Positions 1 to 64,000 of a stretch of DNA of 64,000 bases are shown here, piece after piece. Numbering within the stretch: the first letter of the stretch is position 1; each line of letters starts with the position of its first letter. The notes under the pieces are model-generated. The model was not told the origin of the DNA and ran no database searches. It was given only the letters and a program-made list of their open reading frames with translations. The stretch is from Armatimonas rosea (GTDB lineage Bacteria > Armatimonadota > Armatimonadia > Armatimonadales > Armatimonadaceae). Location of the stretch: positions 620,001 through 684,000 of the forward strand of contig NZ_JACHGW010000004.1 in assembly GCF_014202505.1 (NCBI RefSeq), written 5' to 3'. The translations under genes and the position numbers were made by a program.

Positions 1-845
1 TCCTCAATAGCGAGAGCATCCAAGACGAGGACTTCGATGCTGCGGTCAACGAGGCCGATATCTTGCTGGGGCTCCTCGATGGGGTCAACCTCCTGCGCGC
101 GATGAGCGCCGATAGCGATGCCCAGGACTGGATCTCGCAGGAGCTTGCGCCGGTCTTGGTGCGCACGGCAGCGACCCTGCGCAAGGCAAAGAACCGAACC
201 CTCTCGATCCACTTTGTCATCAGCAAGTGGGATGCGATTGGCCAGCTTGCGCCGCACCTGACCCTGGAGCAGTTCAAGAAGTTCCTCCTCGATATCCCCG
301 CGGTCCAAGCCCTACTTGGCCTCACCGATGCCAATGCGACCGTGCGCTTGATCCCGGTGAGTGCGCTGGGGACGGGCTTTGCCCAGATGGAGTCGGAGAC
401 CATCGACGATGGCAACGGCAACCGGCGGCTGATTGTCTACACCCGCAAGCGCCATCTGCCCGAGAGCATGGTCACCCCTATCCCCACCAATGTGGAGATC
501 CCGATTGCCTGCTGCATCCCCGATGTCCTTACCCAGCGTCTGGCGGCCCTCACTACCGACAAGGCACAGCTCGGGACAAAGCTAGAGCGCCTGGACTCGG
601 CACAACCGAGCTTTGCGCAGCGGCTCAAGGGCATCCGTGTCCCGGTCCTACGGGAGCTGGGAAACTGGCTAGCGCGGACGGAGGAGCAGCGCAGGACCGA
701 GCTCGTGACCACGCTACGGGAGCGCCACCGCCAGGTCACCGACACCGAGAGCGCCTTCCAGTACCTGGTCCAGTTCTGTAGCGCCGTCCGCGACTCGTTT
801 GAGAAAGAAGAACCCCACTCCATCTTAAAACGGGGTAGACTGTAG
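1..845 (+). CDS. GTPase-like P-loop protein, C-terminal part
   Basis: The frame is open from the left edge (codons begin at base 3), so the N-terminus with any Walker A motif is missing; about 280 residues remain. In order they show ADILLGLLDG, which looks like the end of a switch/Walker B strand; a hydrophobic strand ending in SKWD, the place of the guanine-specificity [NT]KxD motif; and VRLIPVSALG, resembling the G5 SA(K/L) motif. That order fits the second half of a TRAFAC-type G domain. The last ~150 residues are charged and mostly helical. The next gene starts 7 nt after the stop, so the two are probably co-transcribed. Large GTPases with a small partner occur in some bacterial conflict systems, but that link is only an inference. 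Confidence 0.6.
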   Translation, partial: LNSESIQDEDFDAAVNEADILLGLLDGVNLLRAMSADSDAQDWISQELAPVLVRTAATLRKAKNRTLSIHFVISKWDAIGQLAPHLTLEQFKKFLLDIPAVQALLGLTDANATVRLIPVSALGTGFAQMESETIDDGNGNRRLIVYTRKRHLPESMVTPIPTNVEIPIACCIPDVLTQRLAALTTDKAQLGTKLERLDSAQPSFAQRLKGIRVPVLRELGNWLARTEEQRRTELVTTLRERHRQVTDTESAFQYLVQFCSAVRDSFEKEEPHSILKRGRL

Positions 846-852
846 GTGATCC

Positions 853-1518
853 GTGGCAGTATCTTCCGACCCTAATATTGTCCCTGCCTGGCCCTTTCTC
901 GTTGCCAACCATGAGCTTGGACGGGTGGACTACCGTACGGTGGTGGCCCCGGACTTTCTCGCGGATCAGGCGGCGAGCCAGGTACTGACCGCCCTCCCGA
1001 TGGACCTCGACGACAGCGGTCCGTTTCTCTGTGAGCTGTCTTATCGCAGTGGAAAGCGCTCGCTCTGCAAGGTCACCGTGCTCTACACCATCCGCACGAT
1101 TCCCAGCGCCGAGTACTTCCCGATCCGTCCTCAGCGTGCGGTCCAGATAATCTCGGGGCTCGTCCTCCCTCAGCCACTGGCGCAGCCCGCCTGCGATCCC
1201 ACGCTCCTGGAGGAGTGCTTTACGCTCTACTCCGATGACTACCGGCAGTTCTGCTGGACCATGCTCCCCCGCGACTACCCGATCGTCCTGTCCTGGCCGC
1301 TGGCGGTCTCGGTCGCGCCGCACAGCCCCCTAACCGTTCTCCCACCGCTCGACACCACCCGCATCCACTCGCGTGCCCTTCCCAGCCGCCCCGCCGCCGT
1401 GATTCCCCAGCAGCGGGCCGAGCGTGCCTTCCCCATCGCCCGCACCGAGGTCCTGGCACGAATCAGCCAAGAGAGCCGCCTACGCCGCCTCTTCCGCCGC
1501 TTTCTCCTACGTCGGTAA
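853..1518 (+). CDS. hypothetical protein, partner of the upstream GTPase-like gene
   Basis: 221 residues from a GTG start 7 nt downstream of the GTPase-like gene, same strand, so probably the same operon. I recognise no family. The N-terminal 150 residues alternate hydrophobic and polar stretches (PAWPFLVANHELGRVDYR, CKVTVLYTIRTIPSAEYF) and look like a compact alpha/beta fold. The last ~70 residues are proline- and arginine-rich and end in a basic tail (RLRRLFRRFLLRR), which could bind nucleic acid or a membrane. There is no signal peptide or transmembrane segment. A role with the preceding nucleotide-binding protein is suggested only by proximity. Confidence 0.6.
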   Translation: MAVSSDPNIVPAWPFLVANHELGRVDYRTVVAPDFLADQAASQVLTALPMDLDDSGPFLCELSYRSGKRSLCKVTVLYTIRTIPSAEYFPIRPQRAVQIISGLVLPQPLAQPACDPTLLEECFTLYSDDYRQFCWTMLPRDYPIVLSWPLAVSVAPHSPLTVLPPLDTTRIHSRALPSRPAAVIPQQRAERAFPIARTEVLARISQESRLRRLFRRFLLRR

Positions 1519-1557
1519 CGCTCCAAAACGCCCACTGGATTCGGTTTGGCTACGAGG

Positions 1558-1563
1558 TACAAT
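1558..1563 (+). promoter_or_regulatory. -10-like hexamer TACAAT before nadB
   Basis: TACAAT ends 9 nt before the nadB ATG at 1573. No Shine-Dalgarno sequence sits in the gap, so transcription would begin at or within a few bases of the start codon. No good -35 is visible. Confidence 0.55.
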
Positions 1564-1572
1564 ACCCTCACA

Positions 1573-3198
1573 ATGGCTGAACTACAGGGACCAGAGGCGG
1601 CACTGTTTGATTTTGTGGTGATGGGCTCGGGGATTGCCGGGCTGACCTTCGCGCTAAAAGTGGCAGCGGTGGGCACGGTGGCCCTCATCACCAAGAAAGA
1701 CCGCTCCGACTCCAACACCAACTGGGCACAGGGCGGGATCGCGGGCGTCATGGCCCCCGACGACTCCTTCGACCTGCACCTTCAAGACACGCTGATCGCC
1801 GGTGCGGGGCTGTGCCACGAGGATGCCGTCCGGGCGCTGGTCACCGAAGGGCCAGAGCGCATCCGAGAGCTGATCGCGCTGGGGACCCACTTCAATAAAG
1901 AGAGCGACGGCGACTACGCCCTGACCCAAGAGGGTGGGCACTCCCGCCGGCGCATTCTCTACAACAACGACCTCACCGGGAGAGAGATCGAGCGGGCGCT
2001 CGTGGAGAGCATTCACTCCCACCCCTCCATCTCGGTCTATGAGCACCACCTGGCGATTGATCTGGCAAAGTCCAAGGACGACGACGAGCGGATCTGTGGG
2101 GCCTATGTTCTCGATACGCTTGATGGGGAGATTCGGACGTTTCTCGCCACGCGTGCGGTCTTTCTGGCGACCGGGGGCTGCGGCGCGGTCTACACCCACA
2201 CCACCAACCCCGCCATTGCCACGGGGGATGGGGTCGCGATGGCGTTTCGGGCGGGGGCGAAGGTGGCCAATATGGAGTTTATCCAGTTCCACCCCACGAC
2301 CCTCTACCACCCCGCTGCCCGTAGCTTCCTGATCTCCGAGGCCGTGCGTGGGGAGGGGGGGATCCTGCGTGATCGTACCGGGCGCGCCTTCATGCTGGAC
2401 TACGATGAGCGGGGGAACCTGGCCCCACGCGATATTGTCGCCCGCGCCATCGATGCTGAGTGCAAGAAGCAGAACGAGCCGTGCATGTTCCTCGACATCA
2501 CCCATGTCGATGCCGCCGAGATCCAGCACCGCTTCCCCAATATCTACGCCCGGTGCCTGAGCTACGGGATCGACATGGCGCGTGAGCCCATTCCTGTCGT
2601 TCCGGCGGCGCACTACATGTGCGGTGGTGTGGTCACGGACCTGCACGGGCGCACGAGCCTGCCGCGCCTCTTTGCCAGTGGCGAGGTAACCTGTACGGGG
2701 GTTCACGGTGCCAACCGACTGGCCTCGAACTCGCTCCTGGAGGGGCTGGTCTTCTCCCACCGCGCCGCCGAGCTCTTTCTGACCAACACCGACCACACGC
2801 CGCCGCTGCTGGAGCATGTCCCCCCGTTCCGCCCCTACCGTGGCCGTGTCCGGGTCGCCGATACCGAGGCGCTCAAGCAACGCATCCAGACCGCGATGAC
2901 CAAGTTTGTCGGCATTGTCCGCAGCGACCAACGTCTGCAGCAGGCCGCGACCGCGCTCCAGGTGATCATGGACGAAGTCGATCATCTCTATGCCACCTGC
3001 CGCCCGACAGAGGACCTGCTGGAGCTACGCAACCTAGCCCTCACCGCCCAGCTGATTGTCCGCTCCGCCCAGCAGCGCAAGGAGTCCCGCGGCCTGCACA
3101 CCACCACCAACTACCCCGAGACCCTAGAGAGTGAGAACCACGACACGGTCCTGGTCAAGCGCAAGCGCACCGACTTCGCCGTGGTGGGAGAGCTCTAG
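1573..3198 (+). CDS. nadB: L-aspartate oxidase
   Basis: Flavoprotein that oxidises L-aspartate to iminoaspartate, the first step of de novo NAD synthesis. The 541-residue product has the FAD-binding GSGIAGL motif at residues 18-23, the substrate-site segments EGGHSRRRILYNNDLTGR and HPTTLY, the typical HYMCGGV stretch, and a second FAD contact around GANRLASNSLLEGLVFS. A helical C-terminal domain follows. Length and motif order match NadB and distinguish it from succinate dehydrogenase SdhA. The ATG at 1573 is preferred over an upstream in-frame TTG at 1546 because a TACAAT hexamer lies between them. No nadA or nadC is adjacent. A dehydrogenase gene follows after 3 nt. Confidence 0.95.
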   Translation: MAELQGPEAALFDFVVMGSGIAGLTFALKVAAVGTVALITKKDRSDSNTNWAQGGIAGVMAPDDSFDLHLQDTLIAGAGLCHEDAVRALVTEGPERIRELIALGTHFNKESDGDYALTQEGGHSRRRILYNNDLTGREIERALVESIHSHPSISVYEHHLAIDLAKSKDDDERICGAYVLDTLDGEIRTFLATRAVFLATGGCGAVYTHTTNPAIATGDGVAMAFRAGAKVANMEFIQFHPTTLYHPAARSFLISEAVRGEGGILRDRTGRAFMLDYDERGNLAPRDIVARAIDAECKKQNEPCMFLDITHVDAAEIQHRFPNIYARCLSYGIDMAREPIPVVPAAHYMCGGVVTDLHGRTSLPRLFASGEVTCTGVHGANRLASNSLLEGLVFSHRAAELFLTNTDHTPPLLEHVPPFRPYRGRVRVADTEALKQRIQTAMTKFVGIVRSDQRLQQAATALQVIMDEVDHLYATCRPTEDLLELRNLALTAQLIVRSAQQRKESRGLHTTTNYPETLESENHDTVLVKRKRTDFAVVGEL

Positions 3199-3201
3199 AT
3201 T

Positions 3202-4248
3202 ATGCCCCGTAGAATCGTCACCGAAGACGGCTCCCGTTTCTGGATCGCGGACTACGAGCTCGCACCGCTGGCTGCAGATGAGGTGAAGGTCCGGGTCACG
3301 CTCGCTGCGCCCAAGCACGGCACCGAGGCGCAGCTCCTTACGGGAAGTGCCTTTAGTGCCAAGGAGTGGAACCCGGAGTTGCGCCTCTTCCTCCCCCGTC
3401 CTGAGACCAGCACACCAGCACCGCCGAGCCCACGGGGAATCGGCAATATGGTGGTCGGGGAGGTCCTCGAAGTCGGTGCGGCGGTCACCCGCTTTGCGCC
3501 GGGAGATCGCGTTTTTGGCTACGGCCAGGTGCGCGAGCAGGTACACCTCCCAGAGGCCAAGCTCTTCCCGCTTGGGGAGCTCTCCGAGGCCGATGCGGTC
3601 TGCTGCGACCCGGCGCATGTCGCCTTTGTGGCGGTGCGCGATGGCAATATCCGGATCGGGGACGATGTCGCGGTCTTTGGGCTGGGGGCGATTGGTCTTC
3701 TCGCGGTTCAGCTCGCGCGGGCTGCGGGAGCCCACCGTGTCTTTGCGGTCGATCCCCTCGCCCTCCGTCGGGAGCACGCCCTCGCGCACGGAGCGACCGC
3801 GGCCCTCAATCCGCTAAGCTGCGACCCTGCGCTGGAGATCAAGCTCGCCACCCAAAAGCTCGGGGTCGATGTCGCCATTGAGACCTCCGGCAACGGCAAG
3901 GCCCTCAACGACTCCATTCGCTGCGTCCGGCAGTGCGGCACGGTGGTGCATGTCCCGTGGGGCCCCAAAGACGCGAGCGCGCTCAAGCTGGGGGAGGAGT
4001 TCCACCACAACCGCCCGACGATTGTCGGGAGCCAGGCCTGGGTGGGCTGGGGCAATGCGGACCGCTCCCACCCCCTCTGGGACCACGAGCGCGCCTACCT
4101 GGCCACCATCCAGCTCTTCCGTGACCGCAAGCTCACTGGCGAGGGAATCGTCACGCCAATCGTCGCCTTCGAAGACGCCCCTGACGTTCTTCCGACCATC
4201 TTCACGGCACCGGAAAAATCCATCAAAATCGGGGTTCGTTTCGAGTAA
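3202..4248 (+). CDS. medium-chain (zinc-type) dehydrogenase/reductase family protein
   Basis: 348-residue MDR-superfamily oxidoreductase: an N-terminal GroES-like catalytic domain (residues 1-145) and a Rossmann domain with NAD(P)-binding GLGAIG at 160-165 and an acidic residue at the end of the second strand (AVDP), which favours NAD. The usual catalytic zinc ligands are not obvious: the position that is normally Cys reads PKHGTE, and no GHE motif is seen. It may therefore be a zinc-poor or zinc-free member acting on a sugar or polyol. The start is 3 nt after nadB, so the two are likely co-transcribed, although no pathway link is apparent. Substrate unknown. Confidence 0.8.
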   Translation: MPRRIVTEDGSRFWIADYELAPLAADEVKVRVTLAAPKHGTEAQLLTGSAFSAKEWNPELRLFLPRPETSTPAPPSPRGIGNMVVGEVLEVGAAVTRFAPGDRVFGYGQVREQVHLPEAKLFPLGELSEADAVCCDPAHVAFVAVRDGNIRIGDDVAVFGLGAIGLLAVQLARAAGAHRVFAVDPLALRREHALAHGATAALNPLSCDPALEIKLATQKLGVDVAIETSGNGKALNDSIRCVRQCGTVVHVPWGPKDASALKLGEEFHHNRPTIVGSQAWVGWGNADRSHPLWDHERAYLATIQLFRDRKLTGEGIVTPIVAFEDAPDVLPTIFTAPEKSIKIGVRFE

Positions 4249-4268
4249 CGAAAAAGGGGAAAAGTTGG

Positions 4269-4296
4269 TGGGTCGGGTGGGACTCGAACCCACGAC
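4269..4296 (-). repeat. 28-bp copy of the tRNA-Lys 3' end (outer direct repeat)
   Basis: Identical over 28 bp to 4771-4798, the part of the tRNA gene from the variable loop through the T arm and acceptor strand to base 73. The flanking bases differ on both sides (g/a and g/c). The upstream part of a tRNA is absent here: on the minus strand the copy is preceded directly by the endonuclease stop codon, so this is a displaced or duplicated 3' end and not a tRNA. Confidence 0.9.
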
Positions 4297-4300
4297 GAAC

Positions 4301-4747
4301 TTAATTATTGAAAAATATTCGAGAGGGGTTACAAAAAGCATCCGCTAGATGAACACCCTTAACTTGGTTATTACTTGGAAGACACACTCTCAATGTAAAT
4401 GCTCGAGTATTACCTTGAAATTCGATTGTATTCACATAGAAAACACGATCAACACTAGGACAATAAATCGCAAAAGCATCAATATACGACAGGTCTTTCT
4501 TAACAGAGTACATACCTTTATTGTTGGTCCAAGAAGTTCCCTCCAAAGGGATCGAAATCTTCCCGGCTCTCAATGATATATATTTCACTTGAACTCTTTT
4601 CAAGCGACCATCATCACAGTTAATGGCAATCAAATCGAATGGTAAATGTTCAGAGATAGGTAGACACACCTGAAAACCATTTTTCATCAAGTCAGCTATA
4701 ACAAGAGCAACGCCTATGTCACCTTTGTTTTTTGTATGATGATTCAC
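4301..4747 (-). CDS. PD-(D/E)XK homing endonuclease, I-Ssp6803I-like
   Basis: 148 residues from a GTG start. The core is KNKGDIGVALVIADLMKNGF, then PISEHLPFDLIAIN, then KRVQVKY. These correspond to the catalytic scaffold of the PD-(D/E)XK endonucleases found in group I introns of bacterial tRNA genes (I-Ssp6803I type), with Asp38, Gln53 and Lys55 as expected active-site residues; Gln in place of the usual Glu is a known feature of that family. The frame stays open upstream through the tRNA insert, but homology starts at residue 1 used here. The stop codon lies 4 nt from a 28-bp copy of the tRNA 3' end. Codon use and base composition are AT-rich and foreign to the window. The target is probably the tRNA-Lys gene itself (inference). 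No group I intron core surrounds it. Confidence 0.8.
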   Translation of the reverse strand: MNHHTKNKGDIGVALVIADLMKNGFQVCLPISEHLPFDLIAINCDDGRLKRVQVKYISLRAGKISIPLEGTSWTNNKGMYSVKKDLSYIDAFAIYCPSVDRVFYVNTIEFQGNTRAFTLRVCLPSNNQVKGVHLADAFCNPSRIFFNN

Positions 4748-4770
4748 GTTTGATTCCAAGTAGAAAAATA

Positions 4771-4900
4771 TGGGTCGGGTGGGACTCGAACCCACGACCA
4801 ATGCCTTATCGCTTTTCTCAGGATTTGCACCTGAAATGGCTGGACGCCACTGCGCTTGCGACAAGCAAAGGGCACTGCTCTACCGCTGAGCTACCGACCC
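4771..4900 (-). tRNA. tRNA-Lys(UUU) with a 58-nt insert in the anticodon loop
   Basis: Read on the minus strand, GGGTCGG at 4900-4894 pairs with CCGACCC at 4778-4772, followed by base A73 and no encoded CCA. The D arm is GCTC/GAGC, the anticodon stem GTGCC/GGCAT, the variable loop 5 nt, and the T arm GTGGG-TTCGAGT-CCCAC. Removing 4809-4866 leaves a 72-nt tRNA with anticodon loop CTTTTAA, i.e. anticodon UUU for lysine. The 58-nt insert lies between anticodon positions 35 and 36. It is too short for a complete group I intron, so either the gene is a pseudogene, or the RNA is processed in an unknown way. The gene is transcribed divergently from pyk. Confidence 0.75.
4809..4866 (-). other. intron-like insert in tRNA-Lys (three small hairpins)
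   Basis: 58 nt that can fold as GCTTG-TCG-CAAGC, TGGC-GTCCA-GCCA and TCAGG-TGCAAAT-CCTGA. The first hairpin extends through a T.G pair across the 5' junction, as in group I intron P1. The third, with its following AAAAGC, resembles the P4 strand region of bacterial tRNA group I introns. Nothing like P7, P3' or P8 is present, so it cannot be a self-splicing intron by itself. It is most simply a deletion remnant, although both junctions restore a perfect anticodon loop. Confidence 0.55.
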
Positions 4901-4971
4901 GGAAGCACGGGAATTCTATCACGGACAATCGGAGGCGTCCACCCCTTAACGTAATTTTGTTTCGAGCCGTG

Positions 4972-4977
4972 TATAAT
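4972..4977 (+). promoter_or_regulatory. -10 hexamer TATAAT before pyk
   Basis: Perfect TATAAT ending 10 nt before the pyk ATG. The expected transcription start is within a few bases of the start codon and no Shine-Dalgarno sequence is present. The -35 region is weak. Confidence 0.65.
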
Positions 4978-4987
4978 ACTTGCTTAG

Positions 4988-6412
4988 ATGACACGCACAA
5001 AAATCGTCTGTACCCTCGGCCCTGCGGTCGATGCCCCTGAGACTCTGGAGCAGCTGATCCGAGCGGGGCTGGATGTTGCTCGCTTCAACTTCTCGCACGG
5101 CACCCACACACAGCACTCCGATCGCTTTGCCCGCCTGAAAGCCGCGGCGTCCGCAGTGGGGAAGCATGTCGCGGTACTCCAGGACCTCTGTGGGCCAAAG
5201 CTACGCGTGGGCACCCTGGAGGCGGGCGTGGTGCTCGACGATGGCGCGAGCGTTCTGCTCACCCAAGAGGGCAGCATTGGCAATGCCGAGCGAGTCCCTC
5301 TGCCCATTCCCGAGTTCTTTGCGGTCGCGGATGTGGGGGCACGGCTCCTGCTCGACGATGGGCTCTTGGAGCTTCAGGTGGAGGAAGTGCTCCCGGAGGC
5401 CGTGCGCTGCCGCGTGATCCAAGGTGGGCCGCTCTCGTCGGGGAAGGGCGTGAACCTGCCGGGGGTCGCGCTCCCCATCCGCGCCGTGACCGAGAAGGAC
5501 GAGCAAGACCTGGCCTTTGGTCTCGCGCTGGGGGTGGACTATGTCGCCCTCTCGTTTGTGCGCCACGCCGACGATGTCCACTACCTGCGGTCTCTGATGG
5601 AGCGCGCTGGGCGTGTTGTCCCCATCTTGGTCAAGATCGAGAAGGCGGAGGCAGTGGAGAACCTCGATGCGATCTTAGCGGTCGCCGACGGTGCGATGGT
5701 GGCCCGTGGGGACCTCGGGATCGAGCTTCCGGTGGAGGAGATGGCGATGATCCAGAAGCGCCTGATCCGCGCTTGCAACACCCTGGGCAAGCCTGTCATT
5801 ACCGCCACCCAGATGCTAGACTCCATGATCCGCAACCCGCGTCCCACCCGCGCTGAGGTGACCGATATCGCCAATGCCATCCTCGACGGCAGCGATGCGC
5901 TGATGCTCTCGGGTGAGACCGCGGTCGGTGCCTACCCGATCCAGGCAGTCGAGACCATGGGCCGAATCGCACGCCGCACCGAGGAGCAGCTCAACTACGA
6001 CCAGATTCTCCGGGACAAGACCAACCTCTTTGGCCGAGAGAGCATCACCGATGCGGTCGCGGAGGCGGCGGTCACTATCGCCCACGACCAGCAGGCCACT
6101 GCCATCCTCTGCGCCACCGAGACCGGCGGCACCGCGCGCTCTGTGGCCAAGTTCCGCCCGCGCTCCCAGGTACTCGCGGTCACTCCCTCCCCCGAGACCT
6201 GCCGTCGGCTCGCCCTCTTCTGGGGGGTGCAGCCCCTCCTCATGCCGCCGCCCACCAGTGTCGATGGACTGCTCCTCGAGAGTACGGCAGTTGCGGAGCG
6301 GAGCGGCTATCTCAAGCAAGGAGATCTCTTTGTCCTGACCTCGGGGACGCCTCTTGGCAAGCCGGGCAGCACCAATCTCATAAAGGTACACTCTCTTGGC
6401 GATCCTCTCTAA
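4988..6412 (+). CDS. pyk: pyruvate kinase
   Basis: Converts phosphoenolpyruvate and ADP to pyruvate and ATP, the last step of glycolysis. The 474-residue protein has the N-terminal TRTKIVCTLGPA and RFNFSHG motifs, a B domain, the active-site block VKIEKAEAVENLDAIL followed by ARGDLGIELP (metal and phosphate binding), the MLDSMIRNPRPTRAEVTDIANAILDG signature, and a C-terminal allosteric-type domain with TGGTARSVAKFRP. Length is typical. The gene has its own TATAAT promoter, divergent from the tRNA-Lys gene. Its 3' end overlaps the start of the following DivIC/FtsB-like gene by 17 nt, so translation of the two may be coupled. Confidence 0.95.
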   Translation: MTRTKIVCTLGPAVDAPETLEQLIRAGLDVARFNFSHGTHTQHSDRFARLKAAASAVGKHVAVLQDLCGPKLRVGTLEAGVVLDDGASVLLTQEGSIGNAERVPLPIPEFFAVADVGARLLLDDGLLELQVEEVLPEAVRCRVIQGGPLSSGKGVNLPGVALPIRAVTEKDEQDLAFGLALGVDYVALSFVRHADDVHYLRSLMERAGRVVPILVKIEKAEAVENLDAILAVADGAMVARGDLGIELPVEEMAMIQKRLIRACNTLGKPVITATQMLDSMIRNPRPTRAEVTDIANAILDGSDALMLSGETAVGAYPIQAVETMGRIARRTEEQLNYDQILRDKTNLFGRESITDAVAEAAVTIAHDQQATAILCATETGGTARSVAKFRPRSQVLAVTPSPETCRRLALFWGVQPLLMPPPTSVDGLLLESTAVAERSGYLKQGDLFVLTSGTPLGKPGSTNLIKVHSLGDPL

Positions 6413-6710
6413 GTCCACCCCCACCCGCCGCCCTCGTCGCATCACGTGGCGGGTCTTTTGTGGCAGTCTTGGCATCCTGCTTGGTCTGGCTCTCTATGTC
6501 CGCTGGCTCTCACTTCCCTGGGCGCAGGGCATGCAGACCAGCCGCAAGGTTCGCCAGCAGGAGGCCCGCCTTCGAGAGCGCCGTGCGGAAAATGCACGCC
6601 TTGCGCAGCACCTGGTGTACTTAAAGTCTCCCGAGGGAATCGAGTCCCTGGCCCGCTCACGAGGCTACCACCGCCCTGACGAGCAGGTCTACCTAGAACC
6701 CCATCGCTGA
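6396..6710 (+). CDS. septum formation initiator (DivIC/FtsB) family protein
   Basis: 104 residues from a TTG start overlapping the end of pyk. A basic N-terminus (PTRRPRRITWR) precedes one transmembrane segment (about residues 19-36), a short coiled coil (RKVRQQEARLRERRAENARLAQH) and the family-typical ending YLKSPEGIESLARSRGYHRPDEQVYL. This is the FtsB/DivIC architecture: single-pass, type II, coiled coil outside the cytoplasm, acting in the FtsQLB divisome subcomplex. No better start codon is available without losing the membrane segment. Assignment to FtsB rather than DivIC cannot be settled from sequence alone. Confidence 0.85.
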   Translation: MAILSKSTPTRRPRRITWRVFCGSLGILLGLALYVRWLSLPWAQGMQTSRKVRQQEARLRERRAENARLAQHLVYLKSPEGIESLARSRGYHRPDEQVYLEPHR

Positions 6711-6740
6711 GGAAGACAGTAAAGTCTGCCAGAATAACGT

Positions 6741-6768
6741 TTGAAAATTAATGAACTTTGGGCATAAT
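6741..6768 (+). promoter_or_regulatory. sigma70-type promoter TTGAAA-16-CATAAT
   Basis: TTGAAA at 6741-6746 and CATAAT at 6763-6768 with a 16-bp spacer. The predicted start (about 6775) lies downstream of an in-frame ATG at 6751, which argues that the sugar transferase begins at the later GTG. Confidence 0.6.
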
Positions 6769-6861
6769 AAACCGGGCCCTATCTCTTCCTCTCCGTTGCA
6801 GCCCACCCCCTCCTCAATAAACGAACATGATTGTCTTACAACACAGAAAGGAAACCTGCCC

Positions 6862-7509
6862 GTGTCCGTAGAGCTCATCTCTACCAAAACACAATCCTCT
6901 CGCTACGGTGCCTACGAGGCGCTCAAGCGGGGAATGGACATCTCATTTTCTTTCGTGGCACTCCTTCTGCTCTTTCCTCTCTTTGTCACTATCTCCGCAA
7001 TTATCTTCGCAACCGACCGTGGCCCGATTATCTACCGCCAGAAGCGCGTAGGGCGAGGAGGTCGGCTCTTTACCTTCTACAAGTTCCGTAGCATGGTCAC
7101 CAACGCCGACGAGCTCAAGGCGAAGCTGGCCCACCAGAACGAGGCCTCCGGTCCCATCTTTAAGATGAAAAACGACCCGAGGATCACCCCCATTGGCCGC
7201 ATTCTTCGCAAGACCTCGCTCGACGAGCTCCCGCAGCTCTGGAGCGTCCTTCGTGGCGACATGAGCCTAGTCGGTCCTCGTCCCCATCTGCAAGCGGAGA
7301 TCGACGCCTACGAGGGCTACCCCCTAGAGCGGCTCTCGGTTATCCCTGGCCTGATCTGCTACCGCGAGATCTGTGGGCGCTCTAGCCTCACCTTCGAGCG
7401 CTGGCTGGAGCTCGACCTTGAGTACATCCAGACCCGCTCCCTAAAGACCGACCTTACTATTCTGCTTAAGTCCGTTCCCGCAGTTCTTCTCGGCAAAGGC
7501 GCCTACTAA
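6862..7509 (+). CDS. exopolysaccharide sugar-phosphate transferase (bacterial sugar transferase family)
   Basis: 215-residue polyprenyl-phosphate sugar-1-phosphate transferase of the WcaJ/RfbP C-terminal type. It starts assembly of an exopolysaccharide or O-antigen repeat unit on undecaprenyl phosphate at the inner membrane. The N-terminal region has one hydrophobic membrane hairpin (MDISFSFVALLLLFPLFV), then YRQKRVGRGGRLFTFYKFRSM, and the catalytic DELPQLWSVLRGDMSLVGPRP region. The GTG start at 6862 is preceded by AAAGGAA at suitable distance, and the predicted promoter start excludes the ATG at 6751. This is the short form lacking the large N-terminal membrane domain of WcaJ. A polysaccharide export protein is encoded 30 kb away at 37.0-38.2 kb. 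Confidence 0.9.
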   Translation: MSVELISTKTQSSRYGAYEALKRGMDISFSFVALLLLFPLFVTISAIIFATDRGPIIYRQKRVGRGGRLFTFYKFRSMVTNADELKAKLAHQNEASGPIFKMKNDPRITPIGRILRKTSLDELPQLWSVLRGDMSLVGPRPHLQAEIDAYEGYPLERLSVIPGLICYREICGRSSLTFERWLELDLEYIQTRSLKTDLTILLKSVPAVLLGKGAY

Positions 7510-7751
7510 GGCTCCGTGCTGGGCACCGTTGCTCAGCTTTGCCTGTAGGATAGAGGCTGCATGCTCTCCCCCACAAACCTCCGCATCGTCCCTGCCTTGT
7601 GTCTGTCTACCAAGCTGACAAGGGTCCAAAAGGACAAAACCGGGAACCTATTGCCCCTCCCCTACTCTAAATGTGGTGTAAGAAATCCCACAGTCCCCCC
7701 CTTGGGTAAGAAGGAAGCGGCGGTGTTATGGGTAACCTATAAGGGGTTCGC
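7510..7751 (+). other. intergenic region with no recognised feature
   Basis: Long gap before the TonB receptor promoter. A 64-codon reading frame here has no ribosome binding site and no recognisable product. I looked for a cobalamin or other riboswitch, because a TonB receptor follows, and saw no B12-box-like sequence. Confidence 0.5.
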
Positions 7752-7780
7752 TTGACAGGCAAAGAGCCTGCACGTACAAT
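7752..7780 (+). promoter_or_regulatory. strong sigma70-type promoter TTGACA-17-TACAAT
   Basis: Consensus TTGACA at 7752-7757, 17-bp spacer, TACAAT at 7775-7780. It lies 36 bp before the receptor ATG. The resulting ~30-nt leader contains an AAAGGGAG ribosome binding site, unlike the leaderless-looking genes in this window. Confidence 0.8.
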
Positions 7781-7816
7781 TACCGGGATATTTTTTCACG
7801 TAAAAGGGAGTTTCTG

Positions 7817-10525
7817 ATGCCAGGAACCAGAAAAACAAAACAACACACACGATCTTTTCCGCAGACGCGCGGGGGCATATTGGCGACCGCGACGGCGCTA
7901 GCCCTTCTTCTTCCCGCAGCAGCTGCCTGGGCCGATGGCCAGATCAAGTTTAAGGTCGTCAATGCCAAGACCGGTGAGCCACTCCCGGGAGCGGTAATCG
8001 TCATCAAGGCGGGGCCCAAGGACCTAGACGACATCCAGTTCAACACCGCCTCCAATGGTCTGGTGACAACAGGGGACTTGGACTCTGGGGAGCGCACCTA
8101 CACCGCTCAGGCGCTGGTCAATGGCATCAGCTACAAAAAGATCACGGGCAAGATCGTTGTTGTAGACGACCAAGCGGTCGAGGTCGAGATCAAGCTGGAG
8201 TCGCTGGGCGTCGTTGTCAAGGATATTGTTGGAAAGCAGATCCGCCTCGATGTGAAGGATGCGGGGGTCTACACCTTCCGGGATCGTGAGCAGCTTCAGT
8301 TCTTCCCCAATGGCGTCGGAAACCGCCAGAGCCTGAGCAAGGCGCTCCGCTCCGTTCCCGGTATGGTCCCCGATAGCATGAACCGCCTGCACCCACGAGG
8401 TGAGGCTGACAACGGGACCATCTATCTCGACGGCTTCCAGCTCCCCTCGTTCCTCGCTGGAAGTGTCTCCCAGCTGCTGACTCCCGAGATGCTGGAGACC
8501 GTCAAGGTACGCACAGGGAACCTAGGAGCCAACTTTGGTGGGGGCGGGACGATCCTCGATACTACTCTCCGGCCCGCGATCAGTGGAGGAGGCAGCCCGC
8601 TTTCCCCCACCTTTGAGTATGCCTTCGGGGCGGAAGAGTTTGGAGGAGCCTCCCAGACCTTTACCATCGGTCGCCAGATTGGCGCGATGCGGCCGGGGAA
8701 AGACGGCAAGCTCGCCCCCAGTACCGCCTCGCGTGCGGGCTTTATCCTGACCTACTCGCGCCGCCAGAGCGATGATTTTGTGGAGTCGCCTCAGCCCCAG
8801 CGCCGTCGGTCCAACAACACCGGAACCTCTGAGTCGCTGCTAGGTAAGTTTAGCTACCGCATCAGCCGCCAGATGGAGGCGTCCGCCCTTCTGGGAAGTA
8901 GCGCCGCCAACACCGGGGTTGCCAACCGCCAGGGGCTTGATGCCAGCTATATCAATCGTGGGCAGGGCTATGGCTTTGGTGGCAACAAGAACGCCACCGA
9001 CTTCCCCCGTGTCAACTTCCAGGACGGGACAAGCTTTACCGCAAGCCAGGAGATCTTGGACAACCAGGTCTACCAGTCCGATAACAACAAGTTCTACGCC
9101 CTCCAGCTCAACCGCTCGTTCTCTCCGAAGCTACGGGGAACCTTCACGGTAGGCGGTGCTCAGTCGGCACAGAGCACGACCAATAACAACGCACTCAACT
9201 ACTCCAAGACCACGGGGGCGGCCTACTCTCCCCTCACCATGCCGGCGGACTACTCCATTGAGTACAACCCCACCACGGGCCTCAACTACACCCAGTCCCA
9301 GGTACAGGCAGACTTCACGTACAGCAACAAGGGGGCACATGACTGGCGCTTTGGAATCCTCTCCCAGAGCCTGAAGGGAAATGAGGCCTACCAGTTCGTC
9401 CCCATGAGCAACACCGCCGCCAACGCACTGCTCAACCTCAATAGCTTTATCGGCACCAGCCTGCGGGTCAATAGCGACAACACCACGTGGCCGTCGATGT
9501 TCATCCGCCGCACGGGGGGCTACAGTGCGGTCTACGCCCAAGATACCTACTCCCCGACAGATCGGATTCGATTTAACCTGGGACTCCGCGCCGAGAACTA
9601 CGAGCAGAACCAGCTCTTGGTCGTGCCGGGCTCAGGGCGTGCGAACTACGACAGCAAGCGCAGTGATAACGCGGTCTCTCCCCGTATCAATGTCCTCTAC
9701 TCCTTCCCCTCAGGGATCTTGCGCGGTCTCACCAAGGGACAGCCGTCGGTGATGCGTGCCGGTTACAACCGTATCTTTACCTCGCCCGGGATCGGCCAGG
9801 GAGCGATTGGAACGAACCAGGTGGGTGGCGCAGCCCCTCTCCCGGTTGCGGCTCAGACCAACGACCAGATCGACCTTAGTCTGGAGCAGCAGCTCCGTGG
9901 TCAGAGCATCCGCCTCTCGACCTACAGCAAGGACATCAAGAACGCCCAGTCCTGGCAGCAGATGGTTCAGGGACCGCAGGCCGGAGCCTACATGATGGTC
10001 AATACCGGCGATGCCAAGGTCAACGGATTTGAGGCGCTCTATGAGATCAAGCCTCGGACCCTGGAGCCACGCCCTGGGTATCTGGAGCCGATTGTCGGTG
10101 GGCTGAGCGGCTACATCTCCTATGCCTCAAGCAAGTCCGAGCGCCAGGGTGCCGCTGTCGGGGGGCTGATTCCGGTCTTCCTACAGGACTGGGACCAGCA
10201 GCAGACGGTAAACCTCGGCGCGGGCTACCAGCTCGCGAACGGGGGGCTTGCCTCACTGACCTACTACCACGGTAGCGGCCTGCGCTCGTCGGTCACAACA
10301 GCCGGCGGGGGACGCACACCGATCGACCAGGTCGACCTGCGCGTGCGAACCCGCTCCCACTTCCTCAACAACCTCCATGCCCTGGAGTTTGGTGTGGAGA
10401 ATCTCACTAACTCACAAAAGGCGCTGAACTTCAGCCCCGCGGGAAGTGCCAACAACCCGAACTTTGCAGGGACACGCTTCCAGCAGGGACGTCGTTTTGT
10501 GGTTACCCTGTCTGGCAAATTCTAG
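7817..10525 (+). CDS. TonB-dependent outer-membrane receptor with N-terminal carboxypeptidase-like domain
   Basis: 902 residues. A basic N-terminus and hydrophobic segment (about 20-41) ending in AWA form the signal peptide. A carboxypeptidase-regulatory-like beta-sandwich (45-125, FKVVNAKTGEPLPGAVIVIK) comes next. The plug domain (about 145-260) includes ALRSVPGMVPD and GTIYLDGFQLPS. The remainder alternates aromatic beta-strands of a 22-stranded barrel and ends in VVTLSGKF, with the terminal Phe typical of outer-membrane proteins. The plug shows diverged consensus positions but correct order. ExbB, two ExbD proteins and a TonB protein follow, so this gene probably brings its own energising complex. 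The substrate is unknown; the SusC-like N-terminal domain allows carbohydrates as well as siderophores. The start is supported by AAAGGGAG. Confidence 0.85.
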   Translation: MPGTRKTKQHTRSFPQTRGGILATATALALLLPAAAAWADGQIKFKVVNAKTGEPLPGAVIVIKAGPKDLDDIQFNTASNGLVTTGDLDSGERTYTAQALVNGISYKKITGKIVVVDDQAVEVEIKLESLGVVVKDIVGKQIRLDVKDAGVYTFRDREQLQFFPNGVGNRQSLSKALRSVPGMVPDSMNRLHPRGEADNGTIYLDGFQLPSFLAGSVSQLLTPEMLETVKVRTGNLGANFGGGGTILDTTLRPAISGGGSPLSPTFEYAFGAEEFGGASQTFTIGRQIGAMRPGKDGKLAPSTASRAGFILTYSRRQSDDFVESPQPQRRRSNNTGTSESLLGKFSYRISRQMEASALLGSSAANTGVANRQGLDASYINRGQGYGFGGNKNATDFPRVNFQDGTSFTASQEILDNQVYQSDNNKFYALQLNRSFSPKLRGTFTVGGAQSAQSTTNNNALNYSKTTGAAYSPLTMPADYSIEYNPTTGLNYTQSQVQADFTYSNKGAHDWRFGILSQSLKGNEAYQFVPMSNTAANALLNLNSFIGTSLRVNSDNTTWPSMFIRRTGGYSAVYAQDTYSPTDRIRFNLGLRAENYEQNQLLVVPGSGRANYDSKRSDNAVSPRINVLYSFPSGILRGLTKGQPSVMRAGYNRIFTSPGIGQGAIGTNQVGGAAPLPVAAQTNDQIDLSLEQQLRGQSIRLSTYSKDIKNAQSWQQMVQGPQAGAYMMVNTGDAKVNGFEALYEIKPRTLEPRPGYLEPIVGGLSGYISYASSKSERQGAAVGGLIPVFLQDWDQQQTVNLGAGYQLANGGLASLTYYHGSGLRSSVTTAGGGRTPIDQVDLRVRTRSHFLNNLHALEFGVENLTNSQKALNFSPAGSANNPNFAGTRFQQGRRFVVTLSGKF

Positions 10526-10542
10526 GGAACCAACTTAATAAT

Positions 10543-10571
10543 ATGGGGCCAAGTCTCAACTTTGGCCCCAT
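10543..10571 (+). terminator. hairpin after the TonB receptor, weak terminator or attenuator
   Basis: ATGGGGCCAA pairs with TTGGCCCCAT around a short loop. Only TCTTG follows, so read-through into exbB is likely. A second hairpin (GAGCCTT/AAGGCTC, 10603-10621) lies just before the exbB ribosome binding site. Confidence 0.5.
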
Positions 10572-10640
10572 TCTTGCCAACCCTACCACTAGAGAAATTA
10601 ACGAGCCTTGACCTAAGGCTCTGAGGAGAGAGTTCGAATC

Positions 10641-11276
10641 ATGGGGACAAATCCGCTTTTTGAGTTTTTCAAGCGCGAGCCATTTATTGCCATCGTGCTG
10701 GTCCTGATGTCCGTGTCGGGTCTGATGGTTATCATTGAACGGATCATCGCCTTTAACAAGTTTGGATCGACGAGCTCCGGCTTGATGACCGAGGCGCTGG
10801 ACCTGGTGAAGGCGGGCCGTGACAACGAGGCACTCCGAGCGGTCAACGATCAGCCTGGCCCCGTTGCGGCGATCGCCCGTGTCGTTCTCTCCAATGCCAA
10901 GCGGCCGGTGCACGAGGTCGAGCGTCTGGTTCAAGAGGCAGCCGAGGAGTACTTCCTCGCGCTGGAGAAGTACCTGCCCGTTCTGGACACGATCACCACG
11001 CTCTCGCCGCTGTGGGGTCTGTTTGGGACGATCATCGGAATGATCCAGGTCTTTGTCCAGTACGCGGCGGCCAACGACGACAAGACAAAACAAGCAATTC
11101 TACCGAGCGTCGGAACCGCGCTCTACGCCACGGCGGGTGGAATTCTTATTGCGATTGTGAGCTTTATCGCCTACAATTACTTTGCATCCCGACGCCTCCG
11201 GATTATCGCGGAATCTGAGCAGGCGGCGACGAAGCTGATCAATGCACTGGAGGCGCGCGGCACCTTCGCCCGCTAA
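10641..11276 (+). CDS. ExbB/TolQ/MotA-family proton channel
   Basis: 211 residues with three predicted membrane segments: residues 13-33 (FIAIVLVLMSVSGLMVIIERI), about 115-140 (TITTLSPLWGLFGTIIGMIQVF) and about 155-178 (TAGGILIAIVSFIAYNYF). The LSPLWGLFGTIIGMI stretch and the ALYATAGGILIAI segment are the ExbB/TolQ signature. With ExbD it forms the proton-driven motor in the inner membrane that energises TonB. GAGGAGAG lies upstream of the ATG. The position between the receptor and two exbD genes points to ExbB rather than TolQ. Confidence 0.9.
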   Translation: MGTNPLFEFFKREPFIAIVLVLMSVSGLMVIIERIIAFNKFGSTSSGLMTEALDLVKAGRDNEALRAVNDQPGPVAAIARVVLSNAKRPVHEVERLVQEAAEEYFLALEKYLPVLDTITTLSPLWGLFGTIIGMIQVFVQYAAANDDKTKQAILPSVGTALYATAGGILIAIVSFIAYNYFASRRLRIIAESEQAATKLINALEARGTFAR

Positions 11277-11311
11277 GCGAAGAAGTTGCGTGCTTTATTC
11301 AGGAGATCGTC

Positions 11312-11767
11312 ATGCGTTTCAGCAGTAAGCGGGAGACCAAGCACACTAAGATCGAGATCATTCCCATGATCGACACGATGTTTTTCCTACTCGTGTTCTT
11401 TGTGCTTGCGTCGCTCAATATCATAGACCTCCGCGGCCTCAACCTCGACCTACCCCCGGCAGCGAACGGCGGCAAACCTCTCAAGGATGCCAAAGACGTC
11501 AAGCTGGAGGTGGAGATCGACAAGGATGGGAACAAGACTCTCGTCGGGGACAAGAACCAGAAACCGGTTAAGGTCCCCAAAGGAACCAGTTCCAGCTCGG
11601 ACATGATCAAGCTTGTCGATGGACAGCTTGGTCGTCAGGCAGGTGTCAGCGATCTGGAGAAGGTCACGATCGTGATCTCCCCAGACCCAGACACTGCCCA
11701 CGAGAATGTCATCCATGCCGTAGACGATGCACGAGGAGCGACCATCGAGAAGTTCTCGATCCGCTAG
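11312..11767 (+). CDS. ExbD/TolR-family biopolymer transport protein (first copy)
   Basis: 151 residues: a short cytoplasmic N-terminus, one membrane helix (IEIIPMIDTMFFLLVFFVLASL, about residues 12-34) carrying the proton-conducting Asp of PMIDTMFFLLVFF, and a periplasmic domain. It partners ExbB in coupling the proton gradient to TonB. The next gene encodes a close homologue with an almost identical membrane helix but a divergent periplasmic domain, so the motor may contain two different ExbD subunits, as in some Bacteroidetes and Xanthomonas systems. 35 nt separate it from exbB. Confidence 0.9.
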   Translation: MRFSSKRETKHTKIEIIPMIDTMFFLLVFFVLASLNIIDLRGLNLDLPPAANGGKPLKDAKDVKLEVEIDKDGNKTLVGDKNQKPVKVPKGTSSSSDMIKLVDGQLGRQAGVSDLEKVTIVISPDPDTAHENVIHAVDDARGATIEKFSIR

Positions 11768-11791
11768 ACAAACCAGAGAGGTCAACAACGT

Positions 11792-12244
11792 ATGGCACAC
11801 ATCAAGCGACGAGAGTTTAAGAAAACCAAGATCGAGATCATCCCCATGATCGACACGATGTTTTTCCTCCTTGTGTTCTTTATCCTGGCATCTCTGAATG
11901 TCATCGACATGAAGGGTGCCCAGGTAAAGCTGCCCTCGTCCACGAACCAGGACAGGCAGGTTCAGGCAAAGATCACGCTCACCATACGGGAGAACGGCGA
12001 TATGGTGGTCAATAAGACGGAGGTCGTCCACAAGGTGGAAGAGCTTCCTGATTATTTGGTCCAGCAGCTCCAGGGACAGGTTGACGCAAACAACTTGCCG
12101 CTGACGCCGGAAAATGCGGTCGTCGTTATCAACGCCGATCGCAAGGCTCACTATTCGGTGGTTCGAAACTGCATTGACGCAGCACGCCGCGTCAAGTTCC
12201 GCAAGTTCTCCATCGCCACGGACCCGAAATTCGGGAACGGTTAA
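11792..12244 (+). CDS. ExbD/TolR-family biopolymer transport protein (second copy)
   Basis: 150 residues, same layout as the preceding protein: basic N-terminus (HIKRREFKKTKIEIIP), one membrane helix with the conserved Asp in PMIDTMFFLLVFF, then a periplasmic domain of about 110 residues. The membrane helix and the nucleotides encoding it are nearly identical to the first copy, which points to tandem duplication followed by divergence of the periplasmic part. It sits 24 nt after the first exbD and 19 nt before the tonB gene, in one operon. Confidence 0.9.
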   Translation: MAHIKRREFKKTKIEIIPMIDTMFFLLVFFILASLNVIDMKGAQVKLPSSTNQDRQVQAKITLTIRENGDMVVNKTEVVHKVEELPDYLVQQLQGQVDANNLPLTPENAVVVINADRKAHYSVVRNCIDAARRVKFRKFSIATDPKFGNG

Positions 12245-12263
12245 GTCTTAACGGAGTACTTTA

Positions 12264-14093
12264 ATGGCAAATCTTGACCATGGCGTAATCGCCCAGCTCA
12301 TCAACATACCGGAAGATGATTCCGGTCGACGTTTTATGGCGGCCTTGCTTGCTTCCCTCGGCATCAATGCCGCCGCCATGATTGGCATCAATGTCGCCAG
12401 CGCTCTTCACAGCGACGGCGAAAAGCCCCCCGCACAGATCGTCGCCAAGCCCGTCGATCTGGTCTTTGACAATCCCCAGCTCATCAAGCCTGAGGACAAG
12501 CCCCAGCCCACACCTGCTCCCAAGCCTCGGCCTCGTGTCAAGCAGACCCTGAAGCCTAAACCGGTCATCAAGTCCAAGCGGCCCGAGCCGGTCAAGCCCA
12601 AGGAGAAGAAGCCCGAGCCCGAGCAGAACAAACCTGAGCCGGATAAGCCCCAGCCCACCCCGGAGCCTGAGGCGGTCAAAGAGCCCGAGCCGGTCAAGGC
12701 GGAGCCAAAGCGCGAGCCAGAGCCCGTGCGCAAGCCCACGGTGAAGACAGCGGCGTCGGAGCGGCGGCCCAGTGATGTCCAGCAAAACACGACTGCGACC
12801 AACACGACAGCAACCACCTCTCAGACGGCGGTCAATACGAGCACCAGCGCCCAGAACAACAGCGCCGCTCGTATCGCGGGAAGCGCCGGTGAGGCTGCTC
12901 GTAGTAGCGAGGTCGCGGCCGGAATTAGTAGTGCAACCGCTCTCAGTCGGAGCTTGCCAACCCGAAACCCAGGAGCACTTGCAGGCGGCTCCAGCCGCTC
13001 AGCGGTCTCTGCTACCAGCGAGCGCGCCGACTCGGGCGCGATCGTCGTGGGTGGTGGAAACAACCCTGCGGCTGCGGCGAACTTCCGGCCCTCGGATATC
13101 GCCCGAAGCTCAGGGGTTGCCGGCGCAAGCGGTGGCGCGGTGCGCGGTGGGAGCAGCGGCTTTTCCAGCGCGGCGGGCTCTACCTCGATCGCCTCAATCT
13201 CTGCGCCCTCGTATGTGGGACGGCGTGGTCCGGCGATTGGCAACACGGCGCTGGTCTCCGAGTCTAAGGCGGTACTGACCTCGGCGATGTCCGACGACGG
13301 TAAGGCCAACTCCGGGCTCGCGACCATCCAGGGTACCAAGGGCCAGGTGGCGACCTCGGTGGCAGTTGGACGTACCGGCGTGAGCGGCGAGTCTGCCGGG
13401 CGTGCTGGTGTGGGGGGTGGCCGCAATATCGGCTCCGCGAGTGTCGGGGATGCCTCGGTCTCTGGGGCTGGCCCTGGGGGCTCACGGGGACCCGCAAACG
13501 GCACAGGACGCCTCACCGATAGCACGACCCGCGGTAGCGTCAGTGGTGCCAATGAGGGCGAGCGTGGCTCGGGCCTCTCTGCAGGCAGTGGCAATGCCGC
13601 AGGCGCAGCGGGCGGCACGGCGACCCGTACCGGCGGCGGTGGCGGGCCACAGGGCCAGGCAGGCCGTGCCGGTGGCGGTGGCGGCGGTGGTGCAGCAGCA
13701 CGTGCGTCGGGTGGTGGCGATGCGGGTGTCGAGACCAAGAACGAGAACAAGGAAGAGAAGAAGCCCATCGTCAAGAAAGACGGCGGGGTGGTGGATAAGA
13801 AGCCGGCGGGAAGCGAGTCCAAGCGAAACGAGGACGCAGAGCCGACCTTCGAGCCCACCCCTGAGCTGACTTCCGACATGAAGAAGCGGCAGTTCAAGAC
13901 CAGTGTCCGCGTCCGGGTCACGATCGATGCCGACGGGAGCCACGAGGAGGAGATCATCCAAGGCACCGGCGACGACGAGATCGACCAGCTGATCCTGCGC
14001 ACGATGCGTCGCTGGAAGTGGCGACCTGCCTACAAAGACGGCGAGAAGACCAAGTCCACTCGTCCCTATAGCTTCCGAATCAGTATCGACTAA
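12264..14093 (+). CDS. TonB-family energy transducer with long low-complexity linker
   Basis: 609 residues. After a short N-terminal region one membrane helix (about 27-47) is followed by a Pro/Lys/Glu-rich spacer (about 70-155, repeated KPEP/PKP motifs). Then come more than 300 residues dominated by Ser, Ala, Gly, Thr and Asn, including runs such as GRAGGGGGGGAAAR. The last ~85 residues are the TonB C-terminal domain (TSVRVRVTIDADGSHEEE ... RRWKWRPAYKDG). TonB links the inner-membrane ExbBD motor to outer-membrane receptors. The protein is more than twice the usual length, with a Gly/Ser-rich linker that could span an unusually thick periplasm or S-layer/envelope (inference). It is the last gene of the operon and is followed by a strong terminator. 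Confidence 0.85.
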   Translation: MANLDHGVIAQLINIPEDDSGRRFMAALLASLGINAAAMIGINVASALHSDGEKPPAQIVAKPVDLVFDNPQLIKPEDKPQPTPAPKPRPRVKQTLKPKPVIKSKRPEPVKPKEKKPEPEQNKPEPDKPQPTPEPEAVKEPEPVKAEPKREPEPVRKPTVKTAASERRPSDVQQNTTATNTTATTSQTAVNTSTSAQNNSAARIAGSAGEAARSSEVAAGISSATALSRSLPTRNPGALAGGSSRSAVSATSERADSGAIVVGGGNNPAAAANFRPSDIARSSGVAGASGGAVRGGSSGFSSAAGSTSIASISAPSYVGRRGPAIGNTALVSESKAVLTSAMSDDGKANSGLATIQGTKGQVATSVAVGRTGVSGESAGRAGVGGGRNIGSASVGDASVSGAGPGGSRGPANGTGRLTDSTTRGSVSGANEGERGSGLSAGSGNAAGAAGGTATRTGGGGGPQGQAGRAGGGGGGGAAARASGGGDAGVETKNENKEEKKPIVKKDGGVVDKKPAGSESKRNEDAEPTFEPTPELTSDMKKRQFKTSVRVRVTIDADGSHEEEIIQGTGDDEIDQLILRTMRRWKWRPAYKDGEKTKSTRPYSFRISID

Positions 14094-14104
14094 AAAGCAA
14101 CAAA

Positions 14105-14145
14105 GCCCCCCGCTTCGGTTGGAAGCGGGGGGCTTTCGCTTTTTT
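14105..14145 (+). terminator. strong intrinsic terminator, probably bidirectional
   Basis: A 12-bp GC-rich stem (GCCCCCCGCTTC with GAAGCGGGGGGC) followed by TTTCGCTTTTTT on the plus strand. The minus strand also has T-rich sequence beyond the stem, so it can stop both the TonB operon and the converging ABC gene. Confidence 0.85.
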
Positions 14146-14147
14146 GA

Positions 14148-14951
14148 TTAGGCCGCTTGCCGCGCAGCCTGCTCCATGGTCTCGACAAAGTAGCTCTCCA
14201 GCGGCGAGCCGATCCCCGAGCGCAGATGAGCATCCATCTCATGCTCCGCCACGACCTTGCCGCCGTAGATCAAGATCACCCGGTCACAGAGCTGGGCCAC
14301 CTCATCGAGCTCGTGCGACGAGAAAAAGATGGTCGTGCCTTGCTTACGAACCTCGCCTAAGAGCTCACGCAGGTGCCGACGCCCGATGGGATCCACCCCG
14401 CTGGAGACCTCGTCGAGGACAAGCAGGGCGGGCTTCCCCAAGAGCGACTGTGCAATCCCGAGGCGCTGCTGCATTCCCTTGGAGAATGTCCGGAGCTGCT
14501 GCTTCTCCCGGCCCTCTAGGCCAACACGGCGCAAGAGCTCCATCGCTTGATCGTCGAGTGCCTTCCCCGAGAGCCCCTGAAGCTTCCCATAGAGTCGTAG
14601 GGTCTCTAGAGGGGTCAGGAAGGGATAGTAGAGCGCCACCTCGGGCAGGTAGCCAATCTTGGCCTTTGCCTCAGCGGTTCCCGCGGGTAGCCCAAAGACA
14701 CTGATCTCCCCCATCTCCGGGAGCACGAAGCCCATGATCGCCTTGATGGTCGTGGACTTCCCTGCGCCATTGGGGCCGAGAAACCCCAGAACCTCACCCG
14801 GCTGCACCGAGAACGAGAGGTCATGAACAACCTGCCGGGCGGGCTTGAGAAAGCCGCCTTTGTACGCCACGGTTAGTCCCCGCACCTCCAGGGCCGCCGC
14901 CGGCCGTACTCCACCTTCTTCTAATCGTAATACCGTCATCTTTCGAGTCAC
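14148..14951 (-). CDS. ABC transporter ATP-binding protein
   Basis: 267-residue ATPase subunit with Walker A GPNGAGKST, Q-loop region YLPEVALYY, signature FSKGMQQRLG, Walker B ALLVLDEVSSGVDP and H-loop SSHELDE. It resembles the CcmA/NatA/DRA class that pairs with a separate membrane permease, but no permease gene is adjacent, so partner and substrate are unknown. Start: an ATG at 14951 or a second ATG four codons later. The C-terminus may include a short regulatory tail (LESYFVETMEQAARQAA). It converges on the TonB operon across a shared terminator. Confidence 0.9.
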   Translation of the reverse strand: MTRKMTVLRLEEGGVRPAAALEVRGLTVAYKGGFLKPARQVVHDLSFSVQPGEVLGFLGPNGAGKSTTIKAIMGFVLPEMGEISVFGLPAGTAEAKAKIGYLPEVALYYPFLTPLETLRLYGKLQGLSGKALDDQAMELLRRVGLEGREKQQLRTFSKGMQQRLGIAQSLLGKPALLVLDEVSSGVDPIGRRHLRELLGEVRKQGTTIFFSSHELDEVAQLCDRVILIYGGKVVAEHEMDAHLRSGIGSPLESYFVETMEQAARQAA

Positions 14952-15005
14952 TCCACTCTAGTTTTCGGCGGAGTTGCCCGGTATCTTTACGGTTGGCTGG
15001 ACATC

Positions 15006-15764
15006 TTAGACATCCAAGATCGTCCGCGCGGCCTCGGAGAGTCCTGCGATGGTCTCGGGGCGCAGGGACGTGCTCTGGTTGGTCTGCTGGGGCTGGTCTC
15101 GGCGGGTGTAGTAGGCGTGCAGGGCGCGCCGGGGACGGCTGGTGCGGTTGAGGGTTCCGCCGTGCCAGGTGTGGCTATTGAAGATCACCACGGTCCCGGC
15201 GGGCGCGACCAGCACTTGCTCACGGGGGTGAGGATCGGCGGGGTTCTCCATCTCATCGCGGGGGGCCTTGCCGCTATTGTGGGAGCCGGGGACAACGCGG
15301 GTCGCTCCATTGTCGAGGGTGAAGTCGTCCAGTAGCCAGATCGAGTTGCAGACAAAGAACTCACCGGGCTTTGTGGCCCCGCTCCAGTCCGCGTGGAGGT
15401 GCTGGAGCCCTTGGCCGGGGAGGGCAGCGCGGTGGTTGAGCGACGAGAGCTTCAGGTCGCCTTGCAGGACATGGGCGATCCCCGCCAAAACACGCGGGTG
15501 GGTGTAGCACGGCAGAAAGAGCGGGCTCTTGTCGACCAGATTGGCGAGGCGGTTGGTTCCCGCCTCCTGGTGCACCTCGATCCCCGCCCGCTCCCCTTCG
15601 TCGTCGAGGAGCTCCGCGAGGCGTGCATTGATCGCGGTGAGCTCTGCGGGAGTCAGGATATTGGGGAGAGCGAGAAAACCGTCTTGGTCGAGCTGGGCTT
15701 TTTCGGCGGAGCTGAGGGTATCGTCGTGGACCCCCAGAGCGGCCAGTGCATCGTGAATGGTCAT
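15006..15764 (-). CDS. phytanoyl-CoA dioxygenase (PhyH) family protein
   Basis: 252 residues from the ATG at 15764. Fe(II)/2-oxoglutarate-dependent oxygenase fold: LDQDGFLALPNILTPAELTAINARL is the family N-terminal motif. The iron site is HADWSG (H-x-D) and the distal His is in NSHTWHGGTLNRTSRPRRALHAYYTRRDQP, with the Arg for 2-oxoglutarate just after. Such enzymes hydroxylate small molecules or lipids; the substrate cannot be read from sequence. The frame stays open upstream but the extra residues do not match the family. Two further PhyH genes lie within 4 kb, next to an AraC-type regulator. Confidence 0.85.
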   Translation of the reverse strand: MTIHDALAALGVHDDTLSSAEKAQLDQDGFLALPNILTPAELTAINARLAELLDDEGERAGIEVHQEAGTNRLANLVDKSPLFLPCYTHPRVLAGIAHVLQGDLKLSSLNHRAALPGQGLQHLHADWSGATKPGEFFVCNSIWLLDDFTLDNGATRVVPGSHNSGKAPRDEMENPADPHPREQVLVAPAGTVVIFNSHTWHGGTLNRTSRPRRALHAYYTRRDQPQQTNQSTSLRPETIAGLSEAARTILDV

Positions 15765-15889
15765 GCAGGGGAGTTCGTTGTGGGAAGCGAAGTTTCCTCT
15801 TGTAAAATGCCCGGAAAAATTCCTGGGATAAAGGAAGGGATTTTGATGCAATGCGTGGTATATTATGGCGAATCTTGAGGAGGCAAAGT

Positions 15890-16693
15890 TTGGCACATTC
15901 CATGAGAGTTCGTTTTGGCTGGAGCGTCTTTGGCCTCGCTGCCGTAGCCATGGCTGGGTGCGGTGGGAGCACCGACTCGACCGTTCCACCACCGACTGTG
16001 AGTAGGAATATCTCGGGCGTCTGGCGTCGCTACCAGATCGCCATTGAGGGCACTCGTGTCAGCTGTCCGGATCCTAAGGAGCTTCTGGCTCCCAATACCC
16101 GTGAGCTGACCATCAACAATGTCGTGGTAGATACCTGTGGGTCCAGCGAGTCGCTGACCTTTGGTACCCCGACCTCTGTGGGGACAGGCCGCTATCGCCT
16201 CGTGACACTGCGCGGGACGGAAGATGGGACCTATACGATCACAGGCGACACCTTGACCCTGGTCCGGGATGCAGTCAATGGGAAGTACCTAAAAAATCTG
16301 GTACCTGCCCAAGCGTCCCAGCGCACGGTCTACAGCGTGAGCATCGTCAATAGTGTCATCCGTATCACCCCCATTGCTCAGCCTGTGTCCCTGAAGAAGG
16401 TGGACTCGAGCCTACCCGCGTTCCGTGAGGACGGCTCGATTATCGCCAGCAACGTGACGCCGGTTCCCAATGCCGATGGGACGATCAATACAATCGTTCT
16501 GCCGGGCACCAACGATGTGGCTACTGTCAACCCCGATCTCTCGATCACGGTTGGGCCCATCGCCAGTGGAGCGGGCACCGATGATACGCCCGGGTTTGTT
16601 CGTGTCCGTGCGGTGGAGAACGCCTTCCAGTTCCAGCCGGCAGACCCGACCTCCCCGGCCCCGACTCCTATGCCCGCCCCTTCCGGTAGCTAG
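15890..16693 (+). CDS. putative lipoprotein of unknown function
   Basis: About 267 residues. The TTG at 15890 is chosen because GAGGAGG ends 6 nt before it; an ATG four codons later is the alternative. A basic N-terminus and hydrophobic helix (FGWSVFGLAAVAMAGC) end in a lipobox-like AMAG-Cys followed by GGSTDSTVPPP, so it is probably a lipid-anchored secreted protein. The mature part is beta-rich with repeated TYTITGDTLTL-type strands and ends in a Pro-rich tail (TSPAPTPMPAP). No family is recognised. The gene is divergent from the PhyH gene at 15.0-15.8 kb and ends in a strong terminator. Confidence 0.7.
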   Translation: MAHSMRVRFGWSVFGLAAVAMAGCGGSTDSTVPPPTVSRNISGVWRRYQIAIEGTRVSCPDPKELLAPNTRELTINNVVVDTCGSSESLTFGTPTSVGTGRYRLVTLRGTEDGTYTITGDTLTLVRDAVNGKYLKNLVPAQASQRTVYSVSIVNSVIRITPIAQPVSLKKVDSSLPAFREDGSIIASNVTPVPNADGTINTIVLPGTNDVATVNPDLSITVGPIASGAGTDDTPGFVRVRAVENAFQFQPADPTSPAPTPMPAPSGS

Positions 16694-16708
16694 GAAGTCA
16701 GCAGCTCT

Positions 16709-17590
16709 CTAAGTGCCCTCGGTGGACTCCACCGAGGGCACTTTTTGTTGCCCCCGCCGACGGAACGCACGCGGTGTCTCCCCGACCAGCTCCGTAAAGC
16801 GGCGTGAGAAGTGAAAGGCGTCCGCAAACCCCAGCGACTCGGCGACCTGCTGGTTTGTGCGCTGTGGAGAGAAGCGCAGGAGCTGCTGGGCAAGGGCGAT
16901 CCGGCACTGCATGCGGTAGCGGGCCGGCGAGACCCCCTTAGCTTGCTGAAAACGCTTACGAAAGGTCTCGTAGCCCAGCCCAACCTCCTGCGCCACGAGC
17001 TCCAGAGAGAGGGACTCCTCCAGCTGAGTCTCCAGGCGCACACAGGCACGGGCAAGCCAGTCGTCGTGGGTAGGGCTCTTCTCCTGAGTCTCGCGTAGCA
17101 GGGGCTCGGCGAGCAGCTCCAGAAAATGGTGCAGGAAGGCAAGGCGCTCCTGCGGACTTGCCTGTGGGCCGTGGCTTCCAAGAAGTGCCTGAAGACGCCT
17201 TCCCCAGTCCAGGCCAAGCTCCCCCCCGCTACAGACCGGCTGCGCAGGGTTGAGGAGGCCCTCGTGACGCCAGAGATCAAAGATCGGACCATCGAACGTC
17301 ACGTAGAGCTCATCCCAGCTCTGGCTCGGGGGCGGGCCGTAGCGATGCGGGAGGTCAGGAAAGACAAAGATCACATCGCCAGCCCCGAGTTTCCTATCGA
17401 CTCCCAGGCTGTCCTGGTAGCGTCCGCGCCCCCGCGTGACCACCACAACCGCGTACGAGCCATAGACCCGCCAGCGCTCCTTTGTGCGTACGCCATGGCC
17501 TCCTTGAATCTCTCCCGTGAGGATCAGACGCCCCAGCGCGGTCCGTGTCAGCTCCTCTAGCAAGCGCTCTTGCTCGACCATTTCTGACAT
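16709..17590 (-). CDS. AraC-family transcriptional regulator
   Basis: 293 residues. The N-terminal cupin-like sensing domain (about 25-140) includes VTRGRGRYQDS and LGAGDVIFVFPDLPHRYGP, the typical ligand-binding barrel motif. The C-terminal ~100 residues hold two helix-turn-helix motifs (LSLELVAQEVGLGYETFRKRFQQAKGVSPARY and the AESLGFADAFHFSRRFTELVGETP signature). The ATG at 17590 is supported by GGGAG 6 nt upstream. It is divergent from two PhyH dioxygenase genes and likely controls them. The last codons coincide with the terminator hairpin of the converging lipoprotein gene. Confidence 0.9.
   Translation of the reverse strand: MSEMVEQERLLEELTRTALGRLILTGEIQGGHGVRTKERWRVYGSYAVVVVTRGRGRYQDSLGVDRKLGAGDVIFVFPDLPHRYGPPPSQSWDELYVTFDGPIFDLWRHEGLLNPAQPVCSGGELGLDWGRRLQALLGSHGPQASPQERLAFLHHFLELLAEPLLRETQEKSPTHDDWLARACVRLETQLEESLSLELVAQEVGLGYETFRKRFQQAKGVSPARYRMQCRIALAQQLLRFSPQRTNQQVAESLGFADAFHFSRRFTELVGETPRAFRRRGQQKVPSVESTEGT
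16712..16746 (+). terminator. intrinsic terminator overlapping the 3' end of the AraC gene
   Basis: A 14-bp stem (AGTGCCCTCGGTGG / CCACCGAGGGCACT), 3-nt loop and TTTTT tail on the plus strand, ending the lipoprotein transcript. The stem is at the same time the last codons of the converging AraC-family gene. Confidence 0.85.
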
Positions 17591-17647
17591 GTTTTCTCCC
17601 AAATTTGCTATGGATCCGCCATAATCTCTGTGTTATCCTACATGTCA

Positions 17648-17663
17648 TGACAGCGCTCTGTCA
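17648..17663. promoter_or_regulatory. inverted repeat TGACAG-N4-CTGTCA upstream of the PhyH pair
   Basis: Perfect 6+6 bp inverted repeat between the divergent AraC gene and the first PhyH gene, just before its AAGGAG ribosome binding site. It could be a regulator site or an mRNA leader hairpin. Confidence 0.4.
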
Positions 17664-17674
17664 AGGAGAAGACC

Positions 17675-18499
17675 ATGCTTCCTGAGCTAGCTACCGACTA
17701 CCCTCTCACTGCTGAGCAGACCGCCCACTACCAGACCAATGGCTGGGTGCTCCTCCGCTCGGTCGCGGCCCCCGACGAGATCCCGCCCTACCGTGAGGTT
17801 ATCACGTCGATGACCAATGAGTTCGCCAAGCGCTACGCCCCCATAGAGCAGCGCGATACCTACGGCAAGGCCTTTATCCAGTTCTCCAATATCTGGGAGC
17901 TCTCCGACGATGTCAAGAAGTTCGTGACCGCGCGCCGCTTCGCCAAGATCGCGGCGGAGCTGATGGGAGTCGAGGGCGTGCGGCTCTACCACGACCAAGC
18001 CCTCTACAAAGAGCCGCGCGGGGGGCACACACCGTGGCACCAGGACCAGCAGTACTGGCCACTCGATGGCGTCAAGTGTGTCACCCTCTGGATGCCGCTG
18101 GTCGATGTCTCGGCGGAGATGGGCACCATGCGGTTTGCGTCGGGCTCCCAGGCGCTGGGCTACCTGGGCCATGAGAATATCTCCGATGACTCCGAGGCCC
18201 GCTTCGATGCGCTTGTGGCGGAGAAAGGCTACCCGCTCGCCTACGCCGGCGACATGGCCGCGGGCGATGCGACCTTCCACAACGGCTGGACCCTGCACGG
18301 TGCTCCCGGCAACGCCGACGCCGAGCGTACCCGTGAGGTGATGACCATTATCTATCTCGAGGACAACGCCACGATCTCGACGCCGGACCACGCCAACCGG
18401 GAGAACGACCTGCGCCGCTGGTTCCCCGGCCTCAAGCCCGGCGAGCTCGCCGCCAGCAGTCTCAACCCCCTGCTCTACCACAAGACCCTCCTGCCATGA
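17675..18499 (+). CDS. phytanoyl-CoA dioxygenase (PhyH) family protein
   Basis: 274 residues. The N-terminal PLTAEQTAHYQTNGWVLLRSVAAPDEI matches the PhyH start. The iron-binding facial triad is visible as HQD (in TPWHQDQQYWPLDG) and the distal His of TFHNGWTLHGAPGNADAERTRE, with the following Arg expected to hold 2-oxoglutarate. Cytosolic, no signal peptide. The start is supported by AAGGAGAAGACC directly upstream. It is translationally coupled to a second PhyH gene (4-nt overlap), and an AraC regulator is divergent. The conserved HxD region is like PhyH proteins acting on small hydrophilic substrates, but the substrate is unknown. Confidence 0.85.
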   Translation: MLPELATDYPLTAEQTAHYQTNGWVLLRSVAAPDEIPPYREVITSMTNEFAKRYAPIEQRDTYGKAFIQFSNIWELSDDVKKFVTARRFAKIAAELMGVEGVRLYHDQALYKEPRGGHTPWHQDQQYWPLDGVKCVTLWMPLVDVSAEMGTMRFASGSQALGYLGHENISDDSEARFDALVAEKGYPLAYAGDMAAGDATFHNGWTLHGAPGNADAERTREVMTIIYLEDNATISTPDHANRENDLRRWFPGLKPGELAASSLNPLLYHKTLLP

Positions 18500-19434
18500 C
18501 GCTCACTGCACAGCGAAAGGAGCTAGAGCTAACGGGGGATACCTTCGGCGAGCTGCGTGAGTCCAACGATATCCTCCTCGACGGGCCAGCGCTCCAGCAG
18601 CGCATGGCCGACGACGGCTATCTCTTTTTCCGCGGAGCCCTAAGCCGCTCAGGTGTCACCGAGGCGCGGCGGGAGTGTGTGCGGCGGCTCGCGGAGGCAG
18701 GACGCTTGGAGCCGGGCACGGACCTGATGGACGCAATCCCGCGGAGGGAGGGCACCGGGAGCTACTTCTGGGCCGAGCTCGCGGAGGGCAACGCGCCGCT
18801 GCGGGAAGTACTCTACTCCGGGCCGATGATGGCGATCTTCGAGCGGCTCTTGGGCGGCACCGTGCGCCACTACGACTTCACCTGGATGCGGGCCGTGACA
18901 CCGGGCGGCGGGACAGCCCCTCACTGCGATGTGGTCTACATGGGACGCGGGACAAAGAACCTCTACACGGCCTGGACGCCGCTGGGGGATATCCCGCGCT
19001 CCGTGGGGGGTCTGATCGTCCTAGAGGGCTCCCACAAGCGCCACGATATCACGGGGAGTTATCTGGCACAGGACGTCGACTCCTACTGTGAGAATGGGCC
19101 TGTCGCCGAGGAGGTGCGGACGGGAAAGATTCACTGGGAGCACCCCGAGACCCACGCCCCCTGGGACGGTGCCTTCTCCCACGACCCGCCCGCGCTACGC
19201 AAGCAGCTCGGGGGGCGCTGGCTGACAGCGGACTATGCGATGGGCGATGTGCTGATCTTCTCAATGGCGACCCTCCACGCTAGCCTAGACAACCAGGGCG
19301 ACACGATCCGCCTGAGCTCCGACACGCGCTACCAGCGCGCCGATGAGCCCATCGATGAGCGGTGGATCACGGGGCCACAGGGCGAGAAACCCATCGCACA
19401 TGGGCTCGCGGCCAAGCGCGGGAGAATCTGCTAG
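18496..19434 (+). CDS. phytanoyl-CoA dioxygenase (PhyH) family protein
   Basis: 312 residues starting in an ATGA overlap with the preceding PhyH gene. MADDGYLFFRGALSRSGVTEARR is the family N-terminal motif; the iron ligands are HCD (in TAPHCDVVYMGRG) and the distal His of FSMATLHASLDNQGDTIRLSSDTRYQRA, with the following Arg for 2-oxoglutarate. An insertion rich in His, Glu and Trp (KIHWEHPETHAPWDGAF) lies between the two halves of the site. Sequence similarity to the neighbouring PhyH protein is low outside the motifs, so they are not a recent duplication and may catalyse successive steps. The last 4 nt overlap a converging small gene. Confidence 0.85.
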   Translation: MTLTAQRKELELTGDTFGELRESNDILLDGPALQQRMADDGYLFFRGALSRSGVTEARRECVRRLAEAGRLEPGTDLMDAIPRREGTGSYFWAELAEGNAPLREVLYSGPMMAIFERLLGGTVRHYDFTWMRAVTPGGGTAPHCDVVYMGRGTKNLYTAWTPLGDIPRSVGGLIVLEGSHKRHDITGSYLAQDVDSYCENGPVAEEVRTGKIHWEHPETHAPWDGAFSHDPPALRKQLGGRWLTADYAMGDVLIFSMATLHASLDNQGDTIRLSSDTRYQRADEPIDERWITGPQGEKPIAHGLAAKRGRIC

Positions 19435-19745
19435 CGCCACTCAACCTGGAGCTGGATACGGCCCACGGCGCGCCAGCTATCGAGCAGGCTCCAGGCCTCC
19501 GCGGGGTTGGGGGTGGCAGGTGCGCCGGAAAAACCCTGGCGAGCCAGGAGCGCGACAATACGCTCGGGCTCGCCGGTAATCACGTCACCACTGGGGGTGA
19601 CCACACGGATAATGCGTCGGGGTGGGAGCGGGCGGTTCTTGACATCGGGGCGCTTACCACGGCGTGGGGCGTGGATGAGGAGCAGCTCGATCAGCAGGAT
19701 ACCGATCAGCAAGACGGGAATCAGCGCGATCCAGAAGACGGCCAT
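19431..19745 (-). CDS. small membrane protein of unknown function
   Basis: 104 residues: one strongly hydrophobic N-terminal helix (residues 3-24, VFWIALIPVLLIGILLIELLLI), a basic Pro/Arg-rich linker (HAPRRGKRPDVKNRPLPPRR) and a small soluble domain containing RIIRVVTPSGDVITGEPERIVALLARQG. No family recognised. It is the last gene of the minus-strand coaD cluster, 12 nt after the yceD-like gene, where many bacteria encode ribosomal protein L32 instead. Confidence 0.6.
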   Translation of the reverse strand: MAVFWIALIPVLLIGILLIELLLIHAPRRGKRPDVKNRPLPPRRIIRVVTPSGDVITGEPERIVALLARQGFSGAPATPNPAEAWSLLDSWRAVGRIQLQVEWR

Positions 19746-19757
19746 TGTCCCCCTCCC

Positions 19758-20414
19758 CTACTCCTCCGTCGCGTGCTGCCGCTTGGCCCAGAGCTCACCG
19801 AGCCCCGCTAAGGGAGTTGAGGTAACCACCGTATCCAGCTCGTCTTCGAGGACCGAGACACCGTTGGAGCACCCGCCCGCACAGAGAGGCTGGAGCGGTG
19901 CCGCCAGCAGGAGGTTCTGGCGGAGCAGATCCCCCAGGTTTAGGATTGTCCCCTCCACCACCGCGGCCTCGACATTCTCATCGACAATCTTGACCTCCCC
20001 TTGGGCATAGGCAGTGTTCTCGGCGATCAGGTCGAAGGACTCTTCCAAATCCGTGACCACGTCTTGGCGGGTCGGCTGGAGACAGCGCGTGCACTCCATC
20101 TCCAGGGTAGAGCGCACCTGGCCACTCAGAAGCAGGGCGGCCCCCGTATTGGTCAGGACCACGTTGCCCACGACCTCGGTGACCGCGCCAAGCTCCGCAA
20201 TCGCCCCCACGGGAATTCCGACCCGGTGCTTGTAGCGCATGCCGGGAGTGCGGGCGAGCATCCCAATATCGAGCAGGAGCTCATCGGGGCCAGGGACTCC
20301 CGCCTGACGGTTGACTCCCCCCCGCGCGGCGACTTTACTGTTGGCAGGTGCGACCGAGACAACTCCCCCCTCGCCTGGGTCGTCGTCGTCTGTATGGTAA
20401 GCAAATCTTGACAT
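19758..20414 (-). CDS. YceD/DUF177 family protein
   Basis: 218 residues. The central GQVRSTLEMECTRCLQPTRQDV and the later PLQPLCAGGCSNG give the C-x2-C ... C-x3-C pattern of the DUF177 family, probably a metal-binding or rRNA-metabolism protein. Family members normally precede rpmF (ribosomal protein L32), and chloroplast and bacterial members have been linked to 23S rRNA accumulation. Here rpmF is absent and a small membrane protein follows. An unusual acidic N-terminal extension (HTDDDDPGEGG) is present. Genes on the same strand upstream: coiled-coil protein and coaD. Confidence 0.8.
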   Translation of the reverse strand: MSRFAYHTDDDDPGEGGVVSVAPANSKVAARGGVNRQAGVPGPDELLLDIGMLARTPGMRYKHRVGIPVGAIAELGAVTEVVGNVVLTNTGAALLLSGQVRSTLEMECTRCLQPTRQDVVTDLEESFDLIAENTAYAQGEVKIVDENVEAAVVEGTILNLGDLLRQNLLLAAPLQPLCAGGCSNGVSVLEDELDTVVTSTPLAGLGELWAKRQHATEE

Positions 20415-20452
20415 CGTATTAATCTATCGCACACGGAGGGGGTTGTGCTAAG

Positions 20453-21187
20453 CTAGCGGCGCGTGGTGGTCGAGAGCCGGTCGGCCTCTTGCTGGCTGCG
20501 CTCGAGGAGCTGACGCCCCCGCTGGACCTGGTTGCGCAGGCTTCCCATCTTCTGCTCCACCCCGCCAATCAGGTTGTTGAGCTGCTGCTCCACCTCGACC
20601 AGGACCTCGCGGGCGTAGTTATCGGAGTCGCGGCGCATGTCTTGGGCGTAGCGGTCGGTCTCAGCGCGTAGCTCACGGACATAGCGGTCGATCTCCGTGC
20701 GGCGTGCATCGGCCTCAGAGCGCGCCTCACGGCGCAGCACCTCGGCGTCGGCCTCTGCCCCAGAAATAATCGAGCGCGCCTGGGCGTTTGCCTGCTCCAT
20801 CACCGCGGTCTGCTGGACCATCACCTCGGCCTTGCGGCGTGCCTCCTCGACAATCCGTGCGGCTTCTTGACGCGCGAGCTCCAGGGTCTGCTCGGCCTCA
20901 CGCCGCCCGGAGGCTCGGACCTGGTCTGCCTGAGAGTGGGCTGTCTCCAGAAACTGCTTGGCACTGCTCTGGGCGTTCTCCACCTCTTGCTCGGCGACCT
21001 GGCGTGCCTGGGCGAGCTGGTCGTGGGCATCCCGCTCCGCTTTCTCCAAAAGCCGATCGGCATCGTCCGCGATCAGACCCGCACGGCGCATGTCCTCGGG
21101 CAACGAGGCGCGTACCTTCTGAACAAGCGTGTAGAACTCTTCCTGGTTGAACCGAGAAAAGCCCATCACGACTGTTGCATTGTCCAC
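20453..21187 (-). CDS. coiled-coil protein, DivIVA/ATP-synthase-b-like
   Basis: 244 residues from a GTG with GGAGG 5 nt upstream. A short N-terminal helix region (FSRFNQEEFYTLVQKVRASLPEDMRRAGLI) precedes about 190 residues of nearly continuous heptad-like Ala/Glu/Arg/Gln sequence, a long coiled coil with no membrane segment. Such proteins sit beside coaD in several Gram-positive and Chloroflexi-like genomes and are often annotated as ATP synthase B-like or DivIVA-like; the true function is unknown. Placed between coaD and the DUF177 gene on one strand, probably an operon. Confidence 0.65.
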   Translation of the reverse strand: MDNATVVMGFSRFNQEEFYTLVQKVRASLPEDMRRAGLIADDADRLLEKAERDAHDQLAQARQVAEQEVENAQSSAKQFLETAHSQADQVRASGRREAEQTLELARQEAARIVEEARRKAEVMVQQTAVMEQANAQARSIISGAEADAEVLRREARSEADARRTEIDRYVRELRAETDRYAQDMRRDSDNYAREVLVEVEQQLNNLIGGVEQKMGSLRNQVQRGRQLLERSQQEADRLSTTTRR

Positions 21188-21222
21188 GAGCGCCTCCAGG
21201 CGCTCTAAGCACTTCAGTGTAT

Positions 21223-21729
21223 CTATGGGAATGCCGCTCCTTCTCCAGCAAATCGAACCTTTAAAGCACGCTGCACCGGCTCGGGTGCCAGCGCGGAAAT
21301 ATCGCCACCAAGACGTGCGATCTCTTTGACAATCGAGGAGGAAAGATAGAGGTACTCAGCACTCGTCATCAGAAAAAACGTCTCAATATCAGGAGCCATC
21401 TGCCGGTTTGCCAGAGCAATCTGAAACTCAAACTCAAAGTCTGAGACCGCGCGAAGTCCACGGACAACAACTCGGACTCCAAGCTCCCGGACAAAGTTCA
21501 CCAGCAGACCATCAAAGCTGGTCACGCGCACATTGGGCCAGGGTGCGACGCACTCCTGTAAGATCGTCACCCGCTCGTCGGGAGTGAAGACAGAGCTCTT
21601 GGTGGAGTTCCGCCCCACAGCGACCACAAGCTGATCGAACGTCTTTGCGGCACGCTCAATGATATCAAGATGACCGTTGGTTGCAGGATCAAAGGACCCT
21701 GGATAGACTGCCGTGATAGGTTGGCTCAC
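21223..21729 (-). CDS. coaD: pantetheine-phosphate adenylyltransferase
   Basis: 168 residues. Transfers AMP from ATP to 4'-phosphopantetheine, the penultimate step of coenzyme A synthesis. It has the nucleotidyltransferase YPGSFDPATNGHLDII motif (H-x-G-H equivalent), VVAVGRNSTK, the RGLRAVSDFEFEFQIALANRQ block and the STSIV-like YLSSSIVKEIA. Length is typical. The start is GTG, with TAGAAT only 8 nt before it, so the mRNA is likely leaderless. First gene of a minus-strand cluster with a coiled-coil protein, DUF177 and a membrane protein. Confidence 0.95.
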   Translation of the reverse strand: MSQPITAVYPGSFDPATNGHLDIIERAAKTFDQLVVAVGRNSTKSSVFTPDERVTILQECVAPWPNVRVTSFDGLLVNFVRELGVRVVVRGLRAVSDFEFEFQIALANRQMAPDIETFFLMTSAEYLYLSSSIVKEIARLGGDISALAPEPVQRALKVRFAGEGAAFP

Positions 21730-21737
21730 GTTGGATC

Positions 21738-21743
21738 ATTCTA
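21738..21743 (-). promoter_or_regulatory. -10-like hexamer TAGAAT before coaD
   Basis: On the minus strand TAGAAT is followed by 8 nt and the GTG start codon. There is no Shine-Dalgarno sequence between them. Confidence 0.5.
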
Positions 21744-21808
21744 CCGCAATTTTAAGAGTTTATGTCCTCGTGATGAACTCTTTTTCATTCTTTTGGAACC
21801 AAAGAGCC

Positions 21809-22336
21809 ATGAACGCAAAACACACCTCGCTTCTTGATAATGTCCGAGTCGCGGCCCCGTGCCACGAGAGCTGGGACGCCATGCCGGGAACGGCCCAGGT
21901 GCGCTCCTGTGAGCGCTGCCAGCACAAGGTCTACAACCTCTCCGAGCTCACCCAGGCCGAGGCCGAGGCCCTTCTCCGGTCTGCAGAGGGTCGGCTCTGT
22001 GTGCGCTTCTACCGCCGCGCCGATGGGACGATCATGACCAAGGACTGCCCGGTCGGAAGCACCGCACGCCGCGCACGCCGGATCACCCAGGCCACTGCGG
22101 GGGTCGCCGCCGCCGTGGGAACCGCCGCCGCGCTCCTTCGCCCCCAGCCCCAGGCGCACGTGACCATGGGTTCCCCGATGCCTCTGCCCGTGATCCAGTC
22201 CACGCCTGAGCCGCTCCCCCAGCCCGTCATGGGCGCTGTCGCCGCTCCCCGAAATGCCGAGCTGGGTGAGATCGCCCTGCCCGAGCGCGAGGTGATGGGC
22301 AAGGCGGTCGTGGTCGTGAAGAAATCCAACCACTAG
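21809..22336 (+). CDS. uncharacterised Cys-motif protein with C-terminal hydrophobic segment
   Basis: 175 residues from the ATG at 21809 (an earlier in-frame ATG at 21773 is possible). The N-terminal half follows a pattern I recognise from uncharacterised planctomycete and myxobacterial proteins: CHESWDAMPG, RSCERCQHKVYNLSELT, EAEALLRSAEGRLCVRFYRRADGTIMTKDCPVG, with five conserved Cys that could bind a metal or Fe-S cluster. Around residues 90-110 an Ala-rich segment could span the membrane, followed by a Pro-rich tail. Function unknown. Divergent from coaD. Confidence 0.65.
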   Translation: MNAKHTSLLDNVRVAAPCHESWDAMPGTAQVRSCERCQHKVYNLSELTQAEAEALLRSAEGRLCVRFYRRADGTIMTKDCPVGSTARRARRITQATAGVAAAVGTAAALLRPQPQAHVTMGSPMPLPVIQSTPEPLPQPVMGAVAAPRNAELGEIALPEREVMGKAVVVVKKSNH

Positions 22337-22360
22337 GGCTTGGGCGGTATCATAGGGAGC

Positions 22361-23140
22361 ATGAGTGTTCTGGAAACCGATGTCTCTGCTCCCCCAGCCC
22401 CGAAGGCGCGCACCAAGACCGCCTCAAGAGTCGCCTCAGCGACCGCAGTGCTGCACGATCTGCTGATCGTCACATGGGCCGTCCCCGCCGACTCCCTCCA
22501 ATCATTAGTTCCTGCCGGGACGACTCTGGAGCGCCTGCCCCGCGAGGACGGTAGCCTGGTCGGGTTTGTCCAGCTGCTCTTTGCCCTGCGCGACGATGCC
22601 CGGTGGTCGGTGCTCCCCGCGAGCATGGGCGATGACTTTCACGAGGCGACTCTCCAGGTGCTCACGCGCGACACCGATGGCCCCTCGGCCTTTGTGGTGA
22701 AGCACTTTGTGGCGAGCACGCAGATCGCGACCAGCCTCATGCCCTTCACGCAGGCGGCCGAGGAGGCGCGCTTTCATGTCTATGTGGCGGGCGACCCGGC
22801 GCGCCAGACCTTCGAGAAACTGGGAATCAAGCTCACGACCCACTCGGTGCAGGTCCATGTGCGCGGCGAGGCGACCGAGCTCCCGGAGCGCACCCTCGTC
22901 GGGCCGTGGCTGGAGAGTGTCGCCTTCTTCTCCCGACTCGAGCGCCAGGTCCACCCGGGACGCCTCCCCAAGGACTCCCAGACCCTCTTCCGCACCGAGC
23001 ACCCGCCGCTCAAGCCCGTGGCGGTGAAGCTGACCCACCAGATCGTGCGCCCCTTCGATAATTTGGAGCTGGGCGAGCCGCTTCTGGCGCTCTACCAGGC
23101 AGAGCTTCCCGTGACCAACCTGCCTATCCGACGAAGGTAA
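22361..23140 (+). CDS. DUF2071 (YqjF-like) family protein
   Basis: 259 residues. LLIVTWAVPADSLQSLVPAGTTLERLPREDGSLVGFVQLLF is typical of the DUF2071/YqjF family, whose fold resembles acetoacetate decarboxylase; the lysine nucleophile is not evident and no activity is established. The ATG at 22361 is preferred to a TTG seven codons earlier; TATCAT ends 7 nt before it. The 3' end overlaps the converging Nif3-like gene by 17 nt. Confidence 0.75.
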   Translation: MSVLETDVSAPPAPKARTKTASRVASATAVLHDLLIVTWAVPADSLQSLVPAGTTLERLPREDGSLVGFVQLLFALRDDARWSVLPASMGDDFHEATLQVLTRDTDGPSAFVVKHFVASTQIATSLMPFTQAAEEARFHVYVAGDPARQTFEKLGIKLTTHSVQVHVRGEATELPERTLVGPWLESVAFFSRLERQVHPGRLPKDSQTLFRTEHPPLKPVAVKLTHQIVRPFDNLELGEPLLALYQAELPVTNLPIRRR

Positions 23141-23888
23141 CAGCAACGCCGGGAAGGGCGAGCTCTAGCCGCCGGCCTAGCTCCCGCGCGCCGGGGTTCT
23201 CAGTCGCATGGTGGCCGCCGTCGATGAGCAGAAACCCCTGCTCGGCGGCGGCGACAAACTCATGGTGGCGGATATCCCCGGTCACGAGCGTATCCGCACC
23301 CGCGGCCAGCGCATCGGCCAGGAGCTCCGCCCCCGCCCCACCACAGACCGCGACGGTCTGCACCGCCAGCGCCCGTGTCGGAGTCAGGGTGCGAGGCGCG
23401 ATTCCCAAGACATTGCCCAGCTTGTTGAGAAAATCCGTGGCGCTGAGCGGCTCGCGCAGGAGCCCCACCCGCCCAATCCCGTCGCCACTCTCCTTCGCCG
23501 TAACACGCAGGACCTTGACCTCGGTCAGGCCCACCAGCTCCGCCAGAACATCGTTGATCCCGCCCTGCGCGACATCCCAGTTGGTGTGGGCACAGGCCAC
23601 CGAAAGCCCGTGCCGCGCACAGGCCAGGACCACGCTCCCCGGATGCGGCTCGTCGGCAAGGAGCGTCCGGGCGGGCTGGTAGATCAGCGGATGGTGCGCC
23701 ACGATCAGGCTCGCTCCCACCTTGCGCGCGGCCTCCACCGCCCGGTGCGTCACATCGAGACACGCAACAATCCCGGTCAGCGGTGCCTTGGAGTCGCCGA
23801 TCAGTAGGCCACGCGGGTCACTGCCCAGCGTAAGGTACGGCGGCGCAAGCTGGTCGAGCGCCGCAATCGCATCACGAATAGTCGTCAT
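23124..23888 (-). CDS. Nif3-like dinuclear metal centre protein
   Basis: 254 residues, the GTP-cyclohydrolase-1-type-2/NIF3 family. The metal-ligand motifs VAHHPLIY, CAHTNWDVAQGGIND and the late IDGGHHATENPG are intact. The usual N-terminal WDNxGLLVGD reads SDPRGLLIGD, so the Trp-Asp-Asn part has diverged. Length is that of the short form without the inserted PII-like domain. Function in the cell is unsettled. It starts 3 nt after apt and overlaps a converging gene by 17 nt at its 3' end. Confidence 0.88.
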   Translation of the reverse strand: MTTIRDAIAALDQLAPPYLTLGSDPRGLLIGDSKAPLTGIVACLDVTHRAVEAARKVGASLIVAHHPLIYQPARTLLADEPHPGSVVLACARHGLSVACAHTNWDVAQGGINDVLAELVGLTEVKVLRVTAKESGDGIGRVGLLREPLSATDFLNKLGNVLGIAPRTLTPTRALAVQTVAVCGGAGAELLADALAAGADTLVTGDIRHHEFVAAAEQGFLLIDGGHHATENPGARELGRRLELALPGVAVTFVG

Positions 23889-23891
23889 TGT

Positions 23892-24404
23892 TTAGTAGCT
23901 CAGCAGGGTTGTGATATCGCGCCCGACCAGCTTGCTACGGCCCGCCAGAAACGCCAGCTCGATAAAGAAGGCAAATCCAACAGTCGCGCCGCCCAGCTTC
24001 TCGACCAGCTGCCCCGCCGCCACGGCCGTCCCCCCGGTCGCGAGGACATCATCGACAATCACCACCCGCTGCCCCGGCTTGATGGCATCGACATGGGCCT
24101 CGACAGTCGCAGTTCCGTACTCCAGCGCGTACTCCTGGGTGACAGTCTTGTAGGGGAGCTTCCCCGCCTTGCGAAACGGCACAAACCCGACTCCCAGCTC
24201 GTGGGCAACAGGGGCACCAAAAAGAAACCCACGGGACTCGATCCCGACAATCACATCGGGGCGGAGGCGCTTGATGTCCTCGGAGAGCGCGGCGATCACC
24301 TCGGCAAAGGCGACTGGGTCGGCAAGGACGGGGGTGATGTCTTTAAACATAATCCCCGGCTGGGGGAAATCGGGGATATCACGGATGAGGGTTGCGGCTT
24401 TCAT
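23892..24404 (-). CDS. apt: adenine phosphoribosyltransferase
   Basis: 170 residues. Salvages adenine to AMP using PRPP. IRDIPDFPQPGIMFKDITPVL is the family N-terminus, GIESRGFLFG and KAGKLPYKT follow, and the PRPP-binding RVVIVDDVLATGGT is intact. Length is standard. TAGAAT ends 6 nt before the ATG and no ribosome binding site is seen, so translation may be leaderless. It forms an operon with the nif3-like gene. Confidence 0.95.
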   Translation of the reverse strand: MKAATLIRDIPDFPQPGIMFKDITPVLADPVAFAEVIAALSEDIKRLRPDVIVGIESRGFLFGAPVAHELGVGFVPFRKAGKLPYKTVTQEYALEYGTATVEAHVDAIKPGQRVVIVDDVLATGGTAVAAGQLVEKLGGATVGFAFFIELAFLAGRSKLVGRDITTLLSY

Positions 24405-24424
24405 GGCTCTATTCTACACTGTTT

Positions 24425-24469
24425 CGGGCGGCTAAAGCGGCCCGCTGGTGCGGCAAGACCCATAAATGG
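24425..24469. repeat. partial copy of palindromic repeat family A
   Basis: 45 bp identical to positions 32799-32843 (left end and adjacent interior of the full 127-bp element). The rest is absent; the promoter-like TATACT of the next gene begins 5 bp beyond the match. Confidence 0.85.
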
Positions 24470-24485
24470 ACCTGTATACTAGCGT

Positions 24486-25973
24486 ATGGAAACGCGGACA
24501 AAGATGTTAACAACGGGGACAACGTTTGCGGTGGACGATGTCGCTCCAGCACAAACGCGGCTAAAACAAGAGTCTCTTCTCACTTCCCTGGAGCGGCGCA
24601 GTGGACGCACCTTTATCAACCTTCCTCACCACGACAAGCCCGTCGTTGCCAACGCGACCTTTCATCCGCTGATCGAGGCGATCCACCGTGCCTTCGCCGA
24701 CCACCGCCCGCTCGTCCTCTCCCCCGATGCGATCTGGCTGACGATCCAGCAGGGTTTCGCACACCATGTCAACGAGAACGCCGAAGCGCTCCGTCCTCTG
24801 CTCGTCTCCCACGAAGGCAAGCGGGAGCTTGTCGTGGGGATGGAGAGCTTCCCCACCGACGAGACCTGGCCCGATGCGATCGCGCTCTGGTCGGCGAGCG
24901 TGCGGGAGTACATCGATCCCCAGCTCCACGCCGCACTGGTCTGCAACTTCTCCACCACCACCTCGGCGATCCGCACCGCCAGCGAGGTCGCGCTCCTGGA
25001 TGCCTTCCAGCGCTACTTCGACTATGTCCTCCTCTGCATCTGCGGCATCCCCGCGGTCACTCTCTTGGGCACACCCGACGACTGGCGCAAGATTCGCCAG
25101 CGTATCGAGCTTTTGGAGCCCTACGACCTCGGCTGGTGGGTCTCTCGCCTGCGCCCGATCCTCGATGAGCTCGTCAAAACCGCCGAGGGCAGCCCCGATA
25201 CCAAGTTCTGGCAAGCGATCTACAAGCCCGCCTACGCCTATGGCGGTGATGTGGCCACGGGTTGGATCAGCGATCTCTTTCCCTACTTCGGGGATAGCGG
25301 TGAGCACTACCGCAACGACACCCTCGCTATCCCCCGCCAAGACTGGGCACTTGTCAGCAAGGACGACCACCCGATGGGTCGCGCGGGAGTCTCCCCCAAG
25401 ACGTTCCCTTCCGGCCTCGCCTGCGCCCCGATTACGCTACGCCCCGGTGAGTTTCGTCTCAATCTCCTCGCAGGGTTTCTGGGTGTCACCCAGGACGCAC
25501 AGACAGGAGCACTCGCACCCCTTATCGGCTGGAGCGTCTGTGAGCCAGATCGAATCGATGCCTTCTGGAACCGGTGCAGTGGAGCCTTTCCTTCCGATGC
25601 CGCCACAGAGAGTCACCCTAGCTGCTGGGAGAGCCTCCCCGCGGAGCTAGTCGCCTTTACCCAGCGGTTCTCCCGCATGACCCTCTTTCCCAATACTTCC
25701 CATTCCTGGGAGCTAAAGATACCGCAAATCGGTCACATCGCTCAGGGAACTGTTTTTGCAGAGGGGCCAGATGGCTGGGTTCTTTGCGTCGCGCTGAGCA
25801 GTGGTCCCCTCTCTACCTGGCTGCAGACGATTACTTTAGGCAAGTACCCAACTGTCCCCCCAGACGACAGCCACTACCACCAAGACCTAACCGATACGCG
25901 TGAGCTGGAAGGCACAGTTCTGGAGGTTCTGGAGCGGCTGATCGCCGGGCGGGGCGACCTCAGCCAGCTCTAA
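24486..25973 (+). CDS. DUF4419 domain-containing protein
   Basis: 495 residues. The segments LSPDAIWLTIQQGFAHHVNENAEALR, NFSTTTSAIRTASEVALLDAFQRYFDY and GIPAVTLLGTPDDWRKIRQRIELLEPYDLGWWVSRLRPIL are characteristic of the DUF4419 family, known mostly from fungi and scattered bacteria, with no assigned function. There is no signal peptide. An alternative ATG seven codons in (24504) is possible because the -10-like TATACT ends only 5 nt before the first ATG. A partial palindromic repeat lies immediately upstream and a terminator hairpin starts right after the stop. The scattered distribution of the family suggests horizontal acquisition. Confidence 0.8.
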   Translation: METRTKMLTTGTTFAVDDVAPAQTRLKQESLLTSLERRSGRTFINLPHHDKPVVANATFHPLIEAIHRAFADHRPLVLSPDAIWLTIQQGFAHHVNENAEALRPLLVSHEGKRELVVGMESFPTDETWPDAIALWSASVREYIDPQLHAALVCNFSTTTSAIRTASEVALLDAFQRYFDYVLLCICGIPAVTLLGTPDDWRKIRQRIELLEPYDLGWWVSRLRPILDELVKTAEGSPDTKFWQAIYKPAYAYGGDVATGWISDLFPYFGDSGEHYRNDTLAIPRQDWALVSKDDHPMGRAGVSPKTFPSGLACAPITLRPGEFRLNLLAGFLGVTQDAQTGALAPLIGWSVCEPDRIDAFWNRCSGAFPSDAATESHPSCWESLPAELVAFTQRFSRMTLFPNTSHSWELKIPQIGHIAQGTVFAEGPDGWVLCVALSSGPLSTWLQTITLGKYPTVPPDDSHYHQDLTDTRELEGTVLEVLERLIAGRGDLSQL

Positions 25974-26008
25974 AACAAAAATGGCCGGAGGCGTTTGCCT
26001 CCAGCCAT
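25974..26008 (-). terminator. intrinsic terminator of gyrA
   Basis: ATGGCCGGAGGC pairs with GCCTCCAGCCAT (one mismatch) around a 4-nt loop. On the minus strand it is followed by TTTTTGTTTT. It sits directly behind the stop codon of the converging DUF4419 gene and may serve both. Confidence 0.8.
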
Positions 26009-26014
26009 TCCTAT

Positions 26015-26046
26015 TTGTCCCCCCGCCCGGCGGGGGTTAGGGGGGC
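26015..26046. repeat. GC-rich palindromic repeat (family E) at the gyrA 3' end
   Basis: A short palindrome built of C5-6 and G5-6 tracts around GCCCGGCGGGGG. It matches the reverse complement of 30278-30308 almost exactly and ends 4 bp before the gyrA stop codon. Confidence 0.8.
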
Positions 26047-26050
26047 TACC

Positions 26051-28606
26051 CTAGTCCTCGGGCTTCTTGCTGGCGTCGAAGTACTCGACCGTCTTGACCG
26101 AGTCGCCCTCACGGAGCTCGATCAGCTTGACGCCTTGGGTCGAGCGGCTCTGAGTGGTCTTGATCTCGCTGACCTTGACACGAATCCCGGTGCCATGCTC
26201 GGTGACAATCACCAGGCGCAGGTTCTCTTGCCCCTCGCGCGGCACCACACACGCGGCGATCAGGTTGCCAGTGCGCGCCGTGATGTCCATCGTCTTGAGG
26301 CCCTTGCCGCCGCGGCCCTGGGTCTTGTAGGCCTCCATCGATGTCCGCTTGCCGAGGCCATTGGCACCCACCACCAGCAGGTCGGAGTCGTCGGAGGCGA
26401 TATCCATCCCCACCACACGGTCGTCGTCGCCGTCCAAGACAATCCCACGGACACCGCCCGATGCCCGGCCACTGGCGCGCACATCGGACTCCTTGAAGCG
26501 AATCGCCATGCCCTTGATGGTTGTCAGCACGATATTCTGCTCGCCATCGGTCAGCTTCACCCAGTTGAGCTTATCGCCCTCGTTCATGTCGAAGGTCACG
26601 AGGCCATTGGCGCGCAGGTTCGCAAACTCCGCGATCCGGGTGCGCTTGATCTCCCCCCGCACCGTCCCCATGAAGAAGTACCCCTCGGCGTTCTTCAGGT
26701 TGCGGATCGGGACGGTCGCAGTGATGTGCTCATCGGGGAGGATCTGAATCAGGTTGATGATGTTCATCCCCATCGCGGTCCGGCTGGACTCAGGCACCTC
26801 GAAGGCCTTCAGGCGGTAGACCCGGCCCCGGTCGGTGAAGAAGAGGATGTAGTCGTGGGTCGAGGCCATGAAGAGGTGCTCGAAGGCATCCTCCTCCTTG
26901 GTCTTGCCCGCGATCCGCCCCTTGCCTCCGCGGCCCTGGGTCGGGAACGTGTCCATCTTCAGGCGGCGAATATAGCCATCACGGGTAATCGTGATCAGCA
27001 TCTCTTCGTCGGCGATCAAGTCCTCCAGGTTGATCTCCTCCGCCTCGGTCTTCTCGATCCGGGTGCGGCGGGCATCGCCAAACTTCTCGCGCAGGTACTC
27101 AAGGTCCTTCTGGATCAGCGCATCCACACGACGCTGGTCGTTGAGGATGTCCTCGAGGCGCGCGATCTCTTTCAGGAGCTCCTTGTACTCGCCCTCGATC
27201 TTGTCCTGCTCCAGGCCCGTGAGCTGGCGCAGCTGCATGTTGAGGATCGCCTCGGCCTGGATTCCGGTGAAGGCGAAGCGCTCGATCAGGCGGCCACGCG
27301 CCATCTCGGTGCTGCGGGACTGGCGGATGATCTGGATGACCTCATCGAGGTTCTGCACCGCGATTTGGAGGCCCTCCAGGATATGGGCACGGGCCTTGGC
27401 GCGGGCCAGCTCAAAGCGCGTCCGGCGCGTGATGATCGTCCGGCGGTGCTCGATGTACTCCTGCAGGATCCCCTTGAGCCCCAGGGTCTTGGGGCCGCGG
27501 CCGCCATCGACCAGCGAGAGCAGGATCACGCCGAAGTTCATGCGCATCGGGGTGTGCTTGAGCAGGTAGTTGAGGACCTTCTGCGGCAGGACATCGCGGC
27601 GCAGCTCGATCACCACGCGCATCCCGGTCTTGTCGGTGTAGTCGTTGACCCCGGTGATCCCCTCGACTTTTTTCTCCCGCGCCAGCAGGCCGATCTGCTC
27701 GATCAGCTTGCTCTTGATCACCTGGTAGGGCAGCTCGGTGATGATGATCGCGGTCTTGTTGTTGTCCATCTGCTCAAAATGGACCTTGGCCTGCATGGTC
27801 ACCGAGCCACGCCCGGTCTCGTAGGCCGCGCGAATCCCCTTCTGGCCCAGGATGAGCCCGGAGGTCGGGAAGTCTGGGCCGGGGATGAAGGCCATGAGCT
27901 CCTCGGTAGTGACCTCGGGGTGGCGGAGCTGGTGGATCAGGGCGTTGCAGACCTCGGTGAGGTTGTGGGGCGGCATGTTGGTCGCCATTCCCACGGCAAT
28001 TCCGGTGGCCCCGTTGCAGATCAGGTTGGGGAACTTCCCGGGCAGCACTGACGGCTCCCGGCGCTCGTTGTCGAAGGTGGGGACAAAATCAACGGTGTCC
28101 TTCTCAATGTCTTCGAGGAGCTCCATCGCCAGCGGGGTCATACGTGCTTCCGTGTAGCGGTAGGCCGCCGGTGGGTCGTCGTCGATCGAGCCGAAGTTCC
28201 CCTGGCCGTCGACCAGCGGGTAGCGCAGCGAGAAGTCCTGCGCCATACGCACCATGGTCATGTAGATGGCCTGGTCGCCGTGGGGGTGGAAGTTACCAAT
28301 GGTCTCCCCGACGATCTTTGCGGACTTCAGGTGGCGGTTGTTGGGCGAGAGCCCCAGCTCGCGCATGGCGTAGAGAATGCGCCGCTGGACCGGCTTGAGG
28401 CCATCGCGGACATCGGGGAGGGCGCGGGAGACGATGGTCGACATCGCGTAGCCCATGTAGCTGGTGCGCATCTCCTCGCTGATCTCGATCTTGGGGCCAT
28501 CGTAGGTCATCACCGCGACACCCGGCTCAGCCAGGGCCTCCGGCGTCTCCGGAAGATTCTCATCTTCAGGCGTAGCTTCAGCGGGGTTCGTTAAATCATC
28601 GGGCAT
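26051..28606 (-). CDS. gyrA: DNA gyrase subunit A
   Basis: 851 residues. The breakage-reunion domain carries the catalytic Tyr151 in AYRYTEARM and the tower and coiled-coil regions. The C-terminal beta-pinwheel contains two GyrA-box-like motifs QGRGGKG (after MDTFPT and after MEAYKT), which favours gyrase over topoisomerase IV. The N-terminus has an unusual acidic extension (about 33 residues, [23 protein letters not shown]). In the quinolone region, [11 protein letters not shown] replaces the usual GDS-xVYD: positions equal to E. coli Ser83 and Asp87 are Gln112 and Met116. Start ATG with GAGG 7 nt upstream. No gyrB nearby. Ends at a terminator shared with the converging gene. Confidence 0.93.
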
Positions 28607-28705
28607 AGAATATCCTCAAACAAAAGGCTACCGGGGTACTCCGTTGTCGTGCCGGAGAGCGGAAATCATCCCAGTATTTTACCATGAAATGCGCTAAAAT
28701 GGGTT

Positions 28706-30229
28706 ATGTTACCCCCTCTTCCCGCCATGATCGCGCTCGTGCAGGCACCGCAAGCCCCGAGCTGGGAGACCCTCACTAAGGCGTTTGCCTACGACTCCCA
28801 CGCGCCTCTGAGCGCCAAGGAAACCAGCGACGGTAGCCGGCTCAAGCTTAGCTTCACCAACCTGCGTGGGGAGACGGTCACCGCGCTCTACCAGAGGCCC
28901 GATGGTCCTGGCCCCTTCCCGTGTGTCGCACTGCTACATGGCCTCGGCGGAAGCAAGGAGCAGCTCTTCGCACTCATGGCCCCGGAGCTGGTCAAGCAAG
29001 GCTTCGCGGTCCTCGCCCTGGATGCGGCCCTGCACGGCGAGCGCAAGGTGGAGGGCAAGAGCCCCCAAGCCGCGTTTCTGAAAGTGGTCCCGGATACGGT
29101 CAAGGACTGGCGCCAAGCGCTGGACTGGCTCAGCACCCGCCCCGAGGTGAATAAGAACCGCATCGGGCTGCTGGGGTACTCGATGGGCGCGTTCCAGGGC
29201 AGCATTCTCATGGGAGTCGAGCCACGCTTCCAGGCCGCGACTCTCTGTGTCGGGGGCGATCCCTTTGTCACCTTCCCCGGTGCCGCGCTGGCGTCCCCAA
29301 GCAACTTTATCGGCCACGCCACCCCACGCCCGGTCTACTTTGCCAATGGCACCAAGGACACGACAGTAACGCCGGCTGCCTCGAAGGTGCTCCTCAGCGC
29401 CGCAAAAGCCCCCAAGGTCGTCAACTGGATCGAGTCCGGCCATCTCTTGCCTGCTGAGGAGGTAAGGAAGGGCCTCTCCTGGCTCACTCTCCGGCTAAAG
29501 CTCCCCGCCGCCGCCGATCGCTTCGCCGCGCCCGACCCCGCCACGCTGCGCTTTGCGCCGGTCGAGGATGCCGATGCACGGGTGGAGAGAGTGAGCTTCA
29601 CCAATGCCGCCAAAGAGCCGGTCAGCGGGCTCTACGTGCGCCCCAAAGACGGCACCGGCCCCTTTCCGCTTGTCCTCGTGCTGCATGGCAAGGGCCACAG
29701 CAAGGAGCGGATGCTAAATACGATGAAGCGCGAGTTCGCCAGCCGCGGGATCGCCGCCATTGCTCTGGATGCCGCGGGCCACGGCGAGCGCAAGCCGGTC
29801 ACCGACACCGAGGCGATCTTCACCACGACGATCCAAGACTACCGCCAGCTCCTGCCGAATCTCCTAGAGCGCCCGGAATTAAATCCCGAGAAAGTCGGGC
29901 TGATCGGCTTCTCGATGGGCGCGATGATGGGGACGATCCTCACCGCAATTGACGAGCGCATCCGGGTGGCGCTTCCCTGTGTCGGCGGCGAGCTGGACAC
30001 GCTCCCCGCAACCTGCCGCCCCGCCCTCTTCGCCCCCTATGTCACCGACCGCCCGATCGCCTTTGTCAACGGCCACAACGACCCGACCGTCCCCGAAGCC
30101 GCCGCCAAGAAGCTCCATTCAGCCGTGGGTACAAACCCCACAATCTTCTGGTACGACGAAGCCGACCACACGATCCCGAAGCCTACGCTGCGCCTCGGAA
30201 CCGACTGGCTTGTGGAGAAGCTCAAGTGA
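28706..30229 (+). CDS. tandem (double) alpha/beta-hydrolase protein
   Basis: 507 residues made of two alpha/beta-hydrolase domains in a row. Domain 1 (about 30-265) has LLHGLGGSKEQ, ALDAALHGER and nucleophile elbow GYSMGA. Domain 2 (about 290-507) has VLHGKGHSKER, ALDAAGHGER and GFSMGA, followed by GHNDPTVP and a late DEADHTIP for the Asp/His pair. The matching motifs show an internal duplication; both sites look active. Dienelactone-hydrolase or peptidase-like esterases are the nearest types. TAAAAT lies 5 nt before the first ATG; a second ATG follows seven codons later. It overlaps the next gene by 4 nt, and so is coupled to a DUF1592-type cytochrome protein. Confidence 0.8.
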   Translation: MLPPLPAMIALVQAPQAPSWETLTKAFAYDSHAPLSAKETSDGSRLKLSFTNLRGETVTALYQRPDGPGPFPCVALLHGLGGSKEQLFALMAPELVKQGFAVLALDAALHGERKVEGKSPQAAFLKVVPDTVKDWRQALDWLSTRPEVNKNRIGLLGYSMGAFQGSILMGVEPRFQAATLCVGGDPFVTFPGAALASPSNFIGHATPRPVYFANGTKDTTVTPAASKVLLSAAKAPKVVNWIESGHLLPAEEVRKGLSWLTLRLKLPAAADRFAAPDPATLRFAPVEDADARVERVSFTNAAKEPVSGLYVRPKDGTGPFPLVLVLHGKGHSKERMLNTMKREFASRGIAAIALDAAGHGERKPVTDTEAIFTTTIQDYRQLLPNLLERPELNPEKVGLIGFSMGAMMGTILTAIDERIRVALPCVGGELDTLPATCRPALFAPYVTDRPIAFVNGHNDPTVPEAAAKKLHSAVGTNPTIFWYDEADHTIPKPTLRLGTDWLVEKLK

Positions 30230-32778
30230 AGCGCCTCGCGCTTGGCCTGACGCTGGGGGCGGTGCTGTTTGCATTTTCCCCCCTAACCCCCGCCGGGCGG
30301 GGGGACAATAAGGAAAAACCTATTGGAATCCCCCGCCGGGCGGGGGCTAGGGGGGGGCAGGCATTTCTGGACAAGTACTGCGCTCCGTGCCACACGGGGG
30401 AGAAAGCGAAGGGGAACTTTCGCACCGAAGCACTGACGCCGGAGAGCTTCAAAGATCGGGCGCTCAAGGCCAAGTGGGCGGAGGCGGTGAACCAGCTCAA
30501 CAGCCAGCTCATGCCCCCACGCGAGGCAATGCAGCCGACCGCCGCCGAGGTGGCGGCGTTTGTGGACGGGGTGGCAGCGGAGACCAAGAAGGCCGAGGAC
30601 GCGCTTAAAGACAAAGCGCCCGTGATCCGGCGGCTCACCCGCGATGAGTACAAGAACTCCATCAAGGACCTCACCGGCGTGGATTTTGATACGTCGGGCT
30701 TCCCTGCCGACCCGTCGGGGGGCGGCTTTGACAACAATGCGCGCAATCTGACGGTCTCCCCGCTCCATGTCGAGCTCTACGCCAACGCCGCCAAGCAGAT
30801 CCTGGATCAAGCGCTGGTCGAGGAGGGCCAGCCGCGCCCCGAGAAGATTCTCTGGCGCTTCGACCCAAAGAACACCGCCATGGACTCACGACGGGTGAAG
30901 CTCGATACCAAGAACAACTTCGTGATTGTCAATGGCGGCAAGAACACCGAAGAGGGCGACTGGATCGTCGTGCACCACGAGAGCTGGGACAAGGGAGTCG
31001 ATGCGCGCAACTTCGCGGTGCCGGTCGAGGGAAACTATATTGTCCGGCTCCGTGCCGCCGGGCGTGTGCCCAATCGCCAGCAAGTGACCGCCGCCGCCGA
31101 GAAGATCCTGGCTGCGCGCCGTGACCAGCAGCTCCAGCAGAACCCCAACGGTGCCAAGTACCACCAGGAGGCCTACCAGCGCGACCTGAAGCACTTCGCC
31201 ACCGACCCGATCTACGGCTACGGCCCGCCACGCGTGAAAGTGGTGCAGCACCTCGGCTCGCAGCCGCGCACGGTGGCAGAGGTGGATATCACCGAAGGCC
31301 CCAAGACCTACGAGTTTCCCGCGCGCTTCACCACCCAGTCGGCGGGAATCAACTTCCACTACGCCTACGACATCCCACGCGTCTTGGAGAACTTCTGGTG
31401 CCAGGGCCACGACGACTTCGCCCGCCCGGAGCTTCTGATCGACTGGTTCGAGCTCGAAGGCCCGATCTACGATGCCTGGCCCCCTACCAGCCACACCCGC
31501 ATTCTCTTTCCATCGCCCCTGCGCCAGAGCAACGAGCGGGAGTACGCCAAGCAGGTGCTTGCGGCATTCATGCGCCGCGCCTACCGCCGCCCCATCGCAG
31601 AGGCGGAGCTGGCCGGCAAGCTGGCGCTCTTTGACCAGGCGCGACAAGACAAGCTCAGCTTTGTCGAGGCGATCAAGGCTCCTCTCACCGCTATTCTGGC
31701 CTCGCCCAACTTCCTCTTTCTCATGGAGACGCCCGGAAAGCTCACCGACCACGCGCTCGCCGCTCGCCTCTCCTACTTCCTCTGGGCCGCGCCGCCCGAC
31801 ACCACTCTCAGCCAGCTCGCCGACTCGGGAAAGCTCAGCAATCCGACCACTCTCAAGCAGCAGACCGACCGCCTGCTCGCCGACCCGCGCTCGTCGGAGT
31901 TTGTACGGCGCTTCGCCGGGCAGTGGCTGGGTCTGAATCAGGTCGGGGCCAATCCCCCCGCCGCCGATCTCTTCCCCGGCTACGACCGGCACTTTGAGCT
32001 CTCGATCGTGGGGGAGTCCGAGGCGTTCTTTGCGGAGATTCTAAAGAGTGATTTAGATGCGCTGAATCTGATCAAGTCCAACTTTGTCGTGGTCAACGAG
32101 CGCCTCGCACGGGCCTATGGGATTCCCGGTGTCAAGGGCGATACGTTCCGGCGCGTCGCTGTCCCCGCAGGAGTCCACCGTGGCGGCGTCCCCACCCAGG
32201 CCAGCATCCTCACGATCACGTCGAATGGCACGCGCACGTCGCCGGTGAAGCGGGGCACCTGGATCATGAAGACCTTGCTCGGGGCCGATCCGGGGCTCCC
32301 CGTGGCCAATGCGGGCGAGATCGCGGCGCGCGTGCCGGGGATCGAGAAAGCGACCGTCCGTAAGCGCCTCGAAATCCACCGCACCCGCCCTCAGTGCGCC
32401 CGCTGCCACAGCCGCATCGACCCGCTGGGCTTCTCGCTGGAGAACTTCGACGCCTCCGGGGCGTGGCGCGAGCGTGAGGGCTTTGGCTACAAGGGCCGTG
32501 TCGAGCAAAACGACCCGCTGATCGACGCCAGCTCACAGCTCCCCGATGGCACCAAGATCACCGGTGTGGACGGCCTCCAAGACGCGCTCCTCGCCCGCAG
32601 CGACGACTTCCTCACCTGTCTCTCGACCAAGCTCCTGACATTTGCCCTAGGCCGCGAGCTCTCTCTTGCCGATCGGCCCCTCGTCCAGGGCGCGGTAAAG
32701 TCCATGAAAGCCAACAAGAACACCCTGCGCTCGCTGATCGAGTTCACAGTGACATCGGAGGCTTTTCGGATAAAATGA
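30226..32778 (+). CDS. planctomycete-type DUF1587/1592/1588/1585 cytochrome protein
   Basis: 850 residues from a GTG overlapping the previous stop. A signal-like N-terminus (LALGLTLGAVLFAFS) is followed by 26 residues encoded by a palindromic repeat, then a heme c motif CAPCH. Next come DUF1587 (RLTRDEYKNSIKDLTGVDF), a carbohydrate-binding-like middle region, DUF1595/1592 (AFMRRAYRRPIAEAEL ... ARLSYFLWAAPPDTTL), DUF1588 (GVHRGGVPTQASILTITSNGTRTSPVKRG), a second CARCH motif, and DUF1585 at the end. This set is widespread in Planctomycetota and always paired with a DUF1552 gene, which follows here. Function unproven; presumed periplasmic redox or polymer-degrading role. Confidence 0.88.
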   Translation: MKRLALGLTLGAVLFAFSPLTPAGRGDNKEKPIGIPRRAGARGGQAFLDKYCAPCHTGEKAKGNFRTEALTPESFKDRALKAKWAEAVNQLNSQLMPPREAMQPTAAEVAAFVDGVAAETKKAEDALKDKAPVIRRLTRDEYKNSIKDLTGVDFDTSGFPADPSGGGFDNNARNLTVSPLHVELYANAAKQILDQALVEEGQPRPEKILWRFDPKNTAMDSRRVKLDTKNNFVIVNGGKNTEEGDWIVVHHESWDKGVDARNFAVPVEGNYIVRLRAAGRVPNRQQVTAAAEKILAARRDQQLQQNPNGAKYHQEAYQRDLKHFATDPIYGYGPPRVKVVQHLGSQPRTVAEVDITEGPKTYEFPARFTTQSAGINFHYAYDIPRVLENFWCQGHDDFARPELLIDWFELEGPIYDAWPPTSHTRILFPSPLRQSNEREYAKQVLAAFMRRAYRRPIAEAELAGKLALFDQARQDKLSFVEAIKAPLTAILASPNFLFLMETPGKLTDHALAARLSYFLWAAPPDTTLSQLADSGKLSNPTTLKQQTDRLLADPRSSEFVRRFAGQWLGLNQVGANPPAADLFPGYDRHFELSIVGESEAFFAEILKSDLDALNLIKSNFVVVNERLARAYGIPGVKGDTFRRVAVPAGVHRGGVPTQASILTITSNGTRTSPVKRGTWIMKTLLGADPGLPVANAGEIAARVPGIEKATVRKRLEIHRTRPQCARCHSRIDPLGFSLENFDASGAWREREGFGYKGRVEQNDPLIDASSQLPDGTKITGVDGLQDALLARSDDFLTCLSTKLLTFALGRELSLADRPLVQGAVKSMKANKNTLRSLIEFTVTSEAFRIK
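30278..30357. repeat. family E palindromic repeat inside the coding sequence
   Basis: 80 bp with inverted arms of about 30 bp (C6-TAA-C5-GCCGGGC-G6 type) around a short AT-rich centre. It lies in frame in the DUF1592-type gene between signal peptide and heme motif. The left arm also occurs at 26015-26046. Confidence 0.85.
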
Positions 32779-32794
32779 ACATAACCTTTCCTCG

Positions 32795-32921
32795 CAGCCG
32801 GGCGGCTAAAGCGGCCCGCTGGTGCGGCAAGACCCATAAATGGGCCTCGTTGTTTCATACCCTACCCTCAGCGGGCTTCAGCCTGCCTGCCGAAACAGCG
32901 GGCCGCTTTAGCCGCCCGGCT
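32795..32921. repeat. palindromic repeat family A, full copy (127 bp)
   Basis: Perfect 26-bp terminal inverted repeats (32795-32820 and 32896-32921) enclose 75 bp with its own partial repeats. A 45-bp left part also occurs at 24425-24469. It lies between the stop of the DUF1592-type gene and the DUF1552 gene. No coding capacity, so a MITE- or REP-like element. Confidence 0.9.
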
Positions 32922-32944
32922 GTGATGCCCCAGGAGACCCCTCA

Positions 32945-34270
32945 ATGAACCGACGGTTTGTTTTGCGCGCCGCAGGCGCAAGTCTATTGTTGCCGATGCT
33001 GGAGGCAATGCTCCCGCGCCGGGGCGAGGCCGACGAGAGCAAGTTCCAGCCGTGGGAGCGCTGCGATGTGAAGCACCCGCGCCTGATCTGCTGCTACATC
33101 CCCAACGGGGTCAATATCGCCGAGTGGGTGCCCAAGGACGCGGGCGAGAGCTACACCCTCTCCCCGACACTCCAGGCGCTGGCGGGCATCCGCGACGAGT
33201 TCACGGTGCTCTCGGGGCTGGGCCATCCCCAGTCCGAGGGCGGGCACTCGGGGGCGGACACGTGGCTGACAGGTGCGAACCTCAAGAGCAAGCCCGGCTC
33301 GGACTACACCAACTCCATCTCGGTGGACCAGATTATCGCCGCAGCACACGCCAAAGCAACCCGGTATCCGTCGCTCCAGCTCTCCGACCTCTCCGGGACC
33401 GGAAGCGCGGGACACTCGCACACGCTCTCGTTTGACCGCAACGGCACCCCGCTGCCCTCCGAAAACTCCCCACGACGGCTTTTCGAGCGCCTCTTCGTGC
33501 CCGAGAACGCCGCCGATCGGGCCGCCGCGCTCCGCCGCTACACCCAGCGCCGCTCGATCCTCGATGAGATCTCCGCCGAGGCCAAGGCGCTCGATAAAAA
33601 ACTCGGCACCGACGACAAGAAAAAGCTCGATGAGTACTACACATCGGTGCGGGAGACTGAGCAGCTGGTCGGGCGACTCCAAGGCTGGATTGATGTCCCC
33701 AAGCCCAAAGTCCCCGAGACGAACCTCGGCCTCAACATGCAGCCCGCCAACGCACACGACCGCCCCATGTGGCTCGATGTCATGCTCCAGCTCAGCTATC
33801 TCTCGTTTGTCACCGACACGACCCGTGTCATTACCTTCGAGTGGTCCCGAGAGGCGGGCGGCTTTGGCGGCGGCGGGGAGAACCACCACGAGCTCTCCCA
33901 CCACGACGGTAGCCCGGAAAAGCTCAAGAAGCTCGCGGAGATCGACAAGTTCCACCTAGGCCGCCTAGAGCGCTTTGTCAAGCTCCTCGCCGCCACCCAA
34001 GAGGCCGAGAGCCGGATGCTGGACCGGACGATGATTGTCTTTGGCTCGGGGATGAACTCGGGGACGGGCACGGGAGACCACTCGCCCAAGAACCTGCCCC
34101 TGCTCCTCGCCGGCGGAAAGGCGCTCGGGCTTAAGCACGGACGGCACCTCGCCTTCGATCCCGACAAGCATCCCCCGCTCTCCAATGCGCTCCTGACGCT
34201 CCTTCAAAAAGCCGGTGTGGAGACCGAAAAATTCAGCGATGCCTCGGGGACGCTGCAGGGGCTGGTCTAG
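32945..34270 (+). CDS. DUF1552 domain-containing secreted protein
   Basis: 441 residues. A Tat-like N-terminus (MNRRFVLRAAGASLLLPMLEAML) precedes the DUF1552 body, with PRLICCYIPNGVNIAEWVPKDAG, VLSGLGHPQSEGGHSGADTWLTG, the FSFDRNG-like LSFDRNGTPLPSE, and the C-terminal HELSHHDGSPEKLKKLAEID ... VFGSGMNSGTGTGDHSPKNLPLLLAGG typical of the family. DUF1552 proteins are related to the alkaline-phosphatase-like DUF1501 group and accompany DUF1592-type cytochromes. The partner gene is immediately upstream, separated by a 127-bp palindromic repeat. Function unproven. Its last 4 nt overlap a converging Uma2 gene. Confidence 0.88.
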   Translation: MNRRFVLRAAGASLLLPMLEAMLPRRGEADESKFQPWERCDVKHPRLICCYIPNGVNIAEWVPKDAGESYTLSPTLQALAGIRDEFTVLSGLGHPQSEGGHSGADTWLTGANLKSKPGSDYTNSISVDQIIAAAHAKATRYPSLQLSDLSGTGSAGHSHTLSFDRNGTPLPSENSPRRLFERLFVPENAADRAAALRRYTQRRSILDEISAEAKALDKKLGTDDKKKLDEYYTSVRETEQLVGRLQGWIDVPKPKVPETNLGLNMQPANAHDRPMWLDVMLQLSYLSFVTDTTRVITFEWSREAGGFGGGGENHHELSHHDGSPEKLKKLAEIDKFHLGRLERFVKLLAATQEAESRMLDRTMIVFGSGMNSGTGTGDHSPKNLPLLLAGGKALGLKHGRHLAFDPDKHPPLSNALLTLLQKAGVETEKFSDASGTLQGLV

Positions 34271-34860
34271 CGGGGCGGAAGAAAACGACTCACCCGGAGT
34301 AGTGCCTCCGGTGCCGCCAACGACGAGACGCTCTGGGTTTCATCGTAGACCCGGACGCTTCGGTACTCGCCTGCCACTGGGTCCCGGTAGACTTGGACGC
34401 GACGCCCCGTAATGTCCACAACCCAGTACTCCGGGATGGTAGCCGTGGCGTAGAGGAGCGCTTTCTCGGTCTTGTCCTTGTGCAGTGTGGCACTTGAGAC
34501 CTCGACAACAAGCACAAACTCCTCCGGACCAGGAATCCCCGAGGTCAGATAGTCCGTGATAGGGTGGCGTGTGACCGCAACATCGGGCTGAGGCTCCTGG
34601 GTATCACTGATTGCCAGGGAGCCCCCCATGCGCGTAAAGTCTTCCCCGAAGATTTGAATCAGTGCCAAGAACAGCCGTGAGTTGACAAAAAGGTGTGGTT
34701 CATTGGGCATGGTGGAGATAATCTCACCGTCGATAAGCTCGTGGCGGCCATCCCCAAGAACGCCACTCTCACAGAGCCAGTGGAAGGTGGCACGTGTCCA
34801 GCGCACCTTGCCTTGCTGTGGAGGAAGCACGGGCATTTTTTCTTGGGTCTGGGAGGCCAT
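34267..34860 (-). CDS. Uma2 family putative endonuclease
   Basis: 197 residues of the Uma2 (DUF820) family, a restriction-endonuclease-like fold expanded in cyanobacteria and planctomycetes. LIDGEIISTMPNEPHLFVNSRLFLALIQIF, the Asp of QPDVAVTR and the Glu and Lys of VLVVEVSSATLHKDKTEKALLYA form a PD-(D/E)XK-like active site, and IPEYWVVDITGRRVQVYRDP is the family C-terminal signature. Whether it cuts DNA in the cell is not known. Single gene, converging on the DUF1552 gene (4-nt overlap). Confidence 0.9.
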   Translation of the reverse strand: MASQTQEKMPVLPPQQGKVRWTRATFHWLCESGVLGDGRHELIDGEIISTMPNEPHLFVNSRLFLALIQIFGEDFTRMGGSLAISDTQEPQPDVAVTRHPITDYLTSGIPGPEEFVLVVEVSSATLHKDKTEKALLYATATIPEYWVVDITGRRVQVYRDPVAGEYRSVRVYDETQSVSSLAAPEALLRVSRFLPPR

Positions 34861-34906
34861 TCTCCCATTATACCGCTCACGGCTCGACCAAGGCGCTCGG
34901 ATAGGC

Positions 34907-34912
34907 TACAAT
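34907..34912 (+). promoter_or_regulatory. -10-like hexamer TACAAT before the DgkA-PAP2 gene
   Basis: TACAAT ends 11 nt before the ATG at 34924, with no ribosome binding site in the gap; likely leaderless. Confidence 0.5.
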
Positions 34913-34923
34913 ACAGCCAGACA

Positions 34924-35679
34924 ATGAGCCACTCTACCTGGCGCGCCAAGAACCCGATCGTCTCGTTTCGCCATGCGGTCGAGGGAATCGCACACGCGTT
35001 TCGCACCCAGCGGAACATGCGCTTTCACACGATCGCCTTCTCCCTGGTCTTTCTCGCGGGGCTGATCCTGCGCCTCCCACGGGTGGAGATGCTGGCGCTG
35101 GTCTTCTGCGCCGCCCTGGTGCTCATCACCGAGATGTTCAATACCGCGATCGAGGCGACCGTGGACATGATCACCCAGAGCTACCACCCCGCCGCCAAGT
35201 TCATCAAGGATATCGCCGCAGGTGCCGTTTTGATCTCCGCGATCACGGCGGTGCTGGTGGGCGCGGTGGTCTTCTGGGGAGCGGTGCGCCCCGAGACCCT
35301 GAGCCTGCGCCTGATCCAGCCGCCCACTGTCCCGGTCTTTATGGGCGCGTTTGTCCTGCTGCTCCTGCTCGTGCTCGTGGGCAAGATCGCCGGGCGCAAG
35401 GGCTCACTCCTGCAAGGTGGCGTGATCTCCGGGCACTCCGCAATCGCGTTCTATCTGGCTGGCGTGATTGTCTTTCTCGTGCCACAGCCCGCCGTGGCGC
35501 TGCTCGCGCTGGGGCTGGCGGCGCTGGTTGCACAGTCGCGTGTGGAGGCAAAGATCCACACGCTCCGCGAGGTCGTGGCTGGCGCGGTGATCGCGCTGGC
35601 GCTCGCGGCCCTGGTGCTCAAAGTCCCCCAGTGGCTGGGAGCACACCTGCCCTCGCCCTGGTTCCCTCACCCCAAGTAA
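34924..35679 (+). CDS. fusion of diacylglycerol/undecaprenol kinase (DgkA) and PAP2-type phosphatase
   Basis: 251 residues, all-membrane. The first ~125 residues are a DgkA-type lipid kinase: SFRHAVEGIAHAFRTQRNMRFH, three membrane helices, and ALVLITEMFNTAIEATVDMI with the catalytic Glu and NTAIE metal motif. The C-terminal part (about 130-245) has further helices with SGHSAIAF and SRVEAKIHTLREVVAG, matching the PSGH and SRxxxxxHxxxD motifs of PAP2 phosphatases (last Asp replaced by Glu). One protein would hold a kinase and a phosphatase for membrane lipids such as undecaprenol. The next gene (CNNM/CorC-type) starts 4 nt later. Confidence 0.85.
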   Translation: MSHSTWRAKNPIVSFRHAVEGIAHAFRTQRNMRFHTIAFSLVFLAGLILRLPRVEMLALVFCAALVLITEMFNTAIEATVDMITQSYHPAAKFIKDIAAGAVLISAITAVLVGAVVFWGAVRPETLSLRLIQPPTVPVFMGAFVLLLLLVLVGKIAGRKGSLLQGGVISGHSAIAFYLAGVIVFLVPQPAVALLALGLAALVAQSRVEAKIHTLREVVAGAVIALALAALVLKVPQWLGAHLPSPWFPHPK

Positions 35680-35683
35680 TTCT

Positions 35684-37027
35684 ATGGACCCTGCTAGTAT
35701 TCCCCCGACGATTCTCTTGGCCAGTAGTTTGCTGGTCCTGCTCCTCATCTTGCTCATGGGGGCCTTTGCCATGGCCGAGGCCGCGCTTCTCTCCCTCCGC
35801 TCCACCCGAGTCGAGCAGCTGGTGGAAGAGGGGCGGCGTGGTGCAAAGGCGGTCCAGACCCTCCTGGAGAACCAGCCGCGCATGATCGCCACGACCCAGG
35901 TGGGGGTGACCCTCTGTGGCTTCACCGCCGCTGCGGTCGCCGCGACTGTCCTCTCGCACCCGCTGGTTCCTCTCGTCCAGAGCGTGCTCCACGACCGAAA
36001 CAACGACTACTCGCGGGTCGTGGCCTCGGCCATCATCACGATCCCGGTCGCGGTGCTGGCGATGGCTCTTGGCGGGATGCTCCCCAAGACCCTGGCGCTC
36101 CAAGCCCCCGACCACTGGGCCATGCGCCTGGCCCCCCTAGTCCGCGCCTGCACGACCCTCTTTACCCCCTTCTCCGCCCTGATCCTGGGCCTCGCCCGCA
36201 CGATCGCGCCCCAGGCACGCTTCGAGGCGCCCATGATGACCCGCGGCGAGTTCGAGAAGTTTGTCGATGACCAAGGCAAGGGCGGGGGAATCGATGAGGA
36301 CGAAGAGGAGATTATCAAGAACATTATCGAGATCTCCGAGACCGAGGTGCGCGAGGTCATGACCCCCCGCGTGGACATGGCCGCGGTTCCCGTGACCTCG
36401 CCGCCCGAGAAGGTGGTCGAGCTGATTTTGGCATCGGGGCACTCACGGATCGCGGTCTACGCCGGGACGATCGACAATGTGATTGGGATTCTCCACGCCA
36501 AGGATCTATTGCGCCTGCTGGCAGGCGAGGACCGGCCCCTCAATATCGGCAAGCTGATTCGTCCCCCCTACTTTGTCCCCGAGAACCGCCGGGTCGCTGA
36601 TCTCTTGGAGCACATGCGCCACTCCCACCAGCAGCTCGCCATTGTCCAGGACGAGTACGCGGGCACGGCGGGGATTGTGACGATTGAGGACTTGTTAGAG
36701 GAGATTGTCGGGGAGATCAAGGACGAGTACGATGTGGACGAGCCGGAGTTCAAGGTCCTCTCGCCCACGGAGACACTCTTTGACAGCCGGCTCAGCCTCG
36801 ACGATATCAACGAGCGCTTGGGCACGGCCCTGGAGCACGAGGACTACACCACGATCGGCGGCTATGTCTTTGGCATGCTCGGCCACGAAGCCGCAGTTGG
36901 GGAGCGTGTGGTGACCGAGGGGGTGGAGTTTGTGGTGGAGAAGCTCGAGGGGCGGCGCATCAAGACCATCCGCGCTACCCGCCTCCCCGAGCCCCTCCTT
37001 CCCTCACCGCCCGTGGACGAGGACTAG
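35684..37027 (+). CDS. CNNM/CorC (hemolysin C) family protein
   Basis: 447 residues: a DUF21 membrane domain with about four helices (residues 1-190), two CBS domains (about 210-335, with MTPRVDMAAVPVTSPPEKVVELILASGHSRIAVY and VQDEYAGTAGIVTIEDLLEEIVGEIKDEYD), and a C-terminal CorC/HlyC transporter-associated domain (355-435). This is the usual TlyC/YtfL/CorC layout, linked to Mg2+ or Na+ homeostasis; true hemolytic activity is not implied. Probably co-transcribed with the DgkA-PAP2 fusion. The 3' end overlaps the converging export gene by 4 nt. Confidence 0.92.
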   Translation: MDPASIPPTILLASSLLVLLLILLMGAFAMAEAALLSLRSTRVEQLVEEGRRGAKAVQTLLENQPRMIATTQVGVTLCGFTAAAVAATVLSHPLVPLVQSVLHDRNNDYSRVVASAIITIPVAVLAMALGGMLPKTLALQAPDHWAMRLAPLVRACTTLFTPFSALILGLARTIAPQARFEAPMMTRGEFEKFVDDQGKGGGIDEDEEEIIKNIIEISETEVREVMTPRVDMAAVPVTSPPEKVVELILASGHSRIAVYAGTIDNVIGILHAKDLLRLLAGEDRPLNIGKLIRPPYFVPENRRVADLLEHMRHSHQQLAIVQDEYAGTAGIVTIEDLLEEIVGEIKDEYDVDEPEFKVLSPTETLFDSRLSLDDINERLGTALEHEDYTTIGGYVFGMLGHEAAVGERVVTEGVEFVVEKLEGRRIKTIRATRLPEPLLPSPPVDED

Positions 37028-38226
37028 CGGATCAGGGAGCGAATCCAGATCAGGCTCCCGACCGTACTGAGTGCCTGGTTGAAGTCAAACCCACTCTTGC
37101 GCGAGGGATCGGGGATGTAGAGCACGTCGCCGTCCTGAATCTCCAGCGCCGCCTGCTTGCCGTTCTCCAGGTTGATCTTGGTCGCCTTCTCGGGCAGACT
37201 GCCGTCGGGGAGCCGACGTGCGAGCTGGATGTCCTTGCGCTTGGCTCCCTCCAGCGGCCCCGCGTTGGCAACGGCTTGCAGGACCGTGATCTTGCCCTGG
37301 AGCGGAAACGGCCCCGGGGTCCGCACCCCGCCGTAGACCGTGTACTGGCGCGGCTTTTCCAGGCGCGGGACATAGATCTCGTCCTTGTCCTGCAGCTTGA
37401 TGTCCTTCTCCGATGCCCCCGCGACAATCTCCTCGTAGGGAACGGGGATGCGCTGGCCCTTGCGCAGCAGGAAGACATTCTTGCGGTCCCCGAGCTCCGT
37501 GATCCCCCCCACCATGCTCAAGAGATAGCTGACCGTGTTGCCCTCGGTGATCGGGAGAAGCGGCTTGGTGAGGTCCTTCACCTCCCCCACAATCTTGACA
37601 CTTCCCTCGGTCGGCTGCCCCAGGCGCACATAGACCCGGTCGCCGTCTTCGAGCATCGGGTTGGTGGTCTGGGAGCTATCCTGCCCGTTGCGGTACTTCT
37701 TGTAGTCGATCTTGAGGGTCGCCTTACCGCGCAGCACCTCGACATGCTCCAGATCGGCCAGCGGGGCGGGATTGGCCTCCTCTAGCACATCAGAGAGCCG
37801 AGTCCCCTCACGCAGCACCCGGCGCCCTTGTCCGGCAACCGCCCCATTGACAATCACCTCTCGGGCCTTGCGGGCGACAATTAGCACGGTCACACTCGGG
37901 TTCTTCAGGTACTTGGCGCTCTTGAGGCGAGACTCGATAAAGCGCGCCGCCCGCCCCGTGGGGTTGTTGGCCACCAGCACCTGCCCGATAAACGGCAGCT
38001 CGATCGTGCCGTCCTCGCTCACCGTAACCAGCTCGGCGGAGTACTTTACCTCCCCCGCGACAATCACCCGCAGGTGGTCGTTCTTCTGGATGGGCTCGGT
38101 GATCGGGTCCTGGACCAGCTGGCCAATCGGGGCCTGCGGGGGGGTCTGGGGCGCGGTGCTGGTCTGAGCCAGGGCAGGCAGGCTACTCACGAGCGCCAGT
38201 CCGGTGATAAAGTAGAATGATCTCAT
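37024..38226 (-). CDS. polysaccharide biosynthesis/export protein with SLBB domains (Wza-like)
   Basis: 400 residues from the ATG at 38226, with GGAG about 8 nt upstream. The signal peptide MRSFYFITGLALVSSLPALAQ is followed by a Pro/Thr-rich linker, a Poly_export (PES) domain (IQKNDHLRVIVAGEVKYSAELVTVSEDGTIELPFIGQVLV ... IESRLKSAKYLKNPSVTVLI), and three SLBB-like repeats (REVIVNGAVAGQG, GSVKIVGEV, PRQYTVYGGVRTPGPFPLQGKITVLQAVANAGPLEGAKRKDI). The C-terminus ends in a hydrophobic helix. Such proteins form the outer-membrane channel for capsule or exopolysaccharide. The rest of the synthesis locus is not here; a sugar transferase lies at 6.9-7.5 kb. Confidence 0.9.
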   Translation of the reverse strand: MRSFYFITGLALVSSLPALAQTSTAPQTPPQAPIGQLVQDPITEPIQKNDHLRVIVAGEVKYSAELVTVSEDGTIELPFIGQVLVANNPTGRAARFIESRLKSAKYLKNPSVTVLIVARKAREVIVNGAVAGQGRRVLREGTRLSDVLEEANPAPLADLEHVEVLRGKATLKIDYKKYRNGQDSSQTTNPMLEDGDRVYVRLGQPTEGSVKIVGEVKDLTKPLLPITEGNTVSYLLSMVGGITELGDRKNVFLLRKGQRIPVPYEEIVAGASEKDIKLQDKDEIYVPRLEKPRQYTVYGGVRTPGPFPLQGKITVLQAVANAGPLEGAKRKDIQLARRLPDGSLPEKATKINLENGKQAALEIQDGDVLYIPDPSRKSGFDFNQALSTVGSLIWIRSLIR

Positions 38227-38354
38227 TGTTTTCTCCACAAGGTGTGAAAGCTCTCGTCGTGCTATACCTGCGGAACCTAAAGCGAGGTTCCCGTGTTTCA
38301 TCTTCGGAAGAAAACCCCGTAATTTGAAGAAAACCTAGTAATTGAAAGAGAAGT

Positions 38355-39452
38355 ATGCCAGAAGTAACTGAGGCACAGGTGCTGGCTGCCCTGCGCACTG
38401 TCCCCGACCCTGACCTAGGCAAAGACCTGGTCAGCCTGAACATGATCAAGAATGTCCGTATCTGCGAGGGCAATGTCGCCTTTGTGGTCGAGCTGACAAC
38501 CCCCGCCTGCCCCATGAAGGCCAAGATCGAGGCGGACTGCCGCGCCGCGGTCGGAGCGATCGAGGGTGTCACCAACATCAAGGTCGAGCTCACCGCCAAC
38601 GTGGTCTCCCGGCGGGCTCAGGGCGGAAAAGTCCTCCCCAAGGTCAAGCACGTGATCGCGATCGCATCGGGCAAGGGCGGGGTCGGCAAGTCCACGGTCA
38701 CCACCAACCTGGCGATCGCGCTAGCACAGGCCGGCGCACGGGTCGGGGTGATGGACGCCGATGTCTACGGCCCGACCATCCCGATGCTCCTGGGGCTAGA
38801 GGACGAGCAGCTGGAGCAGATCGCGGAGCGCCAGGTCGACGGCAATGTGATCCCCAAGATCAACCCGCTGGAGCGCCACGGGGTCTCGTGCGTCTCGGTG
38901 GGCTTCATGGTCGAGGCGGGCCAGCCGCTGATGCTACGCGGGCCGATGCTCGGAAAGGTCGTGAACCAGTTCCTCGGGGATGTCGCCTGGGGTGAGCTGG
39001 ACTATCTCCTGGTGGACATGCCGCCAGGCACGGGTGATGTGACGATCTCCCTGGTCGATGCGATCCCACTCAGCGGCGCGGTGATTGTCATGACCCCGCA
39101 GGATGTCGCGGCCAGTATCGCGGTCAAGAGCCTCAAGGCATTTCAAAAGTCCAATGTCCCGATCCTGGGGATTGTCGAGAACATGGCCTACTTTGTCGCC
39201 CCGGATACGGGCAAGACCTACTACATCTTCGGGCGCAGTGGCGGCCAAGAGGCGGCGGAGGCACTGCAAGTCCCGTTTCTGGGCCGCATCCCGCTTGAGA
39301 TCGCCACCCGTGAGGCATCCGACTGCGGCGAGCCCGTGCTCATCACCGACCCCGAGAGCGCCCAGGCCGTGGTGTTTCACGAGGTCGCGGGCAAGCTCGC
39401 CCAGCAGATCAGCATCCAGGCCCGCAAGTTCCGCCCCCTCACCGTGATGTAG
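38355..39452 (+). CDS. Mrp/NBP35-family Fe-S carrier-like ATPase
   Basis: 365 residues. An N-terminal MIP18/DUF59 domain (1-95; VPDPDLGKDLVSLNMI and TTPACPMKAKIE) is fused to a deviant-Walker P-loop ATPase (IASGKGGVGKSTVTTNLA, DADVYGPTIPMLLG, LLVDMPPGTGDV). The family inserts or carries Fe-S clusters; most members have a CxxC near the end of the ATPase domain. Here that place reads ENMAYFVAPDTGKTYYIFG, with both cysteines missing. It may act only as a chaperone-like ATPase or use other ligands. The start is preceded by GAGAAG. Downstream lies the LacI regulator with its own promoter. Confidence 0.9.
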   Translation: MPEVTEAQVLAALRTVPDPDLGKDLVSLNMIKNVRICEGNVAFVVELTTPACPMKAKIEADCRAAVGAIEGVTNIKVELTANVVSRRAQGGKVLPKVKHVIAIASGKGGVGKSTVTTNLAIALAQAGARVGVMDADVYGPTIPMLLGLEDEQLEQIAERQVDGNVIPKINPLERHGVSCVSVGFMVEAGQPLMLRGPMLGKVVNQFLGDVAWGELDYLLVDMPPGTGDVTISLVDAIPLSGAVIVMTPQDVAASIAVKSLKAFQKSNVPILGIVENMAYFVAPDTGKTYYIFGRSGGQEAAEALQVPFLGRIPLEIATREASDCGEPVLITDPESAQAVVFHEVAGKLAQQISIQARKFRPLTVM

Positions 39453-39458
39453 GCTTCC

Positions 39459-39487
39459 TTGACAAACGCAAGCGCTCGTGCTACTAT
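39459..39487 (+). promoter_or_regulatory. consensus promoter TTGACA-17-TACTAT
   Basis: TTGACA at 39459-39464 and TACTAT at 39482-39487 with a 17-bp spacer; the expected transcription start (about 39494) is directly before a palindrome. Confidence 0.8.
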
Positions 39488-39497
39488 CCTCTCCATC

Positions 39498-39515
39498 TAG
39501 TAAAATGTTTTACTA
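39498..39515. promoter_or_regulatory. operator-like palindrome for the LacI regulator
   Basis: TAGTAAAATGTTTTACTA, 8-bp arms around a central TG, overlaps the expected transcription start. A second, overlapping palindrome CTAAAATGGTTTAG follows (39513-39526). The position fits autoregulation by the LacI-family protein encoded next. Confidence 0.7.
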
Positions 39516-39542
39516 AAATGGTTTAGGAGAGCCTTGGGCGCT

Positions 39543-40580
39543 ATGCGGCGTTTTCGAAAAGCAACAATCAAGGAAGTGGCACAGCAGGCGGGGGTGTCGG
39601 TGACGACGGTCTCTCTGTTTGTGGGCGGGCGCGAGAGTGTCTGCTCGCCGGAGACGGCGGAGCGGATTCGCCGTGCAGTCGAGGCGCTCAACTACACGCC
39701 CAGCTCCCTGGTCAGCAGCGTTCAGCGCCGCGCCACCCGCACCTTTGGGGTCTGCATGCTGAGCCCGCTCGACCCCGAGCTGGACTTTGGTGGGCACTTC
39801 TACGAGCAGCTCTGGCGTGGGATTGTCGCCGAGGCCGATGCCATCGACTACTCCCTCCTGCACTTTCCGGCGTCGGTGCGGTGCGGGGCCAGCACCGATG
39901 CGTTTCTCGACGGGCGCGTCGATGGCGTGCTCTACCATGCCAACACCCACAGCGACCCCAACCAGCGCCCGACCCGGCTGGCGTCTGCGGGGCTACCCAC
40001 CGTCTTGCTCACCCGCTCTCAGGAGCTGCCGGAGGGCTGTGGCACGGTCTACACCGACGAAGCCACCACGGCGGCACTGGCGCTAGAGCATCTCTGGGAG
40101 CTCGGGCACCGGCGCATTGGGCACCTCGCGGGGCCACGGGCCAGCGGCGATGATGGCATCGTCGGTGAGATCGGCCTGGGACGGCTCAGAGGCTACCGCC
40201 AGTGGCTCCAGGCGCACGATGCCTACGATCCCGCCCTAGAGGGCTTTAATGGGAGCTGGCAAGACCGCTGTGTGGCCGAGCTGCTCCAGCACTGGTCCAC
40301 CCAGCCCAGCCGTCCGACCGCGCTCTTCTGTGCCAACGACACCCTCGCGCTCGCCGCGCTCGCCCATGCCCGTGCGCTGGGCTGGCCCCTTTCTGTGGTC
40401 GGCGTGGACAATGCCCATGCCAGCGCGGGTCTCACCAGTGTCGATCCTGGGGGCGAGGCCATTGGGCGGGAGAGTGTCCGCTCCCTTCTGCGCCTGATCG
40501 AGGGCGCTCCCGTTGCGCAGTGCCGGGTGGCTGTCCCGGCGCTCCAGCTACACATCCGCGCCAGCACCGCGCCCGTGTAG
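39543..40580 (+). CDS. LacI-family transcriptional regulator
   Basis: 345 residues. The N-terminal helix-turn-helix and hinge (ATIKEVAQQAGVSVTTVSLFVGGRESVCSPETAERIRRAVEALNYTPSSLVSSVQRRATRTFGV) are typical, although the position after TVS is LFV where many have RVL. The periplasmic-binding-like sugar-sensing domain continues to the end. The ATG at 39543 is used; a TTG three codons earlier sits 4 nt after AGGAG and is the alternative. The gene has its own promoter and a palindromic operator, and precedes a pseudopilin and glucuronoxylan-type enzymes, which it likely controls in response to a xylan-derived sugar (inference). Confidence 0.9.
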   Translation: MRRFRKATIKEVAQQAGVSVTTVSLFVGGRESVCSPETAERIRRAVEALNYTPSSLVSSVQRRATRTFGVCMLSPLDPELDFGGHFYEQLWRGIVAEADAIDYSLLHFPASVRCGASTDAFLDGRVDGVLYHANTHSDPNQRPTRLASAGLPTVLLTRSQELPEGCGTVYTDEATTAALALEHLWELGHRRIGHLAGPRASGDDGIVGEIGLGRLRGYRQWLQAHDAYDPALEGFNGSWQDRCVAELLQHWSTQPSRPTALFCANDTLALAALAHARALGWPLSVVGVDNAHASAGLTSVDPGGEAIGRESVRSLLRLIEGAPVAQCRVAVPALQLHIRASTAPV

Positions 40581-40622
40581 CCTTCTCAAGAAACAGCACA
40601 ACAAAGAAAGATCCCTAAAAAA

Positions 40623-41444
40623 ATGAAAAATCTGTCTACAACACGACGAGCCTTCACACTCATTGAGCTACTTGTTGTCATTGCCATTATCGCCATCTTG
40701 GCCGCCATTCTCTTCCCTGTCTTCGCCCAAGCGCGTGAGAAAGCCCGTCAGACCGCCTGCCTCTCCAACATGAAGCAGATCGGACTGGGGCTGATGATGT
40801 ACCTGCAAGACTACGACGAAGTCCTGCCGATGGCGCAGAGCTACGGCCCCTACAACGCGGCTCTCCCCTCGCTGACCAGCCCCTACGTTCAGAAGGTGCA
40901 ACAGTACGGCACGCAGACGGCCACCAACTCGATCTGGGCCTGCCCCAGCGATGCCACCCCGCGCCTGAACGGAGGCAACCCCAAACAGTCCTATGCCGCC
41001 ATCTTCTGGACCGCTGGCCCCGACCGGGCACCGTGGGCAAGCTGGACCGCGGCGGGAACTGGTGCCTACATCGCGGGTAAGTCACTGGCAGCCTTCAGCT
41101 CCCCGGCTGATACCTTCCTGCTCGCCGAGGCGCACCAGGACGAAGGCATTCTTGGAACCAACTATGTCGGGGTGAAGCGTCCCTTTATCCTCGCCACGGA
41201 CAACCAGAACAACGCCTTCAACGCCCAGAACTGCACCGTGACCTCGAACAACCGCTGTACCAACCTCAAGAATCCCGCCCACTCGCTGAGCTGGAACTAT
41301 GTCTTCGCCGATGGCCATGCCAAGTCCATGCGCCCTGAGGCGACACTCGGCAAGGGCGTGGGCGGCAACGGCCTCGATGCCACGGGCTCCCCCTGTATCC
41401 GCACCCGTCCTTGTGGCCCTTGGACTCTCGATGACCAGGACTGA
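40623..41444 (+). CDS. type II secretion/pilin-like pseudopilin with H-X9-DG C-terminal motif
   Basis: 273 residues. The N-terminus [53 protein letters not shown] is the prepilin cleavage/methylation motif with its hydrophobic helix, as in DUF1559-type proteins. Near the C-terminus [13 protein letters not shown] fits the H-X9-DG motif that marks this protein class, abundant in Planctomycetota, Verrucomicrobiota and Armatimonadota. It is probably displayed through a type II or type IV pilus-like system. It lies between a LacI regulator and carbohydrate-active genes and overlaps the next gene by 14 nt, so may help bind or present the substrate (inference). Confidence 0.9.
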
Positions 41445-43227
41445 GCGAGCGCAGCGCTATCTGGAGACGCAGGCAATAAACGCCCTGCGTCTCCCGGAGG
41501 GCAGCGAGCCGGAGGAAGGAATCTTCCGGCTCCTGCCCTTGGAGGCGTTTCAGCTCATCGCAGTGCTGGAGACGGGCGATGCCCCGATCCCACCGCACTT
41601 GCTCGAAACGTCTCTCGCGCGGATCACGCAGCGCCGTGACTGCGCCGACTTTGTGCTGGTCGCGCTACTACGAATTCTCTTGCGTCCCCACGCCGCCGCA
41701 CGCCTGGGTGTGAGTGAGCGCGAGGCAATCACCGAGGCTGCGCTGAATTTCTGCTACTGGTGGGATCAGCGCGATGCCAGCGGGCGCGGCATCCAGGGAA
41801 TGTGCTTCCACACCGAGAACCACCAGATTCTCTTTCACTGCGCCGAGCTTCTCGCAGGCCAGCTCTTCCCGGAGCGTGTCTTTCCAGGTACCCAGCAGAT
41901 CGGCGCATGGCATGTCGCAAAGGCCACGGAGCGCTGCCAGCGCTGGTTTAGCCACCGGCGACGCTTTGGCTACGCCGAGTGGCTCTCGTGCTACTTCGAT
42001 GAGGACCTGCTCGCCCTCGTCAGCCTCTACGACTTTGCCCAGGATGCGGCAATCCGCGACGAGGCCCGCAAGCACGTTGACTTTCTGCTCTCCGAGGTCG
42101 CTCGGCATAGCTTCAACGGCGTCGTGGGAGTGAGCCAAGGCCGCACTTACGCTGAGTTTCTCACGGGCCGCCGCCACGATCCGCTAAGCACGCTCACTTG
42201 GCTGGTCTTTGGCGACGGGGAGCCCGATCTCTCGCACCCCACCTTCGCCGCAACCGCCCTCGCAACCAGCACCTACCCCCTTCCCTCTTCGCAGCGAGGA
42301 ACGAGCGATCAGCCGGAGAGAGTCACGAGTGGTGCGAGTGGGGAGAGGCAGTGCCGCTACGGCGTCGGCCCGGGCGACGCCGAGGCCAGCGGGATCGATC
42401 TCGATAATCTAGACGACTCGCTACTCTTCTGGGCGGTGCAGAACGCACGGCACCCAAAACTACGAAAGACAGCGTTTGCGCTGGCGACCGCCGCTGAGGA
42501 TACCTGGCTCCAGAACTTCATCCGCGAGGCGGAGGTGCTCGACGATGGCGAGGCGATCAACACGGTGCTCGGGCCGGTGGATGTGCTGACCTACCAGACG
42601 CCGCACTACCAGCTCTCGTGCGCCCAGGACTTCCGGCCCGGCGGGCTGGGCTACCAGCAACATGTCTGGCAGGCGACCCTCAGCGTCGATGCCGTGGTCT
42701 TTACCAACCAGCCCGGCGGCTACTCCCAGAGCAGCGCCCACAGCGAGCGCCCCAACTTCTGGGCGGGTAACAAGTGGCTCCCCCGCGCCGCGCAGCACAA
42801 AAACGTGCTCATCTGCCTCCACCGCGCCCCCGCCGATGCCCCCCTGCCCTTCTCCCATGCCTACTTCCCGCGTCGCGCTTTTGGCGAAGTCGATGAGAGC
42901 GGCCACTGGGTCTTCGCCCGACTTGGGGCAAGCTACCTGGCGCTCTACTCACAGCACAAACCTAGCTGGCATGGCGATGATGAGCTCCGCGCCGAGGCCC
43001 ACGAGAACCTCTGGCTCTGTGAGCTGGGCGACGAAGCGGCGTTCGGGAGCTTCACGGCCTTCTGCGAGGCAGTGGTTGCCGCGACGCCGACACATAAGAC
43101 GCCGCTCGCTGTCACCTACCCCTCGCCCTCGCTCGGTCAGGTACACTTTGGCTGGAGCGAGCCGCTGACAGTCAACGACGAAGAACTCTCTCTCCATGGG
43201 TACCCACGCCCGGAAATTCCGCAATGA
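41431..43227 (+). CDS. unknown protein, possible polysaccharide-active alpha/alpha-toroid enzyme
   Basis: 598 residues starting inside the end of the pseudopilin gene. No signal peptide. The first ~320 residues are helical with Trp/His-rich motifs ([69 protein letters not shown]), as in alpha/alpha-barrel lyases and hydrolases. The later part ([43 protein letters not shown]) looks like a beta-sandwich. I cannot name a family. About 30 residues ([19 protein letters not shown] region) are of low complexity and could be an inserted segment. The operon position with GH30- and CE15-like genes suggests xylan or glucuronide processing. Confidence 0.6.
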
Positions 43228-44582
43228 AACAAATCCCCAACGCAAGACTCAATCTCTCTGCCCTCCGCCAGCCCATGCTCGGCTTTGGCGGCTCCCAGAC
43301 CTTCAACGGCGACCTGCTCCACGATTTTCCGGGGCGCGATAAGGTCTACGAGGCGCTCTTCCAGGACCTAAAGCTGGACTTCTACCGGCTCCGCAACTTC
43401 CACGACTACGCTGGCCAGCAAACACGCTTCGATACCCTAATCCAGGACTTCGCCCGCGGTGCCCTCAAGTACGGCCGCGGCAAGGGGCGCGGTGCCAAGG
43501 CACCGGTGCGGACGATGTTCACGGCGTGGAGCCCACCGGCGCGGCTCAAGAGCAATAACCTGGTCTCCGGGCGCTCCGATGGGACCGACAAAGGCCTGGA
43601 GAACGCGACCCTCAAGCCCACCGCCGACGGTGCGAGCTATGTCTACGACGACTACGCGCACTGGTGGCTGGAGAGTGTCCAGCAGTTCAAGAAGCTCAGC
43701 GGCGCCTACCCCGACTACATCTCCCTCCAGAACGAGCTGGATCTCTCCGTGCCCTACGAAGGCTGCCGCTTCCTCCCTACCGAGGGCAAGACCCGCGAGG
43801 GCTACGCGCTGGCCGGCTACGACAAGGCGCTCGCCGCGGTCTCGGACTTGATTCGTAAGACCCTGGGAAAGAACGCCCCCAAGATTGTCGGGCCGGAGCC
43901 CTTCACGATTCAAGTGGATGGGAGTGGCAAGGGGCGTGTGCAGAGCTATGTCACCCCCGATGTCCTCGCGCGCCTGGACGCCCTCGCCTTCCATATCTAC
44001 GGCTCCGGCGCGGAAAAAGCCGACCAGACACAGTTCCACAACGCGCTTAAGGCCCAGCGGGTCGCGTTCCCCAAGACGCCCCTGCTGCAGACGGAGTTCT
44101 TGGAGGGCGATACGTTTCTCAAGCTCGCCACCCAGATCCACGACACGCTGGTGATCGGGGAGGCCAGTGCCTACTTTATCTGGATGGCGTCGCGCTCCTT
44201 CCACACCCCGAGCTGGGGCATGGTCTACTTCGATCCCAACACCGGGGTCATCGAGCGGCGCGAGCGCTTCTACGCCATGAAGCACTACTCCGCCTTTGTA
44301 GGCGAGGGCTGGAGCCGGGTCGAGGCCGAGTGCGCCGATCCTGAGATTCGCCTCTCCGCGTTTGTGCAGCCGCAGCAGAAACAAGCGGTCGCGGTCTTAC
44401 TCAACCCGACGGACAAAGAAAAGAAGGTCGCCCTCACCCCGCCGCTGGGCTACAATAGCGCAGAAATCTTTCGCTCCAGCCAGGGCGAGGACGGTGAGCG
44501 CTGGCGTCCGCTGGGCAAGCTGCCCCCCGATAACACCCTGACCCTGCTCAAGCGCTCCCTGGTCACCGTGCGCTTTTTTTGA
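43224..44582 (+). CDS. GH30-like glycoside hydrolase (glucuronoxylanase type)
   Basis: 452 residues, ATGA overlap with the preceding gene. The start MLGFGGSQTFNGD is the GH30 family motif; YISLQNELD places the acid/base Glu at 171 and PLLQTEFLEG the nucleophile Glu at 291. The (beta/alpha)8 barrel is followed by a beta-sandwich (about 365-452), as in XynC-type endo-glucuronoxylanases. No signal peptide is visible, so it may act in the cytoplasm on imported oligosaccharides or be exported another way. A CE15-like glucuronoyl esterase follows 9 nt later, which supports a glucuronoxylan substrate. Confidence 0.85.
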   Translation: MKQIPNARLNLSALRQPMLGFGGSQTFNGDLLHDFPGRDKVYEALFQDLKLDFYRLRNFHDYAGQQTRFDTLIQDFARGALKYGRGKGRGAKAPVRTMFTAWSPPARLKSNNLVSGRSDGTDKGLENATLKPTADGASYVYDDYAHWWLESVQQFKKLSGAYPDYISLQNELDLSVPYEGCRFLPTEGKTREGYALAGYDKALAAVSDLIRKTLGKNAPKIVGPEPFTIQVDGSGKGRVQSYVTPDVLARLDALAFHIYGSGAEKADQTQFHNALKAQRVAFPKTPLLQTEFLEGDTFLKLATQIHDTLVIGEASAYFIWMASRSFHTPSWGMVYFDPNTGVIERRERFYAMKHYSAFVGEGWSRVEAECADPEIRLSAFVQPQQKQAVAVLLNPTDKEKKVALTPPLGYNSAEIFRSSQGEDGERWRPLGKLPPDNTLTLLKRSLVTVRFF

Positions 44583-44591
44583 AAGGAAACG

Positions 44592-45920
44592 ATGATGATT
44601 CTTCTCCCTCTGCCCGCCGCCTTGGTCACCCAGCCGCCACGCTTTGGGCCGTCGCCGGAGCAGCAAGCCAAGACCCAGGCCGACCACAAGCACCTGTTGG
44701 AGCAGCTCAAGCTCGACGGCCTCCGCCCCGGCCCCAGCGGCGATCCCAAGGCGCCTAACGCCGCCAACGCCGACGAGGCCAAGGTCACCCCCTACACCCT
44801 CCCCGATGCCCTGACTCTCAAAAACGGTAAGAAAGTTGCCAGCAGGAAGGACTGGGAGGCACGGCGCAAGGAGCTCTTCGAGGACTTCGACCGCGAGATG
44901 TACGGCCGCACCCCCAAAAACACGCCCAGAGTGACCTGGGAGGTGACTGAGACCATCAAGGAGAAAAAGGGCGAGATTGCCGTGGTCACCAAGAAGCTGG
45001 TCGGGCACGTGGACAACAAAGCGTTTCCCAGCATCAAGGTCGATATCCAGCTCACGCTCACGACGCCCGAGAGCGCGACCAAGCCCGTGCCCGTGGTCCT
45101 GGAGTTTGGCTTCATCTTCCCCACCCGCCCGGGTGCGCCCGCCTTCGCCCCGCCGCTTGGCACGGGCAAGAGCTGGCAGGAGCAAGTTTTAGAGAAAGGC
45201 TGGGGCTACGCCATCCTCTCCCCCGCATCGGTGCAGGCCGACAATGGCGCGGGACTGCGTGAGGGCATCATCGGCCTGGTCAATAAGGGCGAGCCGCGCA
45301 AGCCCGATGACTGGGGCGCACTGAAGGCTTGGGCCTGGGGTGCCAGCCGCGCCCTGGACTACTTCGAGACCGACAAGGACGTGAACGCCAAGCAGGTCGC
45401 GATCGAGGGGCTCTCCCGCTACGGAAAAGCCGCGCTGGTCACCATGGCCTACGAGCCGCGCTTCTCAGTCGGCTTTATCGGCTCGTCGGGGACGGGCGGG
45501 GCGAAGCTCTACCGGCGGCACTTCGGCGAGCAGATCGAGAATGTCGCCAGCTCCGGTGAGTACCACTGGATGGCGGGGAACTTCGTGAAGTACGCCGCAG
45601 GCTCCCTTGGGCCCAACGACCTCCCTGTCGATGCCCATGAGCTAATCGCGCTCTGTGCCCCGCGCCCGGTCTTTATCAGCTGCGGCTCACCGTTTGTGGA
45701 GGGCAACTGGGTCGATAGCAAGGGGCAGTTCCTCGCCGGGGTCGCCGCCGGGCCGGTGTACTCGTTCCTGGGCAAGAAGCCCCTCCCTAGTGCGGAGATG
45801 CCCAAGATCGGCGAAGGGCTCACCAGCGGCGAGCTTGCATTTCGTCAGCACGAAGGCGGCCATACCGTCGGCCCCAACTGGCCCTATCTGCTCACCTGGG
45901 CCGAGCGCTACTGGAAATAG
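44592..45920 (+). CDS. CE15-like glucuronoyl methylesterase
   Basis: 442 residues. The N-terminal hydrophobic stretch (MMILLPLPAALV) may be a short signal peptide. The alpha/beta-hydrolase core shows the CE15 nucleophile motif GLSRYGKAA with Ser275 and a late HEGGHTVGPNW containing the catalytic His; CAPRPVFISCGSPFVEGNW is another family stretch. CE15 enzymes cleave ester bonds between lignin and the 4-O-methylglucuronic acid of xylan. Placed directly after a GH30-like gene in the LacI-controlled cluster. Specificity not proven. Confidence 0.85.
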   Translation: MMILLPLPAALVTQPPRFGPSPEQQAKTQADHKHLLEQLKLDGLRPGPSGDPKAPNAANADEAKVTPYTLPDALTLKNGKKVASRKDWEARRKELFEDFDREMYGRTPKNTPRVTWEVTETIKEKKGEIAVVTKKLVGHVDNKAFPSIKVDIQLTLTTPESATKPVPVVLEFGFIFPTRPGAPAFAPPLGTGKSWQEQVLEKGWGYAILSPASVQADNGAGLREGIIGLVNKGEPRKPDDWGALKAWAWGASRALDYFETDKDVNAKQVAIEGLSRYGKAALVTMAYEPRFSVGFIGSSGTGGAKLYRRHFGEQIENVASSGEYHWMAGNFVKYAAGSLGPNDLPVDAHELIALCAPRPVFISCGSPFVEGNWVDSKGQFLAGVAAGPVYSFLGKKPLPSAEMPKIGEGLTSGELAFRQHEGGHTVGPNWPYLLTWAERYWK

Positions 45921-45924
45921 GAGA

Positions 45925-46242
45925 ATGGATGCACGCGCGATCAAAAGTCAGGCCGTTCTCATGGGCTTCAATCCAGAAGGCAACTGCGTCTACTCCGACA
46001 TTCTCCCCCTGTCTGACTACTACGACAAGGAGCATGTCTGGGACCGAAGTGCATCCATTCGGGAGCTCCAGCTTCATCGCGTGAAAGGCTTTCTCTTCGA
46101 TGAACAGGGAACGCTCTCTCAGGAATTTGAGACCGTTTTCGACGTGACAACAGGCAGCTACCAAGAATCCCTCGCCAAGTTCGCCGATGGTACGGTCCGT
46201 CGAGATTGTCCCCAACAAAGCCTTTTCTCGTTGCCATCCTGA
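45925..46242 (+). CDS. small hypothetical protein
   Basis: 105 residues, ATG with GGAG 1-2 nt upstream, starting 4 nt after the CE15 gene. No signal peptide or membrane segment; mixed alpha/beta character (AVLMGFNPEGNCVYSDILPLSDYYDKEHVWDRSASIRELQLHRVKGFLFDEQG). It could be an immunity- or SMI1-like small protein, but I recognise no family. Possibly co-transcribed with the following DUF5990-like gene. Confidence 0.5.
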   Translation: MDARAIKSQAVLMGFNPEGNCVYSDILPLSDYYDKEHVWDRSASIRELQLHRVKGFLFDEQGTLSQEFETVFDVTTGSYQESLAKFADGTVRRDCPQQSLFSLPS

Positions 46243-46274
46243 CCCCTTGAACGGGAGCGAAAGAAGATACAAAG

Positions 46275-46703
46275 ATGAGTAGCAAAATTGAGCTTCCCCT
46301 TCGCCTTTCAGTTATGGTCCCCCCAGCAGGCGTGACACTAGCCCTACAGCGCGGCAAAGACGGGCTTCTGGGGCCAATCGAAGATTCCACAGATGCACTT
46401 GTCTTTGAGTTCTCGTTGGTCGTAGCCGATCTTGCTGCCACTCCCGTGCGCTTCACGGGGGAGTTTGCGCAAGGACCGGCAGCTGCGCGGTTTGTCTACG
46501 TCCGCTCGGGGACTCTGGCGGGGCAGCCGGACGCGGCATGGACGCGGCGGGCGAAGGTGCCGCTCTGGGGCATCTCGGCAGAGCTGGTTCAGGCAACGCT
46601 GGAGTCGGGCAGGGCGCTGGAGGCGCGGGTCGCGGGCACTGCCAAAGATGGCGGCCCGTTCTTTGCCAGTGTCCCCCTTCTCACCCCCTGGACCGCCGGT
46701 TGA
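46275..46703 (+). CDS. DUF5990 family protein
   Basis: 142 residues. IELPLRLSVMVPPAGVTLALQRGKDG, FTGEFAQGPAAARFVYVRSGTLAGQPDAAWTRRAKVPLWGI match the DUF5990 pattern, a family of small beta-rich cytosolic proteins with no known function. The last codons and the TGA stop lie inside the left end of a palindromic repeat (family B), so the original C-terminus may have been altered by insertion. Confidence 0.75.
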   Translation: MSSKIELPLRLSVMVPPAGVTLALQRGKDGLLGPIEDSTDALVFEFSLVVADLAATPVRFTGEFAQGPAAARFVYVRSGTLAGQPDAAWTRRAKVPLWGISAELVQATLESGRALEARVAGTAKDGGPFFASVPLLTPWTAG

Positions 46704-46826
46704 AAACCGGCGTCTGCCGTGGCGTTCCGCCGCGAAGCCCGTACCGGGCTGGAGAGTGTGGTTCCGTAGCCCGGCACGGGCTTTGTGGGCGCAGGCCACT
46801 GCAGACGCCCAATTCCATTGGGCGGC
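46693..46826. repeat. palindromic repeat family B, copy 1
   Basis: About 134 bp. Small hairpins at each end (CCGGTTGAAAACCGG left; CCCAATTCCATTGGG right) enclose an inverted pair of arms centred on GCCCGTACCGGGCT/AGCCCGGCACGGGC. The same layout occurs at 59949-60082 with left and right ends exchanged. It supplies the stop codon of the upstream gene. Confidence 0.85.
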
Positions 46827-46862
46827 GCAGTAGTGTATAACATTCGTAGTTTTCCGCGATTG

Positions 46863-48302
46863 ATGAACATGAGGACTCTCTTGAAACCAACACGAACCTA
46901 TCTTGCGGCGCTCGGCGGCCTGCTGGTGCTTGCCCCCCAAACCCTTGCACAGGGCACCCCACCTAGCTGGCCCCAGTTCCGCGGCCCCAGTGTCAACCCG
47001 GTGGGAACCAGCCCCCGTCTTGTGGACCGCTGGTCCAAGACACAGAATGTCGAGTGGGCACAGCCCATCCCCGGACGCGGGTGGTCGTCGCCGATCGTTG
47101 TCGGGGATCAGGTCTTCGTGACCACCGCCACCACCGATGGCAAGTCCAAGGCTCCCCAAGTGGGCACCGAGTACAGCAATGAGTATGTCGCGGAGCTGGC
47201 AAAGCAGGGCCTGAGCGAGGCGGAGATCATGAAGAAAGTCAATGAGCGTGACTTTGAGCTCCCCAACGAGGTGAACCTGCACTACTACCTCTACTGCCTG
47301 AACCTCAAGACCGGCAAGGTGCTCTGGAAGCAGGAGTTCCACGCGGGCCATCCGCCGGGTGGACGCCATCGCAAGAATAGCTTTACGTCGGAGACCCCGG
47401 TGACCGACGGTAAGCGGGTCTATGTCTATGTCGCCAACCTGGGAATCTGGGCCTACGATCTGAGCGGCAAGCAGGTCTGGAAGAAGTCCCTGGAGTCCAA
47501 CCCGATCTACTTGGAGTTTGGCACGGGCGGCTCGCCGGTGCTGGCGGGCGACCAGCTGGTGATCCTCACCGATAACCAGAAGCAGCAGTATCTCGCCGCC
47601 TTCGACACCAAGACCGGCAACCAGCTCTGGCGCACCAACCGGGACCTGGCCATCCCCCAAGCCCCACAGGCGCGCTCCAGCTGGGCGACCCCGTTTGTCT
47701 GGAAGCACGCCCAGCGCACCGAGATCGTCACGGTTGGCCCCGGCGTGGCGGTGAGCTACGACCTGGCGGGCAAGGAGCTCTGGCGCCTGTCCGGGATGTC
47801 CCCCGCCCCGATCCCGACCCCGTTTGCCTACGACGGCCTGCTCTATATCAATGGCGGTCGTGGCGGCGGGCTCTACGCGCTCAAGCCAGGCGCGACGGGC
47901 GATATCTCCCTCCCCCGTGGCGGAACCTCCAACGACTTCGTGGTCTGGGCACAGGCCCGGGGCGGCACGTACTTGCCCACCCCCCTGGCCTACCAAGGCG
48001 CGATCTACTCCCTCACGGAGACCGGGATTCTGAGCCGCTTCGATGCCAAGACCGGCAAGCAGACCTACAAGGAGCGCCTGGGAACCGCGGGAAACTTCAC
48101 GACCTCGCCGTGGGCACACAACGGCAAGGTCTTCTGCCTGAGCGAGGAGGGCGACACGTTCGTGGTGACCGCAGGCGAGACGTTTAAGCTCCTGCACACC
48201 AACGCGCTGGGCGAGATGGCGCAGGCTACGCCCGCGCTGGTCGGGGAGCGCCTGCTCCTACGCACCGAGACCCTGCTCTACTCGATTCGTAAGAAGGGGT
48301 AG
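46863..48302 (+). CDS. PQQ-type beta-propeller repeat protein, secreted
   Basis: 479 residues. Signal peptide in TYLAALGGLLVLAPQTLAQG; then WPQFRGPSVNPVGTSPRLVDRWSKTQNVEWAQPIPGRGWSSPIVVGDQVFVTT and repeated blades (LKTGKVLWKQEF, LSGKQVWKKSLESNP, TKTGNQLWRTNRDL) of the outer-membrane-assembly BamB/PQQ-like propeller fold. These are structural repeats and no PQQ-binding residues are identifiable. Such proteins are numerous in Planctomycetota and Armatimonadota with unknown roles. A TATAAC hexamer lies 21 nt before the ATG at 46863, just beyond the family B repeat. Confidence 0.88.
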   Translation: MNMRTLLKPTRTYLAALGGLLVLAPQTLAQGTPPSWPQFRGPSVNPVGTSPRLVDRWSKTQNVEWAQPIPGRGWSSPIVVGDQVFVTTATTDGKSKAPQVGTEYSNEYVAELAKQGLSEAEIMKKVNERDFELPNEVNLHYYLYCLNLKTGKVLWKQEFHAGHPPGGRHRKNSFTSETPVTDGKRVYVYVANLGIWAYDLSGKQVWKKSLESNPIYLEFGTGGSPVLAGDQLVILTDNQKQQYLAAFDTKTGNQLWRTNRDLAIPQAPQARSSWATPFVWKHAQRTEIVTVGPGVAVSYDLAGKELWRLSGMSPAPIPTPFAYDGLLYINGGRGGGLYALKPGATGDISLPRGGTSNDFVVWAQARGGTYLPTPLAYQGAIYSLTETGILSRFDAKTGKQTYKERLGTAGNFTTSPWAHNGKVFCLSEEGDTFVVTAGETFKLLHTNALGEMAQATPALVGERLLLRTETLLYSIRKKG

Positions 48303-48317
48303 TCGTCGCCCCGGTTT

Positions 48318-48463
48318 GATCGCCCCCGTTGGAGGGAGGCGTCAACGAGCGTCGCAAGCTCCGCTGGGAAGGCCTTCGGCCATAGGAAAGCTATGAGGCT
48401 CTCTGATGGCCGGAGGCCTTTGCGGCAGAATGCCCGTTGACGCTCCCCTCTCACGGGGGCGAT
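48318..48463. repeat. palindromic repeat family D (about 146 bp)
   Basis: Inverted arms of about 29 bp at 48319-48347 and 48435-48463 (roughly 24 matching positions) enclose a region with smaller palindromes (GGCCTTCGGCC, GGCCGGAGGCC). It ends 10 bp before the -10-like hexamer of the DUF1905 gene. Single copy in the window. Confidence 0.75.
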
Positions 48464-48489
48464 TCCAACCAGGTATCCTATCTCTTAAG

Positions 48490-48786
48490 ATGACCCTCAC
48501 CTTCACCGGCCCGATCTGGTACTGGCGCGGCCCCTCCCCCTTCCACTTTGTCACGGTCCCCGAGCAAGAGAGCGAGGAGCTCAAGGGCATTTCGGGGCTC
48601 GTGACCTACGGCTGGGGCATGATCCCCGCGACCGTGACCCTTGGCGCAACCACCTACAAGACCTCGCTCTGGCCCAAAAACGGCGGCTATATCGTCCCGC
48701 TGAAAGATGTCGTTCGGAAAGCGGAGCAGCTGGAGGTAGATGACATGGTGACCGTGCACCTTGCGGTCGAGCTGACCCTGCCGTGA
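48490..48786 (+). CDS. DUF1905 family protein
   Basis: 98 residues. LTFTGPIWYWRGPSPFHFVTVPEQESEEL, the YGWGMIPATVTLGATTYKTSLWPKNGGYIVPLKDVVRKAEQLEVDDMVTVHL pattern is that of the DUF1905 family, small beta-barrel proteins of unknown function. TATCCT (48474-48479) ends 10 nt before the ATG and there is no ribosome binding site, so the message is probably leaderless. It overlaps the next gene by 4 nt. Confidence 0.85.
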   Translation: MTLTFTGPIWYWRGPSPFHFVTVPEQESEELKGISGLVTYGWGMIPATVTLGATTYKTSLWPKNGGYIVPLKDVVRKAEQLEVDDMVTVHLAVELTLP

Positions 48787-49568
48787 GCGTGCTCGCCCTT
48801 GCCGCGCTCCCGGCGTTTCTGGGGAGCCTCTTTCTGATGCAGCGCGGTGGTGCGGGCCTCTCGCAGCTCATCCAGCAAGTGGTGGCTTTTAGTGTCGCCG
48901 CGCTGGCCTTTGTGCTCACCTCGCGCAAGCCGCTTTCTTCTACAGAGACGTCCCGAGGACGCGCACTGATGGGCGTGGTGGTGCTCCTTGTGCTCCCGCT
49001 ACTCGCCCCCGGCGCGGGTCCTCACCGCTGGCTGGGGGTGGGTGGTTTTCGGCTCTACATGGCGTCGGTATTGCTCCCCGGAGCGGTGCCTCTCCTGCCA
49101 CAAACACGAAGCGCCTGGATCGCGCTCCTAGCAATCGCCGCCGCTCTCGCCGCCCAGCCGGATGCGTCGCAGGTCACGGCCTTTGCCCTTGCGGGTCTCG
49201 TCGTGCTCTGGCGTGCGCCGCTGTCTGGGCTCGCGCGCGTCGGTGTGGGAGTCGCGCTGGCCGGTGCCACGGCTGTTGCGTGGCTGCGCCCCGATCCACT
49301 GGAGCCGGTCGCGTATGTGGAGGGCGTGCTCGTGCTCGCGCAGCAAGTCGGGATGCTCGCGCTGGGTTTTGCTCTGATCGCACTTGCCTTGCCGGTCGCG
49401 ATGCTCCTTCGCATGGGCCACGTTGCGGTCGCGGTCTACTACGCCGCGATTCTGTTTTTTGCGTACCGCCAGCTCACGCCCATGCCGCTGCTGGGCTTTG
49501 GTGTCGGGCCGATCTTGGGGTACTTTGCGATGGCGATTTTGTGCCGCCCACAGGAAGTAAAGGAGTAG
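48783..49568 (+). CDS. integral membrane protein of unknown function
   Basis: 261 residues, about eight hydrophobic helices and few charges. HRWLGVGGFRLYMASVLLPG followed by an AAQPDASQVTAFALAGLVVL helix faintly recalls FtsW/RodA (WLxxGxFxxQPSE and QPDxGT), but the conserved catalytic features are not there and the protein is much shorter, so I leave it unnamed. It starts in a GTGA overlap with the DUF1905 gene and is followed by another small gene 6 nt downstream. Confidence 0.6.
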   Translation: MSVLALAALPAFLGSLFLMQRGGAGLSQLIQQVVAFSVAALAFVLTSRKPLSSTETSRGRALMGVVVLLVLPLLAPGAGPHRWLGVGGFRLYMASVLLPGAVPLLPQTRSAWIALLAIAAALAAQPDASQVTAFALAGLVVLWRAPLSGLARVGVGVALAGATAVAWLRPDPLEPVAYVEGVLVLAQQVGMLALGFALIALALPVAMLLRMGHVAVAVYYAAILFFAYRQLTPMPLLGFGVGPILGYFAMAILCRPQEVKE

Positions 49569-49574
49569 GTCCAA

Positions 49575-49925
49575 TTGAAGCCTCTCAGCATCAACCAAGC
49601 CCTTGACCAGCTAGACAGCCTCGCAGGGACCGAGGTGATCGTCTACGGCCAGCTTGGGTTTGAGTTCGAGCATGTCGCGCTGTACCACCTTCCTAAGGCG
49701 GAACGTCGTGGAGAAATTGAGTCCTCGCTGTGGATCTCCGTCGGCACGGGGAGCTTGGGCTTTGACCGTGACGTTTGTCGGCGCTGGCATGGGAAGACCG
49801 TGCGTATAGAGGGCAAGCTTCTCAAACCAAGCCCCTTTTTCGGAGGCTGTGGGCACGGCTCTCTATGGCCTGCGGAAATCCTCGCGCGAACGATTCAGCG
49901 CTATCAACAACACCCTGAGCCGTAA
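49575..49925 (+). CDS. small hypothetical protein, OB-fold-like
   Basis: 116 residues from a TTG start with GGAG about 11 nt upstream. LDQLDSLAGTEVIVYGQLGFEFEHVALYHLPKAERR is followed by CRRWHGKTVRIEGKLLKPSPFFGGCGHGSLWPAEILA, a strand pattern resembling small OB-fold or tRNA_anti-like proteins. No family assigned. No signal peptide. Likely translated from the same transcript as the upstream membrane protein. Confidence 0.5.
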   Translation: MKPLSINQALDQLDSLAGTEVIVYGQLGFEFEHVALYHLPKAERRGEIESSLWISVGTGSLGFDRDVCRRWHGKTVRIEGKLLKPSPFFGGCGHGSLWPAEILARTIQRYQQHPEP

Positions 49926-49980
49926 GGCTACCCTCTAGAAATATAGCACTCAGTGTGATAGCATGATCTTGTAGCCGACG

Positions 49981-50376
49981 ATGATCTATAAGAACAAGGC
50001 CTTCACCCGGTTTGCCCGACAACAGAGAATCTCCGACTTAGCGCTCTGTGAAGCAGTTGAGCGGGCGGAGCGTGGGCTGGTAGATGCAGACTTGGGCGGT
50101 GGGGTTATCAAACAGCGCATCGCGCGGCCCGGTGCGGGACGCTCGGGAGGCTTTCGGAGCATTGTTCTCTTTCGCACTGCGGACAGAGCCTTTTTCGTCT
50201 ACGGTTTCGCGAAAAACGAGCGGGAGAATATCCGTGACGATGAGCTTACCGCGTTTCGATTACTCGCCAGTGAGCTGCTGGCCTACACACGGGAGCAGCT
50301 TCAGACTGCACAAGAGGCAGGCATACTCATTGAGGTTGCTTGCCCTCCATCTGCCGAAGTGGAGAACTTAGCATGA
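49981..50376 (+). CDS. HigB/RelE-like toxin of a type II toxin-antitoxin pair
   Basis: 131 residues. KAFTRFARQQRISDLALCEAVERAERGLVDADLGGGVIKQRIARPGAGRSGGFRSIVLFRTADRAFFVYGFAKNERENI is the RelE-superfamily (PF06296-type) toxin pattern, with Arg, Lys and Phe/Tyr-rich catalytic strands expected to cleave mRNA on ribosomes. Toxin first, antitoxin second, overlapping by 4 nt, as in HigBA. A CACTCAGTG palindrome lies near 49949 in the leader and could be part of the operator. Confidence 0.85.
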   Translation: MIYKNKAFTRFARQQRISDLALCEAVERAERGLVDADLGGGVIKQRIARPGAGRSGGFRSIVLFRTADRAFFVYGFAKNERENIRDDELTAFRLLASELLAYTREQLQTAQEAGILIEVACPPSAEVENLA

Positions 50377-50699
50377 GCAAGACAGATCAGACCTACAAAA
50401 GTAGTATTCTCGCCGCCGTCCATGAGACGGCCTCAGACCTCCATGAGGTTCAGCTCATGGACAAGCAGACGATGCGCCAATTCGATGCGCTCTGCCTTAC
50501 TCCCGTCGCGCGGCTCTCCGCAGAGGAGATTCGTGAGCTACGCCAGCGGGAGCATGTCAGCCAGGCCGTCTTCGCGCACTATCTCAATGTGACAGTGAGC
50601 CTCGTGAGCCAGTGGGAGCGGGGCGAGAAATCTCCCTCGGGCGCATCACTGAAGCTCCTCTCCCTCGTGAAGCACAAAGGGCTAGAAGTCATCGCATGA
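50373..50699 (+). CDS. HigA-like antitoxin, XRE-family DNA-binding protein
   Basis: 108 residues starting in an ATGA overlap with the toxin gene. The C-terminal half is a Cro/C1-type helix-turn-helix (LSAEEIRELRQREHVSQAVFAHYLNVTVSLVSQWERGEKSPSGASLKLLSLV); the N-terminal half would neutralise the toxin. It should repress the operon. Its stop overlaps the start of an SGNH hydrolase gene by 4 nt, so that gene may be carried along in the same transcript. Confidence 0.88.
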   Translation: MSKTDQTYKSSILAAVHETASDLHEVQLMDKQTMRQFDALCLTPVARLSAEEIRELRQREHVSQAVFAHYLNVTVSLVSQWERGEKSPSGASLKLLSLVKHKGLEVIA

Positions 50700-51829
50700 G
50701 CAATCACGACAACTGGGTGGGAGCGTGGATGGCGTCTCCACAACTGACGGAGGCGGGGAACCTGCCGCCAGCACCGGGTTTTGTGGACACGACCGTGCGG
50801 CAGATCGTTCGGGTGACGCTCACGGGGCGCAAGCTGCGGGTGCGGCTCTCGAATGAGTTTGGCAGCGCGCCGCTGACCTTTACCGGCGTGCAGGTCGCGC
50901 GGGCGCTGGGCGAGAGCAGGATCGTGGCGGAGACGAACCGGGCGCTGACATTTCATGGCGCGCCGTCGGTGACCGTGCCGCCGGGGACGCCGGTTCTCTC
51001 CGACGTGCTGGACTTCCCCGTCGCTGCGCTCTCCGATCTGGCGATCACGCTGCACCTGCGCACGAACACCACGGAGATCACGGGGCATCCTGGTTCGCGG
51101 TGCACGTCGTATCTACAGCCCGGGGTCGCGCTCGATGCGCCTGAGCTTCCCAATGCAGCGAAGGTGGACCACTGGTACTTTCTCTCCGGTGTCGAGGTAC
51201 TCGCCGAGAAAAACGCCGCCGCGATGGTGACGCTGGGCGACTCCATCACCGATGGGCGTGGCTCGCCCACCAACGGCAATGGGCGCTGGCCGGACTATCT
51301 CGCGCGGCGCTTGCAGGCCGACAAGCGCACCCGAAATATCGCTGTCTTGAACGCGGGAATCGGCGGGAACTGCGTCATCAAGGGCGGCATTGGCCCCAGT
51401 GCGCTGGCCCGCTTCGACCGCGACGTGCTCGCCCAGCCCGGCGTCAAGTGGCTCATTCTCTTTGAGGGCATCAACGACCTGGGCACCAAGTCCGCCAACG
51501 CCACGGAGCTAATCGCCGCCTACGAGCAGCTCGCCGCTCGGGCGCAGGCGCACGGCATCAAGGTCTATGGCGCAACCATTCTCCCGTGCGGCAGCTCGTT
51601 CTACTTCACCCCCGAGCTGGAGCGCGAGAGGCAAGCGCTCAACCAGTGGATCCGCACCACCCGCACCCTCGATGCGTTTCTCGACTTCGACGCCGCCCTA
51701 CGCGACCCGCAAAACCCCACCCAGCTCTCCCCCGCCGCCGAGAGCAACGACCACCTGCACCCCGAGAAGCTCGGCTACAAGGTCCTGGCCGAGTCCATCC
51801 CTCTGGGGCTTTTTCGCTCCGGGGGCTGA
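50696..51829 (+). CDS. SGNH/GDSL-family esterase
   Basis: 377 residues. A beta-rich N-terminal domain (about 1-170) typical of the bacterial two-domain GDSL esterases is followed by the SGNH core: block I TLGDSITDGRG with the nucleophile Ser, block II/III NAGIGGNCVI and LFEGINDLGT, and block V SNDHLHPEKLG with Asp and His. Such enzymes deacetylate polysaccharides such as rhamnogalacturonan or xylan. No signal peptide. It starts in an ATGA overlap with the antitoxin gene. The stop codon lies in the left end of a palindromic repeat (family C). Confidence 0.88.
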   Translation: MSNHDNWVGAWMASPQLTEAGNLPPAPGFVDTTVRQIVRVTLTGRKLRVRLSNEFGSAPLTFTGVQVARALGESRIVAETNRALTFHGAPSVTVPPGTPVLSDVLDFPVAALSDLAITLHLRTNTTEITGHPGSRCTSYLQPGVALDAPELPNAAKVDHWYFLSGVEVLAEKNAAAMVTLGDSITDGRGSPTNGNGRWPDYLARRLQADKRTRNIAVLNAGIGGNCVIKGGIGPSALARFDRDVLAQPGVKWLILFEGINDLGTKSANATELIAAYEQLAARAQAHGIKVYGATILPCGSSFYFTPELERERQALNQWIRTTRTLDAFLDFDAALRDPQNPTQLSPAAESNDHLHPEKLGYKVLAESIPLGLFRSGG

Positions 51830-51928
51830 AGTCCCCGGCAGCAGGGAGGGAGCGCTCGTTTCTCCGCGCCCACGGGGCGCTCCCTAAATCTGTGCCGGGT
51901 AATTTATTGCCCGGCGCATGCCCGGCTA
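51819..51928. repeat. palindromic repeat family C, copy 1
   Basis: About 110 bp with GC-rich palindromes (CCGGGGGCTGAAGTCCCCGG; GCGCCCACGGGGCGCTCC; GCCGGGTAATTTATTGCCCGGC). It contains the stop codons of both converging flanking genes. Copy 2 at 55234-55365 is similar but inverted. Confidence 0.85.
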
Positions 51929-52513
51929 ACGCCCAAACCGAAAGCGCTGGACTTCCAGGTGACTGGCGACCGTGCGAAATCCGAACCAGCCGCGCAGGTA
52001 GGGCTCGGGATCGTCGTAGGTGAAGAGAGTCTTGCCGTCGCGGGCGTACTCGATGTGCTTTCCGCTGGCGACGATACGAATTTTTTGCTTGACGTTGGGC
52101 CGTAGTAGGGTCTCGGGGGCGCTCAAGTCGTGCTCAGGGAGGAGCGGGCGGTTCCCCGCCTGGCCGATATAGCGCCGAAACCGCGTCGTCGTGTTGGCAT
52201 TGCCGCCCAGCCCGACATAGTAGCACTTCAGCGTGTCGTAGCTGGCAAAGGCCCCGTTGCGCTTGACTCGGGTTGGGTCGTCTTGGCTCATCCAGAAGCA
52301 GTTCAGGTCGCTCACCCGGTCGTTGGGGCCGCCTTGGGAGATCGCGGTCGCCTCGTACTCGATCGTCACCGGCCCGGTCAATTCGTGGCGAAACCAGACC
52401 GTGCAGCCCTTGGGGACATCGATCACAAGCTTGTTTTTCTGCGCCGTGACAGTCCCGCCCGCCTCCAGCTCCACCAGCCAGTTGTCTAGATTCTTGAAAA
52501 CGTCTTTTTGCAT
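51926..52513 (-). CDS. DUF6250-like beta-sandwich protein
   Basis: 195 residues from the ATG at 52513, whose A overlaps the stop of the preceding lyase gene (TGATG coupling). WFRHELTGPVTIEYEATAISQGGPNDRVSDLNCFWMSQDDP, LKCYYVGLGGNANTTTRFRRYIG and KHIEYARDGKTLFTYDDPEPYLRGWFGFRTVASHLEVQRFRF are a concanavalin-like sandwich often found next to, or fused with, pectin-degrading enzymes. No signal peptide on this reading. The stop codon lies inside a palindromic repeat. Confidence 0.75.
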   Translation of the reverse strand: MQKDVFKNLDNWLVELEAGGTVTAQKNKLVIDVPKGCTVWFRHELTGPVTIEYEATAISQGGPNDRVSDLNCFWMSQDDPTRVKRNGAFASYDTLKCYYVGLGGNANTTTRFRRYIGQAGNRPLLPEHDLSAPETLLRPNVKQKIRIVASGKHIEYARDGKTLFTYDDPEPYLRGWFGFRTVASHLEVQRFRFGR

Positions 52514-55173
52514 CAGCGCCCCCGCCGCCCCGGTTTCGCCACGGGCAGTGTTGGGGGAAGAAACTCCCCGATCAGTGCGAGGTTCTGGATCGCAGCGAGG
52601 CCCCACTGCGATGACGCATTCGTAGAGAGCCCGAAGCCCTCCTCCACGGGGTTGAGCACTGCGGGGCCGGTGATCTTCGTGAACGCAAGCTCGGTGTGGA
52701 CGCCGTAGCCCGCCGCACCGCTGAAGAACTCCTGCCACGCACGCTCGGCGAGGGCTTTGTCACCCTTGCGCTTGGCGGCGTAGGCCGTGGCGCGGGAGTG
52801 GGACTCGCCCAGGTTGAGCGGCTTGCCCCCGTGGGGAGCGTTGTACCAGATACAGTAGTCCAGCCACGCCTTCTCGTACTCGGGCACGGTGAGGAGCGCG
52901 AGAAGCTCGGAGTTGAGCTCGATCGCCCCAAAGACCGCACTGAGGTGGGAGACACTCTCCTTGTCACCGGGTCCGACAAAGCGCCCTGTGGTGAGGTCGT
53001 AGCGCCCCCCGCCCGAGCGCCAGCCCAGCGGGAGCGCACCGAGGCTCTGCATCCCCGCGACCAAGCGATCCCGCCAGTGGGTGTCGCCGGTGCGCTCCCA
53101 CTCGGTCAGCCAGGCGGCGGCCAGCGAGCACCACTCCGTCCCGATTCCCATGTTCACCTGATGGGTCGGGCAGGCCGGATCGGGAGCCTGCGGCGAGTCA
53201 CCGGGCGCGAGCTTGCGGCCAATCTTCACCGTCAGCAGGCGCTCGTCGCTGTGGAGCAAGTCGCGCAGGAGATCGCCCGTGCGCTCATCGGCGGTGAGGT
53301 AGTAGTAGAAGCGCTTGTAGGCCGCCGTGCTCACCCGCGGCTGCTTGGAGCTATCGCCCCAGTGCTGGACATTGTGGCGCGAGCCAAAGCCCGCGAAGCG
53401 CCCGATGTGGTGGACATCCACCTCCGACGTGTGCCGGGTCATGGCCTCGGCGAGGCGGAAGATATCGGCGCGGCCCGTGCGTAGGAAGCTGGTCCAGAGC
53501 CACAGATCGGGCGAGAGCTCGGAGTTGGCCCAGGCAAAGCCGCCGATATCGTACTTCCACTCGTGGCGGTCGGTGTCGTAGCTGTGCATCACATCGCCGT
53601 AGTCCCAGAAGCCGTACCAGCGCCGCTGCTCCGGCTGACGCAGGTAGGTTTCGAGGAGATAGTCGAGCTGGTCCTCGATCGCTTTCTTGGTAGGTGTGCT
53701 CCGATCCGGCAGGCTCCAGTCCCCCAAGACCCCCGCGGCATGGAGGTGTGCGGGAGAGACTGCAAGCTGTGGGGGGCGGCGGACGACCTCGGTGAGGGTA
53801 TTGAGCCACTCGCGGCTGGGAGTGGTCTCCAGCGCCCACAGAAAGAGCTCGCTGGTGCGGGCGACTCCGTAGGGTGAGCCCCAGCCCTTCTCGTAGTCCT
53901 CGTAGGTGACATCCAGCCCCTCAAGTTCTTGGGCGTGTGTCTCCATCCCGAGGCCATCGTGGTAGAAACGCAGGTCCATCGGGCCGGCATCAGGCGCGTA
54001 GAGCCAGGCCGTGACCGTCGCTCTCTCGCTAGCCCCCCCCCGAATATCGAGCTGGGTCGGGTGGCGCTGCCAGAAGTCCCGCAGCCCCAGCACCACGCCT
54101 CCGAGAGAGACGACCCCGCTGGCTCGTCTCCCCGCCGCAGCACGCACCCAGGCATGGCCGGGCTTGGTGCGCTTGCGAATCTGAAAGCCATCCGCACTAA
54201 GCTGGGAAAGCGTGAAGTCCCCCCACGCCGGGATGCGCTCCAGGTTCTTGGCGACATTTTGGGCGAGCTCCCCGGCCGGTTTCCCCTCGATTTGGTTTGT
54301 CCGTGCCGCCTGGCCTGGATCGCGCCGCAGGCCCGTGAGAGGGCGCACAGCCTCGGCAAAGAGCCCCTTCTCCTCCCCCGCGAAGCGCACATGCCGGTCG
54401 TGGAGGGGCTCCGTCTGTGGCACCGTAAAGCGCACGCCAAGGCCACTTAAAAAGTCTTTGTTCTCATCGCCATCGAAGATAAAGCTATGGACAATACGAA
54501 TACTCTCCGCGCCAGCGAAGAAGTAAAGCCGCACGGTAAAGGGAAGCCAGCCACTGTGCCGGCCCTCGATCTTCACCACGACGCGTACCGGCCCTGCCTG
54601 CTCTACCGTGAGCAGCTCGACCTTCCCCACACGCCTCTCCTGTTGCTGCGTCCCTCCTACTTCCGCAAGCTCGGGAGCATTACAGCGGAGGCTGACAAGC
54701 TGTCCTTGCTCTAGCACCACGCGCCCACCACGCTCCAGCGCCGTGAGAAAGACCTCCCCTGTCCGCGGGAGAGTCGCCCGAAGCACCCCGGTATCCACCA
54801 CAATCGTGTTGCTGGTCTCTTGAACCGTCACGGCCTTAGGGGGCGCGGACGCTTGACCAGACATAAGGCGCAGTTTTTTTAAGGGAAGCGTGGAGGCACC
54901 CAACGCATGGGCGCTCCACTTCAGCGATCCATCCGGCCAGGTTGCCAGGGGCCAGCTCTGCACGGGATACCTCCCGCCGTCGCTATCCACGATCGCAAAT
55001 ATCTGGTTTCGCGGCTGGGTTCCTTGTTTCCAGGGCACCCCCAGGGTTGCCCCAGGACAGTAAGTGGGTACCCCTTCCAGCCAGCGCAGCTCAATCCCCT
55101 CTTGCGCCTCCGCTGCCGTCACAGGCAGGGCGGCAGTCAGGGCCGCGCTCGTCACAAACTCTCGTCGGGACAT
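52513..55173 (-). CDS. exo-rhamnogalacturonan lyase-like (PcRGLX/YetA) family protein, secreted
   Basis: 886 residues. A Tat-type signal (MSRREFVTSAALTAALPVTAAEAQ) precedes the PcRGLX/YetA three-domain layout: an N-terminal sandwich with RWLEGVPTYCPGATLGVPWKQGTQP, a middle domain (FTVRLYFFAGAESIRIVHSFIFDGDENKDFLSGLGVRF), and an alpha/alpha barrel (WYGFWDYGDVMHSYDTDRHEWKYDIGGFAWANSELSPDLWLW, GIGTEWCSLAAAWLTEWERTGD). These enzymes remove disaccharide units from rhamnogalacturonan I. Start: the ATG at 55173 lies 7 nt after GGGAGAGAG; an upstream ATG at 55191 is possible. Coupled to the DUF6250-like gene; both are bracketed by inverted family C repeats. Confidence 0.85.
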   Translation of the reverse strand: MSRREFVTSAALTAALPVTAAEAQEGIELRWLEGVPTYCPGATLGVPWKQGTQPRNQIFAIVDSDGGRYPVQSWPLATWPDGSLKWSAHALGASTLPLKKLRLMSGQASAPPKAVTVQETSNTIVVDTGVLRATLPRTGEVFLTALERGGRVVLEQGQLVSLRCNAPELAEVGGTQQQERRVGKVELLTVEQAGPVRVVVKIEGRHSGWLPFTVRLYFFAGAESIRIVHSFIFDGDENKDFLSGLGVRFTVPQTEPLHDRHVRFAGEEKGLFAEAVRPLTGLRRDPGQAARTNQIEGKPAGELAQNVAKNLERIPAWGDFTLSQLSADGFQIRKRTKPGHAWVRAAAGRRASGVVSLGGVVLGLRDFWQRHPTQLDIRGGASERATVTAWLYAPDAGPMDLRFYHDGLGMETHAQELEGLDVTYEDYEKGWGSPYGVARTSELFLWALETTPSREWLNTLTEVVRRPPQLAVSPAHLHAAGVLGDWSLPDRSTPTKKAIEDQLDYLLETYLRQPEQRRWYGFWDYGDVMHSYDTDRHEWKYDIGGFAWANSELSPDLWLWTSFLRTGRADIFRLAEAMTRHTSEVDVHHIGRFAGFGSRHNVQHWGDSSKQPRVSTAAYKRFYYYLTADERTGDLLRDLLHSDERLLTVKIGRKLAPGDSPQAPDPACPTHQVNMGIGTEWCSLAAAWLTEWERTGDTHWRDRLVAGMQSLGALPLGWRSGGGRYDLTTGRFVGPGDKESVSHLSAVFGAIELNSELLALLTVPEYEKAWLDYCIWYNAPHGGKPLNLGESHSRATAYAAKRKGDKALAERAWQEFFSGAAGYGVHTELAFTKITGPAVLNPVEEGFGLSTNASSQWGLAAIQNLALIGEFLPPTLPVAKPGRRGR

Positions 55174-55233
55174 CACGATGCTCTCTCCCATAAACCGGTT
55201 TTCCCGATAGTGTACCTTGATTTTGCCGGAGAT

Positions 55234-55365
55234 GGCCGGGCAGTAAATTACCCGCCTCGGATTTAGGGAGCGCCCCGTGGGCGCGGAGAGCGCTTATTTC
55301 TCTGCGCCCACGGGGCGCTCCTCTCTTCCTGCCGGGGACTTTCAGCCCCCGGCTAATGCCCGGTC
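55234..55365. repeat. palindromic repeat family C, copy 2
   Basis: About 132 bp, inverted with respect to copy 1 at 51819-51928. A large central hairpin pairs GAGCGCCCCGTGGGCGC with GCGCCCACGGGGCGCTC. It lies 4 bp beyond the stop codon of the minus-strand PSCyt1-type gene. Confidence 0.85.
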
Positions 55366-55368
55366 AGC

Positions 55369-58300
55369 CTAGCGCTTCCAGATAGTCGTATCGAGGTTGA
55401 GAATCGCTTGGGCCACGGACGCGGCGGCGGCTACCTCGACCGGATTTAGAGCAGGATCGGCCTTCTTCTCCCCCACAGCCAGGAGCTTTGCCGCGCTCGC
55501 CGCATCCGACGAGAAGAGCTGGCGCTCGGTGGCGTAGAGCTGCTCCAGGAGCCGGGCCTCGGTAGGAGTGGGGAAGCGGGTGGCGAGGGTGCGGAAGGCA
55601 AAGACGACACGCTGGGAGTCGGTGGTGCCGCCCTCCTTGACGATCCTCTCGCCCAGCACCCGCGCCGCCTCGACAAACTGCGGGTCGTTGAGGAGCACGA
55701 GCGCCTGGAGCGGCGTGCTGGTGCTCTGGCGACGTGCGGTACAAACCTCGCGCCCGCTGGCGTCAAAGGCCATCATGTTGGGCATGGGCGCAGTGCGCTT
55801 CCAGACCGTGTAGAGCGAGCGCCGGTAGAGATCCCCCCCAACACTCTGCCGGTAGCCCGGGCTCATGGTGTTGGCCTCCCGCCAGAGATCGCCAGGCTGG
55901 TAGGGGCTCACGGGCGGCCCCCCGAGGCGCGTGTCGAGCAGGCCACTGGCAGCAAGGGCCACATCACGAATGGTCTCCGCGGAGAGCCGATAGCTCGGGC
56001 CGCGTGCCAGGAGGATGTTCTGGGGATCGCGCTTTTGGAGCTCGGGGCGCTGGGCACTGCTCTGGCGGTAGGTGGCAGAGAGAACCAGCTGCTTCACAAG
56101 ACGCTTGACACTCCAGTCGCGCTGGAAGTCCTTGGCGAGCCAGTCGAGGAGCTCGGGGTGGCTGGGCAGGCGCCCCTGAATCCCAAAGTCCTCGCTGGTC
56201 TCGACCAGCCCACGCCCAAAGAGCTGCTGCCAGAAGCGATTGACCGCGACCCGCGCCGTGAGCGGGTGGTCCGGGCGCGTCAGCCACCTCGCCAGCGCCA
56301 GCCGATCCACGCGGGCTCCCCCACTCGTGGGGGCGGGGGGGGCAGGGGCGAGGGGGGGCAGAAACGCGGGGGTGATGCGACCGACACGGTTCTTATCGGT
56401 CTTGGGGGCATCGTAGGCACCGCGGGCGAGGACATAGCTTGGGCGGGGCGTGGGCAGCTCCTCCATCGCCATCACTTCGAGCATCGGGTCCTCGGCGCGC
56501 CAGACTTTTTCGCGGGCGGCAGTGAGCTTGGCCTGTGCGGCACGGGTCTCAGAGTCAAAGGCGGAGAAGTAGTAGTCACGCAGCATGTCTAGCTGGTCGG
56601 TGCCGCCGAGTTCTGCGGGGGTGAGCGCACGGCTATAGACCGAGAGCTCGTCGATCAGGCCGCCCTTGAAGCCCTTATCCCGGAAACGCTGACCAAAGGC
56701 AAGCGCGTGGGTCCCCGTGCCCTTCCAGATATGGTCACGGAGGATAGTGGTAGAGAAGGGCTTTCCCTCCACGTAGAGCTTCATACCCGCCGCCGTGCTG
56801 GAGCCATCGTAGGTCAGGGTGACGTGCACCCACTCGTTGGCGGGAACAGGGCTCATGGCGCGGATGGCGATAGCGTTGCCGGGCCAGTGGCGCATCATGC
56901 GGGCCTGGAGAATCCCATTCTCGATCATCAGGTCGTAGCCGTACGGGCCGGCATCGGTGCCCGCGCTCGACGTGTAGACCACCACGGGGTCCTTGAGGAT
57001 GCGTGCGTCCTTCATCCAAAAATCAATCGTAAAGGGCGTGTGGCGCGTAAAGCGTGCTTTGTCGCCCAGGTTGATATTGTTCTCCCCGTCGAGCTGGGCG
57101 GCTTTCCCCACTTTGCCCTCTACCAGCGGTACAGTGTCCGCGTGCGGCACACCGTCGAGCGTCTCAAACCCAAAGTGCTCCACCAAGTCAGGACGCCCGC
57201 CATCCTTACGATCCTCCAGCAGACGGCGCTTCAGCCATTCCTGGAACGCGGCTTCGCGGGCTTTCTTCGTCTCCACCAGCGCCGTCTCGGCATCGCGGAC
57301 ACCCTGCTTTGCCTGCTCCAGCGCCTTCTCTTGCTCCGGTGTGGGCAGCAGCACCGACGGTGTCGGGGTGATGCTCCCCGAGTCGTAGAGGCCGTGCTCG
57401 TCGATGGAGTTGAAGAATGCCGAGAGGCCGTAGAAATCACTCTGCTTGATGGGATCGTACTTGTGGTCGTGGCAGCGGGCGCACTCCAGAGTCAGCCCCA
57501 GAAACGCCGTCCCCAAGGTCCGTACCCGGTCTGCGACAGACTCCAAGCGCCACTCCTCGGGGACCGAGCCGCCCTCGTTGGTCATGCGATGCAGGCGATT
57601 AAACGTGGTCGCGAGGCGTGTCTCACGAGTCGCATTGGGCAGCAAGTCCCCCGCGAGCTGCTGGGTGATGAACTGGTCGTAGGGCAGGTTCTTATTGAAG
57701 GCGCTCACCACCCAGTCCCGCCACGGCCAGGTGGTCGAGAGCTGGTCGGACTGGTAGCCGTAGCTGTCGCCATAACGTGCCACATCGAGCCAGGGCAGGG
57801 CCATCTGCTCCCCAAAGTGCGGGCTCGCCAGCAGCCGATCCACGACTCTCTCGTAGGCGCCGGGCGTCTTATCCGCAAAGAACGCATCCGCCTCCGCGAT
57901 ACTCGGCGGCAGCCCGGTCAGGTCCAGGCTCACGCGGCGCAGCCACTCCGCGCGGCTTGCCTCCGGCGAGGGCTTGAGGTTCTCCTTCGCCAGCCGCTGG
58001 CGGATGAACAGGTCGATGGGGTTTGTCGTACCAGCATTGGCATCCCTCCCCCGGCCCCTCCCTTCGCTCTGTTTCCCGCTTCGCGGGGACGAAGGGAGGG
58101 GGGAACCCATCCCCTCTCCCCCTCCTTTCCCCCCACGGAACGTGGGTTTCAGGGGAAGGGAGGGGGCCGGGGGGAGGGATGTCAATACCGGGGCGACAAA
58201 CGCCCAGTGCTTCTCGTAGGCCGCGCCCTCGGCGAGCCACTGCTTGAGGGTCGCGAGCTGGGCTGGGGTGAGGGACTTCTTAGTGTGCACCGGCGGCATG

Positions 58301-58581
58301 TGGAGCGGCGAGTCGGCCTTGGCGCTGACACGCTCCCAGAGGCTTTTCTTGGTCGCCGCATTGGGCTGGTCGAGGCGCAAGCCTGCCTGCCGCGAGCCAG
58401 GGTCGGGGCCGTGGCAGAGGAAGCAGTTCTCGGCAAGGATCGGACGGATGTCACGGGTATAGCTGAGCTTGCCCCCCCTGCCCCCGCTAGGCGGGGGAGA
58501 CTTCTTTTGCGCGTTTGCGCCCGCGAGGAGCGAGAGGACGAGTGGCAGCGATGCCGCGACAATCAGGCGAAGATGGTTCAC
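55369..58581 (-). CDS. PSCyt1/DUF1549/LamG/DUF1553 protein (planctomycete type)
   Basis: 1070 residues from a GTG. Signal peptide ([21 protein letters not shown]); a cytochrome-like PSCyt1 region with CFLCH and [18 protein letters not shown]1549 ([39 protein letters not shown], and [17 protein letters not shown]); a LamG/concanavalin-like insert ([31 protein letters not shown]); DUF1553 ([52 protein letters not shown]). Two palindromic repeats are read through in frame, one before the heme motif and one before DUF1549. TAAAAT ends 6 nt before the GTG, divergent from hisD. The usual DUF1501 partner gene is not adjacent. Role unproven. Confidence 0.88.
58036..58186. repeat. palindromic repeat inside the PSCyt1/DUF1549 gene (about 150 bp)
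   Basis: Inverted arms of about 30 bp (ATTGGCATCCCTCCCC type) at each end, with two inner palindromes (AACCC/GGGTT region and CCCGCTTCGCGGG). Read through in frame on the minus strand as a Pro/Gly/Ser-rich stretch between the PSCyt1 and DUF1549 parts. Confidence 0.8.
58471..58499. repeat. family E-like palindrome between signal peptide and heme motif
   Basis: C7-TG-C5-GCTAGGC-G5, related to 26015-26046 and 30278-30357. It encodes [10 protein letters not shown] in the PSCyt1 protein, the same place relative to signal peptide and heme motif as the repeat in the DUF1592-type gene. Confidence 0.75.
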
Positions 58582-58602
58582 AGAGGGATTTTACCTGCGC
58601 GA

Positions 58603-58608
58603 TACAAT
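58603..58608 (+). promoter_or_regulatory. -10-like hexamer TACAAT before hisD
   Basis: Ends 9 nt before the hisD ATG; no ribosome binding site. The minus-strand TAAAAT of the divergent PSCyt1 gene lies at 58588-58593, so the two promoters are back to back. Confidence 0.55.
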
Positions 58609-58617
58609 ACACACCAT

Positions 58618-59910
58618 ATGCGCCGCCTAGACTTTCGTCCCAACGCCACGGAGCCCGCCACAATCGGCTCCGCCCGTGCCCTCTTCGATACCCGCTTCTC
58701 CGACATTCAGGACTCCGCCGAGCAGACCGTGCGGGAGATCCTCGCGGCGGTCAAGACTGGCGGCGACGCTGCAGTTCTCGACTACACGCGCCGCTTTGAC
58801 TACGCCCAGGCGAGTGCCCTCCGGGTGCCCGAGGCGGCGATTGCAGCGGCGGTGGAGCGCATCCAGGGCACCCCGCTCTGGGGCGCGATGGAAAAATCCG
58901 CGGCCCGGATCGCGGACTTTCACCGGCGGCAGCTCCGCGAGAGCTGGGTGACCCTCTCGACACCGGGGGAGACCCTGGGGCAGAAGATCACAGCGCTACG
59001 CCGCGTGGGGATCTACATTCCGGGTGGCGCGGCGGCCTACCCAAGCACCGTGCTGATGGTCGGGGTTCCGGCGAAGGTCGCGGGGGTGCGCGAGCTCGCC
59101 CTGACCACGCCACCGTCCAAGGAGACCGGCCTCCCGCCCGATGGGACACTCGCGGCAGCGGCGCTGGTGGGAATCACAGAGGTCTACGCGGTCGGTGGGG
59201 CGCAGGCAATTGGGGCGCTGGCCTACGGCACCCAGAGTGTCCCCCGTGTCGATAAGATTGTCGGGCCGGGCAATGTCTATGTCAACCTTGCCAAGCGCCA
59301 GGTCTTTGGCACCGTGGGGATCGACATGCTCGCCGGGCCGAGCGAGGTCGGCGTGCTGGTCGACTCCACCACCGACCCGGAGACCGCCGCCCGTGAGCTC
59401 ATCTGCCAGACCGAGCACGACCCGCTCAACTCCGCGCTGCTGGCCACCACCAGCGAGGCCACCGCCGAGGCGATCCTGGCCGCGATCGAGCGCCAGCTCT
59501 CCGATCTCCCGCGAGCCGCCGTGGTCCGCCAAGCCCTCGCCGAGCGCTCGTTTCTGGCGCTAACCGAGACCCTCTCCCAAGCGATTGCGGTGGTGAACGC
59601 CTACGCCCCCGAGCACCTGCACGTCCTCTGCGCCGAGCCCTGGAGTGTCCTGCCGCGGATCGAGAACGCCGGGGCGATCCTGCTGGGGCCGCACAGCAAC
59701 GCCGCCCTCGGGGACTATGTCGCGGGGCCGAGCCACACGCTCCCCACCGCCGGCTGCGCCCGGTTTGCCTCACCGCTCAATGTCGATGATTTCCTCAAGA
59801 AGTCCAGTATTGTCGCCTTCGACCAGGAGACCGCCGCCACGCTCGCCGCGCTTGCCCAGACCTTTGGGCGCTACGAAGGACTAGAGGGCCACGCCCGCGC
59901 GGCGGTCTAG
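58618..59910 (+). CDS. hisD: histidinol dehydrogenase
   Basis: 430 residues. Catalyses the last two steps of histidine synthesis, L-histidinol to L-histidine with NAD. GQKITALRRVGIYIPGGAAAYPSTVLM, VYAVGGAQAIGALAYGT, DKIVGPGNVYVNLAKRQVFG, DMLAGPSEV, CQTEHDPLNSALL (zinc-site region), YAPEHLHVL and GDYVAGPSHTLPT are all intact. The frame is open far upstream, but that region is antisense to the PSCyt1-type gene; the ATG at 58618 matches the family start and follows a TACAAT promoter element by 9 nt. No other his genes are adjacent. Confidence 0.97.
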   Translation: MRRLDFRPNATEPATIGSARALFDTRFSDIQDSAEQTVREILAAVKTGGDAAVLDYTRRFDYAQASALRVPEAAIAAAVERIQGTPLWGAMEKSAARIADFHRRQLRESWVTLSTPGETLGQKITALRRVGIYIPGGAAAYPSTVLMVGVPAKVAGVRELALTTPPSKETGLPPDGTLAAAALVGITEVYAVGGAQAIGALAYGTQSVPRVDKIVGPGNVYVNLAKRQVFGTVGIDMLAGPSEVGVLVDSTTDPETAARELICQTEHDPLNSALLATTSEATAEAILAAIERQLSDLPRAAVVRQALAERSFLALTETLSQAIAVVNAYAPEHLHVLCAEPWSVLPRIENAGAILLGPHSNAALGDYVAGPSHTLPTAGCARFASPLNVDDFLKKSSIVAFDQETAATLAALAQTFGRYEGLEGHARAAV

Positions 59911-59948
59911 CGCGGGCCAGGGTGATGAGCCATGTGCACGAATCGTTT

Positions 59949-60082
59949 GCCGCCCATTGAAAATGGACGTCTACAGTGGCGTCGTCCCTCCGCCGCAAAG
60001 CCCGTGCCGGGCTGAGTATGCTCAGCCCGGCACGGGCTTTGCGGCGGAACGCCATTGCAGACGCTGGTTTCTAACCGGCGGT
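59949..60082. repeat. palindromic repeat family B, copy 2
   Basis: Same layout as 46693-46826 in the opposite sense. The centre is a perfect 27-bp hairpin with a 4-nt loop (59990-60016 with 60021-60047). It lies behind hisD and may act as a transcript end, although no T-tract follows. Confidence 0.85.
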
Positions 60083-60170
60083 GTAGCAATTCGTGCAAAT
60101 GGCTTAGTGGTGTATAGCAAATCTTGAGTGGTTCTTAATGCGTTAGTTTGGTACACTAAGTGTTGCTATC

Positions 60171-61334
60171 ATGAACCCAAAGCGTCTCTCTGTTCTCCTC
60201 CTCGCAGGCGGCACCGCAGCTGCCGGAGCCATCGCGTTCTCCCTGCGTGCCCAGGATCGTCGTTTCTACCTTACCGAGCCGGTCGCGGGTGTGGCGCACG
60301 CACAAACGCCCGCCACACCCGCGGTGGATGGGGCCAAGCTCAAGGCCAATGAGATCGGGCGCATCCCGATTGTCATGTACCACTCCATCGACGAGCCCGG
60401 GACCAAGTACGATGCCCACGGCCTCAATATTCATGGCGAGACCTTCCGCAAGCACCTGACCATGATGGCCAAGGCGGGCTGGTACCCGATGAACGCCCGC
60501 GACATCTACATCCCCGAGAAGCTCCAGGCGGTCCCCGCGGGCATGACCCCGGTCGGGCTGACCTTCGACGATGCCCGGGGCTCGCAGTTCCGCTACAAGA
60601 AAGACGGCACGATCGACCCGAACTGTATCGTCGGGATTCTGGAGAGCTTCCATAAGAAATACGGTGAGAAGTGGCCGCGTGCGGGGACCTTTTTTGCCCT
60701 GCCGAAGTCGTCGTACAACCCCACTCCCTTCTGGCAGGCGGGGCTGGAGAAGAAGAAGTGCCAGTGGCTGGTGGACAATGGCTACGAGCTCTCCAACCAT
60801 AGCTTTGCCCATAAGTTCATGACCCCCATGAACGCCGCCCAGGTCCGCGAGGCGGTCTGGGGGTGCGTCCGGGATATCCGCAAGCTCGCCCCCAGTGCGA
60901 CCATGGACACGTTCTGCGTCCCCTACGGTGCCTACCCCAAGGACAAGAGTACCTGGGACGTGATCCTCAAGGACCCGCAAGGGCAGTACAAGAACCTGGT
61001 TGCCTTCAAGGCCTGGGGCGATGAGTCCTACGCACCCGGTGATAAGCGCTTCGATCCCAGGATAGTGGACCGAATCGGGGTGGACAATGGCTACTTCGAG
61101 GCGGTCTACGCGCGCCTTACCAAGAGTGGAAAGCTCTACGTGAGCGACGGCGACCCCGCGACGATGACGGTTCCCCGGAGCTGGCAGGACTATGTCTCCG
61201 CACACCGACCGGGCGACCTGCCGGTGACGTTCTACGGCGAGGCAAAGCCGAAGACGACAGCGAAGGCAAAACCCAAGGCCGCCGGAAAGAAAAAAGCGGC
61301 GGCACCTGTAGCAAAAAAGCCAAAACAGCCATAA
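60171..61334 (+). CDS. polysaccharide deacetylase family protein
   Basis: 387 residues. An N-terminal hydrophobic segment (LSVLLLAGGTAAAGAIAFSL) is a signal anchor or peptide. The NodB homology domain starts at IPIVMYHSID, with metal-site VGLTFDDARG (Asp133/Asp134) and NHSFAH (His210, His214). It ends with a basic Lys/Ala-rich tail (residues ~350-387, KPKTTAKAKPKAAGKKKAAA), which could bind an acidic polymer or the cell wall. Substrate (peptidoglycan, chitin-like or xylan) unknown. TACACT lies 13 nt upstream of the ATG. It is followed 10 nt later by an SDR gene. Confidence 0.9.
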   Translation: MNPKRLSVLLLAGGTAAAGAIAFSLRAQDRRFYLTEPVAGVAHAQTPATPAVDGAKLKANEIGRIPIVMYHSIDEPGTKYDAHGLNIHGETFRKHLTMMAKAGWYPMNARDIYIPEKLQAVPAGMTPVGLTFDDARGSQFRYKKDGTIDPNCIVGILESFHKKYGEKWPRAGTFFALPKSSYNPTPFWQAGLEKKKCQWLVDNGYELSNHSFAHKFMTPMNAAQVREAVWGCVRDIRKLAPSATMDTFCVPYGAYPKDKSTWDVILKDPQGQYKNLVAFKAWGDESYAPGDKRFDPRIVDRIGVDNGYFEAVYARLTKSGKLYVSDGDPATMTVPRSWQDYVSAHRPGDLPVTFYGEAKPKTTAKAKPKAAGKKKAAAPVAKKPKQP

Positions 61335-61344
61335 TCTAGGGCAT

Positions 61345-62055
61345 ATGCCACAGCAATTTCACCGGGCTATCGTGGTCGGGGGGTCGTCGGGGATTGGGCG
61401 CGAGCTCGTGACACAGCTCGCGGCCTCCGGTTGCCAGGTCGCCTCGCTCGCCCGCCGCGACCAGCCCCAGGGCGAGAATATCCGCACCTACGCCCACGAT
61501 GTCACCGACTTCGCCGCGATCCCTGCCCTCTTCCAGCAGATCTGTCTCGACCTAGGCGGGCTCGACCTGCTGGTCTACGCATCGGGGGTCATGCCTCCCG
61601 TCAGGCCCGATGAGTTCAGCTTCGACAAGGACAAGCAGATGGTCGATGTCAATGTCCTGGGAGCGGTTGCCTGGTGCAACGAAGCGGCGCAGCGCTTCGG
61701 GCAGGCCGGGAGTGGGACGATTGTCGGGATCGGCTCGGTTGCGGGAGACCGTGGCCGCGCCCCCAAGCCGGTCTACGGCGCGACCAAGGCCTTCTTTGAG
61801 TGCTACCTGGAGTCGCTGCGAAACCGCATTGGGAGCAAAGGGGTCGCCGTGGTCACCATCAAGCCCGGCCCCACCGATACCCCCATGGCCGCAGACCATG
61901 TCGGGGCGAAGTTTCCGGTCGCCGAGGCAGCCCGTCAGATTCTCAGCGCGGCACGGGCGGGCAAGCGGGTGGCCTACATTCCCTGGACGATGGCCCTCGC
62001 CTTCTTTATCATCCGCCGGCTGCCGTCGCCGCTCATGCAGAGGCTAAAGTTTTGA
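61345..62055 (+). CDS. short-chain dehydrogenase, DprE2-like
   Basis: 236 residues. Classical SDR: cofactor motif VGGSSGIGREL (13-20), YASGVMPP at the NNAG place, Ser in GIGSVAG, and the YGATKA active-site Tyr/Lys. The C-terminus has a hydrophobic helix (LAFFIIRRLPSPLM) that could touch the membrane, as in polyprenyl-phosphate-sugar SDRs. The next gene is a DprE1-like FAD oxidase starting in the stop codon (TTGA overlap), so the pair may epimerise a polyprenyl-phosphate sugar as DprE1/DprE2 do. That specific role is inferred from pairing. Confidence 0.85.
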   Translation: MPQQFHRAIVVGGSSGIGRELVTQLAASGCQVASLARRDQPQGENIRTYAHDVTDFAAIPALFQQICLDLGGLDLLVYASGVMPPVRPDEFSFDKDKQMVDVNVLGAVAWCNEAAQRFGQAGSGTIVGIGSVAGDRGRAPKPVYGATKAFFECYLESLRNRIGSKGVAVVTIKPGPTDTPMAADHVGAKFPVAEAARQILSAARAGKRVAYIPWTMALAFFIIRRLPSPLMQRLKF

Positions 62056-63476
62056 GCTGCCCCCTACCCAAAGACCGCATCGAGCGGGTGAGTGCGTGGG
62101 GCATGAACACCCACACCACCGGCTATGTCTTCCGCCCCACGACGGTCGCGGGCATCCAAGAGGCGCTGGACACCGCACGCCAGCACGGGCGCTTTGTGGC
62201 CCTGCGCGGCTCCGGCTGCTCCTACGGGGATGCATCGCTCGGCGCGGAGAATGTCGTGCTGGACATCACCCGCATGAACCGGATTCTCTCCTGGGACCCG
62301 ATCAAGGGAGTCGCGGAGTGCGAGCCGGGCGTGACCATCAAGCAGCTCTGGCAGTACACCCTCGGCGATGGCTGGTGGCCCTACGTGGTCTCGGGGACGA
62401 TGTTTCCGACCCTGGCGGGGGCCGCCGCGATGAATATCCACGGCAAGAACAACTTCCGGGTCGGAACAATCGGGGACCATATCCTGGAGTTTGATCTGCT
62501 GCTCCCGTCGGGCGAGCTGCGCACCTGCAGCCGCGAGCAAGACCCCGAGCTCTTCCATGCCGCGATCGGGGGCTTCGGGATGCTGGGAGTCTTCACGCGC
62601 ATCAAGATCGAGCTCAAAAAGGTCTACTCGGGCCACCTGCGGGTCACGCCTATCGGGGTCAAGAACTGGCGCGAGATGTTCTCCGAGTTTGACAAGCACC
62701 TCCCCGACTCGGACTACCTGGTCGGCTGGGTGGACTGCTTCGGGGCGGGCGCGGCGAGCGGGCGCGGCCAGATCCACCGCGCGGACTACCTCAAGCCCGG
62801 CGAGGACACGATCCCCGCACAGACCCTCCAAGTGGCACACCAGGAGCTCCCCGACACCCTCTTTGGGCTACTTCCCAAGAGCATCATGTGGAAGTTCATC
62901 AAGCCCTTCACCAACGACCTTGGCATGCGCCTCATCAACAGCCTCAAGTACCTGTCGTCGGTGACCCTCACCCAAGGGAAGGTCCACGATGTCACCCATG
63001 CGGGATTTGCCTTTTTGCTGGACTACGTCCCGGGCTGGAAGTACGCCTACCTGCCCGATGGCCTGATCCAGTACCAGAGCTTTATTCCTAAGGAGACCGC
63101 CGAGAAGTGCTTCGCGGACCAGCTCGCGCTCTGCCAGAAGCGTGGGATCGTTCCGTATCTCGGGGTGTTCAAGCGCCACAAGACCGACCCGTTTCTCATG
63201 ACCCACTCGGTCGATGGCTACTCTTTTGCGCTGGACTTCAAGATCACCCAGAAGAACCGAGCGGCGCTCTGGGCGCTGGCGGCGGAGCTGGATGCCCTTG
63301 TCCTCGCCGCGGGGGGGCGCTTCTACTTCGCCAAGGACATCACCCTCCACCCCGACCGGCTCCAGAGCTATCTGGCCGAGGAGCGTGTCCAGCGCTTTCT
63401 CGCGCTCAAGCAGCAGCTCGACCCCGAGAGCCTCCTCCAGACCGATCTCTTCCGCCGTATCTTCGGAAAAAAATAA
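62052..63476 (+). CDS. FAD-binding oxidase, DprE1-like
   Basis: 474 residues from a TTG overlapping the SDR stop codon. VSAWGMNTHTTGYVFRPTTVAGIQEAL and LRGSGCSYGDASLGAENVVLDI form the PCMH-type FAD domain, with AAMNIHGKNNFRVGTIGDHILEFDLLLPSGE the second FAD contact. A substrate domain ends in RFYFAKDITLHPDRLQSYL ... LDPESLLQTDLFRRIF, as in D-arabinono-lactone oxidase and decaprenylphosphoryl-ribose 2'-oxidase DprE1. Together with the coupled SDR it suggests oxidation and reduction of a lipid-linked sugar. No arabinan machinery is seen in this window. Confidence 0.85.
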   Translation: MSCPLPKDRIERVSAWGMNTHTTGYVFRPTTVAGIQEALDTARQHGRFVALRGSGCSYGDASLGAENVVLDITRMNRILSWDPIKGVAECEPGVTIKQLWQYTLGDGWWPYVVSGTMFPTLAGAAAMNIHGKNNFRVGTIGDHILEFDLLLPSGELRTCSREQDPELFHAAIGGFGMLGVFTRIKIELKKVYSGHLRVTPIGVKNWREMFSEFDKHLPDSDYLVGWVDCFGAGAASGRGQIHRADYLKPGEDTIPAQTLQVAHQELPDTLFGLLPKSIMWKFIKPFTNDLGMRLINSLKYLSSVTLTQGKVHDVTHAGFAFLLDYVPGWKYAYLPDGLIQYQSFIPKETAEKCFADQLALCQKRGIVPYLGVFKRHKTDPFLMTHSVDGYSFALDFKITQKNRAALWALAAELDALVLAAGGRFYFAKDITLHPDRLQSYLAEERVQRFLALKQQLDPESLLQTDLFRRIFGKK

Positions 63477-63623
63477 GGCCGCGCACCCGCAGAACGGGAC
63501 ACGGCCTGAGGAATCGTGTTCAGGTTAGACTTGGTGTGTGATCCTTGGGTTTTGCCGGCGAGGAAGGCTTTGTCGGCTTCGGCCTCTCCTTTTTGGGTGT
63601 CGGGCGGTCGTCCTCGATCTCCA

Positions 63624-64000
63624 TCATTCTTGCCCGAGAATACGCGCGGGTCGGCGACGGAGAACGACGAGCGTTCCGGCCAAGAGCAAGGCGACTGTCG
63701 TGGGCTCGGGAGCACTGCCCGCCGCGGAGACAACCGAGAGCTGCCAGTTTTGGGTGGTGTCTCCCGCCGATGTCTGCACGGTGAAGTCTCCAAAGTAGTC
63801 CCCCACAGAGATGGTCGCAGAGTCACCGATAAAGATATTAAAGAGCTCCCCAGTGAAGCTTGCCCCCGAGCCAAAGGTAGCGGGAAAGTTCAGAAAGAGC
63901 GGGCTATCGTCGATACTGAGTCCCGCCGGCGTGCCGATTACCGTAAAACCACTGCCCGTTATATCCAGTGCGCTACCGCCTAGGTTTGTCAGCGTTGCCT
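63624..64000 (-). CDS. PEP-CTERM-sorted secreted protein, C-terminal part
   Basis: The right window edge cuts the gene; about 125 C-terminal residues are present. A beta-rich segment (FTVIGTPAGLSIDDSPLFLNFPATFG ... GELFNIFIGDSATISVGDYFGDFTVQTSAG) is followed by SAPEPTTVALLLAGTLVVLRRRPARILGQE, a clear PEP-CTERM signal: Pro-Glu-Pro, one membrane helix and a basic cluster. Proteins with this tail are processed by exosortase and displayed on or released from the surface, usually in exopolysaccharide-making diderms. The host protein's function is unknown. Confidence 0.85.
   Translation of the reverse strand, partial: ATLTNLGGSALDITGSGFTVIGTPAGLSIDDSPLFLNFPATFGSGASFTGELFNIFIGDSATISVGDYFGDFTVQTSAGDTTQNWQLSVVSAAGSAPEPTTVALLLAGTLVVLRRRPARILGQE

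Follow-up and report, generated by a model that had tools for sequence, protein, structure and literature searches.

A homing endonuclease gene beside a tRNA-Lys gene, and a tRNA-like insert within that tRNA gene, in Armatimonas rosea

In the bacterium Armatimonas rosea, a tRNA-Lys gene is followed by a homing endonuclease gene (HEG) and then by a second copy of the tRNA's own 3' end. What kind of element leaves such an arrangement, and in what state is the tRNA gene left? We addressed this question in the window (the whole 64,000-nucleotide stretch of DNA analysed), in related genomes and in phages. The joint explanation that fits best, and that we consider likely, is that a homing unit without an intron and a tRNA-like intron have come together in one tRNA-Lys gene.

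Organization of the tRNA-Lys locus

An earlier note on this DNA had described the order tRNA-Lys, low-G+C endonuclease gene and second copy of the tRNA 3' end, and our analysis confirmed it: on the minus strand, tRNA-Lys(UUU) (4900-4771) precedes the HEG (4747-4301), and the second 3'-end copy runs down to 4269. The features of the locus, in window coordinates, are as follows.

4988-6412, plus strand: pyruvate kinase gene (pyk), the left flank in common with the HEG-free relative G001
4771-4900, minus strand: interrupted tRNA-Lys(UUU) gene, with exon 1 at 4867-4900 and exon 2 at 4771-4808
4809-4866, minus strand: tRNA-like insert (putative intron) of 58 nt between U35 and U36, its boundaries set by intronless relatives
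4860-4866, minus strand: 5' strand (GCTTGTC) of the acceptor-like stem of the insert, starting at the 5' junction and forming six of seven pairs with GAAAAGC at 4811-4817
4818-4834, minus strand: T-arm of the insert, with stem TCAGG/CCTGA (five of five pairs) and the 7-nt loop TGCAAAT; an arm common to all six distinct inserts
4811-4817, minus strand: 3' strand (GAAAAGC) of the acceptor-like stem, followed by a 2-nt trailer, GA, at 4809-4810
4771-4801, minus strand: proximal (active) copy of the tRNA 3' end, without encoded CCA; part of the direct repeat
4301-4747, minus strand: PDDEXK_5 HEG (PF11645), 148 amino acids, GTG start, with D38, Q53 and K55 conserved
4269-4304, minus strand: displaced second 3' half of tRNA-Lys, followed by CCA; it starts from U35 with a 3-nt deletion, and its best-matching part is 4269-4299
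3202-4248, plus strand: zinc-type dehydrogenase gene, here between nadB and tRNA-Lys and missing at the syntenic place in G001

The direct repeat (4269-4299 and 4771-4801) is 31 nt long, with 30 of the 31 positions identical and a start-to-start distance of 502 bp; its local alignment score is 29, against a maximum of 19 among 1000 shuffles. The HEG has a G+C content of 36.7%, compared with 63% for the window, and is the only gene between the repeats, where no integrase gene was found. A search with Rfam gave no group I or group II intron match at the locus. The break had been placed previously in the 3' half of the tRNA, at the variable loop. The distal copy, however, can be extended with a 3-nt deletion to U35-U36-A37-A38-G39, so that the stop codon of the HEG, TAA, coincides with U36-A37-A38. 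Since the distal copy is traceable to anticodon-loop bases, the HEG stop codon among them, the break point of the unit was probably in the anticodon loop rather than in the variable loop.

The tRNA-Lys gene itself had been taken for an ordinary intact tRNA, and its 58-nt tRNA-like insert had been missed. It measures 130 nt, not about 73, and the Rfam tRNA model (RF00005) matches it with 59.5 bits, the anticodon loop being greatly enlarged by an insertion. Standard bacterial tRNA annotation misses genes of this kind; plain ARAGORN found no tRNA in the window, and thus none at this locus.

The endonuclease family and its tRNA genes

The product of the HEG matches PF11645 (PDDEXK_5; E = 2.2e-26) and contains the catalytic D and Q/E-x-K of that family; in an alignment with seven relatives, D38, Q53 and K55 (D plus Q-x-K) do not vary. 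The genome contains another HEG of this family, whose product matches I-Ssp6803I (PDB 2ost; E = 6e-10). The assignment of the gene to the PD-(D/E)XK homing endonucleases of the type known from tRNA group I introns is borne out by these matches.

The earlier note had proposed looking in relatives for the empty site and for the same family beside other tRNA genes, and both were found. In the same-genus genome G001 the order is pyk, tRNA-Lys, nadB, with neither HEG nor second 3' copy, and HEG-free alleles are present there at both the tRNA-Lys and the tRNA-Asn loci. Because the dehydrogenase gene is also missing in G001, the downstream flank is uninformative as to which of the two 3' copies is ancestral. 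Beside other tRNA genes, members of the family occur not only in the A. rosea genome but also in phages and in order-level relatives; in one of the latter, G017, they abut tRNA-His, tRNA-Ala and tRNA-Arg. Group I introns of G007 and G017 (L038 and L039) house other members, and the flanks of these introns look like tRNA-fMet. Intron-free homing, as claimed for this locus, thus agrees with the lack of a group I or II match there, but does not extend to the family throughout. Beside the HEGs in L042, L044, L045, My1, phi-pp2, Herod and Jada, a displaced tRNA fragment was looked for but not detected, and no relatives of the HEG were found on plasmids.

The second HEG of the A. rosea genome (G000) belongs to a unit on contig C1 (L033:953-1480), where it sits between a 27-nt tRNA-Asn fragment and a whole tRNA-Asn gene. 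The distance from tRNA-Asp to tRNA-Asn in G001 is 5 nt, and the same spacing separates tRNA-Asp from the fragment in G000. Furthermore, the fragment reads TCTCTTG, as does the G001 gene, while the active G000 gene reads TCTTCTG. As the fragment corresponds to the G001 allele and the active copy differs from it, the comparison shows that a new 5' end came in with the tRNA-Asn unit, which pushed the old one aside. The G000 genome also contains two arrays of divergent tRNA genes, at C1:1185500-1189800 (L035) and C1:961900-965000 (L033), which duplicate the core set and are probably carried by mobile elements.

Phage relatives of both HEGs abut or overlap tRNA-Ile, tRNA-Met, tRNA-Val, tRNA-Arg and tRNA-Ser genes. 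A unit of exactly 568 bp is present in eight IMG/VR cyanophage contigs (L335-L342), at positions 1347-1914, and consists of 11 nt, a complete tRNA-Arg(UCU), a spacer and the HEG, which is its only gene besides the tRNA. It is located in the anticodon loop, between U36 and A37, of another tRNA-Arg(UCU); when the flanks are joined without it, ARAGORN reads tRNA-Arg(tct) in L335-L339. Between backgrounds with different outer tRNAs the units share 92-94% identity, and Synechococcus phage Sf-FR1 (L202) has the unit at 99.6% identity in a further context. An exact-pattern search found no uninterrupted phage tRNA-Arg allele, and loci L335 and L337 gave no group I or II intron match. In our data, it is this cyanophage unit that points most clearly to anticodon loops as the target of the HEG family and to a replacement tRNA as its cargo. 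In Streptomyces phage Jada (L353), a PDDEXK HEG starts 1 nt past tRNA-Ser, two genes away from a gene annotated as RNA ligase.

Judging from these arrangements, it is quite likely that the HEG unit of the window is an intronless homing variant of the kind described. An endonuclease of the I-Ssp6803I type would most likely cut the anticodon arm of HEG-free tRNA-Lys alleles, and recombinational repair would then copy in the HEG together with a replacement tRNA 3' half. The tRNA would stay intact, and its resident 3' half would end up downstream as a non-functional remnant. At tRNA-Asn in G000 this HEG family has replaced the 5' end, and in cyanophages it would bring a whole replacement tRNA-Arg. 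The claim of tRNA-end replacement holds best at tRNA-Asn and in the phages; the two copies in the window are so nearly identical that replacement and local duplication are indistinguishable at this locus. If the tRNA 3' end was merely duplicated locally when a HEG was inserted downstream, no end being replaced, the near identity of the copies would follow, and so would the resemblance of the proximal 3' flank (CATATTTTTCTACTTG) to that of the HEG-free G001 (CATATTATTTTCATACTAG). We regard such a duplication as rather unlikely, given the real replacement in the tRNA-Asn and phage cases and a distal copy that traces to the anticodon loop and not to an arbitrary point.

Integrases that target tRNA genes usually leave, as their footprint, a low-G+C insert framed by two direct copies of a tRNA 3' end. 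Since the repeat and the low-G+C insert of the window fit this footprint, the 502-bp unit might be read as what is left of a larger integrative element, one whose integrase acted on the tRNA 3' end and which carried the HEG as a passenger. However, besides the missing integrase gene, the HEG family is found at 5' ends and within anticodon loops, unlike 3'-end integrases; the phage unit is constant in size, with the HEG as its sole gene apart from the tRNA; and the tRNA-Asn and phage units come close to HEG units without a tRNA-integrase footprint. A remnant of that kind is very unlikely in our assessment. Under the preferred reading, homing with a replacement tRNA end, a selfish endonuclease could occupy an essential, conserved RNA gene without an intron, by supplying either the missing piece or a whole tRNA.

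tRNA-shaped inserts in anticodon loops

Seven interrupted tRNA genes, for Lys, Ile2, Arg-UCU and Leu-UAA, were found in three related genomes, with inserts of 45-58 nt. The Lys and Ile2 genes are interrupted in both G000 and G001, the Arg-UCU and Leu-UAA genes in G001, and the Leu-UAA gene also in G004, where the insert is a related one. Uninterrupted counterparts exist for each: the joined tRNA-Lys exons match tRNA-Lys genes of same-family genomes at 93-96%, G005 and G010 have the tRNA-Ile2(CAU) exons in identical form with nothing between them, and the Arg-UCU and Leu-UAA genes are uninterrupted in G000. Among the tRNA genes found in G001, a draft about 96% complete, there are no other genes for Lys-UUU, Arg-UCU or Leu-UAA; its only canonical Ile2 gene is the interrupted one, and one further CAU tRNA is of a divergent type. 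In G000, a divergent gene (L029) also encodes Lys-UUU, and there are other CAU tRNAs. Essential tRNA genes in these genomes bear short tRNA-shaped inserts for which no splicing system is known.

Between G000 and G001 the Ile2 insert is identical at 49 of 49 positions, while the Ile2 exons differ at two; the Lys insert is altered, its arms being kept. Because G001 carries the Lys insert and no HEG, the HEG is not needed for the insert. Searching 291 genomes of the phylum with a model of the inserts (R1) gave true inserts in G000, G001 and G004 only, and none was found among 39 other bacteria. The weak additional matches, on inspection, were mostly ordinary tRNA T-arms, and L188 was placed in neither group. 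A pattern scan over 84,980 genomes yielded, among the matches listed, mostly false pairs and does not imply absence elsewhere.

Every insert has the same architecture. A 7-nt strand at the 5' junction pairs with a 7-nt strand that ends 2-4 nt before exon 2, and the interior contains a 5-bp stem with a 7-nt T-type loop (TTCGATT, TTCGATA, TTCAAAT, TTCAACT, TGCAAAT or TGCGACT). The resulting minihelix has 11-12 of its 12 pairs in each case; in the Lys inserts, one pair of the 7-bp stem is mismatched and the T-loop lacks U55. Pairing in the core alignment extends to 98% of 102 cells, and both partners have changed in 16 of 17 pairs; these counts rest on a hand-cut, trimmed core (MAFFT misaligned the variable middle of full inserts). 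None of 500 shuffles reached this pairing, and slid registers came nowhere near it either.

Known classes were compared with the inserts. Group I introns have a conserved catalytic core, and in them the 5' exon ends in U and the intron in G. The inserts give no match to RF00028 in Rfam and, at 45-58 nt, are too short for the core; their junctions break the U...G rule, being U/A (Lys of G000), U/A (Lys of G001), A/G (Ile2), C/A (Arg), U/A (Leu of G001) and U/A (Leu of G004). YrlA Y RNA (RF02553) was rejected as well: the tRNA-Lys locus matches as a tRNA, and YrlA matches lie at other loci, e.g. L071, L061 and L067. Long tRNA-like genes ending in GGTTATC (L061-L063, L065, L066, L071-L073 and L076) were first taken for intron-bearing genes, and several of them match YrlA below threshold.

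Two side observations arose from these searches. YrlA-like Y RNAs appear across the phylum, with sub-threshold RF02553 matches in L071, L061 and L067 and similar-looking sequences in L062, L063, L065, L066, L072, L073 and L076; several such loci are reported as insert-bearing tRNAs by Infernal and by ARAGORN in intron mode. In G008, a relative of the genomes that bear the mini-insert in tRNA-Ile2, a tRNA-Ile2 gene (L116:1-356) contains a group I-like intron with a sub-threshold RF00028 score of 24 bits.

We think it likely, on the comparative evidence, that the inserts are real spliced introns of an unrecorded class. They could instead be decayed group I introns or pseudogene debris, with the interrupted tRNAs dead, and relatives do carry group I introns in tRNA-fMet (L038 and L039) and, below threshold, in tRNA-Ile2 (L116). 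Decay is nevertheless hard to reconcile with an Ile2 insert unchanged between two species and with tRNA-Lys exons that are one base apart over positions 1-34 and none over 35-72. The insert structure covaries across unrelated sequences, the interrupted genes are the only Lys-UUU, Arg-UCU and Leu-UAA genes found in G001, the boundaries break the group I rule, and the size leaves no room for a group I core; we consider dead genes improbable. Introns of the archaeal type, removed by the splicing endonuclease at a bulge-helix-bulge (BHB) motif, are similar in size and in their anticodon-loop location. In the BHB motif, 3-nt bulges at the two splice sites flank a helix of 4 bp. Of the eight archaeal introns used as controls, seven reach the full central-helix score of four of four, at 37/38; the interrupted genes studied here reach at most two of four, or three of four in one case. 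The mini-tRNA score shows the reverse, with 11-12 of 12 for the inserts and no more than 9 for the controls. That the inserts are introns of the archaeal type is thus extremely unlikely.

Possible removal of the inserts and relation to known systems

For the inserts, read as spliced introns, the tRNA shape itself offers a route of removal. A coaxial helix of 7 + 5 bp is the length ruler of RNase P and RNase Z. The insert would fold into a 12-bp acceptor/T-arm minihelix and, because this helix begins with a pair right at the 5' junction, an RNase P cut would fall exactly at the 5' splice site and leave a 3'-OH on exon 1. A second cut, by an RNase Z-like enzyme with trimming or by another nuclease, would release exon 2, and an RNA ligase would join the tRNA halves. 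The 3' junction lies 2-4 nt beyond the acceptor-like stem, so that RNase Z, cutting past the discriminator, would leave 1-3 extra nt. We put this RNase P route forward tentatively, with slightly more doubt than confidence.

An ATP-dependent RNA ligase gene (PF09414) overlaps a gene for an HD + AAA_33 kinase in both G000 and G001 (L325:314-2103 and L326:311-2100); the ligase and HD-kinase pair is an RNA-repair cassette. RtcB is also encoded in both genomes, and a search of the intronless genus g5 gave no match to PF09414. Since the ligase is present in relatives without a detected insert (G002, G003 and G008), its link with the inserts is suggestive only.

The nested tRNA of the cyanophages suggests, by analogy, how mini-tRNA introns might start. 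In collaborative homing, an intron can be mobilised by a free-standing HEG whose target is the intron site (PMC3984707), and by the same analogy a free-standing HEG may mobilise the inserts, both occupying the anticodon loop. The broadest form of the proposal, which we judge evenly balanced, is that there is a third class of bacterial tRNA introns, namely 45-58-nt anticodon-loop mini-tRNAs that ordinary tRNA-end maturation enzymes remove, RNase P acting at the 5' splice site and an RNA ligase thereafter; these introns may descend from cyanophage-like units and may be mobilised by the HEG. If true, RNase P removal and a repair ligase would constitute a new route of tRNA splicing, and there would be a direct, testable model of nested tRNAs becoming introns.

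No description of an anticodon-loop HEG unit or of mini-tRNA inserts was found in the literature searched, most subscription journals lying outside the search. The nearest known systems each share a part of the arrangement. The I-Ssp6803I-type endonuclease belongs to a tRNA-fMet group I intron, whereas the window HEG lies outside any group I intron and would keep its target functional by supplying tRNA sequence. In fungal mitochondria, mobile ORFs replace the 3' end of atp6, atp9, cox2 and nad3 (PMC3630166). The two systems are alike in that the HEG lies between the new and the displaced copy of a gene end, the displaced copy matching HEG-free relatives; the fungal system concerns protein genes and LAGLIDADG or GIY-YIG enzymes in organelles (PMC3630166), in contrast to the tRNA genes of a bacterium and of phages, where either end or a whole tRNA is supplied. 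SegB of phages, a GIY-YIG enzyme, is likewise encoded by a free-standing HEG that adjoins tRNA genes and cuts within them, but it is an unrelated nuclease, and in the part of the source available to us a fixed anticodon-loop unit is not described for it (PMC13096335). As with tRNA-targeting integrative elements, the tRNA end would be restored and a displaced copy left; unlike them, the window unit has no integrase, only a HEG.

A review of 2014 lists bacterial tRNA introns as group I or group II only (PMC4033280). Group I introns of bacteria and BHB introns of archaea interrupt the anticodon loop as the inserts do, but the inserts differ from both in being tRNA-shaped and 45-58 nt long, with neither the group I core and boundary rule nor the BHB motif.
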